Source: Tateyamaria omphalii (GTDB lineage Bacteria; Pseudomonadota; Alphaproteobacteria; Rhodobacterales; Rhodobacteraceae). Taken from it: a stretch of DNA of 64,000 bases. A model generated the notes under the pieces. It did not search any database and was not told where the DNA came from. It saw only the letters and a program-made list of their open reading frames with translations. The stretch spans positions 1,860,001 to 1,924,000 of the forward strand of contig NZ_CP019312.1 of the NCBI RefSeq assembly GCF_001969365.1, written 5' to 3'. Shown in pieces: positions 1 through 64,000 of the stretch (position 1 is the first letter of the stretch; the number at the start of each line of letters is the position of its first letter). Both the position numbers and the translations under genes were made by a program.

Positions 1-834
1 GCGGTACTCCGACAAGAACCCTTTTCTCGAAAACACCTGCCAGCCCGGCCCCGTGAGCTTCTCGGCCACCGACACGCGGATGACGCGGTCATCCGTCGGC
101 CCTTCGGACATCTGCCCCGCCAGAAACCGCCCCTCGTCCTCGTCCACCCCGATCACGGCCCGGTCCGGGCCGCCCTCGGCAAACAGCCTGCGCTTGGCGG
201 CGAAGTAGCCGCCCATGCCCGCATGGCGGTCCAGATGATCGGGGGAAAGGTTGGTAAAAACCGCCACATCAGGCGTCAGACTGCGCGCCAGCTCGGTCTG
301 GTAGCTGGACAATTCCAGTACCACGACCTCGCCATCCAGCGGTGGCTCGATATCCAGAACCCCGCGCCCAATGTTGCCTGCCAGTTGGCTTGGCCTGTGC
401 GCAACCTCCATGATGTGATGGATCAGTGCACAGGTGGTGGATTTGCCGTTCGACCCGGTGACCGCAATGACCCGCGGCGCCGTGTCGAACCTGTGCCAGT
501 CGGAAGTCGCAAAGGACTGAAAGAACAACCCTATGTCATTGTCGACCGGCACGCCTGCCTCCCAGGCTGCCGCGATGACCGGGTTCGGCGTGGGGTAGAG
601 GTGCGAAATACCGGGGCTGACGATCAGGCGCGCGATGTCCTCAAAGGCCCCCTGTTTCCTGAGGTTGAGGCAGGTAAACCCCTCCGCTTGGGCGCGCGCC
701 TGCGCCTCCGGGTTGTCGTCCCAGCACACGGGCGTCGCACCACCCGCAGCCAGCGCGCGGGCCGCCGACAGGCCCGAGCGGCCCAGCCCCAGCACCGCCA
801 CGCGCGCGCCAGTCAGACCTTGCACCGGGATCAT
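1..834 (-). CDS. murD: UDP-N-acetylmuramoylalanine--D-glutamate ligase MurD (partial, N-terminal 278 residues)
   Basis: Cytoplasmic Mur ligase that adds D-glutamate to UDP-MurNAc-L-Ala in peptidoglycan precursor synthesis. The frame starts at ATG 834 and is still open at base 1, so the C-terminal domain is outside the window. Visible: an N-terminal nucleotide-binding fold with [14 protein letters not shown] (about residues 12-25), the ATP-binding loop GSNGKSTT (about 127-134), AGNIGRG and ELSSYQ (the latter typical of MurD), then a SPDHLDRH motif in the central domain. It is the last visible gene of the dcw cluster; a hairpin and 61 bases separate it from the SDR gene upstream. Identification is secure; only the missing end limits confidence. 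Confidence 0.97.
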
Positions 835-845
835 GGCGTTGCGCT

Positions 846-893
846 CTGGGGGCTCTGCCCCCAGACCCCCGACGTATTTTTGGCCAGAAGAAG
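846..893. repeat. Interspersed GC hairpin with T-run (family copy A)
   Basis: Arms CTGGGGG (846-852) and CCCCCAG (858-864) around a CTCTG loop, followed on the plus strand by a TATTTTT run and GGCCAGAAGAAG. It lies between the SDR gene and murD. The layout (GC hairpin, short C-rich segment, T-run, AGA-GAAG tail) is shared with the elements at 26116, 27290, 37370, 56732 and 59913. The T-run is on the plus strand, opposite to the dcw transcripts, so it would not be a classical terminator for them. Confidence 0.6.
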
Positions 894-895
894 CA

Positions 896-1552
896 TCACC
901 ACGCCATTTCTCTGCGGTTACGAAAGAACTTGCCCGTCAGGTCGCCCGGCGCAACAAGGGCGAGCCAGATCGCGGTATCCGCCCCCTCGTCGGGCGTGCG
1001 GGGTGCGGCTTGGCCACCCATGCGCGTGTGCACCCAGCCGGGGCACATCGCGTTGATGGTCACGCCTTGCGGCAGATCGCGCGGCAAAGTGTGGGACAGC
1101 GCATTCAGCGCCGCCTTGGCCACACCGTAGCCGCCCGGGCCTTCCATCCCCTCGTCATAGGCGCCCCAGCCGGAACTCACATTGATGATCCGCCCCTGCC
1201 CCGCCTGCGCCATGTGCGGCAGGCACAGCAGGATCAACTCGAACGGCGCGTGGAACATCACCTGCATCGACCGGCGCAAACCGTCGGGATTGGCGATCAT
1301 GCTGTCTTCGATCAGGATGCCCGCATTGTTGATCAGGATATCGACAGGTCCCGCCGCCGCCATTGCAGGCGCAAAGGTCTCGGGCGCTTCCAAATCCAAT
1401 TGTACCCACGCGCAGCCAAGGTCTTGTGCCGCCGCCGCACCAGCCTGCGCATCGCGCGCCCCGATCACCACTTCGACACCCCGCGCAAGCAGTCCCTGCG
1501 CCACGGCATAGCCGATGCCCCGATTGCCGCCTGTGACCAGCGCCCGCGCCAT
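896..1552 (-). CDS. Short-chain dehydrogenase/reductase (SDR) inserted in the dcw cluster
   Basis: Classical SDR of 218 residues: cofactor loop TGGNRGIG at residues 7-14, NNAG near residue 93, a catalytic Ser region (VSSGWG) and the catalytic YGVAK (Tyr-x3-Lys) near 142-146, followed by PGWV. Its ATG overlaps the mraY stop by one base (TGATG), so it is translated as part of the dcw operon. The usual neighbour of mraY on this side is murD; the SDR sits between them. Substrate is unknown. A T-to-R at the end of the TGxxxGIG segment suggests NADP(H) could be used, but this is inference. Confidence 0.93.
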
Positions 1553-2634
1553 CAGCGGACCTTGAGCGTCGCCAGACCGATCATCGCCAGGATCAACGAG
1601 ATGATCCAGAACCGGATCACGATCTGCGGCTCAGCCCAGCCCTTCTTTTCATAGTGGTGGTGGATGGGCGCCATCAGGAACACCCGCTTGCCCGTGCGCT
1701 TGAAATAGAGGACTTGCACGATCACTGACAGCGCCTCGACCACGAAAAGACCGCCGACGATGGCCAGCACCAATTCGTGTTTGGTCGCCACCGCAATCGC
1801 ACCCAGCGCCCCGCCCAAAGCCAGCGACCCTGTGTCGCCCATGAACACCGCAGCGGGGGGAGCATTGTACCACAAAAACCCGAGCCCCCCGCCAAAGAGT
1901 GCCGCGGCAAAGATAAGCAATTCGCCCGTGCCCGGCACATAGTGCACGTCCAGATACTCAGTGAAATCGACGCGCCCCACGGCATAGGCAATGATCCCCA
2001 GAGTGCCACCGGCGATCATCACCGGCATGATCGCCAGCCCATCCAACCCATCGGTCAGGTTCACCGCATTGGCCGAGCCGACAATGACGATGATCGAGAA
2101 CGGGATGAACAGAAATCCCATGTTGATCAGCAGATCCTTGAACACCGGCACCGCCAGCTGGTTCTGCAGCAATTCAGGGTGATTGATCGTGGCAAAGAAT
2201 GCCGCCACGCCCGCAATTACAAAGCCCAGAAGCAAGCGCACTTTCCCCGGCACGCCGGCGGTCGTCTGCTTGGACACCTTGGCATAGTCGTCCGCAAAGC
2301 CAATCAAGGCAAAGGCCAGCGTGACGCCCAGCACGATCCACATGAACGGGTTGTCCCACCGCGCCCACAGAAGGGTCGAGGTTGCCAGCGCCCCCACGAT
2401 CAGCAAGCCGCCCATGGTGGGCGTACCCGCCTTGGCGAAATGTCCCTCCGGGCCATCATCGCGAATGGGTTGGCCCTTGCCTTGCTTCTTGCGCAACACC
2501 GCAATCAAGGGCCGCCCGAACAAAAATCCGAACACCAGCGCCGTCATGAACGCCCCGCCAGCGCGAAATGTGATATAGCGGAACAGGTTGAACACGTCCC
2601 CGCCATCCGAAAGTGCCGTCAACCAATAGAGCAT
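1552..2634 (-). CDS. mraY: Phospho-N-acetylmuramoyl-pentapeptide-transferase MraY
   Basis: Integral membrane enzyme (360 residues, normal length) that transfers phospho-MurNAc-pentapeptide from UDP to undecaprenyl phosphate, making lipid I. About ten hydrophobic helices are visible. Family signatures: GTPTMGG near residue 70, FADDYAK near 117-123, [10 protein letters not shown] near 192-201 (catalytic aspartates), and the C-terminal histidine cluster [12 protein letters not shown] near 323-334. It follows murF by 19 bases and overlaps the SDR gene by one base, consistent with one polycistronic dcw message. Confidence 0.98.
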
Positions 2635-2653
2635 GCCTGCCTGTCCCTCGATC

Positions 2654-4096
2654 TTATTTTTGTGGGTCTTCGCCCTTGTCTACCGGATGGCCCATTTTGC
2701 GGATCGCGTCAACGACGCGGGCCAGTTTCATGCTCAGCGATCCCTTGACCAGCACCACGTCGCCACTGTCCAGACGGCGCGGAACCTGAGCCGCCATGTC
2801 CTCAGATGTTTCGGTCCACAGGCCTTGCTTTTCGACCGGAAGTGCTGCGTGCAGGTGCTTCATCAGGGGGCCGATACAGTGCAGCTTGTCGATGGCCTCC
2901 ATGCTCTCCAGCCGGGCCAATTCGGCATGCATAGCCGGACCGTCCGGGCCCAACTCCTTCATGTCACCCAGAAAGGCGATCCGCCGCCCCTTGCTGACGC
3001 GCCCGATGTCATGGGTCACCTCCGCCGCGGCCAGAACGGACAAGGCCGCGGCCATCGACGTCGGGTTCGCGTTGTAACTGTCGTCGATCAACTCAAGCGT
3101 CATATCGGCCTCAACTGCATCCAACGCGATGACCTCGCGCGCCCCGCGGCCCTCATAGGGGGACCAGCGGCCAAGGGACTGCGCGGCCAGCGCCAGGTCG
3201 GCCCCCAACGCCTCCGCTGCGGCCAGGGCACCCAGGCCGTTCATCGCGTAATGCCTGCCCACAGCCCCGATCTTGAACAGCAGCGGCGCCTCATGCGCCT
3301 CGGCCAGCACAACAGTCGTATCGCGCTGCAAATCCACAGATTTCAGTTTGAAATCAAAGCCATGTTCGCCAAAACCAATGTCGCGACGCTTCACGTCATG
3401 GGCCTTGGCCTGCAAGATGGCAGCGGTCGAGCAATCATTGTTCAGCACCGCCGTGCCGCCATGTTCCAGCCCGTCGAGGATGGAGGCCTTTTCAACGGCG
3501 ATCCCCTCAATGCTTTCAAAGGCTTCAAGGTGGGCCGCCGCGACTGTGGTGATCATGGCCACATGCGGGCGGGCCATTTTGGCCAAGGGCGCAATCTCGC
3601 CGGGGTTGCTCATGCCGATCTCGATCACCGCATATTCGGTGTCCTCAGGCATCCGCGCTAGCGTCAGGGGCACGCCCCAGTGGTTGTTGTAGCTGGCCAC
3701 GCTTGCATGGGTTCGCCCCTGGTCCGACAGCACCGCGCGCAGCATCTCCTTGGTTGAGGTTTTGCCGACCGACCCGGTGATGGCGACAACCCGGGCTCGC
3801 GTGCGGGCGCGGGCTGCACTGCCAAGCGCCTCAAGCCCGCCCAGCACATCATCGACAATCAACAGCGGCGCATCCTCGGCGACACCCTCAGGGACACGAC
3901 TGACGAGTGCCGCAGCCGCCCCCTTCTCCAGCGCCTGTGCGACAAACTCGTGCCCATCGCGCGCGGCCTTCAAGGCCACGAACAGATCACCGGGGCGCAG
4001 CGTGCGCGTGTCGATGGAAACACCCGTCGCCGACCAGTCAACCGTTGCCGCACCACCGGTTGCAGCCGCAGCCTCGGGGGCGCTCCAAAGCGTCAT
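2654..4096 (-). CDS. murF: UDP-N-acetylmuramoyl-tripeptide--D-alanyl-D-alanine ligase MurF
   Basis: Cytoplasmic Mur ligase (480 residues) that adds D-Ala-D-Ala to UDP-MurNAc-tripeptide. Visible: N-terminal domain with [17 protein letters not shown], which is the MurF/MurE substrate-binding signature, ATP loop [13 protein letters not shown] near residue 106-118, [18 protein letters not shown] and the C-terminal [12 protein letters not shown] motif. Overlaps the end of murE by four bases (ATGA), indicating translational coupling. Note the SVGKTSTK loop where many homologs have SxGKTTTK. Confidence 0.97.
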
Positions 4097-5586
4097 GTCA
4101 ACCGTCCTTCCAATGCGGCCACGGCCACGCTGGCCTGCTCCACATCATCAAAGGGCAGCACATCATCGCCCACGATCTGCCCCGCCTCATGGCCCTTGCC
4201 CGCAATCAGCAACGCATCGCCGGGTCCAAGGGCATCGACACCGCGCAGGATCGCCTCGGCCCGGTCGCCGACCTCGGTGACGCTTGCGGTGCCGCCAACG
4301 CCAAGCGCACCTTCCATCACTGCCGCGCGGATCAGTGCCGGATCTTCACTGCGCGGATTGTCATCGGTGATGAACACGATATCAGCATTCTCCGCCGCAG
4401 CCTGACCCATGAGGGGCCGCTTGCCCATATCCCGGTCGCCACCTGCGCCTACGACGACGACCAGACGGCCCATCACATGCGGGCGCATGGCCTTCAGCGC
4501 CGTCGCCACCGCGTCGGGGGTATGCGAATAGTCGACAAACACCGCCGCCCCGCTCTTCCGCGTTGCAGCCAGCTGCATACGCCCCCGCACAGTACCCAGA
4601 TGCGGCAAGGTCTCGAAAACACGCGCTGGCTCGGCCCCGCAGGCGATGACCAGACCGCAGGCCAGCATCACGTTGTCGGCCTGAAACCCGCCAATCAGGG
4701 GCAGGCGTGCAGTATAGGCTTTGCCGTCATATTCGAACCGCACATCCTGTCCGGTCGCATCAAAGCGCTGCGCGGTCAGGCGCAGATCTCCCCCATCCCG
4801 ACCCACGGCCAGCACGGTCTGCCCCCGCGCCCGTGCGATGGCCGCCATGTCCACGCCGCGCGCATCATCCAAGTTGATGACCGCGATGCCGTCCTCGGGC
4901 AGCACGCGGGCAAACAGGGCCGCCTTTGCGTCGAAATAGGCTTCGAATGTCTTGTGATAGTCCAGATGATCCTGGCTGAAATTGGTGAAACCAGCCGCTT
5001 TCAGAGTGACCCCGTCCAATCGGCGCTGGTCGAGCCCGTGTGACGAGGCCTCCATCGCCGCATGGGTGATGCCATTGGCCTTGGCGTCCGCCAGCGTGCG
5101 GTGCAGGGTGATGGGCTCTGGTGTGGTATGGGCCAGCGGCGCGGTCCACGCGCCCTCGACCCCCGTGGTGCCCAGATTAACGGCGGGCAGGTCCAGCTCG
5201 ATCCAAATCTGGCGCACAAAGGTGCTGACAGAGGTCTTCCCATTGGTCCCGGTGACGGCAACCATCACCTCTGGCTGCGCACCAAACCACAGCGCCGCCG
5301 AACGGCTCAACGCCTCGCGTGGCGCATCCGTGACAACAACCGCCACATCGCTCAGCCACTCCGCCGCAATCTCAACCCCGAGAACATCCGTCAGGATGGC
5401 CGAGGCCCCCATGCGCACCGCATATTGAATGAACTCGGCCCCATGCACGCGGCTGCCGGGCATGGCGGCGAACAGAAAGCCATCCTTCACCTCGCGGCTG
5501 TCCACGGCAATGCCGATGATCTCGGGATTGGCCCCACCCCGGGCGGTCAGGCCCAGCGATGAAAGTGATCGTGCCTGCGCGCCCAT
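4093..5586 (-). CDS. murE: UDP-N-acetylmuramoyl-L-alanyl-D-glutamate--2,6-diaminopimelate ligase MurE
   Basis: Mur ligase of 497 residues that adds the third stem-peptide residue. GIAVDSREVKDGFLF marks the N-terminal domain, VTGTNGKTSVSTF (about 110-122) is the ATP loop, TTPEPI and EASSHGL bind UDP-MurNAc-dipeptide, and the C-terminal DNPRSEDP motif is the signature for meso-diaminopimelate specificity as opposed to lysine. Ends overlapping murF by four bases; 35 bases separate its start from ftsI. Substrate call rests on the DNPR motif. Confidence 0.97.
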   Translation of the reverse strand: MGAQARSLSSLGLTARGGANPEIIGIAVDSREVKDGFLFAAMPGSRVHGAEFIQYAVRMGASAILTDVLGVEIAAEWLSDVAVVVTDAPREALSRSAALWFGAQPEVMVAVTGTNGKTSVSTFVRQIWIELDLPAVNLGTTGVEGAWTAPLAHTTPEPITLHRTLADAKANGITHAAMEASSHGLDQRRLDGVTLKAAGFTNFSQDHLDYHKTFEAYFDAKAALFARVLPEDGIAVINLDDARGVDMAAIARARGQTVLAVGRDGGDLRLTAQRFDATGQDVRFEYDGKAYTARLPLIGGFQADNVMLACGLVIACGAEPARVFETLPHLGTVRGRMQLAATRKSGAAVFVDYSHTPDAVATALKAMRPHVMGRLVVVVGAGGDRDMGKRPLMGQAAAENADIVFITDDNPRSEDPALIRAAVMEGALGVGGTASVTEVGDRAEAILRGVDALGPGDALLIAGKGHEAGQIVGDDVLPFDDVEQASVAVAALEGRLT

Positions 5587-5621
5587 CTCGTCGGCCCTAT
5601 CGTTCGGGTGCGGATCGCACC

Positions 5622-7409
5622 TCAGTTGCTGCTGGTCAGCGTTATATCAGCGAGCGTGGCAGGTTCAACGCTTGGCCGCAGACCCAAGAGCGGCGCCACC
5701 CGGCCAATCATCTCGGCTGCCACAGGCACAGCAGTCCACCCAGCCGTCCGGCGCGGCTTATCCCCGGATGTCTCGACCGGCTCGTCCAGCGTCACCACCA
5801 GCACGTATTTCGGATCATGCGCCGGAAACATCGTGGCAAAAGTTGCGATGACTTTGTCGTCATAATACCCGCCCCGCGGCTTGGGCTTGTCAGCCGTGCC
5901 CGTCTTTCCACCCACGGCATAGCCCGGCACCTCGGCCATGCTTGCCGTGCCATCGGTGACCACCTTGCGCAGCATCTTGCGCGCCGCGCGCGCAGCCCCC
6001 TCGCTCATCACCCGGTCGCCCAGACGCGGGCCGTCCTGCTTGAGGATCGTCGGCTTCACAATGCGCCCGCCATTGGCAATCGCCGCATAACCGGCGGCGA
6101 GGTGCATGGGCGACGACGATAGCCCGTGGCCATAGCTGACCGTCACAGCGCTCAGATCCGTCCAGCGCCGCGGCAGCAGCGGCTTGCCCGTGCGCGCCTC
6201 CACAATCTCGAAATCAGTCGGCTCAAAAAAGCCGAGCGATTTCAGAAACTCCTGCTGCCGCTCCTTGCCGATCTGCAGCACCAACCGCCCCGTCCCCCGG
6301 TTGGAGGACTGCACAATGATGTCGGTGACACTCAGCTTGCCGTAATTCTTGTTGCGGAACTCGCCGATGCGGAAACCGCCCACCTTCATCGGACCCGCCG
6401 TGTTGATGATGGTCGAGGGCGACACGATCCCCAGATCCACCGCCTGTGCAGCCGTAAAGATCTTGAAGGCCGAGCCCAGCTCGTACACCCCTTGCACCGA
6501 CCGGTTGAAAAGCGGGCTGTCGCTCTGATCGCCGGTCGTGGCAGGCTGCGGGCGGTTGTTCGGATCAAAATGCGGCAAGGACACGACAGAGATCACCTCG
6601 CCCGTCTGCACATCCATCAAAACGCTCGTCGCACCCTTGGCGTTCATCAGCCTCATGCCACCATGCAGCACGCGCTCCGCAGCAGCCTGCACGGTCAGGT
6701 CGAGCGACAGTTCCAGCGGCTTCTGCCCGTTGGCAGGATCGCGCAGATAATCATCGAACTGCTTCTCGACACCCGCAACGCCAATCACCTCGGCAGCACT
6801 CACACCCTCCTTGCCGAAAGATGCACCACCGAGCACATGGGCCGCGAGGGAGCCGTTGGGATAAAGCCGCATGTCGCGCGGACCGAACAACAGGCCAGGA
6901 TCACCGATCTCGTGCACGGCCTGCATCTGCTCGGGGCTAATCTTGCGCCGGATCCACAGGAACTTGCGCTTGCCGGTAAAGTCCTCCAGCAGCTTCTTTT
7001 CATCCAGATCCGGGAAAATCGCCGCCAGCCCCTTGGCCGACGCCACCGGGTCCACCATCTGTGGCGGCTGGGCATACAAGGCGTGCGTCTCGAAATTCGT
7101 GGCCAACAGGCGCCCGTGACGGTCCACAATGTCCGCGCGCGCGGCCGAGATCACCGCCCCCTGCGCGCTCGCGCGCGGCTCCACCGGCTCGGACGTGGCC
7201 AGCATGCCCATGCGCACGCCCACGGTAGCAAAGGCGCAAAAGAAAAACAGGCCAAGCACAAACAAACGCCCCTCGGCGCGCTGACGCGACCGGTCGCGCA
7301 TCTCTTCATGCCGGGTGCGCAGGTTCTCGCGCTCAATCGCCTCGGTGCTTTCTCCAGCGGCACGGGCGGGCAGGATACGGGCCAGCGGGCGCAGGGGGGT
7401 GCGGGTCAT
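5622..7409 (-). CDS. ftsI: Peptidoglycan D,D-transpeptidase FtsI (PBP3)
   Basis: Class B penicillin-binding protein (595 residues) that crosslinks septal peptidoglycan in the periplasm. One membrane segment at about 48-70 follows a charged cytoplasmic tail. The dimerisation domain is followed by the transpeptidase domain with the three active-site motifs: SAFK (313-316, nucleophile Ser), SSN (368-370) and KTGT (502-505). The usual SxxK here reads SAFK rather than STFK. Starts overlapping ftsL by four bases (ATGA). Cell-division role inferred from family and from its place in the dcw cluster. Confidence 0.97.
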   Translation of the reverse strand: MTRTPLRPLARILPARAAGESTEAIERENLRTRHEEMRDRSRQRAEGRLFVLGLFFFCAFATVGVRMGMLATSEPVEPRASAQGAVISAARADIVDRHGRLLATNFETHALYAQPPQMVDPVASAKGLAAIFPDLDEKKLLEDFTGKRKFLWIRRKISPEQMQAVHEIGDPGLLFGPRDMRLYPNGSLAAHVLGGASFGKEGVSAAEVIGVAGVEKQFDDYLRDPANGQKPLELSLDLTVQAAAERVLHGGMRLMNAKGATSVLMDVQTGEVISVVSLPHFDPNNRPQPATTGDQSDSPLFNRSVQGVYELGSAFKIFTAAQAVDLGIVSPSTIINTAGPMKVGGFRIGEFRNKNYGKLSVTDIIVQSSNRGTGRLVLQIGKERQQEFLKSLGFFEPTDFEIVEARTGKPLLPRRWTDLSAVTVSYGHGLSSSPMHLAAGYAAIANGGRIVKPTILKQDGPRLGDRVMSEGAARAARKMLRKVVTDGTASMAEVPGYAVGGKTGTADKPKPRGGYYDDKVIATFATMFPAHDPKYVLVVTLDEPVETSGDKPRRTAGWTAVPVAAEMIGRVAPLLGLRPSVEPATLADITLTSSN

Positions 7410-7756
7410 GGTTGCTGCTCCAATTCGCCGGACACGTCGACGGCATTGTCGATGATCAACGGCTTCGGCGCAGGATAGGCCACCTCATCCACATGCCCGA
7501 ACTGGTCGGGCCGGAACGGAAGCAGACCCAGCCGGTCAAAGTTGATATCCGCCAGATCGCGCAACCGATCCGGGCGGTTCAAATAGGCCCACTCGGCCTT
7601 CAACACCGCCAGCCGCGCATGCGCCTCACGAATGTCGCGGTGCAGCCGGTCGGTCTTGGCCAGTGCATCCTGCGTCGCGTAATTCTCGCGATAGGCCCAG
7701 AACGCCAGGCCGATCACGGCCAAAGTGGTCAAAATATACAAAACAGTGCGCATCAA
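7406..7756 (-). CDS. ftsL: Cell division protein FtsL
   Basis: Small bitopic division protein (116 residues): hydrophobic segment at about residues 3-22 ([19 protein letters not shown]) followed by a coiled-coil-like stretch rich in Glu, Arg and Leu and a short periplasmic tail containing [17 protein letters not shown]. The primary sequence is poorly conserved between groups, so the call leans on topology and on its fixed place between rsmH and ftsI, with four-base overlaps at both ends. It would act with FtsB and FtsQ at the divisome. Confidence 0.88.
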
Positions 7757-8715
7757 ATGGCCCCTCTGACCTGCGGCATACCGATACTCTTGGCGTCAAT
7801 CTCTCCGGCAGGCGCATCCGTGCGCACCGCCACCCGCAGCTTGGCCGACCGGCTGCGCGGGTTCATCTCCAACTCTTGCTTATCGGGCCCGATGGCCTTC
7901 CGGCTGCGCAACTCGAACGGGGCGGGCGCCGCCTCAACCTCGGGCGCATAGCGGTTGGCATTGGCCTGCCGACCACCACGGGCCGTCATAAAGCGCTTCA
8001 CCATCCGGTCCTCGACCGAATGAAAGGTCACGACGGCCAATTGCCCGCCAGGCTTCAATGCGCGCTCTGCGGCCATGAGGCCCTGATAGAGCTCATCATA
8101 TTCGTTGTTCACGGCAATGCGCAGCGCCTGAAAGCTGCGGGTCGCTGGGTGCGACTGACCGGGCTTCGGGCGGGGCAAACACTTCTCAATCACCCCCACC
8201 AATTCCAAAGTGGTCGTGATCGGCCGCGCCGTGATGATCGCCCGGGCAATGCGGCGCGACGCACGCTCCTCACCATACTGAAACAAGATATTGGCCAGCA
8301 CGCTCTCGTCCGCCTCGTTCACGATGTCGGCGGCAGAAGGTCCGTCCTGCGACATCCGCATGTCCAGCGGACCGTCCTGCATGAAGGAAAAGCCGCGCTC
8401 GGCGCGGTCCAACTGCATCGACGACACACCCAGATCCAGCACCACGCCGTCCAGGCCCTGCCCATATTCATCCAGCTTCGAAAACACGCCCGGCTGCATC
8501 ACGATCCGGTCGCCATAGGCACCGGCCCAGTCGCCCGCCAATTCAAAGGCCAGCGGATCGCGGTCCACCGCAATCACGGTCTCTGCACCAGCGCCCAACA
8601 GCGCCCGCGTATACCCGCCCGCGCCAAAGGTGCCATCCAGCCATGTGCCATGAACAGGTGCGCATTCGCGCAGGATTGCGTCGATCAGAACCGGAATATG
8701 TGGCCCCCCAGCCAT
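7753..8715 (-). CDS. rsmH: 16S rRNA (cytosine(1402)-N(4))-methyltransferase RsmH (MraW)
   Basis: S-adenosylmethionine-dependent enzyme of 320 residues that N4-methylates C1402 of 16S rRNA in the decoding centre. Visible: [10 protein letters not shown] at the start, SAM-binding [13 protein letters not shown] near residue 29-41, [10 protein letters not shown] near 93, [16 protein letters not shown] near 105, and [13 protein letters not shown] near 249. It starts two bases after the end of mraZ and overlaps ftsL by four bases, the standard arrangement. Confidence 0.98.
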
Positions 8716-8717
8716 TC

Positions 8718-9209
8718 TTAGCCCAAGTCCCCGTCCAGATAGGCGGACGGGTCAAGATCAGGATCGAACCCCTCGTCATCCAGCGCCGCGATACTCTCGT
8801 CATAGGCATCGGGCTGCCAGATCTCGAACGTGTCGCCGGAGGAGACAAAGCGCGCCATGCCATCAAGGCCGATCTTCTCGCGCAGCTTGGCGGGCAAGAC
8901 GATGCGGCCCGTGTCATCCACGACGGTCTCGATGGATTGAGCGCTGTACAGCCGCTCCATCGCCTTCCGCTTGGCTGAACCGCGCGGGAATTTCGCAATC
9001 TTATCGTCTACCTCGTCCATGGCCTCGATGGTGAAGCCCTCAAGGTAGTCGCGCGTGGCACCGCCATAGACGATGATAATGCGGGGCGGCAAGCCCTCGG
9101 TCCAGTCGGGATCGCAGGCCTCGATTACACGACGAAACGAGGCCGGGATAGACACCCGCCCCTTTGCGTCCACCTTGTGGTCGCTTTCGCCTCTGAACCT
9201 GCGTGCCAC
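8718..9209 (-). CDS. mraZ: Transcriptional regulator MraZ
   Basis: First gene of the dcw cluster; a ring-forming DNA-binding regulator made of two SpoVT-AbrB-like halves that in other bacteria represses its own operon. The start is GTG at 9209, giving [20 protein letters not shown], with the DAKGRVSIP motif typical of the first half; the second half carries [14 protein letters not shown]. Length 163 residues, slightly longer than the roughly 150 of E. coli MraZ because of an acidic C-terminal tail ([20 protein letters not shown]). No ATG is available nearby in frame. Confidence 0.96.
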
Positions 9210-9273
9210 TGTGTTGGCCCGTCCCTACTTCTTTTCCGCCCCCGCGGTCGTTTCGTTCCCCCGAAAATGGAAA

Positions 9274-9309
9274 CGGCGGGTTGATCTGCTGCCACTGATC
9301 AACCCGCCG
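9274..9309 (-). promoter_or_regulatory. Perfect 13-base inverted repeat in the mraZ leader
   Basis: Arms CGGCGGGTTGATC (9274-9286) and GATCAACCCGCCG (9297-9309) with a 10-base loop. Located 65 bases upstream of the mraZ GTG. On the minus strand it would fold into a strong hairpin, followed by TTTCCATTTTC, a weak T-rich tail. It could be an attenuator-like terminator in the dcw leader or an operator; the sequence alone does not decide. Confidence 0.5.
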
Positions 9310-9494
9310 CCCTCGTCCCGCCTTGCGGGATGTCCAGCTGCGCGCGCCACCTGGGGGGATGTCTGCTCGCTCGCGCGCCGGATCTCTGGTCTGATGAAAG
9401 CGAGGTGCCTGTATGAAACCTGCTAGAGTTTTTATGTGCCTGGGGTCGTTTGGTGCCCCGTGCTCGTTCTCATCTGATGCCACAAGGTATGACG

Positions 9495-9519
9495 TGGGAA
9501 TATATGGGACGCAATGGTT
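9495..9519 (+). promoter_or_regulatory. MraZ-box-like direct repeat
   Basis: TGGGA (9495-9499), TGGGA (9505-9509) and TGGTT (9515-9519), spaced exactly 10 bases start to start. MraZ is known to bind TGGGN repeats separated by five bases near its own promoter. Here the run is about 290 bases from the mraZ start and reads on the strand opposite to mraZ. A second, weaker pair with the same period, CGGGA and TGGGA, lies on the mraZ sense strand at 9680-9666. Assignment is inference. Confidence 0.45.
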
Positions 9520-9639
9520 TTTTGAGGGCATAACCCACGACAGCTTGTTTTCGCGCACCCTCAAAAACAACATATTGTGGCTATTTTTTCCTGCTGAGTA
9601 GATCATGGTGTTGATCACTCGCGCCAACCCACAATATGT
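9519..9639. repeat. Consecutive inverted repeats in the AT-rich core
   Basis: Two long perfect inverted repeats follow each other: TTTTTGAGGG (9519-9528) with CCCTCAAAAA (9558-9567), and ACATATTGTGG (9570-9580) with CCACAATATGT (9629-9639). The second encloses a GATCATGGTGTTGATC segment that is itself a short hairpin. Their density and AT content are unlike the rest of the window. Function unknown: promoter-region regulatory structure or an unannotated small RNA are both possible. Confidence 0.5.
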
Positions 9640-9900
9640 AGTGCGACATAGGTCAGCACATCTTTTCCCACCAAATCCCGAAAAATATGCGATCCTTTAG
9701 GCATTAAAATGAATGTTCTATACTTGTTCCACATGTGAGGCGCAAAATTCAAGTGAATTGATTCGAATCACGCCCGCTTTCGCCAGATGCGCCCATGAAT
9801 TCCCATGTCACACCCATCACCGTGCCAGCCGTCCCATGAAAGCCCTTGCGCAGACCACGCCAACGCGGCAACAGAAACGCAAATCCAGACAGGAGCTCAC

Positions 9901-10662
9901 ATGTCCTACGCCATTCGCATCTTCACACATGCCATCTCCATGGTGTTCCGCGATCTCTCTGCAACGGTCCGGGCCACATCGGCGGGCATCCTGCTGATCG
10001 CACTCGGCGCCGGCCTGTTGGTTGTGATGGCCCCGGGGCTTGCGAGCGGTGTCACGACATTCAATTCGCCCGAGGCGTTCAACAGCATCCCGAATATAGA
10101 GTTCGTCCTGCCCGCATTCCTGCTCATGGCCATCGGCTACATGATGATGATCGCCGCCTGGCACCGCTACGTCCTGCTGCCGCCGGAGCGCCGCGACGAA
10201 GGGTTCACGCCAAGTGCAGGCATCGTGCTGGGCTATTTCGGCCGCAGCCTCCTCTTGGGCCTCGCCGTCGGCGTCCTGGCCATCCCGATCTTCATCCCGG
10301 TCGGCCTGATCGCGGCAAGCATGGGCGACAGGGTGGCTGAAATCGCGTTGATCCCCATGGTTGCCCTGCTCGGCTGGCTGCTCTTGCGGTGGAGCCTGAT
10401 CCTCCCGGCCTGCACCATCGAGCGCAAGATGAGCTTTGGCGACAGCTGGCGCGCAACCAAACCGCTCGCGGGCACCATCCTTGGGGTCCTGATCATCTTT
10501 GTACTGATCGACTTTGTGCTGAACCTCGTCCTCGGCGCTATCATCACCGACAGTGTCATCAGCGGCATCATCTCTGTCATCGTGTCGCTGCTCTACGCCC
10601 TCGTCAGCGCCAGCATTCTGACCACACTCTACGGCATCGCGGTCGAAGGGCGCGACGTCTGA
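9901..10662 (+). CDS. Uncharacterised polytopic membrane protein
   Basis: Protein of 253 residues with about six hydrophobic segments: a helix near residues 24-45, one near 65-85, a long pair near 105-140, one near 150-165, and a C-terminal set near 190-245. The start at 9901 is chosen because AGGAG lies five bases before it; an upstream in-frame ATG at 9805 would add a hydrophilic, low-complexity stretch. The gene ends back-to-back with mrp on the other strand. I do not recognise a functional motif; the topology is reminiscent of DUF-type membrane proteins of the glycerophosphoryl-diester-phosphodiesterase-associated kind, but this is only an impression. Confidence 0.85.
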   Translation: MSYAIRIFTHAISMVFRDLSATVRATSAGILLIALGAGLLVVMAPGLASGVTTFNSPEAFNSIPNIEFVLPAFLLMAIGYMMMIAAWHRYVLLPPERRDEGFTPSAGIVLGYFGRSLLLGLAVGVLAIPIFIPVGLIAASMGDRVAEIALIPMVALLGWLLLRWSLILPACTIERKMSFGDSWRATKPLAGTILGVLIIFVLIDFVLNLVLGAIITDSVISGIISVIVSLLYALVSASILTTLYGIAVEGRDV

Positions 10663-11733
10663 TCAGGCCATCCCGCCCTTGATCAACCCGGTGGCGATGC
10701 GCGCATATGCCTGCGCCATCGGCCCATCGCCCACGGCAACCGGCGTGCCGCCGTCGCCTGCCAGGCGCGTCTCCAGATCAATGGGCAGCGCCCCAAGCAG
10801 CGGCACGCCCATCTTCTCCGCCTCTGCCGCCACACCGCCCTGGCCAAAGATCTGATGCTCCGCCCCGCAATCGGGGCACACAAACAGCGACATATTCTCG
10901 ATCAGACCCAGCACGGGTGTCTTCAGCGTCGCAAACATGTCCAACGCCTTGCGCGCATCAATCAGGGCAACATCCTGCGGGGTCGACACCACAATGGCGC
11001 CCGACAGTTCCGACTTGGTGCAGAGGGTCAACTGCACATCCCCCGTTCCGGGCGGCAGATCGACGAGCAGCACATCCAGCTCGCCCCACTCCACCTGCCC
11101 CAGCATCTGCTGCAGCGCGCCCATCAGCATCGGGCCGCGCCACACCACGGCCTTGCCCTCCTCCAGCATGAAACCAATGGACATGAGCGTCACACCATGG
11201 GCGTGCAATGGAATGATCGTCTTGCCATCGGGGGACGCGGGGCGCTTGTTCACCCCCATCATGCGGGGCTGAGACGGACCATATATATCTGCATCCAACA
11301 AACCGACCTTCCGCCCTTGCTTGGCCAAAGCCACGGCCAAATTAGAAGACACGGTCGACTTGCCAACTCCGCCCTTGCCGGAGCCAATGGCCAGAATGCG
11401 CTTTACGCCAACAGGCTTGGTCGGTCCCTCCTGCGGCTTGGGATGGCCGCCGATCTTAAGACTGGGGGCGGGCTGCTTCTTGGCCGGACCGTGGGCGGTC
11501 AAAGCAACACGCACGTCACCTACACCAGCCAGGCCCCGCACCGCCTCTTCGGCGGCCGCACGCACCGGCTCCATCTTGGCAGCAATCTCAGGCGTCGGCG
11601 CCTCGATCACGAATTGCACGGCATCGCCCTGAATTTGCACCGCACGAATCAAATCGTGGCTCACGAGGTCTCCGCCATCGGGCATGCCGATCCGGGCCAG
11701 CGTTTCCATCACGTGATCCTTGGATACCGACAT
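10663..11733 (-). CDS. mrp: Mrp/ApbC-type iron-sulfur cluster carrier ATPase
   Basis: Cytosolic P-loop ATPase (356 residues) of the Mrp/NBP35 family that carries Fe-S clusters to target proteins. An N-terminal DUF59-like domain (VMETLARIGMPDGGDLV onward) precedes the deviant Walker A GSGKGGVGKST in the ATPase domain; the metal-binding CPDC pair is at SLFVCPDCGAEH. ATG 11733 is preferred because GGAGAG precedes it at good spacing; a start at 11760 would add nine residues. It is transcribed away from the DUF1127/small-RNA locus, with a 223-base gap between. Confidence 0.95.
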   Translation of the reverse strand: MSVSKDHVMETLARIGMPDGGDLVSHDLIRAVQIQGDAVQFVIEAPTPEIAAKMEPVRAAAEEAVRGLAGVGDVRVALTAHGPAKKQPAPSLKIGGHPKPQEGPTKPVGVKRILAIGSGKGGVGKSTVSSNLAVALAKQGRKVGLLDADIYGPSQPRMMGVNKRPASPDGKTIIPLHAHGVTLMSIGFMLEEGKAVVWRGPMLMGALQQMLGQVEWGELDVLLVDLPPGTGDVQLTLCTKSELSGAIVVSTPQDVALIDARKALDMFATLKTPVLGLIENMSLFVCPDCGAEHQIFGQGGVAAEAEKMGVPLLGALPIDLETRLAGDGGTPVAVGDGPMAQAYARIATGLIKGGMA

Positions 11734-11896
11734 GCTCAATCTCTCCGCTTTGTGATGCAAGAGATGGCAGTTATTTCACCAGTGGCAAGGGCCCGCCGAC
11801 CATTCCCGCGCAAACGCCGCATTGGTGTGCGCCCTGCCGCTCAATTCAACTTCAGGTCTATGCAATTGCTGCATGGCAGCATTGAATTGCTGTGTA

Positions 11897-11925
11897 TTGT
11901 GCAGCTGCAGCATGAGCCTATATAA
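11897..11925 (+). promoter_or_regulatory. Candidate promoter of the DUF1127/cuckoo small-RNA locus
   Basis: TTGTGC (11897-11902), a 16-base spacer, and TATATAA (11919-11925), ending 31 bases before the DUF1127 ATG. The -10 side also reads CCTATAT, close to the CCATAT-type -10 of alphaproteobacterial RpoH promoters, and the Rhodobacter counterpart is known to be driven by RpoHI/RpoHII. No clear CTTG -35 is present, so sigma assignment is open. Confidence 0.5.
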
Positions 11926-11956
11926 CCATCAACGAAATGAGCATGAGGCAAAAAAC

Positions 11957-12187
11957 ATGGCCTATTACAACGACGTAGCACAACGCAGCGATCTGGTGGA
12001 ACGTATCCTCGGCACCGCTGCCCGCCTATTCGAAGCCGCCGCAGAGCGCCGCGCACAGCAGCGCATCTACCGCACGACTTTGACCGAGCTGAACGCGCTG
12101 TCCAACCGTGAACTGGCTGATCTTGGCCTGCATCGGTCGGAACTCAAGCGGGTGGCTTGGGAGTCCGCGCAAGACGTGGCAGCCTGA
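11957..12187 (+). CDS. ccaF1: DUF1127 small basic protein, CcaF1-like, leading a CcsR/cuckoo RNA array
   Basis: 76-residue protein with the C-terminal DUF1127 domain: a basic helix RRAQQRIYRTTLTELNALS followed by NRELADLGLHRSEL (the hallmark L-x2-L-x-ELxDLGLxRxE pattern). ATG 11957 has GAGG nine bases upstream; an in-frame start at 11822 would add a poorly conserved stretch crossing the promoter. Directly downstream are six CCTCCTCCC hairpins. In Rhodobacter sphaeroides the equivalent DUF1127 protein (CcaF1) is co-transcribed with the CcsR small RNAs and affects their processing; the same linkage here supports that role by inference. Confidence 0.9.
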   Translation: MAYYNDVAQRSDLVERILGTAARLFEAAAERRAQQRIYRTTLTELNALSNRELADLGLHRSELKRVAWESAQDVAA

Positions 12188-12204
12188 AGACGAATACACG
12201 AGAT

Positions 12205-12277
12205 CAGATGTTCCTCTCCTCCTCCCTGGGGCATCTGAAATTGGCGGCGGCGCCGACCTCCTCCCTGGCGCCGCCGC
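12205..12277 (+). ncRNA. Cuckoo/CcsR-type small RNA, unit 1 (two CCUCCUCCC hairpins)
   Basis: Hairpin 1: stem CAGATG (12205-12210) with CATCTG (12232-12237), loop containing CCTCCTCCC at 12218-12226. Hairpin 2, seven bases on: 11-base stem GCGGCGGCGCC (12244-12254) with GGCGCCGCCGC (12267-12277), loop containing CCTCCTCCC at 12257-12265. The two-hairpin unit with an exposed anti-Shine-Dalgarno loop is the defining form of the cuckoo RNA family. It begins 18 bases after the DUF1127 stop, so it is likely released from that mRNA by processing. Confidence 0.85.
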
Positions 12278-12295
12278 ACTTTGAACACAGCGATA

Positions 12296-12377
12296 CATCG
12301 CGCCCCGGTCCTCCTCCTCCCTGACCGACGCGATGTTGCAAGAGCGGCGGCATTCACCTCCTCCCGAATGTCGCCGC
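12296..12377 (+). ncRNA. Cuckoo/CcsR-type small RNA, unit 2 (two CCUCCUCCC hairpins)
   Basis: Hairpin 3: outer stem CATCGCG (12296-12302) with CGCGATG (12329-12335), inner CGGTC with GACCG, loop carrying CCTCCTCCC at 12313-12321. Hairpin 4, eight bases on: GCGGCG/CATTC (12344-12355, one mismatch) with GAATG/CGCCGC (12366-12377), loop CCTCCTCCC at 12357-12365. The stem sequences differ from unit 1 while the loop motif is unchanged, and mismatching stem bases are matched on both sides, which supports an RNA-level structure. Confidence 0.85.
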
Positions 12378-12408
12378 ACGAATACCGCACCAACCAACCG
12401 GTGCATCA

Positions 12409-12505
12409 GATATGTCCGAACCGGTCCTCCTCCTCCCTGACCGGCGGGCATCAAGACGGCGGCGATCCCCTCCTCCTCCCTGGGATCGCCGCTTTTTCTT
12501 TTTCA
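12409..12505 (+). ncRNA. Cuckoo/CcsR-type small RNA, unit 3, ending in the array terminator
   Basis: Hairpin 5: outer GAT-(AT bulge)-GTCCG (12409-12418) with CGGGCATC (12445-12452), inner CCGGTC (12421-12426) with GACCGG (12439-12444), loop CCTCCTCCC at 12429-12437. Hairpin 6: 11-base perfect stem GCGGCGATCCC (12459-12469) with GGGATCGCCGC (12482-12492), loop CCTCCTCCC at 12472-12480, immediately followed by TTTTTCTTTTT. Hairpin 6 therefore doubles as a Rho-independent terminator for the whole DUF1127-array transcript. Confidence 0.87.
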
Positions 12506-12542
12506 GCCCCCCCGTCAGTCCCTGAAAAAACCGCGCCGCCGA

Positions 12543-12569
12543 TGTCACATCCCGGCCCGCGCCCGCGTC
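12543..12569 (+). promoter_or_regulatory. ECF41-type promoter
   Basis: TGTCACA (12543-12549), exactly 16 bases, then CGTC (12566-12569). This is an exact match to the published ECF41 target promoter (TGTCACA-N16-CGTC) and lies directly upstream of the operon encoding an ECF41 sigma factor and its partner enzyme, the position expected for autoregulation. The transcript would start near 12576, giving a leader of about 125 bases before the 12702 gene. Confidence 0.88.
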
Positions 12570-12606
12570 ACATGTTCCGAAAGCACCAGGAACATGAAGG
12601 AAGACG

Positions 12607-12705
12607 ATGCAGCCCCTCCCCAACGACCCAACAGGCACACGGCGCCTGCTCTGGACAAACCGCACCCGCACACTCTCAATGCCGATCAAGGAGGCAACCC
12701 GATGA
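12607..12705 (+). CDS. Candidate 32-residue leader ORF in the ECF41 transcript
   Basis: A short frame starting at ATG 12607 after GGAAG at good spacing and ending TGA 12703-12705, which overlaps the next gene's ATG (ATGA at 12702-12705). It encodes a basic peptide beginning MQPLPNDPTGTRRLL and ending MPIKEATR. Ribosome-binding site plus stop/start overlap suggest it could be translated and couple translation of the next gene. I recognise no family. It could equally be fortuitous, since the downstream gene has its own GGAGG at 12690-12694. Confidence 0.35.
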   Translation: MQPLPNDPTGTRRLLWTNRTRTLSMPIKEATR

Positions 12706-13250
12706 TCCGCGCCCTTCTGCACGCCAGCACCCGCCGTTTTGCGAGGCAGTTCAACTATAACGCCCAGTACCAGCACGACATGATCGACACCGACGCGCGG
12801 GCCGGAATGCGCCTCGCGCTCTTCCAGATGGTCAGCAATTACGCAGGGCCCGCCAGCGCGCACCATATCCGCATGGGCGCCATGGTCGGTTCCGCGGTCG
12901 AGGGCGATTGCGGCCCCTGCGCCCAACTTACCGTCGACATGGCCCTCGCCTTCGGCGCACGGGGCCCAGATATTCAGGCGTGCCTGAACGGTGCAGCAGA
13001 CGCAGCAGGCGATTTCGGCCTCGGCTACCAGTTCGCGTGGGCCGCCATCCGGGGCGACGACGCGCTCGACGCACTGCGCGCCCGGATCGAGGACGCGCAC
13101 GGCCCCCGCGCCGTGATCGCCGCCTCCTTCGCCGCGGCCTTCACCCGCGCCTATCCGGTGCTGAAACGCGGCATGGGCCACGGCAAGCTCTGCCAGCGAC
13201 TCGACGTGGGCGGCACCTCGGTCACACTCGCGGACCCTGCCCCGACATGA
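12702..13250 (+). CDS. Carboxymuconolactone-decarboxylase/AhpD-like protein, ECF41 partner (COE)
   Basis: 182-residue protein with an AhpD/CMD-like core: a helix beginning YAGPASAHHIRMGAMVG, then EGDCGPCAQL with a CxxC pair at residues 70 and 73 as in thiol-active AhpD-like proteins. ATG 12702 follows GGAGG by seven bases; an earlier in-frame ATG at 12594 lacks one. Its stop overlaps the sigma-factor ATG by four bases. ECF41 sigma factors are characteristically encoded next to a carboxymuconolactone decarboxylase, oxidoreductase or epimerase, so this is the expected partner. Substrate unknown. Confidence 0.88.
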   Translation: MIRALLHASTRRFARQFNYNAQYQHDMIDTDARAGMRLALFQMVSNYAGPASAHHIRMGAMVGSAVEGDCGPCAQLTVDMALAFGARGPDIQACLNGAADAAGDFGLGYQFAWAAIRGDDALDALRARIEDAHGPRAVIAASFAAAFTRAYPVLKRGMGHGKLCQRLDVGGTSVTLADPAPT

Positions 13251-14152
13251 CCCGGACCGAGCAATTCGAAGCACAGCGACCGATGCTCACGGCCCTGTGC
13301 TACCGCATGCTGGGAGAACGGGCCCTGGCCGAAGACGCCGTGCAGGACACATGGCTCAAATGGTCGACTGCAGATCACAGCACCATCCGCACCCCTGCCG
13401 CCTGGTTGCGTACCGCTGCCACCCGCGTGGCCATCGACAGCTTGCGGCGGGCCAAGGCGCGGCGCGAAACCTATGTGGGTCCGTGGTTGCCCGAACCCCT
13501 GATCGTGGACGAGACAACGGCCGAAGACAGCTTTGCGCTGGCGCAGGACTGTGAACTCGCCCTCCTTTGGATCATGGACACGCTACCCGCCAGCGAACGC
13601 GCCGCCTTTGTCCTGCGCGAAGCGTTCGATGCCTCCTATGCCGACATCGCCGACACACTCGGCAAATCCGAAGCCGCCTGTCGCCAACTCGTCAGCCGCG
13701 CCCACCGCCGGATCGCCCAGTCCGCACCGGACCTTACCCAGCCGCCCGGCAAACGCGCCGCCCAGATCAGCGGCTTTCTCGCGGCCATCGCCAGCAATGA
13801 TCTGGACACGGCCAAGGCGTATCTGGCAACCGACGCGATCTCGATCTCCGACGGCGGGGCCAAGGCCCGCGCCGCACGCCGCCCCCTGATCGGCCCCGAG
13901 GACATCGTGCTTGTGTCCCACGCCGTCACCCTGAAACATGCCGCAGGTCTCGCACCCGTCCCGGTTACGGCCAACAGGCACCCGGCCCTTCTCATGATGG
14001 AAGACGGCCGCGCCCACACGCTCTTTACCGCAGCCCTCGATGCGACGGGAAAAATCTGTTGGATGTACACGATGCGCAACCCCGACAAGATGCCGCTGCG
14101 GGACAGTGGGGGCGGCCATATGCGCAGCACAAGCAGCGCGCAGCGGACCTAG
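13247..14152 (+). CDS. ECF41-family RNA polymerase sigma factor with SnoaL-like C-terminal extension
   Basis: 301-residue sigma factor. Region 2 is at about 8-75 (RMLGERALAEDAVQDTWLKW), region 4 at about 105-160 (LPASERAAFVLREAFDASYADIA, then a helix-turn-helix). ECF41 hallmarks: WLPEPL in the linker (80-85), a DGGGK-like motif reading DGGAK (202-206) in the SnoaL-like extension, and NPDKM near the C-terminus (278-282, usual form NPDKL). In this family the extension acts in cis as a built-in regulator instead of a separate anti-sigma factor, and none is encoded here. Coupled to the 12702 gene; its stop overlaps the uvrD stop (CTAG). Confidence 0.95.
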   Translation: MTRTEQFEAQRPMLTALCYRMLGERALAEDAVQDTWLKWSTADHSTIRTPAAWLRTAATRVAIDSLRRAKARRETYVGPWLPEPLIVDETTAEDSFALAQDCELALLWIMDTLPASERAAFVLREAFDASYADIADTLGKSEAACRQLVSRAHRRIAQSAPDLTQPPGKRAAQISGFLAAIASNDLDTAKAYLATDAISISDGGAKARAARRPLIGPEDIVLVSHAVTLKHAAGLAPVPVTANRHPALLMMEDGRAHTLFTAALDATGKICWMYTMRNPDKMPLRDSGGGHMRSTSSAQRT

Positions 14153-16578
14153 AACGGAATGTCATCCGTTCCCGAAACAAAGCGCGACACGACCTTTTTC
14201 AGCCCCGCTTTTTCAAAGTCGACCTCCAGCTTGTCGCCCTCGATCCCCACGATCGCGCCATAGCCGAACTTCTGATGAAACACCCGGTCGCCGACGGTAA
14301 AGGCCGAAACCGCGTTAAGGTCGATCACTGTATTCCGGCTCTCCTGCGGCTGGCTCAGGGGCCGTTCTCCGGCCCGCGCCTGCAGCCGTTTCCAGCCCGG
14401 CGAGTTGTACACATTCGCCTCCGCCGCCGCCTGATGCAGCCGCGATTCGGCGCCCATCGACGGTGCGGCAGCCCCAAATCCACCGCCATACAAGCCCGGC
14501 GGCGTCAGCACATCCACATGATCCTCGGGCAGCTCATCGACAAAGCGCGACGGCATCGACGATTGCCATTGCCCGAACACACGCCGGTTCGAGGCAAAGG
14601 AGATCGTACACACCTCCTCTGCCCGCGTGATGCCCACATAGGCCAGCCGCCGCTCCTCTTCGAGCCCCTTGACCCCGCTCTCGTCCATCGACCGCTGCGA
14701 CGGAAACAGCCCATCTTCCCATCCGGGCAGAAAGACCTGCGGAAACTCCAACCCCTTAGCCGCGTGCAGCGTCATGATCGAAACCTTCGCCTCATCATCC
14801 TCGCTCGCGTTGTCCATGACCAGCGAAACATGCTCAAGGAAACCTTGCAAATTCTCAAAGGATTCAAGGGCTTTCACAAGCTCCTTCAAGTTTTCCAGCC
14901 GCCCGGGCGCCTCCGGCGTCTTGTCGTTTTGCCAGTGCGCGGTATAGCCCGACTCGTCCAGAACGATCTCAGCCAACTCGATATGGCTCACGGGTGGCGG
15001 CCCATACTCAACCCGCAGCGGCCCGTCGCCATCATCCAGCACGCTGTCGTCCTGCGCCACCTCGATCCGCGGCCCGCGCAGCTTGGAATTCCACCGCGCA
15101 ATACCATCGACAAGGGCGCGTAACTCATTGCCACCCTTTCCTTTTATCAGCCCTTGCTCAACGGCCAGCCGCGCCCCTTCCACAAGCGGCAAGCCATTGG
15201 CACGCGCCGTGATTTGAATGGTCTGCTGCGCCTTATCGCCGAGCCCCCGCTTGGGCGTGTTCACGATCCGCTCGAACGCAAGATCATCATCGGGCGACAC
15301 GACCACGCGGAAATACGCCATCGCATCCCGGATCTCCATCCGCTCGTAAAAGCGGGGCCCTCCAATGACCCGGTACGGCAAGCCGATGGTCAGAAACCGG
15401 TCCTCAAACGCTCGCATCTGATGCGACGCACGAACCAAAATAGCCATATCCTCCAAGGACATAGCCCGCACACCTCGTGTGCCTTTCTGCGCCGCCTCAA
15501 TCTCTTCACCGATCCAGCGCGCCTCTTCCTCACCATCCCAATGGCCGATCAGGCGCACCTTCTCGCCGTCGTTTTTGTCTGTCCAAAGCGTCTTGCCCAG
15601 CCGGTTTTCATTCCCGTCGATCACGCCGGATGCTGCGGCCAGAATATGCGGGGTTGAACGGTAATTCTGCTCCAGCCGCACCACATGCGCGCCCGGAAAA
15701 TCCTTTTCGAACCGCAGGATGTTGCCCACTTCCGCCCCGCGCCAGCCATAGATCGACTGGTCGTCATCGCCCACGCAGCAGATGTTCTTGTGCCCCTGCG
15801 CCAGCAGCCTAAGCCACAGATATTGCGCGACATTCGTGTCCTGATATTCGTCCACGAGGATAAAGGCGAACCAACGCTGATACTGCGCCAACACATCTGG
15901 ATGAGACTGAAAGATCGTAACCATATGCAAGAGCAGGTCACCGAAATCGCAAGCGTTCAATTCCTGCAAGCGCGCCTGATACTGGGCATAGAAATCCACA
16001 CCCTTGTGGTTGTAAGCCCCCGCATCCGCGGCCGGCACCTTGTCCGGCGTCAGCGCCCGGTTCTTCCATCCGTCAATGATGCTCGCCAACTGCCGCGCAG
16101 GCCAGCGCTTGTCGTCGATATTGGCGGCCGAAATCAACTGCTTGAGCAACCGGATCTGATCATCCGTGTCCAGGATGGTAAAGTTGCTCTTCAACCCCGC
16201 GAGTTCCGCATGACGGCGCAACAGCTTGACGCAGATCGCGTGAAACGTGCCCAGCCAGGGCATCCCTTCGATCTGCTGGCCCAGCATATGGCCCACGCGG
16301 TTCTTCATCTCGCGCGCGGCCTTGTTGGTAAAGGTCACGGCAAGGATCTCATTGGGCCGGGCGCGACCGGTGTTCAGCAAATGCACGATGCGCGCAGTCA
16401 AAGCACGCGTCTTGCCCGTACCCGCCCCCGCCAGCATCAGCACCGGGCCATCCAGCTTCTCAACCGCTTCGCGCTGCGCGGGGTTCAAGCCATCAAGATA
16501 GGGCTGTGGCCGCGCCTGCATGGCACGGGCCGACAGCGAAGCCCCCTCGAACGCGTCGAATTCATCATAACTGCTCAT
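14149..16578 (-). CDS. uvrD: UvrD/PcrA-type superfamily 1 DNA helicase
   Basis: 3'-5' DNA helicase of 809 residues used in nucleotide-excision and mismatch repair. Motifs in order: LNPAQREAVE (Q motif, near 30), AGAGTGKTRAL (Walker A, near 51-61), FTNKAAREM (Ia), DEYQDTN (Walker B), DDDQSIYGWRGA (III), LEQNYRST (IV), TLHAAKGLEF (V) and VGITRAEE (VI). The C-terminal VGDRVFHQKFGYGAIVGI segment is the UvrD/PcrA Tudor-like domain. Converges with the ECF41 gene, the two stop codons overlapping. Two frames run antisense but are coding shadows. Confidence 0.96.
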   Translation of the reverse strand: MSSYDEFDAFEGASLSARAMQARPQPYLDGLNPAQREAVEKLDGPVLMLAGAGTGKTRALTARIVHLLNTGRARPNEILAVTFTNKAAREMKNRVGHMLGQQIEGMPWLGTFHAICVKLLRRHAELAGLKSNFTILDTDDQIRLLKQLISAANIDDKRWPARQLASIIDGWKNRALTPDKVPAADAGAYNHKGVDFYAQYQARLQELNACDFGDLLLHMVTIFQSHPDVLAQYQRWFAFILVDEYQDTNVAQYLWLRLLAQGHKNICCVGDDDQSIYGWRGAEVGNILRFEKDFPGAHVVRLEQNYRSTPHILAAASGVIDGNENRLGKTLWTDKNDGEKVRLIGHWDGEEEARWIGEEIEAAQKGTRGVRAMSLEDMAILVRASHQMRAFEDRFLTIGLPYRVIGGPRFYERMEIRDAMAYFRVVVSPDDDLAFERIVNTPKRGLGDKAQQTIQITARANGLPLVEGARLAVEQGLIKGKGGNELRALVDGIARWNSKLRGPRIEVAQDDSVLDDGDGPLRVEYGPPPVSHIELAEIVLDESGYTAHWQNDKTPEAPGRLENLKELVKALESFENLQGFLEHVSLVMDNASEDDEAKVSIMTLHAAKGLEFPQVFLPGWEDGLFPSQRSMDESGVKGLEEERRLAYVGITRAEEVCTISFASNRRVFGQWQSSMPSRFVDELPEDHVDVLTPPGLYGGGFGAAAPSMGAESRLHQAAAEANVYNSPGWKRLQARAGERPLSQPQESRNTVIDLNAVSAFTVGDRVFHQKFGYGAIVGIEGDKLEVDFEKAGLKKVVSRFVSGTDDIPF

Positions 16579-16653
16579 GAACCAAGCATAGCGCGACCCA
16601 TGGCAAAGCGAAAGCTGTTCTTGATCTGTTCCCCGGCCGAGACTGCGGCGTGG

Positions 16654-17136
16654 TCAGACCGCCTCGGCAAAGATGTTTTCGGGTTTCTGCGTGCGTGCCG
16701 CATAGGCCGCGCGCGCCGCCTCGAGGTTGGGTTTCTTCATTCGCAGCGCCCGTGCGGGCATCACCGAACCTGTCGCCTTTGCGCGCAGCGACGCGAGGCC
16801 CAGTTTGATCGCCACCTCATTCGAAACGTCCTGCCCGACGATGCAGTGCAGGGACGGGAAATGCGGCGACAACGCATCGTGATCCTCACCCACATCAGGC
16901 GTGCGCAGGATTGACACAAGATGGCTGTTGCGATCCTCCGCCATGCCCAGCGTGTCGCCCAGTGCGTCAGCGATGGTCGACTTCTCAATCACCAGAAGGT
17001 CCACACAAAGGCGCTGAATGCATGTCTCGGCCACAAGCAGGCTGCCGGTGCCAGTGACCTGCACGCCTGCGTTCATGAGGGCGATCTGGCTTTGGTCGAG
17101 GCGATCCGCTTGCCGGTCGATGATCAGTGCTTGCAT
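16654..17136 (-). CDS. Receiver-like hypothetical protein
   Basis: 160-residue protein starting QALIIDRQADRL with an alternation of short beta-like and helical segments (ALIIDRQ, VDLLVIEKS, HLVSILRT, SLHCIVGQD) as in the CheY-like fold. The phospho-acceptor Asp of a true receiver is not evident: the expected third-strand position reads LLVIEKS. It ends in a basic tail (ALRMKKPNLEAARAAYAARTQKPENIFAEAV). ATG 17136 is preferred, with GAAGGA upstream; a TTG start at 17142 is possible. No histidine kinase or output domain is adjacent, so function is unassigned. Confidence 0.75.
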   Translation of the reverse strand: MQALIIDRQADRLDQSQIALMNAGVQVTGTGSLLVAETCIQRLCVDLLVIEKSTIADALGDTLGMAEDRNSHLVSILRTPDVGEDHDALSPHFPSLHCIVGQDVSNEVAIKLGLASLRAKATGSVMPARALRMKKPNLEAARAAYAARTQKPENIFAEAV

Positions 17137-17251
17137 GGTCAAATTCCTTCCGAGGGGTGTGTAATGAGCGACGAATCCACTTTTGCGAAATTGTCCTTAA
17201 AAAATGATTTAACTCAGGGCCTCATTTCTGCGGTTCTCTGGACATTTCCGC

Positions 17252-18415
17252 ATGCCGCTCGTCATAAACGCGCGCATGGACCTCAATAGCCGCTATCCTG
17301 CCCTCAGCGATTTGCGCGCCCGTGCGCAAACCCGCATCCCGAAATTTGTCTGGGAGTATCTGGACAGCGGCACAGGCGATGAGGCCACCCGCCGCCGCAA
17401 CCGGTCCGCGCTCGATAAGGTGGGGCTGATGCCCTCGATCCTGCATGGCGAGTTCGATCCCGACCTGTCCACGACGCTATTGGGTCGTGACCGCCCCCTT
17501 CCCTTTGGTATCGCGCCGGTCGGCATGTCGGGTCTGATGTGGCCCGATGCCGAACGGCACCTCGCCCGCGGCGCCGCACGACTGGGTATGCCCTACACGC
17601 TGTCAACCGTCGCCGCGGCCTCGCCCGAAGATGTGGCGCCCGTGCTGGGTGACGATGCGTGGTTTCAGATGTACCCGCCCCGTGACGAAGGTATCCGCCG
17701 CGACATGCTGCACCGGGCACGTCAGTCTGGGTTCAAGACGCTTGTGCTGACGGTTGATGTGCCGGTCGCGTCGCGGCGCGAGCGGCAAACACGGTCCGGC
17801 CTGACGAACCCGCCCCGGCTGACCCCGCGCCTGCTGGCGCAGGTCGCCATGCGCCCGGCCTGGGCGGTGGCCATGGCGCGCAAGGGCATGCCGCATATGC
17901 GGATGCTGGACGCCTACACCACCACAGCGACGGAAAACCTGCCGGTTACGGCCCATGTGGGCTATCTGCTGCGCACCTCGCCCGACTGGGACTATGTCTC
18001 GTGGCTGCGCAATGCGTGGGACGGCCCGTTTGTGGTCAAGGGCGTGATGCGGGGCACGGATGCCGGGCGGCTCGAAGAGTTGGGGGTCGACGCCATCTGG
18101 GTATCGAACCACGCGGGTCGCCAGTTTGATGCGGCCCCTGGCACGATTGAAGTGCTTCCTGCCATCCGCCGCGCCACCACGCTGCCGATTATTTTTGACA
18201 GTGGGGTCGAGGGCGGCCTCGATATCCTGCGGGCCATGGCCTCGGGCGCGGATTTCGTGATGCTGGGCCGGGCGTGGCACTATGCGTTGGCCGCGCTCGG
18301 CCCGGACGGCATCGACCATCTGGCGCACATCCTGTCCGAAGACCTCAAGGCCAATATGGGACAGCTGGGCACCCGCACTTTGCAGGACCTGCCCAAACCG
18401 TTCAAACACCCCTAG
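17252..18415 (+). CDS. FMN-dependent alpha-hydroxy-acid dehydrogenase (L-lactate dehydrogenase-like)
   Basis: 387-residue TIM-barrel flavoprotein of the LldD/glycolate-oxidase family, oxidising a 2-hydroxy acid such as L-lactate. Visible: FVWEYLDSGTGDEATRRRN, RPLPFGIAPVGMSGLMWPDAE, WFQMYPPRD, VLTVDVPVASRRERQ, VVKGVM (FMN lysine), the catalytic SNHAGRQFD (His and Arg) and FDSGVEGGLDILRAMASGADFVMLGR. The normally SNHGGRQ motif has Ala for the first Gly. Start uncertain: ATG 17252 or ATG 17276, neither with a strong ribosome site. Confidence 0.92.
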   Translation: MPLVINARMDLNSRYPALSDLRARAQTRIPKFVWEYLDSGTGDEATRRRNRSALDKVGLMPSILHGEFDPDLSTTLLGRDRPLPFGIAPVGMSGLMWPDAERHLARGAARLGMPYTLSTVAAASPEDVAPVLGDDAWFQMYPPRDEGIRRDMLHRARQSGFKTLVLTVDVPVASRRERQTRSGLTNPPRLTPRLLAQVAMRPAWAVAMARKGMPHMRMLDAYTTTATENLPVTAHVGYLLRTSPDWDYVSWLRNAWDGPFVVKGVMRGTDAGRLEELGVDAIWVSNHAGRQFDAAPGTIEVLPAIRRATTLPIIFDSGVEGGLDILRAMASGADFVMLGRAWHYALAALGPDGIDHLAHILSEDLKANMGQLGTRTLQDLPKPFKHP

Positions 18416-18546
18416 CTTGCGCACAACAGAACCGTATGCAGCCCAGGCCGCGCGGTTCCGCCGTACCCACAACCACGTATTGTTTGCGTCACGTAAACGT
18501 CATAGAGAATGCCGCGACTGCAAAATACGGCCCCGGGGGGAACACC

Positions 18547-21500
18547 ATGCCCGATTTCAAGAAGATTCTCATCGCAAACCGGGGTGAGATCGCCATCCGC
18601 ATCATGCGCGCGGCCAACGAAATGGGCAAAAAGACGGTCGCCGTCTTTGCAGAGGAAGACAAGCTGGGCCTGCACCGTTTCAAGGCGGATGAAGCCTATC
18701 GTATCGGCGAAGGGCTTGGACCTGTCGCCGCCTATCTGAGCATCGACGAAATGATCCGCGTCGCCCGCGAAAGCGGTGCGGACGCCATCCACCCCGGCTA
18801 TGGCCTGCTGTCGGAAAACCCCGATTTCGTGGATGCCTGCGAAAAGAACGGCATCACATTCATCGGCCCCAGATCCGAAACCATGCGCGCCCTGGGCGAC
18901 AAGGCATCTGCCCGCCGCGTCGCCGTTGAGGCAGGCGTGCCCGTGATCCCCGCCACCGAAGTACTTGGCGACGACATGGACGCGATCCGTAAAGAGGCCA
19001 AAGAGGTCGGCTATCCCCTGATGCTCAAGGCGTCCTGGGGCGGCGGTGGCCGAGGCATGCGCCCGATCTTGGCCGAGGATGAAGTCGAGGAGAAGGTCCT
19101 CGAAGGGCGGCGCGAGGCCGAAGCCGCCTTTGGCAACGGCGAAGGGTATCTCGAAAAGATGATCACCCGCGCGCGCCATGTCGAGGTGCAGATCCTCGGC
19201 GACAAGCATGGCGGCATGTATCACTTGTTCGAGCGTGACTGCTCGGTCCAGCGCCGCAACCAAAAGGTCGTTGAACGGGCCCCTGCGCCGTATCTCAGCG
19301 AGGAGCAACGCGACGAGATTTGCCAGTTGGGCTACAAGATCTGCAAGCACGTGAACTACGAATGTGCGGGCACGGTCGAGTTCCTGATGGATATGGAAAC
19401 CGGCAAATTCTACTTCATCGAAGTAAACCCCCGGGTGCAGGTCGAACACACCGTCACCGAAGAGGTCACCGGCATCGACATCGTCCGCGCCCAGATCCTG
19501 ATCGCTGAGGGCAAGACCATTGACGAAGCCACAGGCAAGCCAAGCCAAAAGGACATCGTCCTGACCGGCCACGCCCTCCAAACCCGCGTCACCACCGAAG
19601 ACCCGCAAAACAACTTCATCCCCGACTATGGCCGCATCACCGCCTATCGCTCGGCCACGGGCATGGGCATCCGTCTGGACGGCGGCACGGCCTATGCGGG
19701 CGGCGTCATCACCCGCTACTATGACAGCCTGCTGACCAAGGTGACGTCCAAGGGTCCGACGCCCGAGATTGCCATCGCCCGCATGGACCGCGCCCTGCGC
19801 GAATTCCGTATTCGCGGCGTGTCCACCAACATCGCCTTCGTCGAAAACCTGCTGAAGCACCCGACCTTCCTGTCGAATGAATACACCACCAAGTTCATCG
19901 ACGAGACGCCGGAACTGTTCCAGTTCCCCAAGCGGCGCGACCGCGGCACCAAGGTGCTGACCTATATCGCCGACATCACCGTGAACGGGCACCCGGAGGT
20001 CAAGGACCGCCCCCGCCCCCGCGCCGACATCAAGGACCCCAAGCCGCCAGAGTTGCACGCCGACCCCTCGCACCAGATGGGCACCCGCAACCTGCTGGAG
20101 CAAAAGGGCCCGCAGGCCGTCGCCGATTGGATGAAGCAGCAGCAACAGCTTCTGATCACCGACACCACCATGCGCGACGGGCACCAATCCCTGCTCGCCA
20201 CCCGCATGCGCAGCTACGACATGATCAAGGTGGCGCCCGCCTATGCCGCCAACCTGCCGCAGCTTTTCTCGATGGAATGCTGGGGCGGTGCCACGTTCGA
20301 CGTCGCCTACCGCTTCTTGCAGGAATGCCCGTGGCAGCGCCTGCGCGACCTGCGCGAGCGGATGCCGAACTTGATGACCCAGATGCTGCTGCGCGGCGCC
20401 AATGGCGTGGGCTACACCAACTACCCCGACAACGTGGTGCAGGAATTTGTTCGCGTCGCAGCAACCAGCGGTGTCGACGTCTTCCGCGTCTTCGACAGCC
20501 TCAACTGGGTCGAAAACATGCGCGTCGCCATGGATGCCGTGCAAGAGCAGAACAAGATCTGCGAAGGCACGGTCTGCTACACCGGCGACATCATGGACCC
20601 GGACCGGGCCAAATACGACCTGAAATACTACGTGGACATGGGCAACCAGCTGAAAGATGCGGGCGCCCATGTGCTGGGGCTGAAGGACATGGCGGGCCTG
20701 TTGAAACCGGCCGCGGCCACGCAACTGATCCGCGCACTCAAGCAAGAGGTGGGCCTGCCCATCCACTTCCACACCCACGATACGGCCGGCTCTGCCGTCG
20801 CCACCATCCTCGCCGCGTCCGAGGCGGGCGTGGATGCCGTCGATTGCGCAATGGACGCGCTTTCCGGCAACACGTCGCAAGCCACGCTCGGCACCGTCGT
20901 TCAGGCTTTGCAACATACCGACCGCGACACCGGACTCGACATCGACGCCGTGCGCGACATCTCTGACTACTGGGACGCCGTGCGCTCCCACTATGCGGCC
21001 TTTGAGTCGGGCATGCAGGCGCCAAGCTCCGAAGTCTACCTGCACGAAATGCCCGGCGGCCAGTTCACCAACCTCAAGGCACAAGCGCGATCCATGGGGC
21101 TGGAAGAACGCTGGCCCGAGGTCGCCCGCACCTACGCCGACGTGAACCAGATGTTCGGCGACATTGTGAAGGTAACGCCGTCGTCCAAGGTTGTCGGCGA
21201 CATGGCCCTGATGATGGTCAGCCAGAACCTGAGCCGGGCAGAGGTCGAAGACCCTGACAAAGAGGTCGCCTTTCCCGACAGCGTCGTGGACATGATGCGC
21301 GGCAATCTCGGCCAGCCCCCCGGCGGTTTCCCGCACGCGATCCAGGCCAAGATCCTGAAGGGCGAAGCGCCCAACACCGCCCGTCCCGGCGCCGATGTCC
21401 CGCCCGTGGACCTGGAAGAGACCCGAGCAGACCTGATCAAGCAGCTCGAAGGCAAATCCGTCGATGATGAGGACCTGTCGGGCTACCTGATGTATCCCAA

Positions 21501-21993
21501 GGTCTTCCTCGATTACATGGGCCGTCACCGCACCTATGGACCCGTCCGGGCGTTGCCGACACAGACGTTCTTCTACGGCATGAAACCGGGCGAAGAGATC
21601 ACCGCCGAAATCGACCCGGGTAAGACACTGGAAATTCGCCTGCAAGCGGTGGGCGAGACCAATGAGGACGGCGAAGTGCGCGTGTTCTTCGAGTTGAACG
21701 GCCAACCGCGCACCATCCGCGTGCCCAACCGTCTGGTCAAATCGCAGACCGTGTCCCGCCCCAAGGCCGAAGACGGCAATGCAGGCCACGTGGGGGCGCC
21801 CATGCCGGGCGTCGTCGCCAGCGTCGGCGTGACGGCGGGCCAAGAGGTGTGCGAAGGCGACCTGCTCCTGACGATCGAAGCAATGAAGATGGAGACGGGC
21901 ATCCACGCCGAACGCGACGCGGTGGTCAAGGCGGTGCACGTGGCCGCAGGCGGCCAGATCGACGCCAAGGACCTGCTGGTCGAATTGGAGTGA
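18547..21993 (+). CDS. pyc: Pyruvate carboxylase
   Basis: 1148-residue biotin enzyme that carboxylates pyruvate to oxaloacetate, replenishing the TCA cycle. Domains: biotin carboxylase (KILIANRGEIAIRIMRAA at the start; ATP-grasp loop SWGGGGRGMR near 163; EVNPRVQVEHTVTEE), carboxyltransferase from about residue 540 (DTTMRDGHQSLLATRMR, LKDMAGLLKP, FHTHDTAGS), and C-terminal biotinyl domain with the biotinylated Lys in EAMKMETG. ATG 18547 follows a GGGGGGAA ribosome-binding site; upstream in-frame codons continue through the preceding intergenic region and overlap the dehydrogenase gene, so they are not used. The antisense open frame over the whole gene is a GC-driven shadow. Confidence 0.98.
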   Translation: MPDFKKILIANRGEIAIRIMRAANEMGKKTVAVFAEEDKLGLHRFKADEAYRIGEGLGPVAAYLSIDEMIRVARESGADAIHPGYGLLSENPDFVDACEKNGITFIGPRSETMRALGDKASARRVAVEAGVPVIPATEVLGDDMDAIRKEAKEVGYPLMLKASWGGGGRGMRPILAEDEVEEKVLEGRREAEAAFGNGEGYLEKMITRARHVEVQILGDKHGGMYHLFERDCSVQRRNQKVVERAPAPYLSEEQRDEICQLGYKICKHVNYECAGTVEFLMDMETGKFYFIEVNPRVQVEHTVTEEVTGIDIVRAQILIAEGKTIDEATGKPSQKDIVLTGHALQTRVTTEDPQNNFIPDYGRITAYRSATGMGIRLDGGTAYAGGVITRYYDSLLTKVTSKGPTPEIAIARMDRALREFRIRGVSTNIAFVENLLKHPTFLSNEYTTKFIDETPELFQFPKRRDRGTKVLTYIADITVNGHPEVKDRPRPRADIKDPKPPELHADPSHQMGTRNLLEQKGPQAVADWMKQQQQLLITDTTMRDGHQSLLATRMRSYDMIKVAPAYAANLPQLFSMECWGGATFDVAYRFLQECPWQRLRDLRERMPNLMTQMLLRGANGVGYTNYPDNVVQEFVRVAATSGVDVFRVFDSLNWVENMRVAMDAVQEQNKICEGTVCYTGDIMDPDRAKYDLKYYVDMGNQLKDAGAHVLGLKDMAGLLKPAAATQLIRALKQEVGLPIHFHTHDTAGSAVATILAASEAGVDAVDCAMDALSGNTSQATLGTVVQALQHTDRDTGLDIDAVRDISDYWDAVRSHYAAFESGMQAPSSEVYLHEMPGGQFTNLKAQARSMGLEERWPEVARTYADVNQMFGDIVKVTPSSKVVGDMALMMVSQNLSRAEVEDPDKEVAFPDSVVDMMRGNLGQPPGGFPHAIQAKILKGEAPNTARPGADVPPVDLEETRADLIKQLEGKSVDDEDLSGYLMYPKVFLDYMGRHRTYGPVRALPTQTFFYGMKPGEEITAEIDPGKTLEIRLQAVGETNEDGEVRVFFELNGQPRTIRVPNRLVKSQTVSRPKAEDGNAGHVGAPMPGVVASVGVTAGQEVCEGDLLLTIEAMKMETGIHAERDAVVKAVHVAAGGQIDAKDLLVELE

Positions 21994-22309
21994 CCCCGCC
22001 GCATGGCGCATGGGGGCCGACGGGCACGCCCGTCCCCCTGCACGGCGGGCACCGCAACACGGTCCTGCGCGTGACCGATCACGTCCTCAAGACCATACGC
22101 CGGTCCGAGGCGACGACCGCGTGGCACTCGACCTCGAGACACCAGCCGAACACCACGCCGCAGCAGCCTGGGAAATCGCCTGCTCGTGGCAGATCGAACC
22201 CGATCATGTCCGCTCCTTCGTCAAACCGTTTCTTGCAAAACACATGCGCGCCAAAAAAACGCGCGCACCCCTCTTGTTGAACAGCACGGTTCCGCGCAAG
22301 AAACGCGCC
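21994..22309. other. 316-base gap between pyc and the UPF0114 gene
   Basis: No confident gene. A plus-strand frame through 22110-22260 reads plausible protein (AAWEIACSWQIEPDHVRSF) in continuity with the UPF0114 frame, but it lacks a credible start and UPF0114 proteins normally begin near the first membrane helix. It may be a decayed gene end or chance. I see no terminator, repeat or RNA gene here. Confidence 0.4.
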
Positions 22310-22783
22310 ATGCTTAGCAAAACCCTTGGTGCCAGCCGATTCCTCATCGTCCTTGCCGTCCTCGGCTCTCTTCTCGCCGCAACCACGCTGCTGGTCTACG
22401 GCCTGCTTGAAAGCGCACAGCTCGTTTGGGTCACCATCGAGACCGGCGAGGTGTCGCGCAAAGGGGCCAAGGCGCTGGCGCTCGAATTCATCGAGATCAT
22501 CGACCTGTTCCTGCTGGGCACCGTCTTCTACATCATTGCGCTGGGGCTTTATGAGCTGTTCATCAGCTCCGACATCAATGTGCCCGGATGGCTAACGATC
22601 AAGACACTGGACGACCTCAAGAACAAACTGATCGCGGTGGTCATCGTGGTTCTGGGCGTGCTGTTTCTGGGCCAAGTTGTCGGCTGGAATGGCGAGACGG
22701 ACCTGTTGGGCTATGGTGTCGCCTGTGCGCTGGTCATTGCAGCACTCACATATTTCCTATCGACCAAGACCGGGTCAAAGTGA
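22310..22783 (+). CDS. UPF0114 (YqhA-like) membrane protein
   Basis: 157-residue inner-membrane protein with four hydrophobic segments at about 10-32, 58-80, 103-121 and 132-150. The motif SRFLIVLAVLGSLLAA at the start and the EFIEIIDLFLLGTVFYIIALGLYELF segment in the middle (quoted here only as its start EFIEIIDLFLL) are typical of the YqhA family. Ends overlapping the VOC gene start by four bases (GTGA). Function of the family is not established. Start chosen to match the family's N-terminus; the ribosome site is weak. Confidence 0.85.
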   Translation: MLSKTLGASRFLIVLAVLGSLLAATTLLVYGLLESAQLVWVTIETGEVSRKGAKALALEFIEIIDLFLLGTVFYIIALGLYELFISSDINVPGWLTIKTLDDLKNKLIAVVIVVLGVLFLGQVVGWNGETDLLGYGVACALVIAALTYFLSTKTGSK

Positions 22784-23166
22784 CCACGCGGCTCGGCTCC
22801 CTGTCGCTGATCGTGCCGGAGTATGACAGCGCCATCGCGTTTTATTGCGGCCAGATGGGGTTCGAACTGGTCGCTGATATTGATCAGGGCCGCAAGCGGT
22901 GGGTCGAGGTGCGCCCGCCTGCTGGTGGACCGACCCTTGTGCTGGCACGGGCGGACAATGCCACCCAGGCAGAGGCCATTGGCCAACAGGGTGCGGGCCG
23001 TGTGTGGCTGTTCCTGCACACCGATGACTTCGCCCAGGACCATGCGCGGCTCAGTGCAGCAGAGGGCGTCACATTCGAAGAGGAACCACGCGTCGAACCC
23101 TATGGCACCGTGGCCGTATTCCGCGACCTCTTTGGCAACCGCTGGGATCTGATCCAGAAGACCTAG
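22780..23166 (+). CDS. VOC/glyoxalase-like protein
   Basis: 128-residue protein starting at GTG 22780, overlapping the UPF0114 stop (GTGA). It has the paired beta-alpha-beta-beta-beta pattern of the vicinal-oxygen-chelate fold: SLSLIVPEYDSAIAFYCGQMGFELVAD at the N-terminus (quoted in part: DSAIAFYCGQMGFELV) and FRDLFGNRWDLIQ at the C-terminus, which is the usual closing strand. Could be a metal-dependent lyase, dioxygenase or resistance protein; the metal ligands cannot be assigned with certainty because the typical first-strand His is replaced by Ser/Leu. Confidence 0.85.
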   Translation: MTTRLGSLSLIVPEYDSAIAFYCGQMGFELVADIDQGRKRWVEVRPPAGGPTLVLARADNATQAEAIGQQGAGRVWLFLHTDDFAQDHARLSAAEGVTFEEEPRVEPYGTVAVFRDLFGNRWDLIQKT

Positions 23167-23413
23167 ACCCCCTCGGCGAAGCCCTTGCGAAACCGATCAG
23201 GGGCGCGGATTACCCTGCCAAACCTCAGCCCCGGTTGGATCAAACGGCGGGCCACTTGTGGCGACGCCAAAGGAATCTCGACACGGCAGAGTCTTCGTCT
23301 GGCCGGCACGCGGATTGACCGGAGATGCTTTTCCGATTGCCCGCATTGGGGAACGCACCGACGCAATGGCGGGGCATCCCGTTCGGTGTGACCAACAGGG
23401 TGTCGCCTATGAT

Positions 23414-23590
23414 CTACATCCGACCCTCTGTGGCAGGCGGAATGGTTCGTAGGGCACCCGCGCCCGCCTGTTCGGCCTCCGTCGGCGTATGAATGCGCAA
23501 TAGCGGCTGCGCAGCGCCCGACGCGACGCAGCCGAGGGCGATGGCCAGGGCGAGGATCATGGATTTGGCGGCGGAAAGGGTGAGGGGCAT
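23414..23590 (-). CDS. Small exported hypothetical protein
   Basis: 58-residue product with a hydrophobic segment SMILALAIALGCVASGAA ending in a signal-peptidase-like ASGAA site, then a short polar tail. ATG 23590 is preferred: it follows GGAAGG by nine bases and gives a normal-length signal peptide. The alternative ATG at 23623 overlaps the stop of the upstream exported-protein gene (ATGA), which would suggest coupling. Position directly behind the 23620 gene suggests one operon of two secreted products. No family recognised. Confidence 0.5.
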   Translation of the reverse strand: MPLTLSAAKSMILALAIALGCVASGAAQPLLRIHTPTEAEQAGAGALRTIPPATEGRM

Positions 23591-23619
23591 AATCTGGTCC
23601 TTCCTGTAGTGTGTTGTTT

Positions 23620-24003
23620 TCATTGCCCGACCCGCTCTGGAATGACGGTCACGCCCCCGGCTCCGGCGGCGCCGAAATCCAGCATCAGCGTGAAGATGCG
23701 CGGCGGAGTTTCGTCAAAGGTGACGGCGGCAATCAAACCGACGTCCTGCGCAAAACTGAAGGTGAGCGGACCCTGGAAACGAACCATCGCGTCCGGCACC
23801 GCCATCCCTTCGAGCACCAGCGGCGGACCCAGCCCCGTCAGCATCAGCCTGAGGTTGACCTGGTGCCCCAGCACGGTCGCCCGCTCGACACGGGCCATCA
23901 TGCTGGGGCCATGCGATCCGTTGTGCGCTGCAACTGGGAGGGTCGAAACGCAGGCCCATGTCAGGATCTGGACCGCAAGGATGCGCCGTGAGTGGTGGGT
24001 CAT
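23620..24003 (-). CDS. Exported hypothetical protein
   Basis: 127 residues with a signal peptide (RRILAVQILTWACVSTLPVAA) followed by AHNGSHG and a beta-rich body (VNLRLMLTGLGPPLVLEGMAV). The opening pattern resembles periplasmic metal-handling proteins of the PCu(A)C type, but the conserved Met/His copper ligands are not clearly arranged, so I make no functional call. It lies upstream of the small exported protein, overlapping it by four bases if the longer start is used there. Confidence 0.65.
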   Translation of the reverse strand: MTHHSRRILAVQILTWACVSTLPVAAHNGSHGPSMMARVERATVLGHQVNLRLMLTGLGPPLVLEGMAVPDAMVRFQGPLTFSFAQDVGLIAAVTFDETPPRIFTLMLDFGAAGAGGVTVIPERVGQ

Positions 24004-24123
24004 GGCAGTTCAACGGCACCGGCTGGGCATTCCGTCGCGGTGGGCGAACTTTTTTGCCAGGTCGGCACATTTTCCCCTTGCAGGCGCGGCGTGCTATAAG
24101 TATCTCACGCCTCACCCAAGGAA

Positions 24124-24198
24124 GCGGGCGTAGCTCAGGGGTAGAGCATAACCTTGCCAAGGTTAGGGTCGGGCGTTCGAATCGCCTCGCCCGCTCCA
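24124..24198 (+). tRNA. tRNA-Gly (anticodon GCC), CCA encoded
   Basis: 75-base cloverleaf: acceptor GCGGGCG (24124-24130) pairs with CGCCCGC (24188-24194), discriminator T, encoded CCA 24196-24198. Anticodon GCC at 24156-24158 in loop TTGCCAA; T-loop TTCGAAT. A TATAAG -10 element lies at 24095-24100. A terminator follows at 24227. Confidence 0.97.
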
Positions 24199-24226
24199 AC
24201 ATCCTCCCTGCCGGGAGTGAAGAACA

Positions 24227-24249
24227 GGTCGCCTTTGGGCGGCCTTTTT
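24227..24249 (+). terminator. Rho-independent terminator after tRNA-Gly
   Basis: Stem GGTCGCC (24227-24233) with GGCGGCC (24238-24244; one T-G pair), loop TTTG, then TTTTT (24245-24249). Placed 28 bases after the tRNA 3' end. Confidence 0.85.
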
Positions 24250-24314
24250 CGTTGGGAATGGGCAATGATTGAAGCGACTTACGGGGTGTTTGACGCGTCG
24301 CGAGCCGACGTCGC

Positions 24315-24554
24315 CTAGAACACCTTGAACGTCATGGTGGTCAGTGATCTTTCGATCCCGTCGATGTCCAGAAGCTGGTCATTGATGTATTTGCCCACGT
24401 CCTGGCCCTCGGGGATGTAGACCTTCATCAGCAGATCGTAATCGCCGGATGTGGAATACAGCTCGGAGTGGATTTCGCGCAGGGCGATCTCTTCGGCGAC
24501 CTTATAGGTCGAACCCGGGCGGCATCGGATCTGGATGAAGACGCAGGTGGTCAT
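24315..24554 (-). CDS. Stand-alone Lrp/AsnC ligand-binding (RAM) domain protein
   Basis: 79-residue protein consisting only of the alpha-beta sandwich that normally forms the C-terminal half of Lrp/AsnC regulators: [41 protein letters not shown] (quoted in part: [12 protein letters not shown]) and [16 protein letters not shown]. No helix-turn-helix precedes it. Such proteins can bind small ligands, often amino acids, or modulate full-length Lrp proteins. It is divergent from hisB, 140 bases away, which may be coincidence. Confidence 0.88.
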
Positions 24555-24694
24555 GGGCGTGGCCTTTGATCAGGTGGGCGTGGGACCGTAGTGGCACGTC
24601 TGCACAGGTCCCTGCAAGCATCGCCGCCCGGCCCTTGGCGGCGCAGGCTGGCGCGCCTATAGAGGCGCATACAGATTTTGGCAGGAGGCGCGCG

Positions 24695-25282
24695 ATGCGC
24701 AAGAGCACCCTCACACGCACCACAGCGGAAACGGACATCTCGGTCTCGCTGGACCTTGACGGGACCGGCACCTATGACAACGAGACGGGCGTCGGGTTCT
24801 TCGATCATATGCTCGACCAATTGGCACGCCACGCGCTGATCGACATGACGGTGCGGTGCACGGGGGACCTGCACATTGACGACCATCACACGGTCGAGGA
24901 TGTGGGAATCGCCATTGGCCAGGCCCTGAGCCAAGCCGTTGGAAACAAAATGGGAATTCAGCGTTACGGGTCCTGCCTTCTGCCCATGGACGACGCGCTG
25001 GTGCGTGCCGCACTCGATCTGTCGGGGCGGCCCTTTCTGGTGTGGAACGTGGACCTGCCCACGCCCAAGATCGGGACGTTTGACACCGAGTTGGTGCGCG
25101 AGTTTTTCCAGGCTTTGTCCACCCATGGCGGCATCACGCTGCATGTGGATATGCTGCACGGGATCAACAGTCACCATATCGCCGAGGCGGCGTTCAAGGC
25201 CGTGGCCCGCGCGCTGCGCGTGGCGCTGGAGGTGGACCCACGGGTGGCCGATGCGATCCCGTCGACCAAGGGATCCCTATGA
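24695..25282 (+). CDS. hisB: Imidazoleglycerol-phosphate dehydratase HisB
   Basis: Monofunctional dehydratase (195 residues) for step 6 of histidine synthesis. Two pseudo-repeat metal motifs are visible: [13 protein letters not shown] near 37-49 and [11 protein letters not shown] near 67-77 in the first half, [15 protein letters not shown] near 153-167 in the second. ATG 24695 is preceded by AGGAGG at ideal spacing; an earlier in-frame start at 24566 would precede this signal. Stop overlaps hisH ATG by four bases. Confidence 0.98.
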
Positions 25283-25917
25283 GCCTGACGGTTCTGATCG
25301 ACTACGAAAGCGGCAATCTGCACTCGGCGGAAAAGGCGTTTGAGCGCATGGCGCGCGAGGCGGATGCGGGCACTGTCGTGGTCACGTCCGATGCGGATGT
25401 CGTGGCCAAGGCGGACCGGATCGTGCTGCCGGGGGACGGGGCCTTTCCCGCCTGTGCCGGCGCGCTGCGCGGGTCGGGTGTGTATGAGGCGCTTGTGGAA
25501 GCGGTTGAAAAGAAAGGGAAACCCTTTCTTGGTATCTGCGTGGGCATGCAGCTGATGGCCTCCTGGGGGCGGGAGTATTCCGACACCGCCGGTCTGGGCT
25601 GGATCAATGGCGAGGTGGTGCATATCGCCCCCGATGACGCGGCCCTCAAGGTGCCGCATATGGGGTGGAACGATCTGGTTCTGGATGCGGAACACCCTGT
25701 TTTCAAAGGTGTTTCGACGGGTGATCACACATATTTCGTGCATTCCTATCACTTCGAGGTCGCGGATCCGGCAATGCGGCTGGCGCATGTGACCTATGGA
25801 GGCGATGTGACCGCGGTGGTGGGCCGTGACACGATGCTGGGGATGCAGTTCCATCCAGAGAAAAGCCAGGATGTCGGGCTGCGCCTGATCCGGAACTTTC
25901 TGACCTGGGCGCCCTGA
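25279..25917 (+). CDS. hisH: Imidazole glycerol phosphate synthase glutaminase subunit HisH
   Basis: Class I glutamine amidotransferase (212 residues) that supplies ammonia to HisF. Nucleophile Cys lies in GICVGMQLM near residue 83, and the catalytic His/Glu in FHPEKSQ near 191-197. Overlaps hisB by four bases (ATGA). Its partner hisF is on the opposite strand 600 bases downstream, so the two subunits of one enzyme are not co-transcribed here. Confidence 0.97.
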
Positions 25918-25997
25918 CAGCGGTTGACCCAAGACGGGGTGAGTCGGCGCCCGCGTTTACCTTGTCTTCATGGAGATTGATGGCCTTAGAGAGCGTG

Positions 25998-26048
25998 CAC
26001 CACCTGTGCACCATCCGTACACCACCTGTGCACCGCCATCCGGCGGTG
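25998..26048. repeat. 15-base direct repeat with 22-base period plus a hairpin
   Basis: CACCACCTGTGCACC occurs at 25998-26012 and 26020-26034, offset 22 bases (two helical turns). It is followed by a perfect hairpin CACCGCC (26031-26037) with GGCGGTG (26042-26048). It sits between the ends of hisH and hisE, a position without an obvious promoter. Could be a protein-binding site; no known operator recognised. Confidence 0.45.
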
Positions 26049-26115
26049 TCGTGGTGGTTAACGCAACGTGCGGTGATCCTAAGGACGCTGCGCGACGCGA
26101 TTCATTTTTGCTGAT

Positions 26116-26164
26116 GAGGGGTTCCACCCCTCAAACTCCCCGCCGTATTTTCAAAGAGAAGAAG
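26116..26164. repeat. Interspersed GC hairpin with T-run (family copy B)
   Basis: Arms GAGGGGT (26116-26122) and ACCCCTC (26126-26132), then CCCCGCCGTATTTTC and AAAGAGAAGAAG. Lies between the converging hisH and hisE genes and could terminate hisBH transcription. Confidence 0.6.
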
Positions 26165-26185
26165 ACGGGTGCTGCGCATTGCGCC

Positions 26186-26497
26186 CTATCGTGTGCGGGC
26201 GGCTTTTTCGGTGAGGCCGGAAGTGCCTTGACGGCGGGTGAGTTCTGCCATGACATCCGAGAGCGCCACATCGCGAGCGGCCAGCATCACCAGGAGGTGG
26301 TAGAGGACGTCGGCGGCCTCGGACGTGAGTGCGGGCTTGTCGTCCCTGACCGCTTCGATGATGGCTTCAACCGCTTCTTCGCCGAATTTTTCGGCGCATT
26401 TTTCCGGGCCGTTGGCGAGCAGTTTTGCGGTCCACGAGCTGTCCGGGTCCGCGCCCTTGCGCGCCTCGATGGTGGCGAAAAGGTCGTCCAGGGTCAT
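26186..26497 (-). CDS. hisE: Phosphoribosyl-ATP pyrophosphatase HisE
   Basis: 103-residue all-alpha pyrophosphatase for step 2 of histidine synthesis. MazG-like helices with acidic metal ligands are visible: [14 protein letters not shown] and [17 protein letters not shown] 26497 overlaps the hisF stop by four bases (ATGA); earlier codons in this frame would lie inside hisF. Monofunctional, not fused to HisI, as is usual in this group. Confidence 0.97.
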
Positions 26498-27255
26498 GTC
26501 AGCCTCATGGGGATGCCGGCGGCGGCCATGTGGGCCTTGGCCTGTGCGATTGTGAAGTCGCCGAAATGGAAGATCGAGGCGGCAAGCACCGCCGATGCGC
26601 CACCTTCGGTCACGCCATCGACCAGGTGATCGAGCGTGCCGACGCCGCCCGATGCAATGACGGGGATGGCCACCGCATCCGAGATCGCGCGGGTGAGCGG
26701 CAGGTTGAACCCTGCGCGCGTGCCATCGCGGTCCATGGAGGTGAGCAATATCTCCCCTGCCCCTTTTTTGGCTGCGGTGCGCGCAAATTCCACCGCGTCG
26801 ATGCCTGTGGGTTTGCGCCCCCCGTGGGTGAAGATCTCCCAGCGGCCCGGTTCGACCGTTTTGGCGTCGATGGCGCAGACGATGCATTGACTGCCGAACT
26901 GGTCGGCGGCGCGCGCGAGGACATCCGGGTCGGCCACCGCGGCGGAGTTGAACGACACCTTGTCAGCGCCCGCGAGCAGGAGCGCGCGCACATCCGCCAC
27001 CGTTCGCACGCCGCCACCTACGGTGAGCGGGATAAAGCACTGTTCCGCCGTGCGTTGCACCAGGTCGAACATCGTGCCCCGGTTTTCATGGGTGGCGTGG
27101 ATGTCGAGAAAGCACAGCTCGTCCGCGCCTGCGGCGTCATAGGCACGGGCGGCGGCGACCGGGTCGCCTGCGTCGATCAGGTCGACGAAATTCACGCCCT
27201 TGACGACGCGGCCATCGGCGACATCAAGGCAGGGGATGATGCGGGTCTTCAACAT
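26494..27255 (-). CDS. hisF: Imidazole glycerol phosphate synthase cyclase subunit HisF
   Basis: 253-residue TIM-barrel enzyme joining PRFAR and ammonia into imidazole glycerol phosphate and AICAR. Catalytic Asp in [16 protein letters not shown] at residues 5-20 and DRDGTRAG in the second half-barrel; ISTSGGV-type phosphate site reads [14 protein letters not shown]. First gene of the minus-strand hisFE pair. Confidence 0.98.
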
Positions 27256-27289
27256 GGCCGTCTCGTAGCTTGGATTGTGGGCGGAGGAA

Positions 27290-27347
27290 AGGGGCTCTGC
27301 CCCTCGGCGCTGCGCGCCTCACCCAGGGATTTTTTGAAACAGAGAAG
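27290..27347. repeat. Interspersed GC hairpin with T-run (family copy C)
   Basis: First hairpin AGGGGC (27290-27295) with GCCCCT (27299-27304); second GGCGC (27306-27310) with GCGCC (27314-27318); then CCCAGGGA, TTTTTT and GAAACAGAGAAG. Its 3' part is almost identical to copies D and F. It lies between the divergent hisF and DUF302 genes, where a terminator is not expected. Confidence 0.65.
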
Positions 27348-27447
27348 CAGCGGACGCCCGCGCATCACGCCGCTCTCACGGAAAGGTGCGTGGCGTATGG
27401 TGCTGGCTCTTGTCACGTATGCCCCATTGAAACGAAGGAGACGCGAC

Positions 27448-27900
27448 ATGCGGATTTTAATGGCCCTGGTGACGGGTGTGTTTTTGGCGGGGACTGCGAT
27501 GGCAGGCGACAATGGGATCATTCGGAAGGAATCGGCGCAAGGGGTCGATGAGACGATGGATGCGTTGCAGAGCGCCCTTGAAGGGGCCGGGCTGACCATC
27601 TTTGCCCGTGTAGATCACGGTGCGGGTGCAGAGGGCGTGGGCGAGGATATTGGTGCCTCGCAGCTGTTGATCTTTGGCAATCCGAAGCTGGGCACGCAGG
27701 CCATGCTGGATGACCGCAGCGCGGGGCTTTTCCTGCCCATGAAGGTCGCCGTGTTCGAGGATGAGACCGGCAAGACCATGATTGCATATGAAGACCCTGC
27801 CGCCATGCTGGGCCAATTGGGCGGTGTGGCCGAGGATGCGGCGTATATCCAGACCATGACTGGTGCGCTTGGCACATTCACCGACGGGGCTGCGCAGTAA
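27448..27900 (+). CDS. DUF302 exported protein
   Basis: 150-residue protein with a signal peptide (RILMALVTGVFLAGTAMA, cleavage near AMA-GD) and a DUF302 body: SAQGVDETMDALQSALEGAG (quoted in part: VDETMDALQSALE), TIFARVDHGAGAE, LLIFGNPKLGT and the AYEDP motif. ATG 27448 has AAGGAG at eight bases. Family role is unknown; members are small periplasmic or cytosolic proteins. Inserted between hisF and hisA on the opposite strand. Confidence 0.92.
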   Translation: MRILMALVTGVFLAGTAMAGDNGIIRKESAQGVDETMDALQSALEGAGLTIFARVDHGAGAEGVGEDIGASQLLIFGNPKLGTQAMLDDRSAGLFLPMKVAVFEDETGKTMIAYEDPAAMLGQLGGVAEDAAYIQTMTGALGTFTDGAAQ

Positions 27901-27903
27901 GCG

Positions 27904-28194
27904 CTAGCGGCGCCGGACACGGGTCCAGAGATCGACAGTGATCTGGATCACCAGCACCAGGAGGATCGCGGCCCCTGCGGGGACCGTGATCAACATGAAC
28001 CAGCCCATCACGAACATGCCCGAGAGTGTGCCGCCCCGGTCCTTGCCCCAGATCACGCATGGATTCGAAAACCCTTCGTGCAGCGTGCATCCGTATGCGT
28101 TGGCCAGCCCGCTCGACGCGGCCACACTGAGGATCGGCAGGGCGCAGATCACCAGCAGGAGGATAAGGACGGGGTATGGCGCCCGGCGTCTCAT
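27904..28194 (-). CDS. Small membrane protein coupled to hisA
   Basis: 96 residues with two hydrophobic segments (about 8-28 and 60-88), separated by a soluble loop containing two Cys ([19 protein letters not shown]). ATG overlaps the hisA stop by four bases, so it is probably translated with hisA. The Cys pair in the extracytoplasmic loop could form a disulfide. I know no function; the coupling to a histidine gene is more likely genomic economy than a shared pathway. Confidence 0.8.
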
Positions 28195-28907
28195 CCCAGT
28201 GCGTCAAGTGCCGCTTTGAGGTCGATGGCCCCGTCATAGAGCGCGCGGCCAGAAATGGCACCCGAGATCACGCCCGTGGCCTTGAGCGCCGTCAGGTCGT
28301 GGAGTGATGACACTCCGCCGGATGCGATCACCGGGATGTCCACCGCTTCCGCCAGTGCTTGGGTGGCCGGGATGTTCGGCCCGCCCATGGCGCCGTCGCG
28401 GTTGATGTCGGTGTAGATGATGGCGGCGACGCCCGCGTCCTCGAAGCTCTTGGCGAGGTCTGTGGCGTCCACGTCTGTTTCCGTGGCCCAGCCCATGGTC
28501 GCGACCTTGCCGCCGCGTGCGTCGATGCCGACGGCGACGTGGCCGGGAAAGGCCTTGGCCGCTTCACGCACGAGGTCCGGGTTTTCGACGGCCACCGTGC
28601 CGAGGATGACGCGCGCGAGCCCTTTGGACAGCCACATCTCGATCGTGGCCATGTCGCGGATGCCACCGCCCAGCTGGGCGGGCACGTCGCAGTCGCGCAG
28701 GATCGCCTCGACCGGGGCGGCGTTGACCGGCGCGCCGGCGAAGGCGCCGTTGAGGTCGACGAGGTGCAGCCATTCGCATCCCGCTTCGACAAAGCTGCGC
28801 GCCTGTGCGGCGGGGTCGTCGTTGAAGACCGTGGCCCGGTCCATGTCCCCGTGCACCAGCCGCACGGCATTCCCGTCTTTGAGGTCGATGGCGGGGTAGA
28901 GGATCAT
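28191..28907 (-). CDS. hisA: Phosphoribosylformimino-5-aminoimidazole carboxamide ribotide isomerase HisA
   Basis: 238-residue TIM-barrel isomerase, step 4 of histidine synthesis. [16 protein letters not shown] gives the catalytic first Asp; GGGIRD and [11 protein letters not shown] give the phosphate site and second Asp; VIASGGVSS closes the barrel. ATG 28907 fits the family's start; in-frame codons upstream run into the DUF2147 promoter region. Separated from hisF by the DUF302 gene on the other strand. Confidence 0.97.
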
Positions 28908-29040
28908 GGGTTTCAGGCCTTTCTTGCGTTTGGCCGCGTCCTCGCACCTCCTGCCCGGATTTGCAACGCGACCCAAGGTCATTCTTGCCAGAGCGCGGGC
29001 GGATGGATCACAGTCCGGCGCACTACGGAGGAGACACTCA

Positions 29041-29424
29041 ATGAAATATCTGATTGCAGCCGCATGCGTGGCTGTCGCGGGCGCAGGGATGGCGCTGGCC
29101 GAACCAGTGGTCGGCACCTGGAAAACCGAAGTCGATGATGGCGCCTATGCCCACGTCGCGATGAGCAAGTGCGGCGCGAAGATTTGCGGGAAGATCGCAA
29201 AGGCATTCGACGCCAATGGCCCGATCGCATCCGAGAATGTCGGCAAGCAGCTTGTCTGGGACATGGAGCCAGCAGGCGACGGCAGCTACGGGTCCGGCAA
29301 GATCTGGCAACCGTCCACCGGCAAGGTGTTCAAGTCCAAGATGTCTTTGAACGGCAACGTGCTGAATGTCTCGGGCTGCGTTGGTCCGTTCTGCAAAAAA
29401 CAGACCTGGACGCGCGTGAACTGA
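29041..29424 (+). CDS. DUF2147 exported protein
   Basis: 127-residue product with signal peptide ([19 protein letters not shown]) and the DUF2147 body: [20 protein letters not shown] (quoted in part: [12 protein letters not shown]), CGAKICGKI and [13 protein letters not shown], ending [14 protein letters not shown]. Two Cys pairs may be oxidised in the periplasm. ATG 29041 has a strong GGAGGAG ribosome-binding site at 29027-29033, which is also complementary to the CUCCUCC part of the cuckoo RNA loops. Biochemical role of the family unknown. Confidence 0.9.
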
Positions 29425-29447
29425 TCAAGGGGCGGACCCCATCGCGT

Positions 29448-29476
29448 GCCCCGTGCCCGACCGGCGCGGGGCGTTT
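29448..29476. terminator. Hairpin between converging genes
   Basis: GCCCCGTGCC (29448-29457) with GGCGCGGGGC (29463-29472), fully paired with one T-G, followed by GTTT on the plus strand. Lies between DUF2147 (+) and the CoA-binding gene (-). T-run is short, so termination strength is uncertain. Confidence 0.5.
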
Positions 29477-29480
29477 GCGG

Positions 29481-29954
29481 TCATAGCTTGGACGAGATGA
29501 TGCCGGTGTTGAAGCCGCCCATGCGCAGTTCGCCGAAGAGGCGCTGGTATTCGATCTTGGGGCAGCGGTTTTGGATCACGGTCAGCCCGGCGGCGCGGGC
29601 CTTGGCGGCGGCCTCGGCGTGGGCCACCCCGATCTGCATCCAGATGGTTTTGAGGTGGGGCAATTGGGCCATCGCCGCGTCCACGATGGGCGGCACCGCA
29701 TCGGAGCGGCGGAAGATGTCGACCATGTCCACCGGCGCGTCGATATCGGCAAAGTCCGCAACCACCGTTTGCCCAAACAGCGTCTGCCCTGCATAGACCG
29801 GGTTCACCGGCACCACCGTGTACCCCTTGAGCGACAGGTAGCGCGCCACGTAATAGCTGGGCCGCACCGGGTTGGTCGAGACACCCACGACCGCCACCAC
29901 CTTGGTCTTTTGCAGCACGTCGCGCAGATGTGCATCGGTATAGGTTTCGGTCAT
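29481..29954 (-). CDS. CoA-binding domain protein (YccU-like)
   Basis: 157-residue Rossmann-fold CoA-binding protein: VVAVVGVSTNPVRPSYYVARYL (quoted in part: VVAVVGVSTNPVRPSYY) near 19-40, GYTVVPVNPVYAG, DMVDIFRRSD, and IWMQIGVAHAEAAAKARAAG (quoted in part: IWMQIGVAHAEA) with C-terminal NRCPKIEYQRL. ATG 29954 follows GGGGGAC at four bases. The family is related to succinyl-CoA synthetase alpha N-domains; physiological role not established. Confidence 0.93.
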   Translation of the reverse strand: MTETYTDAHLRDVLQKTKVVAVVGVSTNPVRPSYYVARYLSLKGYTVVPVNPVYAGQTLFGQTVVADFADIDAPVDMVDIFRRSDAVPPIVDAAMAQLPHLKTIWMQIGVAHAEAAAKARAAGLTVIQNRCPKIEYQRLFGELRMGGFNTGIISSKL

Positions 29955-29982
29955 CTGTGTCCCCCCACGCGGGCACGTTCCC

Positions 29983-30016
29983 AAAAAAACGCCCCGATCG
30001 CAAAGCGAAAGGGGCG
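29983..30016 (-). terminator. Rho-independent terminator (minus strand)
   Basis: On the minus strand: CGCCCC, inner TCGC-TTT-GCGA helix, GGGGCG (29990-30016), then seven T (29989-29983). It lies 160 bases past the stop of the zinc-ribbon gene and would end the rlmB/zinc-ribbon transcript before the CoA-binding gene. Confidence 0.85.
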
Positions 30017-30048
30017 CGAAGGTGCGGAACGAGGGACAGTGATTAACC

Positions 30049-30107
30049 AGCAGGAGTTCCAAACCTGCTGTTCACAACTTCAGATAAGTTCTTCTGAAGG
30101 ATGTGAA
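30049..30107 (-). ncRNA. Structured 3' untranslated region upstream of the terminator; possible 3'-UTR small RNA
   Basis: Two clear helices: AGCAGG (30049-30054) with CCTGCT (30064-30069), and a nested hairpin TTCAC/GTGAA (30071-30075, 30103-30107) enclosing CTTCAG/CTGAAG (30078-30083, 30094-30099). Together with the terminator at 29983 this makes a compact structured transcript end of about 120 bases behind the zinc-ribbon gene. No known RNA family recognised. Confidence 0.4.
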
Positions 30108-30175
30108 AGACCCTCTCTCAAATCTGTGAACGAAACCTTAAACCCGGTTTGCGCAAGGTTCCGCGCGCGTGCCAG

Positions 30176-30466
30176 TCAGTCAAAGATATCTTCAATGATA
30201 TCAAAGGCGTCTTCGAACATGTCCGTCCAGCGCGATTTGCGCTTCTTGTATTTTTTCTTGGTGGGCTTCGGCCGCGGGGGCTGCCGGACCGCCGACGGAC
30301 GGACCAGTTCGCGGTCGCCCGACTTCTTCTTGGGCAGCATTTTCAGGTCGTGCAGCGGCGCGCCGCAGTTTGAGCAGGCCAGCTCGTGCCGGTTGCGCCC
30401 AGTCAGCACAAGGGCGGCGCGGGTGCCGCAATAGCAGCAGGTGGCGATTTTCGTCGGGTGGGCGAT
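30176..30466 (-). CDS. Small zinc-ribbon protein with a probable AUC start codon
   Basis: Product of 96 residues if read from ATC 30466-30464: two CxxC pairs, CCYC near residue 11-14 and CSNC near 31-34, form a zinc ribbon (ACSNCGAPLHDLK), followed by a very basic middle (KPTKKKYKKRKSRW) and an acidic amphipathic tail (MFEDAFDIIEDIFD). A start at ATG 30409 would delete the first Cys pair. Upstream, an AGGAGG overlapping the rlmB stop (TAGGAGG) lies exactly five bases before the ATC, with an in-frame stop just beyond, so no ATG, GTG or TTG is available before the first pair. Nucleic-acid binding is plausible but unproven. Confidence 0.75.
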   Translation of the reverse strand: MAHPTKIATCCYCGTRAALVLTGRNRHELACSNCGAPLHDLKMLPKKKSGDRELVRPSAVRQPPRPKPTKKKYKKRKSRWTDMFEDAFDIIEDIFD

Positions 30467-30475
30467 GGTCGCCTC

Positions 30476-31252
30476 CTATGCGTGGTCCTTGGAGGCATAT
30501 AAGGCAATTGCGGCGGCATTTGAGACGTTGAGCGACCCAAACCCGCGGCCCGCGTCGATTTTGACCAGCGCGTCGCAGGTCTCGCGCGTTTTCTGGCGCA
30601 GGCCCGGCCCTTCGGCACCCAGGACAAGGGCGACGGGGCGGTCTTTTTGTCCCTGCAACACCGCCTCGATGGTTTGCGATGCTTCCCCATCGAGACCCAA
30701 AACGGTGTATCCCATGCCCTGCAGCTCAACGATGGCATCCGAAAGGTTACGCACCCGCACATACGGTTGGCGTTCCAGCGCGCCGGACGCCGTCTTTGCC
30801 AAGGCGCCGGTTTCGGGGGCCGCATGGTGGCGCGTGCCGATGACGGCAGAGGCGCCCAGCACCTCGGCCGAGCGCAGGATGGCGCCCACGTTGTGCGGGT
30901 CCGTCACGCGGTCCAAAAGGATCAGCCGCGGCGCTTTGGCCCCGATGGCCACGTCCGCAAGGCTGCCCCAGTCGAGCGGCTTGACCTCAAGCGCTGCCCC
31001 CTGATGGACCGAGCCCGGATCAATCGGTGGCTTGAACTTGCGCGGGTCGATGACATCGGCGGGGATCCCTGACGTCTGGATCGCGTCCGCCAGCTTGTTC
31101 CGGGCGTTGAGCGTCACCATCAGCCGCAGTTTTTCGCGGCGCGGGTTCAAGAGCGCGTCGCGCACTGCATGTAGACCAAAAAGCCACACGGTGGCTGCGG
31201 CGTCAGCCTTTTTCGCCTGCTCTTTTTCGACCACCCATTTGGGTTTTTTCAT
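30476..31252 (-). CDS. rlmB: 23S rRNA 2'-O-methyltransferase, RlmB/TrmH (SpoU) family
   Basis: 258-residue SpoU-class enzyme. N-terminal RNA-binding domain with WLFGLHAVRDALLNP near 24-38; SPOUT domain with the three motifs LDRVTDPHNVGAILRSAE, VLGAEGPGL and GFGSLNVSNAAAIALY (quoted in part: SLNVSNAAAIALY), forming the trefoil-knot SAM site. ATG 31252 is preferred because AAAGGTG precedes it; ATG 31270 would add six residues. Reading further upstream only translates the antisense of tRNA-Tyr. Likely 2'-O-methylates G2251 in 23S rRNA as in RlmB; a tRNA target cannot be excluded. Confidence 0.93.
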   Translation of the reverse strand: MKKPKWVVEKEQAKKADAAATVWLFGLHAVRDALLNPRREKLRLMVTLNARNKLADAIQTSGIPADVIDPRKFKPPIDPGSVHQGAALEVKPLDWGSLADVAIGAKAPRLILLDRVTDPHNVGAILRSAEVLGASAVIGTRHHAAPETGALAKTASGALERQPYVRVRNLSDAIVELQGMGYTVLGLDGEASQTIEAVLQGQKDRPVALVLGAEGPGLRQKTRETCDALVKIDAGRGFGSLNVSNAAAIALYASKDHA

Positions 31253-31359
31253 CTTTTCACCTTTGGCCATTGCCGGGGATTTTCTGCCTTGACCCCCGAT
31301 ATGCGTCCCGGTAATCACGCGCTCACGCCAACCGGGCCTTCGGGCTCTAATGGCGCAGT

Positions 31360-31443
31360 GGGCGACAGGCCGCAAGGTGTGGCAGGGGACTGTAACTCCC
31401 TCGCGGAGACGCACGCCTGGTTCGATTCCAGGGTCGCCCACCA
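31360..31443 (+). tRNA. tRNA-Tyr (anticodon GTA), CCA encoded
   Basis: 84-base class II tRNA: acceptor GGGCGAC (31360-31366) with GTCGCCC (31433-31439), discriminator A, CCA 31441-31443. D-arm GCC/GGC, anticodon GTA at 31392-31394 in loop CTGTAAC, long variable arm TCGCGGAGACGCA, T-arm CCTGG-TTCGATT-CCAGG. Position 8 is A where most tRNAs have U. Divergent from rlmB. Confidence 0.93.
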
Positions 31444-31533
31444 TCTTTCTACGGAACAATCTGACAGCCACGACACGCCACCTGCGCTGATTGCAGCCGA
31501 TCGATCCCCCGGATCGATCCTGCGCGCCGTTCC

Positions 31534-31603
31534 TGTGGCAGGGGCCACCTGCGGTTCCCTCGCGGAGACGCACGCCTGGTTCGATTCCAGGGTCGCCCAC
31601 CAT
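31534..31603 (+). pseudogene. Decayed partial copy of tRNA-Tyr
   Basis: The last 48 bases of tRNA-Tyr plus one flanking base (31397-31444) recur identically at 31556-31603, including variable arm, T-arm, acceptor 3' strand and CCA. Upstream, TGTGGCAGGGG (31534-31544) matches the tRNA D-arm/anticodon stem, but the anticodon loop is replaced by 11 unrelated bases and the 5' acceptor strand is absent. It cannot fold as a tRNA. Origin: decayed tandem duplication, or a recombination scar at an integration site. Confidence 0.85.
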
Positions 31604-31825
31604 TTCATACTTTTTGCCACCTACCGCACCCCCCGCAATCGACGGCCGCGATGAACGTGTATGCCAACACGGCAACGCAAGCCCGGCGTCACGCGCCTCT
31701 CACTGCGCCACGTCGATCACAATTTCAGCCTGTCACGCCATACTGACAGTTTGGGCTTGGGACGCGGCGCATGCTGTTGCTAGGATTGCCGCGGAACGAA
31801 TGACTTTTAGCAAGGACGACACCCC

Positions 31826-32197
31826 ATGAACGTGGCCGAAGCCCTGGTGATGGCGATGCAAACATGGGGGATCATCGGTGCGCTTGTGGCGGCGGTGTTT
31901 CTGACCATCGGGATAGACCGGATCGACGCGGATGCGCGCGGCGCCTATGTGTTCCGCCCGCTGCTGATCCCCGGCGTGCTTTTGATCTGGCCGATTGTCC
32001 TCTGGCGCTGGTGGCAGGTCGAGACCGAGCGGGCCGCCTGGGCCGACCGCTACCGACCTGTCCGCGCCTCCTATGGTGTGGCCGTCGTGCTGATGAGCAT
32101 CGGGATCATCGCCATCGTGATCGCAGGCCTGAGCGTGCGCCAGACCTGGCCCGCCGACATCGCCCCCGTGCAACTGAGCGAAGGGGCAAGGCAATGA
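31826..32197 (+). CDS. Membrane protein, first gene of the Rieske/ferric-reductase-like operon
   Basis: 123-residue protein with three hydrophobic segments (about 15-30, 46-62, 82-105) and an Arg/Trp-rich cytosolic loop (LWRWWQVETERAAWADRYRP, quoted in part: LWRWWQVETERA). Ends overlapping the Rieske-fusion gene by four bases. Similar small proteins accompany this kind of membrane redox gene, but I recognise no domain. Probably an accessory membrane subunit. Confidence 0.82.
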   Translation: MNVAEALVMAMQTWGIIGALVAAVFLTIGIDRIDADARGAYVFRPLLIPGVLLIWPIVLWRWWQVETERAAWADRYRPVRASYGVAVVLMSIGIIAIVIAGLSVRQTWPADIAPVQLSEGARQ

Positions 32198-33279
32198 GCG
32201 TCAAGTACATCCCCGTTCAGTGGAACCCCAACAAGTGGATCTATGACGCGGTCATGCTGGCCGGTGTGGCGCTGTTTCTGTGGGTGTTTCTGTATCTCAC
32301 GCCAGAGGTGTTGAGCCATGACCAGCCCGTCACCGCGCAGATCCGCAACGCCCGCGCCTTTGGGGCCTGTGCGTTCGTGATGCTGACCGTGATCCTGTGC
32401 ATCGGCCCCGCCGCGCGACTTGACCGCCGCTTTCTGCCGCTCCTTTACAACCGCCGCCATTTCGGGGTGATGACCGCCTTTGTCGCGCTGACCCATGCGG
32501 GGTACATCCTGAACTGGTACTTTGCCTTTTCCAGCTCGGACAAGCTCGTGGGGTTGCTTTACGCCAATGCGAGCCTGGGTCAGATCGCGGGCTTTCCCTT
32601 TGAGCTGTTTGGCATATTCGCCCTGATCTGCCTGCTGATCCTGGCGGCCACGTCCCATGATTTCTGGCTGAAGTTCCTCACGCCCCCCGTCTGGAAGCGA
32701 CTGCATTACCTGATCTATGCCGCCTATTTCGCGGTCGCGGCGCATGTGTCGCTGGGCATCCTGCAGGACCAGAAGAACCACGTTTTTACGGTCTTGTTCA
32801 TGCTTGGCGCGGGGGCCGTGATCGTCCTGCACCTCGCCGCGTGGCTGCGCGAGCGGTCTGAGGCGGCGGCCAAGGACGGCGCCTGGGCCGAAGTGGCGCG
32901 TGTGGGCGATTTCCGCGACGGCTATGCCAAGATTGCAAAGCTGGCGAACGGCGACCGCGTCGCCGTCTACCTGATGGAGGGCCAGCTGAGCGCCATTTCC
33001 AACGCCTGCGCCCACCAGAACGGGCCACTGGGTGAAGGCAAGATCATCGACTGTCTGGTCACCTGCCCCTGGCACGGCTTCCAATACGATGTGCGCAATG
33101 GCCGCTCGCCCGCGCCCTTCACCGAAAAGGTGCCCACCTACCGCCTCCGCATCATGGGCGACATGGTCGAGGTGCATCCGGACGCCAACCCGCCCGGCAC
33201 CTATGTCGAGCCGGTGCCCCTGCCCGAACCGCCGCCCGAACCGGAGCCGGACGTGCCCGAGGACGGAGCGACCGCATGA
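32194..33279 (+). CDS. Ferric-reductase-like transmembrane domain fused to a Rieske [2Fe-2S] domain
   Basis: 361-residue fusion. Residues 15-215 form a multi-helix membrane domain of the ferric-reductase/cytochrome b type, with candidate haem-ligand histidines at 101, 155, 171 and 184. Residues about 230-325 form a Rieske domain with cluster ligands Cys272-x-His274 (CAH) and Cys291-x2-His294 (CPWH). A Pro/Glu-rich tail (EPVPLPEPPPEPEPDVPEDG, quoted in part: PLPEPPPEPEP) follows. Electrons would pass between membrane haem and the Rieske centre; donor and acceptor are unknown. ATG 32194 overlaps the upstream stop; the last bases overlap the next gene by four. Confidence 0.9.
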   Translation: MSVKYIPVQWNPNKWIYDAVMLAGVALFLWVFLYLTPEVLSHDQPVTAQIRNARAFGACAFVMLTVILCIGPAARLDRRFLPLLYNRRHFGVMTAFVALTHAGYILNWYFAFSSSDKLVGLLYANASLGQIAGFPFELFGIFALICLLILAATSHDFWLKFLTPPVWKRLHYLIYAAYFAVAAHVSLGILQDQKNHVFTVLFMLGAGAVIVLHLAAWLRERSEAAAKDGAWAEVARVGDFRDGYAKIAKLANGDRVAVYLMEGQLSAISNACAHQNGPLGEGKIIDCLVTCPWHGFQYDVRNGRSPAPFTEKVPTYRLRIMGDMVEVHPDANPPGTYVEPVPLPEPPPEPEPDVPEDGATA

Positions 33280-34031
33280 GTGAAAAACCGTTTTTCGTCG
33301 GCTACCTGCCCGCCCCCGGCCCCTTGCGGACGTTCCTCTTGACCGCCTGTGTCCTCCTGATCGCGGGCCTTGGCAGCGCAGGCTTCCTGATGGGTGCGGC
33401 CCAGGACGACCCCGGCCCCGGTGCCTTCCGCTTCGACTATGGCCGCCAGACCGTCACCGGCGTGGTCGAATTGACGCCCTACCCGATCCTTCACGTGACC
33501 GAAGGCAATGACCGCATCCAGCCCGGCGACAGCTTTCTGATGACGGCGGGCGGCAAGTCGGGCGTCGACAGCCGGGCCGAACCGCTGGCGGGACAGCTCG
33601 CGCAGGTGTCCGGCGTCGTGCTGGAACGCGGGGATCTTTACATGCTGCAACTGCGCGGCGGACGCAACGGTCTGCAAGCCGCCGAAGGCGAAGTGCCCGA
33701 GATCACGGCCGAGCCACAAGGCCGCTGGAAGCTGGCGGGCGAGATTTGTGACGGCAAGTGCCTCGCTGGCGCCATGCGCCCCGGCCGCGGGCTTGCCCAC
33801 AAGGCCTGTGCCAACCTGTGCCTGCTGGGCGATGTGCCCCCCATCTTTGTCTCGACCCAGCCGGTGCTGGGCGAAGAGTTCCTGCTGGTCACGGGACCTG
33901 GCGGCACCCGCCTGCCCCGCGCGGCCTATGATTACGTGGCCCAATTCATCACCGCCGAGGGCGAGATCACCAAACGTGGCGACCTGTTGGTGTGGGAGAT
34001 CGACGTGGACACGATCGAGGTCACGCCATGA
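33276..34031 (+). CDS. Membrane-anchored extracytoplasmic protein of the redox operon
   Basis: 251 residues with one N-terminal membrane anchor (LRTFLLTACVLLIAGLGSAG, about 17-36) and a soluble, beta-rich body with two Cys pairs in EICDGKCLAGAMRPGRGLAHKACANLC (quoted as CDGKC and CANLC). The four-Cys pattern could hold a metal or disulfides. It overlaps both neighbouring genes by four bases, so it is translated with the Rieske fusion and is probably its periplasmic partner. No known family recognised. Confidence 0.82.
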   Translation: MSEKPFFVGYLPAPGPLRTFLLTACVLLIAGLGSAGFLMGAAQDDPGPGAFRFDYGRQTVTGVVELTPYPILHVTEGNDRIQPGDSFLMTAGGKSGVDSRAEPLAGQLAQVSGVVLERGDLYMLQLRGGRNGLQAAEGEVPEITAEPQGRWKLAGEICDGKCLAGAMRPGRGLAHKACANLCLLGDVPPIFVSTQPVLGEEFLLVTGPGGTRLPRAAYDYVAQFITAEGEITKRGDLLVWEIDVDTIEVTP

Positions 34032-34291
34032 AACGCGCCCTCTGGCTCGCCATCGCCACGCTAACCGCTGCGATCCTGTTCTACGTCTCGCGCTTCTGGG
34101 ACTTTCGCCTGTGGCCGCGCGACGGGCTCTTCGGGATCGAGGCGCTGCGCCCCCAAGGGGGCCTCGTGGCGCAATGGTTGCGGGGCACGGATCTGGCCCC
34201 GTTCGAATTGCTGATCTGGGCCATCGGCGCTTTCCTGATCCTGACCCTGTTGCAAAAGCTCTACGATCTGCTGAACCCGCCCCCCGAATGA
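34028..34291 (+). CDS. Small bitopic membrane protein, last gene of the redox operon
   Basis: 87 residues with two hydrophobic segments (about 3-18 and 59-80) bracketing an extracytoplasmic stretch (FWDFRLWPRDGLFGIEALRP, quoted in part: WDFRLWPRDGLFG). ATG 34028 overlaps the upstream stop (ATGA). Product probably completes a four-protein membrane complex; no domain recognised. Confidence 0.8.
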   Translation: MKRALWLAIATLTAAILFYVSRFWDFRLWPRDGLFGIEALRPQGGLVAQWLRGTDLAPFELLIWAIGAFLILTLLQKLYDLLNPPPE

Positions 34292-34369
34292 CAGCATCCG
34301 GGGCTTTTCCCGTCCCGCGTGCCGCGTATACAATTCCCAAAACCGCGCAAGCGCAGACCCGGCAGGCAC

Positions 34370-35374
34370 ATGACACGCACACAGACCCACGCTCCGCCCC
34401 CGTTCAATGTCGCCCTTGTGGGGCAAGCCGGGCGGCTGGGGTACGAGGCGGTTCTGTTTGTCGCCTCGCTCCGCGCCAAAAGCCCCGATTTTGCAGGCCG
34501 CGTGCTGGTTGCCGAACCGCAACCCGGTGCGCTCTGGTCCCGTGACCCGCGCATGTCAGGGGACGTGCGCGCGGCCCTTGATGCCATGGGGGCGGAGGTC
34601 GTGCCCTTCACCAGCCAGCATTTCGGCGAAACCTACCCCTATGGCAACAAGATCGAGATGCTGACGGCGCTGCCCGAAGGCGAGCCGTTTGTCTTTTTTG
34701 ACAGTGACACGCTGGTCATGGGCGATCTGTCTGCTGTGCCGTTCGATTTCGACTACCCCTCTGCCTCGCTCCGGCGCGAGGGGACGTGGCCCGCGATCGA
34801 GCTTTACGGGCCGGGCTATACCGAGATCTGGAAATCGCTCTATGACCGCTTCGATCTGGACTTCGAGACCAGCCTCGATCTCTCCGAACCGGACGAATAC
34901 TGGAAACGCTACCTCTATTTCAACGCGGGCTTCTTCTTTGGCGCCTGCCCGCATGTGTTTGGCGCGCGGTTCCTCGATTACGCCCTGTCGATCCGCGATG
35001 ATCCGCCCCGCCCGCTTGTCTGCCAATCGCTGGACCCGTGGCTGGACCAGGTCGCGTTGCCGCTGGTCATCCACAGCTTCGGCGGCGGACGCGACAGTGC
35101 GGTGCACGACCATCTCGACGGCGATGTGACCTGCCACTACCGCCTGTTCCCCCTACTTTATGCCCGCGAAAGCGAGACTGTGATCGACACGCTCGAAGAG
35201 GTCACGGCCCCCAACAAGATCAAGAAAGTGCTCAAGGGCCATGAGCCGATCAAGCGGATGGTGTTCCAGGGCCGCGGCGCCAAGGTGCGTGCGCTCTTTG
35301 ACCAGAACGACATGCCACGGCGCGAACAGGCGATCCGCAACCGCATCAAGTCCAACGGCTTCTGGATGCGCTAA
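34370..35374 (+). CDS. Glycosyltransferase-A-fold protein (GT8-like)
   Basis: 334-residue cytosolic protein. FNVALVGQAGRLGYEAVLFVASL gives a nucleotide-sugar binding start (quoted in part: VALVGQAGRLGYEAVL), KIEMLTALPEGEPFVFFDSDTLV contains the DxD-type motif FFDSDTL near residue 115 that binds the metal and UDP-sugar, and FNAGFFFGACPHVFG is the acceptor-side segment seen in GT-A enzymes. A basic C-terminal tail follows (KVLKGHEPIKRMVFQGRG). ATG 34370 follows GGCAGG. Sugar and acceptor unknown; no polysaccharide cluster nearby. Confidence 0.82.
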   Translation: MTRTQTHAPPPFNVALVGQAGRLGYEAVLFVASLRAKSPDFAGRVLVAEPQPGALWSRDPRMSGDVRAALDAMGAEVVPFTSQHFGETYPYGNKIEMLTALPEGEPFVFFDSDTLVMGDLSAVPFDFDYPSASLRREGTWPAIELYGPGYTEIWKSLYDRFDLDFETSLDLSEPDEYWKRYLYFNAGFFFGACPHVFGARFLDYALSIRDDPPRPLVCQSLDPWLDQVALPLVIHSFGGGRDSAVHDHLDGDVTCHYRLFPLLYARESETVIDTLEEVTAPNKIKKVLKGHEPIKRMVFQGRGAKVRALFDQNDMPRREQAIRNRIKSNGFWMR

Positions 35375-35510
35375 TGCTGTGACGCAGCGTAATGCGCCTG
35401 ACATGACCATTTTGAGACATCGGGGGTCGGTTTTTGCCTTACCAAGCGGAAGGCGGGTTATTATTTGACCAATCAATAAAAAACCGCAACCTCATAGACG
35501 GAAGATCGAG

Positions 35511-35939
35511 ATGTCCCAGTCCACGGAACGTTTCTTGACCATGCTTGCGCGGGCGTTTTGCTCCGATCAACTCGACGCAGTGGCGCAGAATTTCACCTAT
35601 CCCGTGCCGCTTTACACCAAAGGTGAGTTGTTGGTGTTCGGTGCGCCCACCGCGCTGAGCGAAGCGCTGACCATGTACCGCGACGCCGCGCGAAGAGCAG
35701 GCATCGTGCGGATGACACCGCGGGTCATCGCCGCGGGTCTGCCGCAAAAGGGATATTCCAGCCTCTGGGTTGAATGGGACCACTATGACAGCGCGGATGC
35801 CCTGATCTGCACCAGCCAGGTGCGCTATGCGATTTTCAAGGACGCCATGGCGCTGCACCCGAAGATTGAAATGATCGACTATACCTGCCTCGGCCTGCCC
35901 GAAGTGTGCGAAGCCTTGCCGCTCATGAAATCGGCCTGA
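35511..35939 (+). CDS. NTF2/SnoaL-like hypothetical protein
   Basis: 142-residue protein with the layout of the NTF2-like fold: N-terminal helix (STERFLTMLARAFCSDQLDAV) followed by FTYPVPLYTKGELLVFGAP and mixed strands (SSLWVEWDHYD, SQVRYAIFKD). The opening resembles SnoaL-type proteins with a cavity between helix and sheet. No catalytic pair is clear. ATG 35511 has GGAAG at nine bases. Preceded by an AT-rich 135-base gap that may hold its promoter. Confidence 0.75.
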   Translation: MSQSTERFLTMLARAFCSDQLDAVAQNFTYPVPLYTKGELLVFGAPTALSEALTMYRDAARRAGIVRMTPRVIAAGLPQKGYSSLWVEWDHYDSADALICTSQVRYAIFKDAMALHPKIEMIDYTCLGLPEVCEALPLMKSA

Positions 35940-35976
35940 GGCACGCCCATACGCGCGCCCTTGCTCCCTCCGGTGG

Positions 35977-36000
35977 CATTGCCTACTCATGCAGGCAATG
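35977..36000 (+). promoter_or_regulatory. Hairpin in the metY leader
   Basis: CATTGCC (35977-35983) with GGCAATG (35994-36000), loop TACTCATGCA, 40 bases before the metY ATG. The leader lacks the pseudoknot layout and GCTAAA-like 3' end of a SAM-II riboswitch, so I call it only a hairpin. Confidence 0.4.
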
Positions 36001-36040
36001 ACAGTGACCTCGCGCCGCGCGCAGGAAGTGGGAGACAGAT

Positions 36041-37333
36041 ATGACCGACGGCCCCAAATACGGCTTTGACACCCTTCAAATTCACGCAGGCGCCCGGCCC
36101 GACCCGGCCACCGGCGCGCGGCAGACACCGATCTACCAATCGACCGCGTTCGTGTTCCGCGATGCCGAACACGCCGCCGCCCTCTTCAACCTGCAAGAGG
36201 TCGGCTATATCTACTCGCGCCTGACCAACCCGACCGTGGCGGTGCTGCAGGAACGTGTCGCCACGCTCGAGGGCGGCGTGGGCGCCGTCTGCTGCTCGTC
36301 GGGTCACGCCGCACAGATCATGGCGCTGTTCCCCTTGATGGCGCCGGGCCTGAATGTCGTGGTGTCCACCCGCCTCTACGGCGGCACGGTCACGCAGTTC
36401 AGCCAGACCATCAAACGGTTCGGGTGGGAGGCGACCTTTGTCGACTTCGATGATCTGGATGCGGTCAAGGCCGCCATCGACGACAACACCCGCGCCATCT
36501 TCTGCGAGGCGATTGCCAACCCCGGTGGCTATATCACCGACCTCGACGCGATCTCGGCCATCGCGGATGCCGCCGAAATCCCGCTGATCGTGGACAACAC
36601 GTCGGCCACACCCTACCTGTGCCGCCCCATCGAACATGGCGCCACGCTGGTGGTGCACTCCACCACCAAGTACCTCACCGGCAATGGCACGGTCACGGGC
36701 GGCGTGGTTGTGGACTCGGGCACCTTCGACTGGTCCGCCAATGACAAGTTCCCCTCGCTCAGCGCGCCTGAACCCGCCTATCACGGGCTCAAGTTCCACG
36801 AGACCTTCGGCCCGCTGGCCTTCACCTTCCACGGCATCGCCATCGGCCTGCGCGACCTGGGCATGACGATGAACCCGCAAGCGGCGCATTACACGCTGAT
36901 GGGCACCGAAACCCTTTCGCTGCGCATGGACCGGCATGTGGAAAACGCGATCAAGATCGCCGAATGGCTGGAGAAGGACGACCGCGTCGACTACGTCACC
37001 TATGCGGGCCTCAAATCCTCTCCCTACTACGACCGGGTGGCCAAGATCTGCCCGCGCGGCGCCGGTGGCCTCTTCACCTTCGCGGTCAAGGGCGGCTATG
37101 ACGCCTGCGTCAAGCTGGTCAATGCACTGGAAATCTTCAGCCACGTGGCGAACCTGGGCGATGCGCGCTCGCTCATCATCCACTCGGCCTCGACCACGCA
37201 CCGGCAGCTGACAGCAGAACAGCAACGCGCCGCAGGGGCCGCACCGGAAGTGGTGCGCGTCTCCATCGGGATCGAGGATGCAGACGACCTGATCGCCGAT
37301 CTGGACCAGGCGCTGAACAAAGCGGTCAGCTGA
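36041..37333 (+). CDS. metY: O-acetylhomoserine sulfhydrylase (MetY)
   Basis: 430-residue PLP enzyme of the Cys/Met metabolism family that makes homocysteine from O-acetylhomoserine and sulfide. FDTLQIHAG at the start, QTPIYQSTAFVF, YSRLTNPTV, CSSGHAAQI, the PLP lysine in HSTTKYLTGNG and a C-terminal SIGIEDADDLIADL motif. Length and the GNGTVTGGVVVDSG segment fit MetY better than MetZ or MetB. GGGAG lies six bases before the ATG. A strong hairpin follows at 37341. Confidence 0.95.
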   Translation: MTDGPKYGFDTLQIHAGARPDPATGARQTPIYQSTAFVFRDAEHAAALFNLQEVGYIYSRLTNPTVAVLQERVATLEGGVGAVCCSSGHAAQIMALFPLMAPGLNVVVSTRLYGGTVTQFSQTIKRFGWEATFVDFDDLDAVKAAIDDNTRAIFCEAIANPGGYITDLDAISAIADAAEIPLIVDNTSATPYLCRPIEHGATLVVHSTTKYLTGNGTVTGGVVVDSGTFDWSANDKFPSLSAPEPAYHGLKFHETFGPLAFTFHGIAIGLRDLGMTMNPQAAHYTLMGTETLSLRMDRHVENAIKIAEWLEKDDRVDYVTYAGLKSSPYYDRVAKICPRGAGGLFTFAVKGGYDACVKLVNALEIFSHVANLGDARSLIIHSASTTHRQLTAEQQRAAGAAPEVVRVSIGIEDADDLIADLDQALNKAVS

Positions 37334-37340
37334 AGAGCAG

Positions 37341-37366
37341 GGGCGCAGGTCCACCCACCTGCGCCC
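37341..37366 (+). terminator. Perfect 10-base hairpin after metY
   Basis: GGGCGCAGGT (37341-37350) with ACCTGCGCCC (37357-37366), loop CCACCC, starting eight bases after the metY stop. Followed by GATCTTCTCTGG, not a T-run, then by repeat copy D. Probably a transcript-end structure for metY. Confidence 0.6.
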
Positions 37367-37369
37367 GAT

Positions 37370-37425
37370 CTTCTCTGGTTCAAAAAATCCCGGGGGAGTC
37401 GCGTCAGCGACGGGGGCTGGCCCCC
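37370..37425. repeat. Interspersed GC hairpin with T-run (family copy D, inverted)
   Basis: In reverse orientation: CTTCTCTGGTTCAAAAAATC, then hairpins GTCGC (37398-37402) with GCGAC (37407-37411) and GGGGG (37412-37416) with CCCCC (37421-37425). Read on the minus strand it gives hairpins, then TTTTTTGAACCAGAGAAG, nearly identical to copies C and F. It follows the minus-strand SIMPL gene and could terminate it. Confidence 0.7.
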
Positions 37426-37461
37426 TGAAACATGTCGTCGCGCGTCAGCGCGGCCACCGGA

Positions 37462-38145
37462 TCAAGGCTCCAACGCAAAGCGCATCGACACCCGCGCCGT
37501 GACCAGCAATTCGCCCGCCGCAATGGGCACGTCCGCAGACCGGGCAGCGGCGGCAAACATCTCGGGCCGCGGCCCCTCGACACCCTCGCTCAGGCTCAGC
37601 ACCGCACCGAGGGTCAAACCGGCCGCACCGCTCAATTCATCCGCCTTCTGCATCGCTTCGCCCACAGCGGCGGCGCGGGCCTCTGCCTCTGCCGCGCTGG
37701 GATCCTGCAATTCGAAACTCAACCCGTTGAACGTGTTGGCCCCCAAGGCCAGCACCTCGTCCAGAATGCCGCCCAATGCCGCCAGATCGCGCACACGGAC
37801 CCGCACGGTATTGCGCGCCTCGAACCCGGTGATCCTGCGCTCGTTGGAGTCGTACGCGCTCCAGACCGGCCCCACGCTCAGCTGGGACGTCTGCACGTCG
37901 CGCACCGCAACCCCGCGCTCGGACAGCGCGTTGATCAGCGCGGTGGCATCCGAACTCACCTGCGCCATGGCCGCACCCGCGGTCTCGTCCACATGCACCA
38001 CACCCAGCGAGATGACGGCCATGTCCGGGGCCACCGCGACCTGCCCCTCACCCGTCACCGACAGGACCGGTGCGTCGGTCTGCTGGGCCATCGCCAGCGG
38101 CGCCAGCAGCATGCAAAGCACTGCGGTTGCAATTGAAAGTTTCAT
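37462..38145 (-). CDS. SIMPL-domain (DUF541) periplasmic protein
   Basis: 227-residue protein with signal peptide (KLSIATAVLCMLLAPLAMA, cleavage before QQTDA) and the DUF541/SIMPL body: SVTGEGQVAVAPDMAVISLGV (quoted in part: GEGQVAVAPDMA), VQTSQLSVGPVW, and C-terminal ARVSMRFALEP. ATG is preceded by GGGAGG. Members of the family are periplasmic oligomers of uncertain role, sometimes linked to oxidative-stress tolerance. Converges toward metY. Confidence 0.93.
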   Translation of the reverse strand: MKLSIATAVLCMLLAPLAMAQQTDAPVLSVTGEGQVAVAPDMAVISLGVVHVDETAGAAMAQVSSDATALINALSERGVAVRDVQTSQLSVGPVWSAYDSNERRITGFEARNTVRVRVRDLAALGGILDEVLALGANTFNGLSFELQDPSAAEAEARAAAVGEAMQKADELSGAAGLTLGAVLSLSEGVEGPRPEMFAAAARSADVPIAAGELLVTARVSMRFALEP

Positions 38146-38306
38146 AACGTCCTCCCATCATTCGTTCTGGTTGAAACTGGACATTCACCACCCCGTGAAC
38201 AACCCGATCACACGGCTTTTTCTTTGCATGCGCAAAGACCTGCTTTATCTTTGACACATCCGCGCGAAGAGTTTCATTCAGCGCGACCAGTTGATATGGG
38301 CCAGAT

Positions 38307-41006
38307 ATGAAGCCTGAATTTGCGCTATCCTTGTCCTTTGACGGGATCCGCCTGCTGCACCGCGCGGCGGGGGGCTGGCGGGAAGTGGGCGCCGTGGATA
38401 TCAGCAGCCCCACACTGGGCGACGACCTGCATGAGCTGCGCAAGCAAGCGGCCAAGGTCAAGGTCAAGCGTGTCCGCTCGAAACTGATCATCCCCGATGG
38501 GCAGATCAAATACCTGACCATCGACACCGGCGACGTAGATGATGATGCACGGCGGGCCGCCGCGCGGCTGGCGCTGAAAGGGGCCACACCCTATGCCGTC
38601 GAGGCACTGGCCTATGACATCTCTGCCGAAGGGCCCAGGACCCACATCGCCGCCGTGGCCCGCGAAACACTGGCCGAGGCCGAAGCCTTTGCCGTCGAAC
38701 ACAAGTTCAACCCCGTCAGTTTCGTCGCCGCCCCCGAAGACGCCGGATTTCTGGGCGAGCCGTTCTTCGGTCAGACCGCGCACGCCGAAAAGATCCTGAA
38801 GGACGGCGCAACCGTCGCACCAGACGGTATCCGCGTGGTGGTGGTGTCGCATCCCGATCAATCGGCAGAGCCTGACACTCCCGAAAAAGCCGCGGCAGAC
38901 ACGGCAGAAGAACCTGCACCAACACCGGACAACGCGCCCACCCAACCCGACGCCGCACGCGACGCGGACGATGCTACATTGGCACTGGACGAGGGCAGCG
39001 CAGCCGCTTCAACAGAAAGCCCATCCGCTGATCCCGCGCCTCAAAACGATGCGGACACGCTCGCATCGCACGGCGAAGACACGGCGCCCAAGTCCGAAAG
39101 CAAGGCAGAAGCGGACGACTCTGACGCATCGGATGCACCCGAAACAGAAGATGCCAATACGCCCGCACCCGCCGAAGCAGAAACAGCGGACGCAGGCAGC
39201 GCGGACGACGATACAGATCCCGACAACGACACGGACACGACCTCGCCGCTGATGGGCTTTGCGACCCGCAGGCGCGCAAACGGGGCGGACGCGCCGCCAC
39301 CCTCGGCGCTCGGTGGCGTAACCCGCGACCCGCCGGACACCCGCCCGGCGCGCCGACTGACCGTTTCGGACAGCCCCAAGGACGCGGCCCTCCCACCGCC
39401 ACCCGCCCTCAGCCCGCAACAGGCGGCAGCGCAAAGCCTGCGAGCCGCCCCCCCGATCGTGGACCTGGCGGCGCGACGCCCCGACACCGACACCCAAGAG
39501 CCGCCCGCCCGCAAGACAGGTTTCCTGTCGCGGCGCAAACCACGGCAGGTCCCCCCGGCCCCGCCATCCGCGTCCCCCGGCAGCGCGGCCCCCACGGCAG
39601 CGGTTGCCACGGATGCCGAAGCCCAACGCATGACCGTCTTTGGCGCCCGCAGCGACGTTCAGGTCGGCGGCAAGCCCCGGTTTCTCGGCCTGATCCTGAC
39701 CGCCATCCTGCTGGTGTTCCTGGCCGGTGTGGCCGCTTGGGCTTCTGTCTTTCTCGATGACGGACTGGCCAAGTTCTTCCCCAAACGCGAGCGTACGCTC
39801 GCTTCGACCCTGCCCGCCGATGCCGAACAGTCGCTGGCCGAGGATGTCGGCGCCACAGTGGACCTTGAGCCGACGGGCCAGGGCGATGACGGGCTGATCG
39901 TCGCCTCGCTGAACGAGGGGTTGAGCGACGGGCTGACACCCGAGGACGCCGCCGTCCTCGACGCGTTGCGCAACCCCCAACCCGATCCAACGGAGCAGCC
40001 GGAACTGGATCAGGCCGCGCTCGAGGCCCGCTATGCCGTGACCGGGATCTGGCCCAAGGCACCGCAGATCCCGCCCGAACCCACAGGTCTGATCCAGCTC
40101 GAAGACCTCTATGTCACGGGCATTGACCCGGTCAGCCCGGCGCTGGATGCCATCGCGCTGCCGGACGCGGGCTCCTTTGTGACCGACGTGGCCTTGCCCG
40201 ATGTCGCCTCGCCCCCTGCCGCGGGCACCCGCTTTGCCTTTGACACCGATGGTCGCGTGATCCCCACGGTCGAGGGTGCGCTGACACCCGATGGCTTTAC
40301 CGTCTTCCTTGGACGCCCGCCGCTCGTGCCGCCAGCCGATCCGCGCGGCACCGCAGAGGCGCCCGCGCCCGAGACCACCGCCCCGGACACACGGCAACTG
40401 GCAGGCCAACGGCCCCGCGCGCGTCCCAATGATCTGGTGGAACAGAACGAACGCGCCACACTGGGCGGCCTGTCACGGTCCGAACTGGCCGAGCTGCGCC
40501 CCCGCCTGCGCCCGGCAGCCCCGCAAGAGGTCGCGGCGGCGGCCCCGCCCGCGACGGACGCGGCGGCAGTGGCCGAAGCGATTGCAGAGGCAAACGAGGC
40601 GGCGGATGAGCCCATCAGCCCGCTGGCCGCCGCGCAATCCTACCGCCCGCAAACGCGGCCCCGCAATTTTGAACGGACCGTCGCCCGCGCCGCCAGCGCA
40701 GCACCCGCCGCACCACAACGGGTCGCCGCCGTTGCTCCGCGTACGGTCACGCCCTCTATTCCCACAACCGCGTCCGTCGCGCGCGAGGCGACGGTGCGCA
40801 ACGCCATCAATCTCAGCCGCGTGAACCTGATCGGGGTTTACGGCACGCCGTCGAACCGGCGCGCATTGGTGCGGTTGAGAAATGGACGCTATCAGAAAGT
40901 GGCTGTCGGGGACCGCTTTGATGGCGGTCGCGTCTCGGCCATCGGGGACAGCGAGCTTCGGTATCAGAAGGGCAATCGCAACGTCATCCTGAAGATGCCG
41001 AACTGA
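38307..41006 (+). CDS. Large fused secretion/pilus-assembly-like membrane protein
   Basis: 899-residue bitopic protein. Residues 1-165 resemble the actin-like cytosolic domain of PilM/GspL (SKLIIPDGQIKYLTIDTGD near 58-76, GATPYAVEALAYDI). An acidic Ala/Pro/Asp-rich linker (about 180-440) precedes one membrane helix at about 458-482 (LGLILTAILLVFLAGVAAW). A Pro/Arg-rich periplasmic stretch follows, and residues 830-899 form a GspC/PilP-like domain (NLIGVYGTPSNRRALVRL, VGDRFDGGRVSAIG). This would unite a cytosolic platform subunit and a periplasmic coupling subunit in one chain. Domain calls come from pattern recognition and need profile searches. Confidence 0.75.
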   Translation: MKPEFALSLSFDGIRLLHRAAGGWREVGAVDISSPTLGDDLHELRKQAAKVKVKRVRSKLIIPDGQIKYLTIDTGDVDDDARRAAARLALKGATPYAVEALAYDISAEGPRTHIAAVARETLAEAEAFAVEHKFNPVSFVAAPEDAGFLGEPFFGQTAHAEKILKDGATVAPDGIRVVVVSHPDQSAEPDTPEKAAADTAEEPAPTPDNAPTQPDAARDADDATLALDEGSAAASTESPSADPAPQNDADTLASHGEDTAPKSESKAEADDSDASDAPETEDANTPAPAEAETADAGSADDDTDPDNDTDTTSPLMGFATRRRANGADAPPPSALGGVTRDPPDTRPARRLTVSDSPKDAALPPPPALSPQQAAAQSLRAAPPIVDLAARRPDTDTQEPPARKTGFLSRRKPRQVPPAPPSASPGSAAPTAAVATDAEAQRMTVFGARSDVQVGGKPRFLGLILTAILLVFLAGVAAWASVFLDDGLAKFFPKRERTLASTLPADAEQSLAEDVGATVDLEPTGQGDDGLIVASLNEGLSDGLTPEDAAVLDALRNPQPDPTEQPELDQAALEARYAVTGIWPKAPQIPPEPTGLIQLEDLYVTGIDPVSPALDAIALPDAGSFVTDVALPDVASPPAAGTRFAFDTDGRVIPTVEGALTPDGFTVFLGRPPLVPPADPRGTAEAPAPETTAPDTRQLAGQRPRARPNDLVEQNERATLGGLSRSELAELRPRLRPAAPQEVAAAAPPATDAAAVAEAIAEANEAADEPISPLAAAQSYRPQTRPRNFERTVARAASAAPAAPQRVAAVAPRTVTPSIPTTASVAREATVRNAINLSRVNLIGVYGTPSNRRALVRLRNGRYQKVAVGDRFDGGRVSAIGDSELRYQKGNRNVILKMPN

Positions 41007-41083
41007 CCGGACACCCATACGGAAAACCGCGCCGTCCTGCACTGTGAATCCAGGCGCAACCGGTTTTCGCACCAAACCACCGA

Positions 41084-42178
41084 TCAGTCGGCGGCCAGTT
41101 CCCCGGTGTCGATCTGCTCCTGTTCGATGCTCTCGAAAAGCGCCTTGAAATTCCCCTCGCCAAAGCCGTCGTCGCCCTTGCGCTGGATGAACTCAAAGAA
41201 AATCGGCCCGATGACCGTCTTGGAAAAGATCTGGAGCAGGATCTTGGTCTCGCCCCCGTCCACGACCCCCTCACCGTCGATCAGAATGCCGTGCCGCTTC
41301 ATCCGGTCGATGGGCTCGTCATGGCCCGCGACCCGCTGCTTGGACAGGTCATAATACGTGTCCGGCGGCCCCGGCATGAATTTCAGCCCATTCGCGGCAA
41401 TCGCATCGGTGCTGTCATAGATGTCATCCGACCCCACCGCGATGTGCTGGATGCCCTCGCCGTTGTACTTCTTGAGGTACGCCACGATCTGCCCCGTCTC
41501 CCCCCGATCCTCGTTGATCGGAATGCGGATGCGCCCGCAGGGCGAGGTCAGCGCCCGGCTGAACAGGCCGGTAAACTTGCCCTCGATGTCAAAGAACCGG
41601 ATTTCCTTGAAGTTGAACAGATCGCCGTAAAACCGGAACCACGTGTCCATATTCCCCTTGTGCACATTGTGCGTCAGGTGATCGAGATAGAAGAACCCAA
41701 CCCCACGCGGCTTGGACTGGCCCAGCCACTGGTACTCGTCATTGTAGGGCGACGTGTCATAGTACTGATCGACAAAGTAGATCAGGCTGCCCCCGATCCC
41801 GTAGATCGCGGGCACATCCAGCACCTTGCCACCGCCCTCATAGGGCTTGGCTCCCAGCTGGACCGCCCGGTCGAACGCATGCTGCGCATCCACCACGCGC
41901 CACCCCATGGACGGCGCGCAGGGCCCGTGCTCGTCAACAAAGCGCGCGCCAAAGCTGTCCGGCTCGGCGTTCAGCACGTAGGTGATATCGCCCTGCTGCC
42001 ACAGTTCGATGTCCTTGACCTTGTGGCGTGCCACCTTCGCATATCCCATCCGGGCAAAGAGCGTGCGCAGTTCGCCCGGTTCGGGATGCGCAAATTCGAC
42101 AAACTCAAACCCGTCCGTCCCTGCCGGATTGTCGGCGCTGATGACGGATTTCGGGGCAGAATGCGGGAACGGACCCAT
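41084..42178 (-). CDS. hppD: 4-hydroxyphenylpyruvate dioxygenase
   Basis: 364-residue Fe(II) enzyme that turns 4-hydroxyphenylpyruvate into homogentisate in tyrosine breakdown. Two VOC halves; the C-terminal one carries the iron ligands in YLDHLTHNVHKGN, GIQHIAVGSDDIY and the final Glu in FFEFIQRKGDDGFGEGNFKALFESIE (quoted in part: FFEFIQRKGDDGFGEGN). ATG 42178 follows GGAGG at six bases; an upstream start at 42232 would cross the divergent promoter. Divergent from an Lrp/AsnC gene that is probably its regulator. Confidence 0.97.
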   Translation of the reverse strand: MGPFPHSAPKSVISADNPAGTDGFEFVEFAHPEPGELRTLFARMGYAKVARHKVKDIELWQQGDITYVLNAEPDSFGARFVDEHGPCAPSMGWRVVDAQHAFDRAVQLGAKPYEGGGKVLDVPAIYGIGGSLIYFVDQYYDTSPYNDEYQWLGQSKPRGVGFFYLDHLTHNVHKGNMDTWFRFYGDLFNFKEIRFFDIEGKFTGLFSRALTSPCGRIRIPINEDRGETGQIVAYLKKYNGEGIQHIAVGSDDIYDSTDAIAANGLKFMPGPPDTYYDLSKQRVAGHDEPIDRMKRHGILIDGEGVVDGGETKILLQIFSKTVIGPIFFEFIQRKGDDGFGEGNFKALFESIEQEQIDTGELAAD

Positions 42179-42201
42179 GGGACACCTCCAAACCTGAGCT
42201 A

Positions 42202-42239
42202 ACCTCAATATGGAGGTCAAACCGCGCGGCATCCGCGCG
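42202..42239. promoter_or_regulatory. hppD/Lrp divergent control region
   Basis: ACCTC (42202-42206) and GAGGT (42213-42217) form an inverted repeat around AATATG, overlapping the hppD ribosome-binding area; next to it is a hairpin CGCGCGG (42223-42229) with CCGCGCG (42233-42239) followed by TTTTC. The first fits an Lrp-type operator, the second could be a terminator or attenuator. Roles are inferred. Confidence 0.4.
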
Positions 42240-42312
42240 TTTTCATATGCACGCCTTCCAAATCACGCGCATAACCCGCATCATAGCCAATATTTCCGCG
42301 AAAGCCCCGCAC

Positions 42313-42768
42313 ATGCTTGATTCCATCGACACCCGCCTCCTCGCCGCCCTGCAAAAGAACGCGCACCTCACAGCGCAAGAGCTTAGCGACATGCTGCACC
42401 TGTCGGCCAGCCAGGTCGGGCGGCGGCGCCAACGGCTCGAGGCGGACGGATACATCGAAGGTTACGTCGCCCGGCTCGACGCCAAGCGGCTGGGGCTCAG
42501 CGTGCAGGGCTTCGTGCAGGTCCACCTCGCCGTGCATGGCCCCGAACACGCCAACAGCTTTGCACGGCTGATCGACACCCGCCGCGAAGTGACCAGCGCG
42601 TGGACCATGACGGGCGACGCCGACTACCTCTTGCGGGTCTATTGCGCGGACCTCGCCGCCCTCAACACCCTGATCCATGAGGTGTTGTTGCCCCACCCGG
42701 CCGTTGCGCGCGTGCAAAGCCAGATCGTGATGGACCAGCTGAAACGCGACGGCCCCCTGCCCACGTAA
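42313..42768 (+). CDS. Lrp/AsnC family transcriptional regulator
   Basis: 151-residue regulator: winged helix-turn-helix at about 5-55 (LDSIDTRLLAALQKNAHLTA quoted in part: DTRLLAALQKNAHL; SASQVGRRRQRLEADGYIEGY in part: SASQVGRRRQRLEADG), then RAM domain (VHLAVHGPEHANSF, TGDADYLLRVYC). ATG 42313 gives the usual start just before the HTH. Divergent from hppD, the classic arrangement for an aromatic-amino-acid-responsive regulator of homogentisate formation. Confidence 0.92.
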   Translation: MLDSIDTRLLAALQKNAHLTAQELSDMLHLSASQVGRRRQRLEADGYIEGYVARLDAKRLGLSVQGFVQVHLAVHGPEHANSFARLIDTRREVTSAWTMTGDADYLLRVYCADLAALNTLIHEVLLPHPAVARVQSQIVMDQLKRDGPLPT

Positions 42769-42894
42769 ATCTGCCAACGCATCACGCGCCATGCGCGCCG
42801 CACCATCAAAATCGGCGCCATACCATGCGGTCGGGTTGTATTTCCAAGGCATCAAGGCATGGTGGGGGCACGACTGTCACGGACAGGGTCCACC

Positions 42895-44778
42895 ATGGAA
42901 AGCTTTCTCTATCAGGCATCAATCTACCTTGCGGCAGCGGTGATCGCAGTGCCCATCGCCGCACGGCTCGGGCTGGGTTCGGTCCTGGGCTACCTCGCCG
43001 CGGGCATCGCCATCGGCCCCGTCCTGGGCCTCGTCGGGGCCGAGACGGAAGACCTGCAGCACTTTGCCGAATTTGGCGTGGTGATGATGCTGTTCCTCAT
43101 CGGCCTCGAACTTGAACCCCGCGCACTCTGGGACATGCGGCACAAGCTGCTGGGCTTGGGCGGGCTGCAGATCGTGCTGTCGGCGCTCGCGCTGATGGGC
43201 GTGGCATTGGCCTACAACCAGCCCTGGGGCGTCGCTCTTGCCATCGGGCTGACGCTGGCGCTGTCGTCAACGGCCATCGTGCTTCAGACGCTTTCGGAAA
43301 AGGGGCTGATGCAGACCAGCGGCGGACGGTCGGTCTTCTCGGTCCTGCTGACGCAGGATATCGCGGTCATACCCATCCTCGCCTTCTTGCCGCTGTTGGT
43401 CGTCACCCTGCCGCTGCACATGAATTCCGATGGCTCGATCACCCGGGCCAATGGCGACGGGCATGCCGGTGATCACGGCCACGGCGCCACGATGAGCCTG
43501 GTCGAAGGGCTGCCCGCCTGGGGCGTCACCCTCGTCACCATCGCGGCCGTGGTCGCCGTGATCCTGGCGGGCGTATTCCTCACGCGCCCGGTCTTCCGCT
43601 TCATCCACGCCGCCCACCTGCGCGAGATGTATACCGCGCTCGCCCTCCTGATCGTGGTGTCGATCAGCTTCCTCATGATGCTTGTGGGCCTCTCGCCCGC
43701 GCTCGGCGCATTCCTCGCCGGTGTGGTTCTGGCCAGTTCCGAGTTCCGGCACGAGCTGGAATCCGACCTCGAACCGTTCAAGGGGCTGCTTCTGGGCCTC
43801 TTCTTCATCACCGTGGGTGCCGGCATCAACTTCACGCTGCTCTTCGAATCCTGGGCGGCCATCCTGTCGATGGCGATCCTGGTGATCGCGATCAAGGGCG
43901 CGCTGCTTTACTGTCTCGCCGTCGCGTTCAAGATCCGCGGCCGCGACCGCTGGCTCTTTACCCTCGGGCTCGCACAGGCGGGCGAGTTCGGCTTTGTCCT
44001 GGTGGCCTTTTCCGTGGGCCAGGGCGTGATCCCCACAGGCGTGGCCGAAACCCTGCTTCTCGTGATCGCGCTGACCATGCTGATCACGCCCCTGCTCTTT
44101 ATCCTCTACGAGTTGCAATCGCGCCGCATGGGCGAGGCCGGAGCAGAGATCGAGGCGGACGACATCGACGAGGACGGCCCCGTGATCATCGCGGGCATCG
44201 GGCGCTTCGGCCAGATCGTGAACCGGCTGCTACAAGGGTCGGGCTTCAACACCGTGGTTCTGGACCACGACATGGAAACCATTGCGCTCATGCGCCGCTT
44301 CGGGTTCAAGGGGTTTCTGGGCGATCCCAGCCGCCCCGACATCCTGCATGCGGCGGGCCTGCACACCGCGCGTATCCTGGTCGTGGCGCTCGATGACAAG
44401 GACGCGGCAACCCGGCTGGTCGCCTATGCCCGCAAGACGCGGCCCGACATCCACATCATCGCCCGCGCCTATGACCGGGTGCATGTGTACCGGCTCTATC
44501 AGGCGGGCGCCGACGACATCGTGCGCGAGATGTTCGACAGTTCCTTGCGCGCCGGGCGCTACGCGCTCGAAAAACTGGGGCTCACGGATTACGAAGCGGC
44601 AGAGGCCGAACGGGTCTTTTACGCCCACGACCGCGACGCCGTGCGGCAACTGGCCGAGGTCTGGGATCCAAACGTGCCCGCGTCCAAGAACGACGCCTAT
44701 GTGGAGCGGGCCAAGACGCTTGAGAAGTCATTGGAAGCCGCGCTGTCGGAACGGCAGGATGAACCGAAGCGCGCATAA
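42895..44778 (+). CDS. Kef-type monovalent cation/proton antiporter (CPA2) with TrkA-N domain
   Basis: 627-residue inner-membrane protein. About 12 hydrophobic segments occupy residues 5-390, including LGSVLGYLAAGIAIGP and FLIGLELEP motifs; a soluble Rossmann domain follows (VIIAGIGRFGQIVNRLLQGSG quoted in part: IIAGIGRFGQIVNRLL, near 430). C-terminal region is charged (residues 600-627). ATG 42895 starts just before the first helix; ATG 42859 lacks support. Resembles KefB/KefC; no KefF/G ancillary gene adjoins. A 183-base gap without a recognisable gene follows, before cobT on the other strand. Confidence 0.93.
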   Translation: MESFLYQASIYLAAAVIAVPIAARLGLGSVLGYLAAGIAIGPVLGLVGAETEDLQHFAEFGVVMMLFLIGLELEPRALWDMRHKLLGLGGLQIVLSALALMGVALAYNQPWGVALAIGLTLALSSTAIVLQTLSEKGLMQTSGGRSVFSVLLTQDIAVIPILAFLPLLVVTLPLHMNSDGSITRANGDGHAGDHGHGATMSLVEGLPAWGVTLVTIAAVVAVILAGVFLTRPVFRFIHAAHLREMYTALALLIVVSISFLMMLVGLSPALGAFLAGVVLASSEFRHELESDLEPFKGLLLGLFFITVGAGINFTLLFESWAAILSMAILVIAIKGALLYCLAVAFKIRGRDRWLFTLGLAQAGEFGFVLVAFSVGQGVIPTGVAETLLLVIALTMLITPLLFILYELQSRRMGEAGAEIEADDIDEDGPVIIAGIGRFGQIVNRLLQGSGFNTVVLDHDMETIALMRRFGFKGFLGDPSRPDILHAAGLHTARILVVALDDKDAATRLVAYARKTRPDIHIIARAYDRVHVYRLYQAGADDIVREMFDSSLRAGRYALEKLGLTDYEAAEAERVFYAHDRDAVRQLAEVWDPNVPASKNDAYVERAKTLEKSLEAALSERQDEPKRA

Positions 44779-44961
44779 AGCGGTAGGGTCGGGAGGGCCC
44801 TTGTGCGGTTTGGCTGATCGCACCGGAGCTTGGCACCCAGTTCCTCCACGGGGTGGCTGGCATACGCAGTCGTGATCTGTCTTGGTGAGCCCGAAGCTGA
44901 AACACAACCGGGGTCGGCGGGTGGGCGAATTTGCGTCAGCAAAGAGAGCACCCGACAGACC

Positions 44962-45969
44962 CTAACCGTCAGCCACGCCAGCCTCCGCAAAGGTCGCCAT
45001 GCCCGAATGACACGCAATCGCGCCTTTCAAAACCCCAATCGCAAGCGCCGCACCGGTTCCCTCCCCCAAACGCAACCCAAGTGACAAAAGCGGCTCTTTG
45101 CCCAAGGCTTCAAGCATATGACCATGCGCCGCCTCGGCGCTCTGGTGCCCGGCCACAACGTGATCCAGGGCACCCTCCTGCGTTTTCTCCAGGCAGGCGG
45201 CGGCGGCCGTGCAGATGAACCCGTCCATAACCACCGGAATGCACAAGGACCGCGCCCGCGCGATGGCCCCCGCCATCCCCGCCAACTCACGCCCGCCCAT
45301 ACGCATCAGGATGTCCAGCCCATCGGTTGCAGACCCATGCGCGGCCAACCCATCCGCAACGACCTGCGTCTTCAGCGCCAGCGCATCGCCCTCAACCCCC
45401 GTGCCGCGGCCCGTCCAGTCGCCCGCATCGCCGCCAAACAGCCGCGTCGCGATCGCCGCGGCAGAGGTCGTGTTGCCGATCCCCATCTCGCCCACCACCA
45501 ACACGTCGGCCTCCTCCGCCACCGCATCCCAGCCTGCGCGCAGGGCCGCGACCACCCCGGCCTCGGTCATGGCGGGGCCTTCGGTGAAGTCGGCTGTGGG
45601 TGTGTCCAGATCCAGCGGCACCACATCCATCCGCGCGCCAAAGGTCCTGGCCAACTGGTTGATGGCGGCACCCCCCTGTTCGAAATTGGCGACCATCTGC
45701 ACGGTCACCTCGGGCGGAAAGGCCGACACGCCGCGCGCCGCAACCCCATGATTACCTGCAAAGACAATGACTTGCGGCGCGTCAATGGACGGGCGCGGAT
45801 TGCCACGCCACCCCGCATACCACTGCGCCAGATCCTCAAGCCGCCCCAACGCACCTGGCGGTTTGGTCAGCTGCCCGTTGCGGTCTGCCGCGCCAGCCAT
45901 TGCGTCCCCGTCGGGACCGGGCATGTCGGCCAAAAGCGCGCGCAGCGCATCCAAACTGTCGAAGCTCAT
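44962..45969 (-). CDS. cobT: Nicotinate-nucleotide--dimethylbenzimidazole phosphoribosyltransferase CobT
   Basis: 335-residue enzyme that activates the lower ligand base in cobalamin nucleotide-loop assembly. [20 protein letters not shown] near 43-62 and [19 protein letters not shown] near 83-101 are family signatures; [13 protein letters not shown] and the catalytic Glu in [12 protein letters not shown] follow. ATG 45969 has AAGGAC upstream. Divergent from cobS, so the two late B12 genes share a 72-base control region. Confidence 0.97.
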
Positions 45970-46041
45970 CGGATCTGGTCCTTGCCTGTTGGTGCAACGC
46001 TCTTTACCCAAACCGGACGCACTCGCAAGTCAGGACCGGAC

Positions 46042-46803
46042 ATGGCGCAGAATGAAACCGACACGGGACCGCTCGCGCGGCTTTGGGATGTGCCTGCAGC
46101 ACTTGTGTTGCTGACCCGCCTGCCTCTGCCGACGCTGCCGGATCACGCCTTTGCCCATGGCGCGCGGGCGGTCTGGGCCTATCCGCTCGTGGGATTGGTG
46201 CTGGGGCTGATCTTGTCGGCGATGAGCCTTGCGCTCACGTGGCTTGGACTGCCGCAGATGATGGTCGCGGGTGTTTTGCTGGGCGCGCTCCTGATGCTGA
46301 CGGGGGCCATGCACGAGGACGGGTTGGCCGATACCGCCGACGGGCTCTGGGGCGGGCAGACCCGCGACCGGCGGCTCGAGATCATGAAGGACAGCCGCAT
46401 CGGTGCCTACGGCGTGCTTGCGCTGATCGTGGTGATGGGCCTGCGCTGGTTGGGGCTGGCGGAGGTCGATTGGACCGGGATCATTGCTGCACTGATGCTG
46501 AGCCGCGCGGCGATGACCCCGTTGATGCTGGCGCTGCCCCATGCGCGCAGCACGGGTTTGTCGCACAGCGTGGGCGCGCCAGAGACGGGCGCTGTTTTGG
46601 GGGCTGTTCTGATCGCAGTTGTCGGAGCCGGTGTGCTGCTTGGCATTGCGGGGCTCTTCGCGGCGCTGATCGCAGGGGCAGTGGCGGTGAGTGTCGGGTT
46701 GATTGCGAAAGCGAAGATCGCGGGGCAGACAGGGGATGTTCTGGGCGCCACCTGCGCGCTGAGCGAGGTGGCGGTGCTGCTGGCGCTGGTTGCCATGGCC
46801 TGA
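46042..46803 (+). CDS. cobS: Adenosylcobinamide-GDP ribazoletransferase CobS (CobV)
   Basis: 253-residue integral membrane enzyme joining GDP-cobinamide with alpha-ribazole. LLTRLPLPT at the start, WAYPLVGLVLG, GAMHEDGLADTADGLWGGQT (quoted in part: MHEDGLADTADGLWGG), the active-site Asp/Glu segment, and IMKDSRIGAYG. ATG 46042 has AGGAC 7 bases upstream. No cobalamin riboswitch fits in the 72 bases before it. A terminator follows at 46811. Confidence 0.96.
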   Translation: MAQNETDTGPLARLWDVPAALVLLTRLPLPTLPDHAFAHGARAVWAYPLVGLVLGLILSAMSLALTWLGLPQMMVAGVLLGALLMLTGAMHEDGLADTADGLWGGQTRDRRLEIMKDSRIGAYGVLALIVVMGLRWLGLAEVDWTGIIAALMLSRAAMTPLMLALPHARSTGLSHSVGAPETGAVLGAVLIAVVGAGVLLGIAGLFAALIAGAVAVSVGLIAKAKIAGQTGDVLGATCALSEVAVLLALVAMA

Positions 46804-46810
46804 AACGACA

Positions 46811-46836
46811 ACGTGTCCCCGCGGGGACACGTTTGT
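46811..46836. terminator. Bidirectional terminator between cobS and carD
   Basis: ACGTGTCCCC (46811-46820) with GGGGACACGT (46823-46832), loop GC, followed by TTGTTTTC on the plus strand. Starts eight bases after the cobS stop; carD ends 33 bases past it on the other strand. Confidence 0.85.
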
Positions 46837-46869
46837 TTTCAACGACTTGCGATTTTCGTTAACCGAATT

Positions 46870-47382
46870 TTAAGCAGCAATCCGGCTGCTGAGCACGTCG
46901 TCCACCTCTTTGGCGGCGGCGATTTCGTCGCCACCCGAGACGGCGGCCACTTCGCGGGTCAGACGCTCAAGCGCGGCCTCATAGAGCTGACGCTCGGAAT
47001 AGCTCTGCTCGCGCTGGTCGTCGGTGCGGTGCAGGTCGCGGACCACCTCGGCAATGGCGATCAGATCGCCCGAGTTGATCTTTTGCTCGTATTCCTGCGC
47101 CCGGCGGGACCACATCGCCTTTTTCACCTTGGCCTTGCCCTTGAGGGTTTTCATGGCATGGGCGATCACGTCGGGGCTGGAGAGCGCACGCATGCCAATC
47201 TCGGTCGCCTTGTTCGTGGGCACGCGCAGGGTCATCTTGTCCTTTTCGAAGGTGATGACGAACAATTCCAGCTCGATGCCGGCCACTTCCTGCTTTTCCA
47301 CGGACGTGATCTGGCCCACGCCATGTGCGGGATAGACCACGTATTCGTTGGGGCGGAAGTCGAGTTTCTTAGATTTTGTCAT
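46870..47382 (-). CDS. CarD-family transcriptional regulator
   Basis: 170-residue RNA-polymerase-binding regulator of the CarD/CdnL family. N-terminal Tudor-like domain (FRPNEYVVYPAHGVGQI near 9-25, LELFVITFEKDKMTLRVP quoted in part) contacts the beta subunit; the all-helical C-terminal part (AMWSRRAQEYEQKINSGDL, DQREQSYSERQLYEAALERL in part) binds promoter DNA upstream of the bubble. In alphaproteobacteria it supports rRNA and growth promoters. Preceded by a candidate promoter at 47546. Confidence 0.96.
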   Translation of the reverse strand: MTKSKKLDFRPNEYVVYPAHGVGQITSVEKQEVAGIELELFVITFEKDKMTLRVPTNKATEIGMRALSSPDVIAHAMKTLKGKAKVKKAMWSRRAQEYEQKINSGDLIAIAEVVRDLHRTDDQREQSYSERQLYEAALERLTREVAAVSGGDEIAAAKEVDDVLSSRIAA

Positions 47383-47545
47383 TCCTGATCCTCATGCGAC
47401 GCAGGATGCGGGCCTTTTGACAGTCAAAACCGCATCAGGCGGGGCAAGTGCTGCCACGTCTTGGTGCGGTTCGGGTCAAGTTTTCAAGCAGACCGGTCAA
47501 ACGTGTGACAGGTCCAGGCAGCATCCATCTGTCTGTTGTTACAAA

Positions 47546-47574
47546 AGCATAGCATAAAAAACGGGGATTCGAAA
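47546..47574 (-). promoter_or_regulatory. Candidate carD promoter
   Basis: On the minus strand: TTTCGA (47574-47569), 17-base spacer, TATGCT (47551-47546), 160 bases before the carD ATG. Just upstream is a hairpin CCCAAAG-GAAA-CTTTGGG (47580-47597), probably from the fdxA transcript end. The long leader is unexplained. Confidence 0.45.
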
Positions 47575-47669
47575 GTTTACCCAAAGGAAACTTTGGGAAA
47601 CCTCTGATTTTCCAAGTCAAATCGTCTCGATTTCCGCGGGAGCACAGAGGTTCAGACCGATTCGAAGGC

Positions 47670-48005
47670 TCAGCCGCCCTCGCCCGGGTTCTCCGAAAAC
47701 AGCTCCATCTTGCCCTCCTTGCCGTCCATCTCTTCGGCGGTGGGCAGCGGGTCTTTCTTGGTGATGATGACCGGCCACATCTCGGAATACTTGCGGTTGA
47801 ACTCGACCCATTTTTCCATATCCGGCTCCGTATCGGGGCGGATGGCGTCGGCGGGGCATTCGGGTTCGCACACGCCGCAGTCGATGCATTCGTCGGGATG
47901 GATCACCAACATGTTCTCGCCTTCATAAAAGCAATCGACCGGACATACCTCGACGCAGTCGGTGTATTTGCAGGCGATGCAGGAGTCGTTGACGATATAG
48001 GTCAT
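47670..48005 (-). CDS. fdxA: 7Fe ferredoxin FdxA
   Basis: 111-residue soluble electron carrier with one [3Fe-4S] and one [4Fe-4S] cluster. [25 protein letters not shown] (quoted in part: [14 protein letters not shown]) and the second [12 protein letters not shown] motif supply the Cys ligands; in the first motif a Cys-x7-Cys spacing marks the 3Fe site. Long C-terminal extension ([16 protein letters not shown]) is standard for FdxA. Between carD and the Hsp15-like gene, all on the minus strand. Confidence 0.97.
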
Positions 48006-48056
48006 AAGAGGTGTCTCATCTCAGCGGGCATTGTTTAGCTAAAGGACTGTGGGCCA

Positions 48057-48443
48057 TCATTCAAGATGGCGCGACCGGGAAAGATCAGCTTGCCGTCTGT
48101 CTTTCTTGGTTGGACGCCCTTTTCCCTCGAACCGGGGGTTTTCCGAAACGGGCGTTTCCTTGGGTGGGGGCGGAGGAGACATATCGGTGTAAAGCGCCTG
48201 CGCTTCCGGCGCCGGCCCACGGCGGGTGCCGATGGCTTTGACCTCGATGATCCGGACCACGCGACCTTGTGAAAAGGTCAGCACGTCGCCGGGGCTGATC
48301 GTGGTCGACCGCTTGGTGACACGCGCGCCATTTACCCGCACGTCACCTGCGGCCACGCGGGTCGCAGCGAGCGAGCGTGTCTTGAAAAAGCGCGCAAACC
48401 ACAGCCATTTATCGAGCCGCAGTTTGCCCGCGTCGTCAGACAC
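48057..48443 (-). CDS. S4-domain RNA-binding protein, Hsp15-like
   Basis: 128 residues starting at GTG 48443, directly after the helicase stop (TAAGTG). S4 domain: LRLDKWLWFARFFKTRSLA near 8-26, DVRVNGARVTKRSTTISPGDVL (quoted in part: VRVNGARVTKRSTTI). A Pro-rich then basic tail follows (SPPPPPKETPV, KGRPTKKDRRQ). Hsp15 recognises stalled 50S subunits with peptidyl-tRNA. Tail is longer than in E. coli Hsp15. Confidence 0.92.
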   Translation of the reverse strand: MSDDAGKLRLDKWLWFARFFKTRSLAATRVAAGDVRVNGARVTKRSTTISPGDVLTFSQGRVVRIIEVKAIGTRRGPAPEAQALYTDMSPPPPPKETPVSENPRFEGKGRPTKKDRRQADLSRSRHLE

Positions 48444-51353
48444 TTATTTGTCGTCCTTCAACCCCATCAGGGCCGCAGCAAAGGGATTGTCGGGGTCGAT
48501 CGCCTTTTCCTTTTTCGGCGGACGGGCCTGGAAATTCTGCGGCTTGCTGCCCCCATCGCGGCGCGGTCCCTTGCCCTTTGGCTTGCCTTTGGGTGCGCCC
48601 TTGCCACGGGGTTTGCCGCCCTGTTGTGGACGGCGGTTGCCGCCCGGCTGACGGCCCCAGGTGAAGGTGTAGAACACCTCGATCTCCGGGCCTGCGGCGG
48701 CTTCGTCGGGCGCGGTGCCGGGGTCGATTTCCGTCTCGGAATTGGTTGGGATTTCGGCTTGGACCTCTGGCGTTTCGGCAGGCTCTGCGATCACGGGAGC
48801 TTGACCGGAATCTGCGATATCTTCGGTGCCCTCGGGCACATCTGCCGGGTTTGGCGTGTCCGCCGGTGTCGTCGTTTCGGTCGCGGCTGCTGTCGTTTCT
48901 GCCTGGGCTGCGTCCATGACGGGCTGATCTGTGGCATCCGGGGTCGCGTCGGTCGTGACAACTGCGTCAACGGCCTTGACCTTTTCCCGCTCGCCTTTCT
49001 CTGCCTTGTAGCCCAACCCTTCCATCAGGCCCGCGAATTGTTCCAGCGTCATGCCGGTGATCGAGAGCATGTCGGCCTTGGCCTCGAACCCGCCGCGCGA
49101 ATCCTCGGAGCGGAGCATGTCGGCCAACCGTTCCAGCATGTCGATGCGGATCGCGCGATCGCCTGCGTTGCGGTAACCCGACATGGTGTCGGTGCCCTGC
49201 GGACCGTCTGTCATGGCCGGGACGGTGACCAGACCGGGCGGCGGGGATTCGGGAAATTCCGAAAGGTTTTGCGCCAGCGACCACAACACCAGACGCAGCC
49301 GTGTGGGTGCCGGTTTCAGCAGGAGCGGCATGAAGATGGTGAATTGACCAAAGCGGATGCCGTGTTTGCGCAGCACCCCGCGCGCATCCTGATCAAGCGC
49401 CTTGACGTCATCGGCAACCGTGGCGCGCGGCAGCACGCCCATGCCCTCGATCATCTGGAAGGCGAAGCCCTTGGCCAGACCGGTCAGCGCTTCGTCCTTT
49501 TGCATGGCGATCAGCGGCTCGAAGAGTGCGGCGACCTTGCGGTCGATGAAGTGTTGCAGGCGGCGTTGGACCTTTTGGGCGACGTCCGCCCCCGCGACGT
49601 CATCAACGAAAACTTCGACTTGCGGTTTCAGCGCGTCCTGTCCGGCGACCAGTTTGCCCACCGCCGAGCTGCCCCACATGAGCCCGCCCTGTTCGGTGAA
49701 GTCCAGTTCGGTGTCCGGCGCGTTGTAGAACCGGTCGGCCCGCAGGTGGAAATGCGGTGCGAGCGCCTGAAGGGCGGCAGTCTTGATCGTCTTGGCCTCG
49801 GCCGCGCCCGCCCCCTTGTCCTGGGAAAACCGGAACCCGTCCAACTTGCCGACGAACTCGCCCTCGACAGTCACTTCACCTAGCTCGTTTACTTCGGCCA
49901 CCATGGCCTCCTTCTGGCCTAGCCGGCGCAAGAGCACGCTCGTGCGCCGGTCTACAAATCTTTGCGTCAGCTTCGCGTGAAGCGCGTCTGACAAGCGGTC
50001 TTCTACATGGCGGGTCTCGTCCCGCCAATGGGTTTCATCGTCTACCCACCCTTTGCGCTGTGCGACATAGGTCCATGTGCGGATAAACGCCAATCGCTTG
50101 GAAATGGCGTCTATGTCGCCATCCGCGCGGTCGATACGCTTGATCTGGCGGGCCATCCAGTCGTTTGGAATGGTGCCGCGCTCGTGCAGGTAGCGGAAGA
50201 TAACGTCGAGGAGGGAGGAATGTTCCTGATGGGAGATGCCGCGGAAATCGGGCACGCGGCAGACGTCCCAGAGCAGTCGAACCGACGGCGCATCGGTGCA
50301 GCGGGCAGTCACTTCGGCGCTTTGAGCAAGGGATTTGAGCGCCTGCAGGTCGTCGGCCTCGCGCGCCTTGACCAGCACCTCGTGGTTTGAGGGGGCTTCG
50401 AGGCTGCGGATCAGCGCGTCGATTGTGCCGAATTGCAGGGCGTGGTTGCGCCATTGCAGTTTCTGGATGGGGGTAAAGCGGTGGTCCATGATGGCCTGCG
50501 CCACCCCGTCGTCGAGCGGGGGCGCGTCGCCCGTGACGCCAAAGGTGCCGTCCTTTTGCCCACGCCCTGCACGGCCCGCGATCTGGGCCAGTTCGTTGGG
50601 GGCAAGGTGCCGCATCCGGCGCCCGTCGAACTTGGTGAGCGAGGAGAAGGCCACGTGGTCGATGTCGAGGTTCAGCCCCATGCCGATGGCGTCGGTCGCG
50701 ACGAGGAAGTCGACCTCGCCGTTCTGGTACATGTCCACCTGCGCATTGCGCGTGCGCGGGGACAAAGCGCCCATGACCACCGCGGCCCCGCCCTTTTGGC
50801 GGCGGATCAGCTCGGCGATGGCATAGACGTTATCCACCGAGAAGCCGACGATGGCCGAGCGCGGGCGCATACGGCTGATTTTCTTCTGGCCGGAGTAGAC
50901 CAGTTGGCTCATCCGCTCGCGGCGCATGAACTGGCAGCCCGGCACAAGCGCGGAGATGGGGCCACGCATCGTGTCGGAGCCCAGAAACAGCGTTTCGTGC
51001 AGGCCGCGCGCGCGCAAGAGCCGGTCGGTGAAGACGTGGCCGCGCTCGGGATCGGCGCAGAGCTGTATCTCGTCCACCGCAAGAAAGTCGCAGCCCATGC
51101 CTTCGGGCATCGCCTCCACCGTGCAGACCCAGTATTGCGTGCGGGGCGGAACGATCCGTTCCTCGCCCGTCACAAGCGCCACCACAGACGGGCCGCGCAG
51201 CGCGACGATGCGGTCATAGACCTCGCGCGCGAGCAGGCGCAGGGGCAGGCCCATCACGCCCGTGCGATGGCCCAGCATCCGTTCGATGGCATAGGTGGTT
51301 TTGCCTGTGTTGGTGGGGCCGAGAACGGCCACCACCCGCGCGTCGCCCGACAT
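48444..51353 (-). CDS. SUV3-like DExH RNA/DNA helicase with C-terminal low-complexity tail
   Basis: 969-residue superfamily 2 helicase. AVLGPTNTGKTTYAIERML (Walker A, near 9-27), DEIQLCADPERG (DExH box variant DEIQ), TGEERIVPP, GFSVDNVYAIAEL and QIAGRAGRGQKDGTFG (motif VI) match the Suv3 family. The last 200 residues are Ala/Thr/Pro-rich then basic with Gly/Lys repeats (KGAPKGKPKGKGPRRDGGSK quoted in part: GKPKGKGPRRDGG), probably RNA-binding. Operon with Hsp15 and ferredoxin genes downstream suggests RNA/ribosome metabolism, by inference. Confidence 0.93.
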   Translation of the reverse strand: MSGDARVVAVLGPTNTGKTTYAIERMLGHRTGVMGLPLRLLAREVYDRIVALRGPSVVALVTGEERIVPPRTQYWVCTVEAMPEGMGCDFLAVDEIQLCADPERGHVFTDRLLRARGLHETLFLGSDTMRGPISALVPGCQFMRRERMSQLVYSGQKKISRMRPRSAIVGFSVDNVYAIAELIRRQKGGAAVVMGALSPRTRNAQVDMYQNGEVDFLVATDAIGMGLNLDIDHVAFSSLTKFDGRRMRHLAPNELAQIAGRAGRGQKDGTFGVTGDAPPLDDGVAQAIMDHRFTPIQKLQWRNHALQFGTIDALIRSLEAPSNHEVLVKAREADDLQALKSLAQSAEVTARCTDAPSVRLLWDVCRVPDFRGISHQEHSSLLDVIFRYLHERGTIPNDWMARQIKRIDRADGDIDAISKRLAFIRTWTYVAQRKGWVDDETHWRDETRHVEDRLSDALHAKLTQRFVDRRTSVLLRRLGQKEAMVAEVNELGEVTVEGEFVGKLDGFRFSQDKGAGAAEAKTIKTAALQALAPHFHLRADRFYNAPDTELDFTEQGGLMWGSSAVGKLVAGQDALKPQVEVFVDDVAGADVAQKVQRRLQHFIDRKVAALFEPLIAMQKDEALTGLAKGFAFQMIEGMGVLPRATVADDVKALDQDARGVLRKHGIRFGQFTIFMPLLLKPAPTRLRLVLWSLAQNLSEFPESPPPGLVTVPAMTDGPQGTDTMSGYRNAGDRAIRIDMLERLADMLRSEDSRGGFEAKADMLSITGMTLEQFAGLMEGLGYKAEKGEREKVKAVDAVVTTDATPDATDQPVMDAAQAETTAAATETTTPADTPNPADVPEGTEDIADSGQAPVIAEPAETPEVQAEIPTNSETEIDPGTAPDEAAAGPEIEVFYTFTWGRQPGGNRRPQQGGKPRGKGAPKGKPKGKGPRRDGGSKPQNFQARPPKKEKAIDPDNPFAAALMGLKDDK

Positions 51354-51383
51354 GGGCTGTCCCCCGGTGACTACAGAGCGTGT

Positions 51384-51941
51384 TTACAGTGTCCGGCCGA
51401 TGCCTTCGGCCTTGAGCCGCTCAAGCGCCTTGGTGGCGTTTTCGTGGTGCGGATGCAAGTCGAGAACGCGGGTGAACGCCTGCTCGGCCCGGACATTGTC
51501 GCCGAACTCCTGGAACATGACGCCAAGGCCGAACATGGCGTTGTAATTTTCGGGGTTCAGGGTCAGCGCCTTTTCCAGATCGCTGATGGCAGGACCGTAA
51601 AGATCCTTCATGTAAAACGCCGTCGCGCGGACGTGCCAGCCTTCGGCAAAGTCCGGCGCGTGGTCGATCAGGGCGGTCAGATGCTCGATCGCGACGTCGG
51701 GCTGGTCTTCCTCAAGCGCGGCACGGCCCCGGCGCAAGAGCATGTCGAGCGCGGTTGAGCCCGATTGCGACCACTCCCGCTCAATCTCTCGCGTCAGGCG
51801 TGTCGCCTCTGCCGGTTCGGCGCTTTGCAGCGCCTCCAGCATCTCGTCAACGGATGATTGCGCGATGGCGGGTAAGGAATTCCCTACTGTCAGTAAAAGT
51901 GCCGTGACGACAGGGTAGAGTTTGCGTGTGCGTGTGCCCAT
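51384..51941 (-). CDS. Exported TPR-repeat protein
   Basis: 185 residues: signal peptide (KLYPVVTALLLTVGNSLPAIA, cleavage near AIA-QS), then three to four tetratricopeptide repeats, clearest in DFAEGWHVRATAFYMKDLYGPAI and NYNAMFGLGVMFQEFGDNVRAEQAF (each quoted as GWHVRATAFYMKDLYGPAI and YNAMFGLGVMFQEFG). Start at 51941 places the signal peptide at the N-terminus; an earlier start at 52013 would bury it. Divergent from the SCP2 gene. Confidence 0.9.
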   Translation of the reverse strand: MGTRTRKLYPVVTALLLTVGNSLPAIAQSSVDEMLEALQSAEPAEATRLTREIEREWSQSGSTALDMLLRRGRAALEEDQPDVAIEHLTALIDHAPDFAEGWHVRATAFYMKDLYGPAISDLEKALTLNPENYNAMFGLGVMFQEFGDNVRAEQAFTRVLDLHPHHENATKALERLKAEGIGRTL

Positions 51942-52015
51942 AACAGGGAATGTAACAGGCCGGTCCGCGAAATCCAGAGACCACACCCGGCCGCAGACCG
52001 AAAAGGGCATCAAAG

Positions 52016-52306
52016 ATGAGTGACACAGTGACCGAAGCCGTCGTCGTGCTGAACGAAAAGCTGGCGGGCGCCGATTTCGACGGCACCGCGAAATTCGACA
52101 TCGAGGGCGAAGGCGCGATCATGATGGACGCCAGTGGTGCGCGCGCCGGAGACGAGGCCGCCGATGTGACCCTGTCCGCAGATGCCGACACGTTCCGTTC
52201 GATCCTCGAAGGGGACACCAACCCCACCGCCGCATTCATGACCGGCAAGCTGAAGGTCGATGGCGACATGGGCATGGCGATGAAACTGGCCTCTGTCCTG
52301 GCCTGA
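52016..52306 (+). CDS. SCP2 sterol-binding-domain protein
   Basis: 96-residue single-domain protein of the SCP2 family, which binds hydrophobic ligands: LNEKLAGADFDGTAKFDIEGEGAIMM (quoted in part: GADFDGTAKFDIEGEG), DVTLSADADTFRSILEGDTNPTAAFMTGKLKVDGD (in part: SADADTFRSILEGDTNP; FMTGKLKVDGDM). Stop overlaps the next ATG by one base (TGATG), so it is coupled to the hydrolase. Confidence 0.94.
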   Translation: MSDTVTEAVVVLNEKLAGADFDGTAKFDIEGEGAIMMDASGARAGDEAADVTLSADADTFRSILEGDTNPTAAFMTGKLKVDGDMGMAMKLASVLA

Positions 52307-53247
52307 TGACGCTGGACGCTGCCCCCCTTTTCATCGATGTGCACCCCGCCCCGCTGACCGGCGCCGCCTATTGGACGACGGCGGCGGACGGGGTGCGCAT
52401 TCGGGTGGGCTGCTGGCAGCCCGATCCGGCCAAGGGAACGGTGCTGCTGTTTCCGGGGCGCACCGAATATGTCGAGAAATACGCCCCGTCTGCCGCCGCA
52501 CTTGCCGCGCGCGGGTTTGCCACCCTCGCGGTGGACTGGCGCGGACAGGGCCTGGCCGACCGGCTGCACGAAGACCGCCGCCTTGGGCATGTGAACCAGT
52601 TTCTGGATTACCAGCAGGATGTGGCCGCGGTGCTTGACGCGGCGCGCACGCTCGGGATGCCCGAACCCTACTTTATGCTCGGCCACTCCATGGGTGGCTG
52701 CATCGGGCTGCGCGCGCTGTACGACGGGTTGCCTGTCAATGCCGCCGGGTTCACCGGCCCGATGTGGGGCATACGGATCTCACCCCATCTGCGCCCGGTC
52801 GCTTGGGCGCTGGGGCACATGATGCCCGTGATCGGCCAAGGCCACCGCCTGCCCCCCGGCACGATCATCGACAGCTATATCCTGACCGCCGATTTCGACG
52901 ACAACCTGCTGACCACGGATGTCGAGATGTTCGACATGATGCGTGACCAGCTGACCGCACATCCCGACCTGGCCCTGGGCGGTCCCAGCTTTGTCTGGCT
53001 GCGCGAGGCGTTGCAGGAAACGCTGGCGCTGTCACGCATGCCTGCGCCGAACCTGCCCTGCGACACGTTCGTGGGCACGAACGAGCGCATCGTCCATGTG
53101 GGCCGCATCCACCAGCGCATGGACAGCTGGGACGACGGCAACCTGCACCTGATCCAGAACGGCGAACACGAGGTGCTGATGGAAGATGCCCGCACGCGCG
53201 CCGGCATCTTTGACACGCTGGCCCACCGGTTCGCCGACGCCGCGTGA
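52306..53247 (+). CDS. Alpha/beta hydrolase, lysophospholipase/monoglyceride-lipase-like
   Basis: 313-residue serine hydrolase. LLFPGRTEYVEKYAPSAAAL near 45, WRGQGLADRL, the nucleophile elbow GHSMGG near 126-131, and a late His in QNGEHEVLMED. The FPGRTEYVEKY and RGQGLSDR-type segments are typical of PldB/MGLL-like enzymes. Coupled to the SCP2 protein, which might present its lipid substrate; this is inference. Confidence 0.93.
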   Translation: MTLDAAPLFIDVHPAPLTGAAYWTTAADGVRIRVGCWQPDPAKGTVLLFPGRTEYVEKYAPSAAALAARGFATLAVDWRGQGLADRLHEDRRLGHVNQFLDYQQDVAAVLDAARTLGMPEPYFMLGHSMGGCIGLRALYDGLPVNAAGFTGPMWGIRISPHLRPVAWALGHMMPVIGQGHRLPPGTIIDSYILTADFDDNLLTTDVEMFDMMRDQLTAHPDLALGGPSFVWLREALQETLALSRMPAPNLPCDTFVGTNERIVHVGRIHQRMDSWDDGNLHLIQNGEHEVLMEDARTRAGIFDTLAHRFADAA

Positions 53248-53286
53248 AGACTGGTCTGACTGCGGCGACATGCTAGGTTCGCGCTC

Positions 53287-54288
53287 ATGAGCGCGCTGAC
53301 CTTCACCCCTGCTGGCATCTACTGCGAGGCTGGCGATTTCTACATCGACCCGTGGAAGCCCGTGGACAGGGCGCTGATCACCCATGGCCACGCTGATCAC
53401 GCGCGCTGGGGGATGGGGTCGTATCTGGCGACCGACGTGGCCGCCCCGGTGATGCGCCACCGGCTGGGCGATGTGTCCATTGACACGGTGCGCTATGGCG
53501 AGGCGTTGAGCATCGGCGGCGCCACCGTGTCGTTCCACCCCGCGGGCCACGTGCCCGGCTCTGCCCAGATCCGGGTCGAGGTCGCGGGCGAGGTCTGGGT
53601 CGCCTCGGGCGACTACAAGGTTGTCGATGACGGGCTGTCCACCCCCTTTGAGCCGGTCAAATGCCATCACTTCATCACAGAAAGCACCTTTGGCCTGCCC
53701 GTGTTTCGCTGGCAGGCGCAGGACGTGATCGCCGCCCAGATCAATGACTGGTGGGCAGGGTGCAAGGCGGCGGGCAAGACGGCCTTTCTGGGCTGCTACG
53801 CGCTGGGTAAGGCGCAGCGGCTCATGTCGATGCTGAACCCCGAGATCGGGCCGATCCTGACCCATACGGCCATTGAGAACACCAATGCGGTGATGCGCGC
53901 GCAAGGCATCGCGCTGCCCGATACGGTGCAGGCAGGGGCGGACTTCGATCACAAGGCCCATACCGGTGGCCTGGTGCTGGCGCCCCCCTCGGCCTTGGGG
54001 TCTGCCTGGGCACGGAAGTTCGGGGCGCAGGAAAACGCCTTTGCCTCTGGCTGGATGGCCTTGCGCGGCATTCGGCGGCGGCGGGCCGGGGATCGCGGCT
54101 TTGTCATCTCGGACCATGCGGATTGGTCGGGACTGCTGTCCGCGATCACAGCGACCGAGGCCGAAAACATATACGTTACCCACGGTTACACGGACATCTT
54201 CACGCGATATCTGAACGACCAGGGCTGGAACGCCCAGGTCCTGCAAACCGAGTTCGGCGGCGAAGATGCCGAGGATGAAGCGGCATGA
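53287..54288 (+). CDS. Ligase-associated MBL-fold exonuclease
   Basis: 333-residue metallo-beta-lactamase-fold nuclease of the beta-CASP-related type found beside bacterial ATP-dependent ligases. Metal motif THGHADHARWG near 32-42, FHPAGHVPGSAQIRVE near 78, SGDYK near 103, ESTFGLPVFRW, CYALGKAQRLM and ISDHADWSGLL match the family. Overlaps the DNA ligase by four bases (ATGA), so the two act together, probably in DNA-damage response. Confidence 0.93.
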   Translation: MSALTFTPAGIYCEAGDFYIDPWKPVDRALITHGHADHARWGMGSYLATDVAAPVMRHRLGDVSIDTVRYGEALSIGGATVSFHPAGHVPGSAQIRVEVAGEVWVASGDYKVVDDGLSTPFEPVKCHHFITESTFGLPVFRWQAQDVIAAQINDWWAGCKAAGKTAFLGCYALGKAQRLMSMLNPEIGPILTHTAIENTNAVMRAQGIALPDTVQAGADFDHKAHTGGLVLAPPSALGSAWARKFGAQENAFASGWMALRGIRRRRAGDRGFVISDHADWSGLLSAITATEAENIYVTHGYTDIFTRYLNDQGWNAQVLQTEFGGEDAEDEAA

Positions 54289-55877
54289 AACGCTTTGCGG
54301 CCCTCTTCAACGCCATCGACCAGTCCACCAAGACAACCGTCAAGGTCGCGGCTCTCACATCCTATTTCCAGGAGGCCCCGGAAGACGACCGCATCTGGAC
54401 CATCGCCATCTTTTCCGGCCGCCGCCCCAAACGCGCGGTGACCACGACGCATTTGCGCGAATGGGGGGCCGAGGTGGCGGGCATCCCGCTGTGGCTGTTC
54501 GAGGAAGCCTACCCGATCGTCGGCGATCTGGCCGAAACCATCGCGCTGGTCCTGCCCCCGCCGCAGACCGAAACCGATCACGGTTTGTCGTTTTGGATCA
54601 AGGCGTTGCAGGGCATTGCCAATGGGCAACACGACGACCGCAAGGCCTTTGTCCTCGATGCTTGGGCGTCGCTCGACCCCACGCAGCGTTTCCTGTTCAA
54701 CAAGCTGCTGACGGGCGGCTTCCGCATCGGGGTAAGCCAGAAACTGATGACCCGCGCCCTGGCCCGCGCCACCGGCAAGGACGAGGCCGAGATGGCGCAC
54801 CGCCTGATGGGCGACTGGGACCCGGCCACGACCACATGGGCGCAGTTGGTGGAACAGGACGACCCCGCCGCCAACGCCTCGCGCCCCTATCCGTTCTACC
54901 TGGCCTACGCGCTGGAAGGCGCGCCAGAGGATCTGGGCGATCCGGCAGAGTGGCAGGCGGACTGGAAATGGGACGGCATCCGCGGCCAGCTGATCCTGCG
55001 CGGCAGCGCGCATTTCGTCTGGTCCCGGGGCGAGGAGTTGATGACCGACCGCTTCCCCGAACTGGCCCGCGCGCGCGACTTCATCCCGCAGGGCACCGTG
55101 CTCGATGGCGAGCTGCTGGCCTGGGGCGATGATGCGCCCCAGAACTTCAACGCGCTTCAAAAGCGGATTGGGCGCAAGACGGTGCCGAAAAAGCTGCTGA
55201 CCGAGGCGCCCGTGATCCTTTATGCCTATGACTTGCTCGAATGGGAGGGCGCGGATATGCGGCAAAAGCCGCTGCAAGACCGTCGCGCAACCCTGGAAAT
55301 TCTTTGTAAAACCTTGCCGGACGACGCGCCAGTGAAACTCTCGCCCACAGTGCCCTTCGACACGTGGGACGCGCTGGCAGACATCCGCATCACCGCACGC
55401 GATGCACAGGCCGAAGGGCTGATGCTGAAACGCAAGGACAGCCCCTACCTGACCGGTCGCAAGAAAGGTGACTGGTGGAAATGGAAGCTTGACCCGCTGA
55501 CCATTGATGCGGTGATGATCTACGCCCAATCGGGTCACGGACGGCGCGCGAACCTGTTCACCGACTTCACCTTTGCCGTCTGGAAGGGCAACGAGTTGGT
55601 GCCGTTTACCAAGGCGTATTCCGGCCTGACGGACGATGAGTTTCGCAAGATCACCACCTGGGTCAAGAAGAACACGCAGCAACGGTTCGGCCCCGTGCGG
55701 CAGGTCACGCCGCACCACGTGTTCGAGATCGCATTCGAGGGGATCCAGGCCTCGACCCGCCACAAATCGGGGGTGGCGCTGCGCTTTCCGCGCATGTCAC
55801 GGTGGCGCCACGACAAACCCGTGTCCGAGGCCAACAGCCTCGACGACCTGAACGAGATGCTGAGCATTTATGGATAG
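54285..55877 (+). CDS. ATP-dependent DNA ligase
   Basis: 530-residue ligase. An N-terminal helical domain precedes the nucleotidyltransferase core with motif I WKWDGIRGQL (adenylated Lys228), motif III SRGEELMTDRFPE, motif IV DGELLAW, motif V EGLMLKRKDSPY and VI-type GDWWKWKLDP, then an OB fold. This type occurs with an MBL exonuclease and often with a DEXH helicase and a phosphoesterase; only the exonuclease is present here. Overlaps the amidohydrolase start by eight bases. Confidence 0.95.
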   Translation: MKRFAALFNAIDQSTKTTVKVAALTSYFQEAPEDDRIWTIAIFSGRRPKRAVTTTHLREWGAEVAGIPLWLFEEAYPIVGDLAETIALVLPPPQTETDHGLSFWIKALQGIANGQHDDRKAFVLDAWASLDPTQRFLFNKLLTGGFRIGVSQKLMTRALARATGKDEAEMAHRLMGDWDPATTTWAQLVEQDDPAANASRPYPFYLAYALEGAPEDLGDPAEWQADWKWDGIRGQLILRGSAHFVWSRGEELMTDRFPELARARDFIPQGTVLDGELLAWGDDAPQNFNALQKRIGRKTVPKKLLTEAPVILYAYDLLEWEGADMRQKPLQDRRATLEILCKTLPDDAPVKLSPTVPFDTWDALADIRITARDAQAEGLMLKRKDSPYLTGRKKGDWWKWKLDPLTIDAVMIYAQSGHGRRANLFTDFTFAVWKGNELVPFTKAYSGLTDDEFRKITTWVKKNTQQRFGPVRQVTPHHVFEIAFEGIQASTRHKSGVALRFPRMSRWRHDKPVSEANSLDDLNEMLSIYG

Positions 55878-56727
55878 CGCCCCGCCGCCCCCCGCGCCGA
55901 CCCAACCGAAAACAGAACTGCCCGCAGGCGCATGGGACGCCCATGTGCACCTGTTGGGCGGCCCCAAACATCCCCTCTCGCCCACCCGCGCGCAAAACCC
56001 GCCCGATGGGATCGACTTCGACGGTTGGCTTGACCGCTACCGCGCCCATCTGGACGCGCTGGGATGCACGCACAGCTTGATCGTTCACTCCATCCTCTAT
56101 GGCGCCGACAACACCGTCACGCGCGACGCCGTCCGCGCCATGGGCGAGGGGTTCAAGGGCGTGGGCCTCCTGCCCGACGGGGCAGCAGCCCAAGACATCA
56201 AACATTTCGCGGACAACAACATCGTCGCGGTCCGGCTCAACTACGTCCACGGCGGCGTGCTCACCTGGGACGGGGCCAAGGCGATGGCACCCGCGCTGGC
56301 CGATCACGGCATGCACATCCAGATGCTTCTGCACGCCGACAAACACATCGAAGAACTGGCGGATGACATCCGCGCCTTGCCCGTCCCGCTTGTCGTCGAC
56401 CATTGCGGCTGGCCCACGACGCTTGCCGCCAATACCCAAGCCATCGACACACTCTGCGCTCTCGTGGCCGAGGGGCACGCCTATATCAAACTCTCCGCCC
56501 CCTACCGGCTCACGGACGACATCACCGAAACTCACCCCGTGATGCGCCGCCTCATCGACGCCAACCCCGACGCCTGCCTCTGGGGCTCGGACTGGCCCCA
56601 CATCATGCTGAACGGCGCGCAGATGCCACAGGCCGCCACGCTCGCCGACAGCCTGAGCCACATCACCACCGAAGAAGAACGGCAAAAGATCTTCGTCGAC
56701 ACACCGAACCGCCTCTTCATGCCCTGA
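55870..56727 (+). CDS. Amidohydrolase, 2-pyrone-4,6-dicarboxylate-hydrolase-like
   Basis: 285-residue TIM-barrel metal hydrolase. WDAHVHLLGG near 24-33 gives the first HxH pair; VRLNYVHGG, VVDHCGWP (near 177) and the late Asp in LWGSDWPHIML (near 240) supply other ligands. This arrangement matches LigI/TIM-barrel amidohydrolases that lack N-terminal extra domains. Substrate likely a cyclic ester or dicarboxylate; not resolved. Starts inside the end of the ligase gene, so co-translated. Confidence 0.9.
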   Translation: MDSAPPPPAPTQPKTELPAGAWDAHVHLLGGPKHPLSPTRAQNPPDGIDFDGWLDRYRAHLDALGCTHSLIVHSILYGADNTVTRDAVRAMGEGFKGVGLLPDGAAAQDIKHFADNNIVAVRLNYVHGGVLTWDGAKAMAPALADHGMHIQMLLHADKHIEELADDIRALPVPLVVDHCGWPTTLAANTQAIDTLCALVAEGHAYIKLSAPYRLTDDITETHPVMRRLIDANPDACLWGSDWPHIMLNGAQMPQAATLADSLSHITTEEERQKIFVDTPNRLFMP

Positions 56728-56731
56728 TCCA

Positions 56732-56803
56732 TCTTCATTTCGCCAGATAAACCGCGGGGTCTGGGGCAGAGCCCCAGCCGGTCGCCGCAGCGCGCTGCGG
56801 CGA
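56732..56803. repeat. Interspersed GC hairpin (family copy E, inverted, diverged)
   Basis: CTTCATTTCGCCAGATAAACC, then hairpins CTGGGGC (56761-56767) with GCCCCAG (56771-56777) and TCGCCGCAG (56782-56790) with CTGCGGCGA (56795-56803). Follows the amidohydrolase stop and precedes pepF. The T-run is degraded compared with copies C, D and F. Confidence 0.5.
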
Positions 56804-56869
56804 AACCCTTGCCCCCAAGGCCCGCCCCCCATACCTATGGGCGCAACACGTCATCAAAGGTGCTCACAC

Positions 56870-58690
56870 ATGTTCCAACTCCCTTTCCCCGTCCGCGACG
56901 CCAACGCCAGCACCGGGGATCAACCCTTGGGCAACCTGCCCGAATGGAACCTCGATGACCTTTACACGGGCGAAGATGCGCCCGAGCTGAAACGCGACCT
57001 CGACTGGCTCGAAGACGCCTGCAAAAGCTTCGCCGCCGACTATGAAAACAAGCTGGCCGATCTCGACGCCAAGGGCCTGCTCGACTGCATCCAGCGCCAG
57101 GAACGGATCAACCAGGTGGCGGGGCGCGTGATGTCCTATGCGGGCCTGCGCTATTACCAGCTGACCACCGATGCGGGCCGGGCCAAATTCATGTCCGACA
57201 TGCAGGAGAAGATCACCAACTTCACCACGCCGCTGGTGTTCTTCACCCTCGAACTGAACCGCCTCGACGACGGTCACCTGAACGGTCTTCTCGACCAGAA
57301 CGCCGACCTTGCCCGCTACACGACCGTCTTTGACAAGATCCGGGCGATGAAGCCCTATCAACTCTCTGACGAGATGGAGAAATTCCTGCACGACCTTGGC
57401 GTCGTCGGCGACGCGTGGGAGCGTCTGTTCGATGAAACCATTGCGGGCCTCACCTTCGACATCGACGGCGAGGCGCTGAACATCGAGGGCACGCTCAACT
57501 TCCTCACCGACCCCGACCGCAAGAAACGCGAAACAGCCGCCCGCGAACTGGCCGAAGTGTTCTCCGGCAATATCAAGACCTTCGCCCGCGTCCACAACAC
57601 GCAAGCCAAGGAAAAGGAAATTCTGGACCGCTGGCGCGGCATGCCCACCGCGCAGACCGGACGCCATCTGTCGAACCAGGTCGAACCCGAAGTGGTCGAG
57701 GCCCTGCGCAACGCCGTCGTGGCCGCCTACCCCAAACTCAGCCACCGCTATTACGAGTTGAAACGCAAATGGCTGGGGCTGGAAAAAATGCAGGTCTGGG
57801 ACCGCAACGCGCCCCTGCCGATGGAAGACCCCCGCGTCGTGAACTGGGACGAGGCCGAACAGACGGTCATGGACGCCTACAACGCCTTTGACCCGCGCAT
57901 GGGCGATCTGGCCCAACCGTTCTTTAACAAAGGCTGGATCGACGCGGGCGTGAAACCGGGCAAGGCGCCGGGCGCCTTCGCCCACCCCACGGTGACGGAT
58001 GTGCACCCCTACGTCATGCTGAACTACCTAGGCAAACCGCGTGACGTGATGACGCTAGCCCATGAGCTTGGCCACGGCGTCCACCAGGTGTTGGCCGCAG
58101 GCCAGGGCGAGATGCTGTCCTCCACCCCGCTCACGCTGGCCGAAACCGCCTCGGTCTTCGGCGAAATGCTCACCTTCCGCAAAATGCTCGATGGCGCCAA
58201 GGACGACGCCCAGCGCAAGGTCATGCTGGCGGGCAAGGTCGAGGACATGATCAACACCGTCGTGCGCCAGATCGCCTTTTACGACTTTGAATGCAAGCTG
58301 CACGAGGCGCGGCGCGGGGGCGAGCTGACGCCCGAAGACATCAACGCCATCTGGATGAGCGTGCAGGGCGAAAGCCTTGGCCCTGCCTTCGAGTTCATGG
58401 ACGGGTACGAAACCTTCTGGGCCTATATCCCGCACTTCGTCCACTCGCCTTTCTACGTCTACGCCTACGCCTTCGGCGACGGGCTCGTGAACGCGCTCTA
58501 CTCGGTCTACGAAGAGGGCGCAGAGGGGTTCGAAGACAAGTATTTCGACATGCTCAAGGCGGGCGGTTCCAAACACCACAAGGAATTGCTGGCCCCCTTC
58601 GGCCTCGACGCCTCCGACCCGAAATTCTGGGACAAGGGGCTGAGCATGATCTCGGGCTTCATCGACGAACTGGAAGCGATGGAGGATTAG
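56870..58690 (+). CDS. pepF: Oligoendopeptidase F (M3 family)
   Basis: 606-residue cytosolic zinc metallopeptidase that degrades oligopeptides. Zinc site LAHELGHGVHQ with His398 of HELGH, and the third-ligand Glu in LAETASVFGEML downstream; helical N-terminal half (PEWNLDDLYTGED at the start) closes over the channel. Length typical for PepF. ATG 56870 follows AAAGG by nine bases. Confidence 0.96.
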   Translation: MFQLPFPVRDANASTGDQPLGNLPEWNLDDLYTGEDAPELKRDLDWLEDACKSFAADYENKLADLDAKGLLDCIQRQERINQVAGRVMSYAGLRYYQLTTDAGRAKFMSDMQEKITNFTTPLVFFTLELNRLDDGHLNGLLDQNADLARYTTVFDKIRAMKPYQLSDEMEKFLHDLGVVGDAWERLFDETIAGLTFDIDGEALNIEGTLNFLTDPDRKKRETAARELAEVFSGNIKTFARVHNTQAKEKEILDRWRGMPTAQTGRHLSNQVEPEVVEALRNAVVAAYPKLSHRYYELKRKWLGLEKMQVWDRNAPLPMEDPRVVNWDEAEQTVMDAYNAFDPRMGDLAQPFFNKGWIDAGVKPGKAPGAFAHPTVTDVHPYVMLNYLGKPRDVMTLAHELGHGVHQVLAAGQGEMLSSTPLTLAETASVFGEMLTFRKMLDGAKDDAQRKVMLAGKVEDMINTVVRQIAFYDFECKLHEARRGGELTPEDINAIWMSVQGESLGPAFEFMDGYETFWAYIPHFVHSPFYVYAYAFGDGLVNALYSVYEEGAEGFEDKYFDMLKAGGSKHHKELLAPFGLDASDPKFWDKGLSMISGFIDELEAMED

Positions 58691-58777
58691 GCACACGCAA
58701 GGCGATGGTGCCCGGCGTGCGGCAACGGTTCACCGACCCGGGCGCGGCCAGCGCGCGACGGGGCACCCTGAGCGGCG

Positions 58778-59623
58778 TCAGGCCCCGGCCAAAAACGCGC
58801 GCATCACGCGCTCTGCCCCCTCTGGATCGTCACGGTGCACCCCGTGGCCACAGCCCTCAAACATCTGCAACGTCGCGTTGGCGCCGACAGCCTCGGCCAT
58901 CTCGCGCGCGCAGATCGGCGGCGTGACCGGATCCACCGCGCCGCCCAGGACCAGCACAGGGCATGTGATGGCCGACAAACCGGCGCGCAGATCCATATCC
59001 TTCATCTCGTGTTCAAAGAAATGCACAGCCACCTCGGGCCGCTCGATGGCACGGGCGCGGAACGCCCCGGCATTCGGATCCACCGACTGCGTGTAAAGCG
59101 GGAGGCACGTCTCGCCATAGGCGGCATAGATCTCCTCTGACGGGGTCGTAAAAAACTGTTCCGCCAGCGCCGCTGCCGCGTCCCCGCCCAGATGTCGCAT
59201 CATGTCCATGGTGGCATCCAGCCGGAACCGCGCCGCGGTCGAGGACAGGATGACCTTCGCCGGCCCCTCCGGATGGCGCGCGGCATAGTGCATCGCCACC
59301 ATCCCGCCAAAGGACTGGCCAAAGACCAGCGGCGCCTCGATCCCAAGCGCCTTGCAAAACGCAGCAATGTCGTCGGCCCATTGGTCCAGGCTCCATGTCT
59401 CTTGCGCGCCGCTCGACCGGCCGCAGCCCCGGTGATCCAGATAGATCACCTGATAGGCATCCGAAAACCGGTCGAAATAGGGGCGCAGCGTCGAATGGTC
59501 AAAGCCGGGGCCGCCGTGCAGCACCAGCAGCGTGGGCCGCGCCACCATTTCCGCGCCTCGCGGCTCCAACCCCGGTCCAACGACGTCAAAGAATATGCGC
59601 GCCGTCTTCAAATCCATAAACAT
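58778..59623 (-). CDS. Alpha/beta hydrolase, proline-iminopeptidase-like
   Basis: 281-residue serine hydrolase: LLVLHGGPGFDHSTLRPYFD (oxyanion HGGPG, near 33), YLDHRGCGRSSGAQETW, nucleophile elbow FGQSFGGMVAMHYA near 110-118 (GQSFGG), and late His in GCGHGVHRDDPEG. The HGGPG and DHRGCGRS motifs are typical of prolyl iminopeptidases. ATG 59623 follows GAGGG at seven bases. Downstream of the DksA-type gene on the same strand. Confidence 0.93.
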   Translation of the reverse strand: MFMDLKTARIFFDVVGPGLEPRGAEMVARPTLLVLHGGPGFDHSTLRPYFDRFSDAYQVIYLDHRGCGRSSGAQETWSLDQWADDIAAFCKALGIEAPLVFGQSFGGMVAMHYAARHPEGPAKVILSSTAARFRLDATMDMMRHLGGDAAAALAEQFFTTPSEEIYAAYGETCLPLYTQSVDPNAGAFRARAIERPEVAVHFFEHEMKDMDLRAGLSAITCPVLVLGGAVDPVTPPICAREMAEAVGANATLQMFEGCGHGVHRDDPEGAERVMRAFLAGA

Positions 59624-59633
59624 CGGAACGCCC

Positions 59634-59906
59634 TCACTTCAACTGACTGTCCTTCGACCCGCGCCGGTTGATCCCGCCGCGTGCCTTGAAAGCCGCATCG
59701 CGCTCGGCCACGCAGTCGATGCACAGCTTCACCCCCGGCAGCGCCTTGCGCCGCGCCTCGGGGATCGGCTCCTCGCATTCCGCGCAATGGGTCAGGCTCT
59801 CGCCCACGGGCGCGCGGCGCGCCTTCATCCGCGCCAACTCATCAGAAATCGACGCCTCGATCTGTTCCGACACCGCGCCGTCCTTGGCCCATCCACCTGC
59901 CATCAT
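59634..59906 (-). CDS. DksA/TraR-type zinc-finger protein
   Basis: 90 residues. CAECEEPIPEARRKALPGVKLCIDC gives the DksA/TraR C4 finger (quoted as CAECEEPIPEARRKAL and CIDC, Cys pairs near 42/45 and 63/66). The N-terminal coiled-coil of true DksA is shortened to about 35 residues, so it is of the short TraR/YbiI kind. Repeat copy F overlaps its ribosome-binding area. May modulate RNA polymerase; not shown. Confidence 0.9.
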   Translation of the reverse strand: MMAGGWAKDGAVSEQIEASISDELARMKARRAPVGESLTHCAECEEPIPEARRKALPGVKLCIDCVAERDAAFKARGGINRRGSKDSQLK

Positions 59907-59912
59907 GCGTCC

Positions 59913-59947
59913 CTTCTCTGGTTCAAAAAATCCTCCCCGAAGGGCCG
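59913..59947. repeat. Interspersed T-run element (family copy F, inverted)
   Basis: On the minus strand: GGCCCTTCGGGGAGGA, TTTTTT, GAACCAGAGAAG, matching copies C and D almost base for base in the last 22 bases. It directly follows the Gfo/Idh gene stop and runs into the ribosome-binding site of the DksA-type gene, so it could be both a terminator and part of the next gene's leader. Confidence 0.65.
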
Positions 59948-59948
59948 G

Positions 59949-60950
59949 TCAGCCACCCGCACCCCGAGCCTTGGCAAAGACCGCGTCAATCACCGCCTGC
60001 GTCCCCCGCGCATCCTCCAGATGCCAGGGATAGGGCGCGCCATTGCGCACGTGGTCACCAAAGGCCTCGACCTGCAGTATATAATGATCGACACCGGGAA
60101 ACCGTTCCTCCGTCACTGCCGCAGCACCGGCCCGCCCGTGCGCATTGCGCTGCACTTCCAGACGCGCGGTGGCAAAGCGCGCCGGGTTGAAGGGCGCGGT
60201 CAACTTGATGATCCCTTCGGAGCCGACGAATGTCATTTCCTGACACGGATGCATCCGCATCGAATTCACCCAATGGGCAGAAAAGGAGGGAAAGCGCGCC
60301 GACACGCGGGCCAGCACATCAACCCCATTCTCGAAATCGACGTCCGCATGGGTGATCTCCACCGGCTCCTCGCCGGTCAGCCAGCGGGTGCAGCCATAGG
60401 TATAGACCCCGATGTCGGGAATGCCGCCGCCGCCCGTCTCGGGCCGGTTGCGCACGTTGCCGGGCGCGTCCGCGTTGTCATAGCCGAACAGCCCCTCGAC
60501 ATGGATCAGCCGACCGATGGCGCCGTCCTCATAGAGCGCGCGTGCCCGCTGCCACTGCGGATGGTGCACGATCATATAGGCTTCGGTGGCAAAACGTCCC
60601 GACGCATCGCGCGCCGCAATGAGCGCGTCGTATTCTCCCGCCGCCATCGCCATGGGCTTTTCGCACAGCACATGCTTGCCCGCCTCAAGTGCTTTCAGCG
60701 ACCATTCCACATGCAAGTGATTGGGCAGCGGGATGTAGACCGCGTCGATCGCCGGATCCGCCAGCAGCGCGTCATAACCGTCATGCAGCCGCAGCGACGG
60801 GCAAAACGCCCGAAAGCCTTCTGCCTTATCCGGCGATGACGTCGCCAGCGCCACGAACTCCGCCCCGCGGGCCGCATGAATGGCAGGCGCCATGTCCTTG
60901 CGGGCAAAGGCGCTCGCGCCCAGAATGCCCCACCTGATCGGTTCCACCAT
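59949..60950 (-). CDS. Gfo/Idh/MocA-family oxidoreductase
   Basis: 333-residue NAD(P)-dependent dehydrogenase: Rossmann start IRWGILGASAFARKDMAPAI near 5-24, NHLHVEWSLKALEAGKHVLCEKPMA (quoted in part: LEAGKHVLCEKPMA, with the catalytic-region EKP), and C-terminal beta domain. ATG 60950 follows GGAGGG at five bases. Substrate, probably a sugar or cyclitol, cannot be told. Confidence 0.94.
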   Translation of the reverse strand: MVEPIRWGILGASAFARKDMAPAIHAARGAEFVALATSSPDKAEGFRAFCPSLRLHDGYDALLADPAIDAVYIPLPNHLHVEWSLKALEAGKHVLCEKPMAMAAGEYDALIAARDASGRFATEAYMIVHHPQWQRARALYEDGAIGRLIHVEGLFGYDNADAPGNVRNRPETGGGGIPDIGVYTYGCTRWLTGEEPVEITHADVDFENGVDVLARVSARFPSFSAHWVNSMRMHPCQEMTFVGSEGIIKLTAPFNPARFATARLEVQRNAHGRAGAAAVTEERFPGVDHYILQVEAFGDHVRNGAPYPWHLEDARGTQAVIDAVFAKARGAGG

Positions 60951-61082
60951 GACCACCCTCCTGACGTGAACTGCAACTTTACCGGCTGCCGCACCTGGCA
61001 CAAGGCGGCTCTTGCCGTATCGTCACGCTGGCCCCCGGAACATTGCCCAGCCTATGCTGACCGAAACAGGCAGGAGAACATC

Positions 61083-62258
61083 ATGCGCTGGATCAAACGC
61101 GGCCTTATCGGACTGTCCATCGTGCTGGCGGCCGCCATCGCGGCCTTCCTGACCTTTGCGCCCGGCTATGTGGAACGCGAACGCAACGCCGTGGTGGAGC
61201 ACGCCCCCTACCCGGTCTCGGATGCTGCGCAATCGCTGCATGACACGCTGGTCGTGGGGGATTGGCACGCCGACAGCCTCTTGTGGAAACGCAGCATCGA
61301 ACACCGCGCCGACCGCGGCCATGTGGACGTGCCGCGCCTGATCGAAGGGGGCGTCGCGCTACAGGTCTTTTCCGCCGTCACCAAGTCGCCTGCGGGGCAG
61401 AACTACGAAGCCAACGCGCCCGACACATTCGACAACATCACACCGCTGGCCATCGGCCAGATGTGGCCGCCCCGCACGTGGGGGTCGCTGGCCGAACGCG
61501 CGATCTACCAGGCCGAGCGCCTGCACCGGGTCGCGGCCCGTGTCCCGGACCGGCTGACCGTGATCACCTCGCGGGCGGAGCTTGACGCGCATCTGGCCGC
61601 CCGTGCAAAGGGCACCAAGGTGGTCGGCGGTATCCTTGGCATCGAAGGCGCGCACGCTCTCGAAGGGGATATGGCCAATCTCGACCGGCTCGAAGAGGCG
61701 GGTCACCGCATCATCGGCCTGCACCACTTTTTCGACAATGAACTGGGCGGGTCGCTGCACGGCACCCGCGATATGGGCCTGACCGACTTCGGGCGCGCCG
61801 TCGTGGCCCAGATCGCGGCCCGCGGCATGGTGCTGGACCTTGCGCATTCCAGCCCGGCGGTGGCGCGCGACGTGATCGCGATGACGGACATGCCGCTGAT
61901 CGTCAGCCATACCGGGCTGCACGGCTTCTGTCCGGTGATCCGCAATTTCGAAGACGACCTGATGCAGGCGGTTGCCGCGACGGGCGGCGTGATCGGGATG
62001 GGCTACTGGGGCAGCGTGCTCTGCCGCGACGCCACGCCCGAGGCGATCGCTGCCATGATCGTGCAGGCCATTGACACCGTCGGCGCGGATCACGTGTCAC
62101 TCGGGTCGGACTTCGATGGTTCGGTGACGACGGCATTTGACACGTCCAAGCTGTCGGCCCTGACCCACGCGCTGCTGGCGGCGGGCCTGGATGAGCCGAC
62201 GATTGCCAAGGTCATGGGCGGCAACATGGTGCGGGTGCTGCGGGCGCGTCTGAACTGA
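61083..62258 (+). CDS. Membrane-anchored dipeptidase (M19, renal-dipeptidase family)
   Basis: 391 residues with an N-terminal membrane anchor (LIGLSIVLAAAIAAFLTFAP, about 8-27) and the M19 domain: GDWHADSLLW (HxD zinc ligands near 59-61), GIEGAHALEGD (bridging Glu), LDLAHSSPAV, IVSHTGLHG and LGSDFDGSV. Active side is extracytoplasmic, so it probably cleaves dipeptides or D-amino-acid dipeptides in the periplasm. ATG 61083 has GGAGA at five bases. Ends directly against the caspase-like gene on the other strand. Confidence 0.94.
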   Translation: MRWIKRGLIGLSIVLAAAIAAFLTFAPGYVERERNAVVEHAPYPVSDAAQSLHDTLVVGDWHADSLLWKRSIEHRADRGHVDVPRLIEGGVALQVFSAVTKSPAGQNYEANAPDTFDNITPLAIGQMWPPRTWGSLAERAIYQAERLHRVAARVPDRLTVITSRAELDAHLAARAKGTKVVGGILGIEGAHALEGDMANLDRLEEAGHRIIGLHHFFDNELGGSLHGTRDMGLTDFGRAVVAQIAARGMVLDLAHSSPAVARDVIAMTDMPLIVSHTGLHGFCPVIRNFEDDLMQAVAATGGVIGMGYWGSVLCRDATPEAIAAMIVQAIDTVGADHVSLGSDFDGSVTTAFDTSKLSALTHALLAAGLDEPTIAKVMGGNMVRVLRARLN

Positions 62259-64000
62259 TCACTCGACATCGCGCGCAACGCGGAAACCGATATTGGTCTG
62301 ACGGCGATTGGCGGGCACGGATTGACGGGTGTGCGGCGATGTATTCTTTACCGGATCGTCGAACGACCCGCCCTTGAGCGTACCGCTTTCGCAGCCCTGC
62401 AATTGACGCGGCAGCGATAGGTTGCCCCGCCAGCAATCGGCCACCCATTCCCAGAGGTTGCCGGCCAGATCATGCACACCGTTGGCGTCCGGCCGGTAGG
62501 ACCCGACAACGGCGACGCCCGGATGGTCGTCTGCGCAGGACGTGTTACGCCAGCTGAACTGCGATGTTGCGTCGCCGAAGTTCCCCAGCGCGCAGACAAA
62601 CTGTGGGGATATATCGAAGGACGGCCCATCGTTGTCTTGCCCATTCAACAGGCGCACTTGCCGCTCCAGCAGCAGTTCGAACTCGGCTTCGGTGGGCAGG
62701 CGATAGTCCGGCCCATCCGTTTGCTCGTTCAGCCAGTCGATATAGCCCATCACATCGGTGCGACTGACACAGGACACAGGGTGGTCGTCGCTCAAATCGC
62801 TTCCCTGATTGAAGGCCTGCGCGGTCTTGCGCAGTTTGTCGCCCGCCTGCCAGGCAAAGCAGCTGGCCCCGTCCGAGGTTTTACCATCGACGAAGGCGAT
62901 CCCGGTATCCTCCGCGTAGGCCCTGAACTGACCTATGGTCGCCTCCGTCTCCGCAATAAAGAACGGCGCGACCTTTGCCGTGATCGAAGGGATCGGATCG
63001 TCCACGGGGCGCGGACCATAGGCCATCGTGCCGCCAGGGACACGGATCAGTTCGGGGCAGCTGTCGCAGGCCCGGATGCGGGGTGCCAGCGGCGGTGGCA
63101 GCGCCGGGATCGCGGGCTGCGGTCCAGCCTGATCACGATGCTCAAGCACCACAGTGGTTTCGGGCAGGCTGTCCTCTTCCGGCGCATCCCCGTCGCCCTG
63201 CGGCTGAACCAGCGAGGCCAGCGCGCTGATGATCGCGCGCCAGGTGAGGTCATCGTCCTGTCCCGTCTCTTCCAATCCCTGATCCCGCTGGAACAGGGTC
63301 AACGCCACCTGCGTGCGCAGGTTCAGCACGCCGGTCACGTCGCCAGGGTCGTAGCCCAGGTCGATCAGCGCCTGCTGCACCTCGCCCACCCGATCCGACG
63401 TGGGAGGGACCGGCGTCTCGTCATCGGTGGGCGCGAACGCTGCCGGGATGGGAAAAAAGAACGCCCCATCCGACCCGGTCAGGTCGCGGATCTGCGGCGT
63501 GATCGAACGCTGCCAGCCAAAGCGGAGACGCAGGCGGGTCACCTCCTGACCCAGATATGATTTCAACTCGCCCACGGACACAAGGTTGTCCTTGCCCAGC
63601 GCGTTCGCGGCGTCGGCGGCCCCGCGCAGCCCAGCCAGCAGCGCGTGGGTAAAGACCGAACCGCCCAGCTGGTCGACCGCAATGGTCTGTTCGTCCGCGC
63701 GCCCCGCCGTGATCACATGGCGGGCCGGGCCGCCCAGCTGGGCGCGGGTGATGTCGGCCAGATCCGATTGCGGCGCCGATCCCACCAGCCCGGAAAAACA
63801 GCTGTCCATCAGATACAGCACCTGGCGGGCCGGGATATAGCTGTCCCAATCGGCAATGTCGTCCATCGACACCATGGTCGAAAACCGGCCCTTGCGGCTG
63901 GATTTCACGGGCAGGAAGCCGCGCGCGCCCGCATCCTGGCCCAGCGTCTCGCCATGGCCCGACCAGTAGAACAGGAACCGGTCATCGGGGCCGACCAGCT
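62259..64000 (-). CDS. Caspase-like (C14) peptidase fused to a SUMF1/formylglycine-enzyme-like domain (partial)
   Basis: The frame is open at base 64000; the N-terminus is outside. Visible from the N-terminal side: FYWSGHGE with the catalytic His, LMDSCFSGL with the catalytic Cys, then a caspase p10-like part, a short peptidoglycan-binding-like repeat (IDLGYDPGDVTGVLN), a Pro/Ala linker, and a C-terminal SUMF1/FGE-type domain (RVPGGTMAYG, YRLPTEAEFELLL, DLAGNLWEWVADCWRG, GGSFDDPVKNTSPHTR quoted in part, IGFRVARDV). FGE-type domains in such fusions are usually binding rather than oxidase modules; the two catalytic Cys of true FGE are not evident. Metacaspase-like stress or immunity protein by family resemblance. 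Confidence 0.9.
   Translation of the reverse strand, partial: LVGPDDRFLFYWSGHGETLGQDAGARGFLPVKSSRKGRFSTMVSMDDIADWDSYIPARQVLYLMDSCFSGLVGSAPQSDLADITRAQLGGPARHVITAGRADEQTIAVDQLGGSVFTHALLAGLRGAADAANALGKDNLVSVGELKSYLGQEVTRLRLRFGWQRSITPQIRDLTGSDGAFFFPIPAAFAPTDDETPVPPTSDRVGEVQQALIDLGYDPGDVTGVLNLRTQVALTLFQRDQGLEETGQDDDLTWRAIISALASLVQPQGDGDAPEEDSLPETTVVLEHRDQAGPQPAIPALPPPLAPRIRACDSCPELIRVPGGTMAYGPRPVDDPIPSITAKVAPFFIAETEATIGQFRAYAEDTGIAFVDGKTSDGASCFAWQAGDKLRKTAQAFNQGSDLSDDHPVSCVSRTDVMGYIDWLNEQTDGPDYRLPTEAEFELLLERQVRLLNGQDNDGPSFDISPQFVCALGNFGDATSQFSWRNTSCADDHPGVAVVGSYRPDANGVHDLAGNLWEWVADCWRGNLSLPRQLQGCESGTLKGGSFDDPVKNTSPHTRQSVPANRRQTNIGFRVARDVE

Follow-up and report, generated by a model that had tools for sequence, protein, structure and literature searches.

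The DUF1127 gene and the hairpin array

The locus lies in a 64-kb stretch of the Tateyamaria omphalii genome, which was analysed at its full length and is referred to as the window. It contains, on the + strand, a gene for a small DUF1127 protein and, directly downstream, six hairpins arranged as three double-hairpin units. The gene and the array comprise the following features:

11957..12187, + strand: DUF1127 protein of 76 aa, CcaF1-like (PF06568, 42.6 bits, cut-off 23.3)
12204..12277, + strand: unit 1, hairpins 12204-12238 and 12244-12277, motifs at 12218 and 12257 (model R1, 80.5 bits, 12198-12285)
12290..12377, + strand: unit 2, hairpins 12290-12339 and 12344-12377, motifs at 12313 and 12357 (model R1, 55.0 bits, 12293-12385)
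12412..12492, + strand: unit 3, hairpins 12412-12451 and about 12459-12492, motifs at 12429 and 12472 (model R1, 69.3 bits, 12409-12500)
12459..12503, + strand: apparent terminator, the stem of hairpin 6 followed by TTTTTCTTTTT, as read from the sequence and the fold

An earlier note on this DNA had placed a DUF1127 gene ahead of the array, and the Pfam score bears this out; the gene ends at 12187 and the first array stem starts at 12204. Its nearest named relatives are those of Tateyamaria (12 loci, L039-L050, identity up to 95%). There is continuing debate over whether DUF1127 proteins have RNA or protein as their target (PMC12501420). Open reading frames that overlap the array are taken as mechanical.

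The six copies of CCTCCTCCC in the array are the only ones in the window and all lie on the + strand, compared with a mean of 0.67 and a maximum of three copies in shuffled sequence (100 shuffles); the whole genome holds 28, including these six. On folding of the array each copy is unpaired and enclosed by a stem, in agreement with the original description of six hairpins that each carry the motif in the loop. The 330-nt array region folds at -148.5 kcal/mol, compared with -101.3 +/- 5.7 kcal/mol for 100 shuffles (z -8.3). The grouping of the hairpins into pairs, which had been proposed from their spacing, also holds: the stem ends of the fold leave gaps of 5, 4 and 6 nt within pairs and of 12 and 34 nt between pairs, a pattern like that of the distances given before (7, 8 and 6 nt within pairs, 18 and 31 nt between). 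An extra small hairpin without the motif (GCACC...GGTGC) is folded at 12387-12406, between units 2 and 3.

The array had further been described as ending in a strong T-rich terminator. The T-rich end is present, but not as an element apart from the hairpins: hairpin 6 itself looks like the terminator stem, with the T-rich tract directly after it, which would make a separate terminator superfluous. A simple terminator scan of the locus called no terminator, because the loops that it allows are limited to at most 8 nt.

Membership of the CcsR (cuckoo) family

The locus is a three-unit member of the ccaF1-CcsR ("cuckoo", CIN1) family, and not a novel class of element. At the Rfam gathering threshold, the whole window yielded tRNA only. 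In a permissive scan, as in the covariance search that had been proposed for the array, CcsR1 (RF02791) matched all three pairs with 48.4, 44.3 and 31.9 bits (E-values 1.4e-10, 2.3e-9 and 1e-5 in 1 kb), below its cut-off of 65.3 bits, and ar14 (RF02344) matched twice with 48.5 and 46.3 bits, below its cut-off of 58.8 bits; weaker matches to unrelated families were also obtained. The rest of the genome gave a single further CcsR1 match (19.2 bits), and weak CcsR1 matches were present in five of 14 control genomes. Because of the scores below cut-off and the weak matches in control genomes, a separate covariance model (R1) was built from 36 units of relatives, with the Tateyamaria loci L039-L050 deliberately excluded. 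Sampling for this model started from 123 units that passed the spacing rule, from which one per locus was drawn for 50 loci; 36 of the 50 were aligned, while 13 from genera already present and L109, whose stems misfit by eye, were left out.

Model R1 recovers the three pairs of the window with 80.5, 69.3 and 55.0 bits, the next match having 12.7 bits, and finds 31 units plus five weak matches in the 12 Tateyamaria loci. Together with the CcsR1 matches, these scores from a model without Tateyamaria sequences bear out the cuckoo/CcsR identity proposed earlier. Among other relatives, CcsR1 exceeds its cut-off in L095 and L068 (two of eight loci scanned) and in L029 and L030 (two of six loci scanned), all four of which have arrays that likewise follow a DUF1127 gene, and ar14 exceeds its cut-off in L104 (eight loci scanned); the Tateyamaria loci L039, L041 and L044 gave no Rfam match over cut-off. 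In this genus, where Rfam falls short, a family-wide model detects the array, and its standing as a three-unit member is well supported.

The closest known system is the ccaF1 (RSP_6037)-CcsR1-4 operon of Rhodobacter sphaeroides, which shares with the window locus a DUF1127 gene followed by double-hairpin RNAs, CCUCCUCCC hairpin loops and a final intrinsic terminator. The R. sphaeroides operon is reported to carry four sRNAs (PMC10253847), as given in the earlier note, whereas three units are present here, and the stem sequences of the window are too distant from Rfam CcsR1 for its cut-off. The alpha-r14 sRNAs (RF02344), which include NfeR1 of Sinorhizobium meliloti, also share the CCUCCUCCC loops on variable stems. 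However, NfeR1 is a single three-hairpin sRNA, as opposed to three two-hairpin units behind DUF1127, and the locus does not qualify for alpha-r14 membership, both ar14 scores being under the cut-off and the layout being that of pairs behind DUF1127.

Selection on stems and loops

The earlier note had also claimed that the stems vary with their pairing kept while the loop motif stays fixed, and the relatives support this both by covariation and by arm swaps. In the alignment of the 36 units, ten of the 11 pairs of the second hairpin are changed on both sides in at least one unit. On the MAFFT alignment of these units RNAalifold missed the first hairpin, and an arm-swap control, which took in all 119 distinct units, was therefore used. 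First hairpins form 7.51 of eight pairs with their own arms and 6.33 with swapped arms (maximum of 200 swaps, 6.49), and second hairpins 7.92 of eight compared with 6.97 (maximum swap, 7.12); these figures are not probabilities, because related sequences are not independent. Hairpins 3 and 5 of the window are interrupted and have only six of eight ungapped pairs.

Distribution among relatives

With the family sampled at one genome per genus, 143 of 198 genomes have the paired motif, and a reversed control pattern matches in about 28 of the 198, in part because some longer loops include CCCTCCTCC. At 80 named loci with a homologous DUF1127 gene, at least two motifs lie downstream in 65, one in nine and none in six. 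Six is the commonest motif count (18 of the 80), so that the three units of the window are ordinary. The 12 Tateyamaria loci have four to six motifs each, and the alignment places the end of the four-motif forms after unit 2.

Ten loci with one or no downstream motif carry two to four copies just upstream of the matched DUF1127 gene, and eight of these ten also carry one motif downstream. All ten are of the Sulfitobacter/Roseobacter type (L054, L056-L058, L063, L077, L085, L101, L114 and L116).

A much longer array than the six copies of the window, in L011 (G165:C1:334949-335888), has 26 copies after DUF1127, built from a near-identical three-hairpin repeating unit. Paired CCTCCTCCC without a DUF1127 match in the fetched stretch occurs in L009, L015, L032 and L033, which may represent stand-alone cuckoo RNAs.

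A conserved two-box promoter

The region upstream of the DUF1127 gene contains the following elements:

11860..11884, + strand: promoter box 1, ATGCAATTGCTGCATGGCAGCATTG, with TGCA-N6-GCAT (11861-11874), a VtlR-like 15-mer (11870-11884) and the PhaR-type palindrome CTGCATGGCAG
11897..11913, + strand: promoter box 2, TTGTGCAGCTGCAGCAT, with TGCA-N6-GCAT (11900-11913), over the presumed -35
11918..11923, + strand: presumed -10, CTATAT; promoters aligned on box 2 show a conserved C-Y-T-A-N-N-T here

The start at 11897 given earlier for the feature coincides with the beginning of the -35/operator element, but the conserved block already begins at 11860. A sigma-70 scan of the locus called no promoter.

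The two-box promoter with its fixed spacing is conserved across Rhodobacterales. The box 1 pattern CTGCATRGCAGC, with at most one mismatch, occurs in 72 of the 80 named promoters and in 3 of 545 control stretches, and the box 2 pattern TTGTGCANNYGCAGCA, matched exactly, in 64 of the 80 and in 1 of the 545; because both patterns were drawn from the loci counted, the controls show rarity and not independent prediction. The offset between the boxes is 28 or 29 bp in all 69 loci that have both (at most two mismatches). These promoters (26.4 kb) contain 128 copies of TGCA-N6-GCAT, spread over 76 of 80 loci, compared with two in 180 kb of control sequence, but by itself TGCA-N6-GCAT is not rare, with 46 sites on both strands of 864 kb of this genome. 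In a partly independent test on 30 unnamed genera picked by their arrays, five of which lack a DUF1127 match, 23 carry box 2 (at most one mismatch) and 19 have box 1 at the expected spacing. None of the three remaining DUF1127 genes in this genome has the box pair. Assignment of the boxes to the neighbouring mrp gene was rejected: Mrp is present within 3 kb in only 50 of the 80 loci, and the boxes therefore go with DUF1127. The promoter is an order-wide control element whose sequence matches operators described in other systems, those of DUF1127 genes and of the related sRNA NfeR1, and it makes control of CcsR beyond heat and oxidative stress an answerable question.

Candidate regulators of the promoter

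In Rhizobiales, VtlR/LsrB regulators drive DUF1127 proteins and sRNAs as separate genes. TGCA-N6-GCAT is reported as the site through which LsrB activates the sRNA NfeR1, itself described as having three CCUCCUCCC loops and a CTATAT -10 (PMC10746234), and both the site and the -10 are also present at the window locus. The motif reported for VtlR is CAATGCAGCCATGCA, with three DUF1127 genes and AbcR2 as targets (PMC12595884). Its complement matches the window at 14 of 15 positions (11870-11884), and the best match with one or two mismatches is found in 56 of the 80 promoters and in 1 of the 545 controls. In Brucella this LysR-type regulator switches on an sRNA as well as small DUF1127 genes; the circuit resembles the window in its 15-mer but keeps the DUF1127 genes and the sRNA separate, whereas here they are joined in one locus. 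The T-N11-A form looked for near -60 in a LysR target was found, as TGCA-N6-GCAT, at 11861-11874 and 11900-11913. With less certainty than for the family assignment, we infer from these sites that a LysR-type regulator of the VtlR/LsrB kind controls the locus, with PhaR as the rival.

The boxes were at first taken as operators of PhaR, which would sense PHB, repress DUF1127-CcsR and release it as PHB granules build up, as for phasin genes. This assignment was dropped in favour of a LysR-type regulator on the basis of per-base conservation and of published work (PMC10746234, PMC12542648, PMC12595884), and now appears rather doubtful. Box 1 holds CTGCNNNGCAG (11869-11879), which is the sequence reported for PhaR of R. 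sphaeroides, where PhaR also represses the sRNA MmgR (PMC12542648), and the present genome, in which the palindrome occurs, encodes PhaR (PF05233 gene at C1:936583). The genome has just four sites for the stricter TGCTGCNNNGCAGCA, two before a phasin gene, one at this locus and one before nrtA, and CTGC-N3-GCAG also lies ahead of phaR. Of 20 genomes of the genus, 17 have the strict dyad before a phasin gene, and 17 have it before DUF1127-CcsR; its 70 sites (two for the reversed control) comprise 17 before DUF1127, 25 before a phasin gene and three before nrtA, but also 25 without a recognised neighbour. The co-occurrence of PhaR itself says little, because PhaR is present in 68 of the 70 genomes searched (48 of the 80 named loci plus 22 unnamed); L052 and L053, whose genomes of 1.9 and 2.7 Mb are of completeness not given, lack PhaR and likewise lack the boxes and the array. 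Against PhaR stands the conservation, which extends over about 25 bp and includes an invariant ATR at the centre, whereas phasin sites vary in their centre, and box 2, the more conserved of the two, which has TGCA-N6-GCAT without CTGCNNNGCAG. For these two reasons the LysR-type regulator is preferred.

The LysR-type reading has points against it as well, since the Rhodobacter ccaF1-CcsR promoter is reported to depend on RpoHI/RpoHII (PMC10253847). In the literature consulted, nothing was found on an action of VtlR, LsrB or PhaR at ccaF1-CcsR, which does not establish that it is absent from print, and no LsrB motif text was found in the part consulted of the Agrobacterium LsrB paper (PMC11975290). 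The gene trxB, the neighbour of vtlR in Brucella, was not found in 1.2 Mb of this genome (60 stretches) or in the window, and no LysR candidate gene is therefore named. The same 1.2 Mb contains seven further VtlR-like 15-mers (at most two mismatches), none of which, with contexts judged by eye, is followed by a DUF1127 gene.

A broader and more tentative proposal, possible but short of an even chance, is that one VtlR/LsrB circuit drives the joined DUF1127-CcsR across Rhodobacterales from the two-box promoter, with PhaR also reading the upstream box. If so, the anti-Shine-Dalgarno hairpins would serve an old alphaproteobacterial nutrient switch as its effectors, beyond heat and singlet-oxygen stress, and the reading of the upstream box by PhaR would tie translation control to carbon storage.

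Proposed mechanism

The locus very probably works as an operon of the ccaF1-CcsR type. A single promoter would transcribe the DUF1127 protein together with the three double-hairpin RNAs in its 3' UTR. On the Rhodobacter model, RNase E, aided by the DUF1127 protein, would cut between the units, and the freed RNAs would present identical CCUCCUCCC loops for pairing with Shine-Dalgarno regions, by which translation of particular mRNAs would be blocked; the several loops would provide both dose and redundancy, and hairpin 6 would additionally end transcription. Less certainly, output would be set by the LysR-type regulator, bound to one box about 60 bp before the start and another at -35. For R. 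sphaeroides, the published accounts include an RpoHI/RpoHII promoter, co-transcription, maturation by RNase E and CcaF1, and turnover by PNPase (PMC10253847, PMC8625941, PMC7866481). Homology suggests that these steps may also take place at the window locus.

Whether the loops act on particular mRNAs or in bulk bears on the claim of the earlier note that the array could block many ribosome-binding sites at once, which is one of the weaker parts of that reading and unproven. As a global sponge, the six loops would capture free Shine-Dalgarno sequences in large numbers, with a general slowing of translation as the result; CCUCCU is common to the array loops and to the anti-Shine-Dalgarno end of 16S rRNA, and an array can have as many as 26 copies (L011). 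Counting the loop complements that precede possible start codons did not discriminate between the sponge and the target-specific view. The loops of NfeR1, however, are reported to pair at translation starts and to silence particular mRNAs at the start region, and mutation of its three loops abolishes ntrB silencing (PMC10746234), which makes the sponge unlikely. A role confined to protecting or terminating the DUF1127 mRNA, without trans activity, would fit the position of the array in the 3' UTR, the termination by hairpin 6 and the precursor processing included in the R. sphaeroides reports, but is very improbable: stability does not call for a 9-nt loop motif that stays constant while the stems diverge, and trans effects have been published for CcsR1-4 and NfeR1 (PMC10253847, PMC8625941, PMC10746234).

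A lone hairpin in nrtA-like leaders

A lone CCUCCUCCC hairpin is present at the apex of the terminator stem in the leader of an nrtA-like nitrate-transporter gene (L122:1501-1705; G000:C1:2478857-2479061), 159 bp downstream of a TGCTGCATCGCAGCA dyad, and also in L197, L231 and L200. An nrtA leader that ended prematurely could act as a small anti-Shine-Dalgarno RNA. The leader hairpin is shared, with similar sequence, by G204 and G215, and the same leader layout with different stems occurs in G206 (L200), ahead of an unassigned gene. Of ten plasmid nrtA leaders, taken from the 40 matches listed of 339 records, three carry CTCCTCC at that apex, and the complete 9-mer is absent from all ten.
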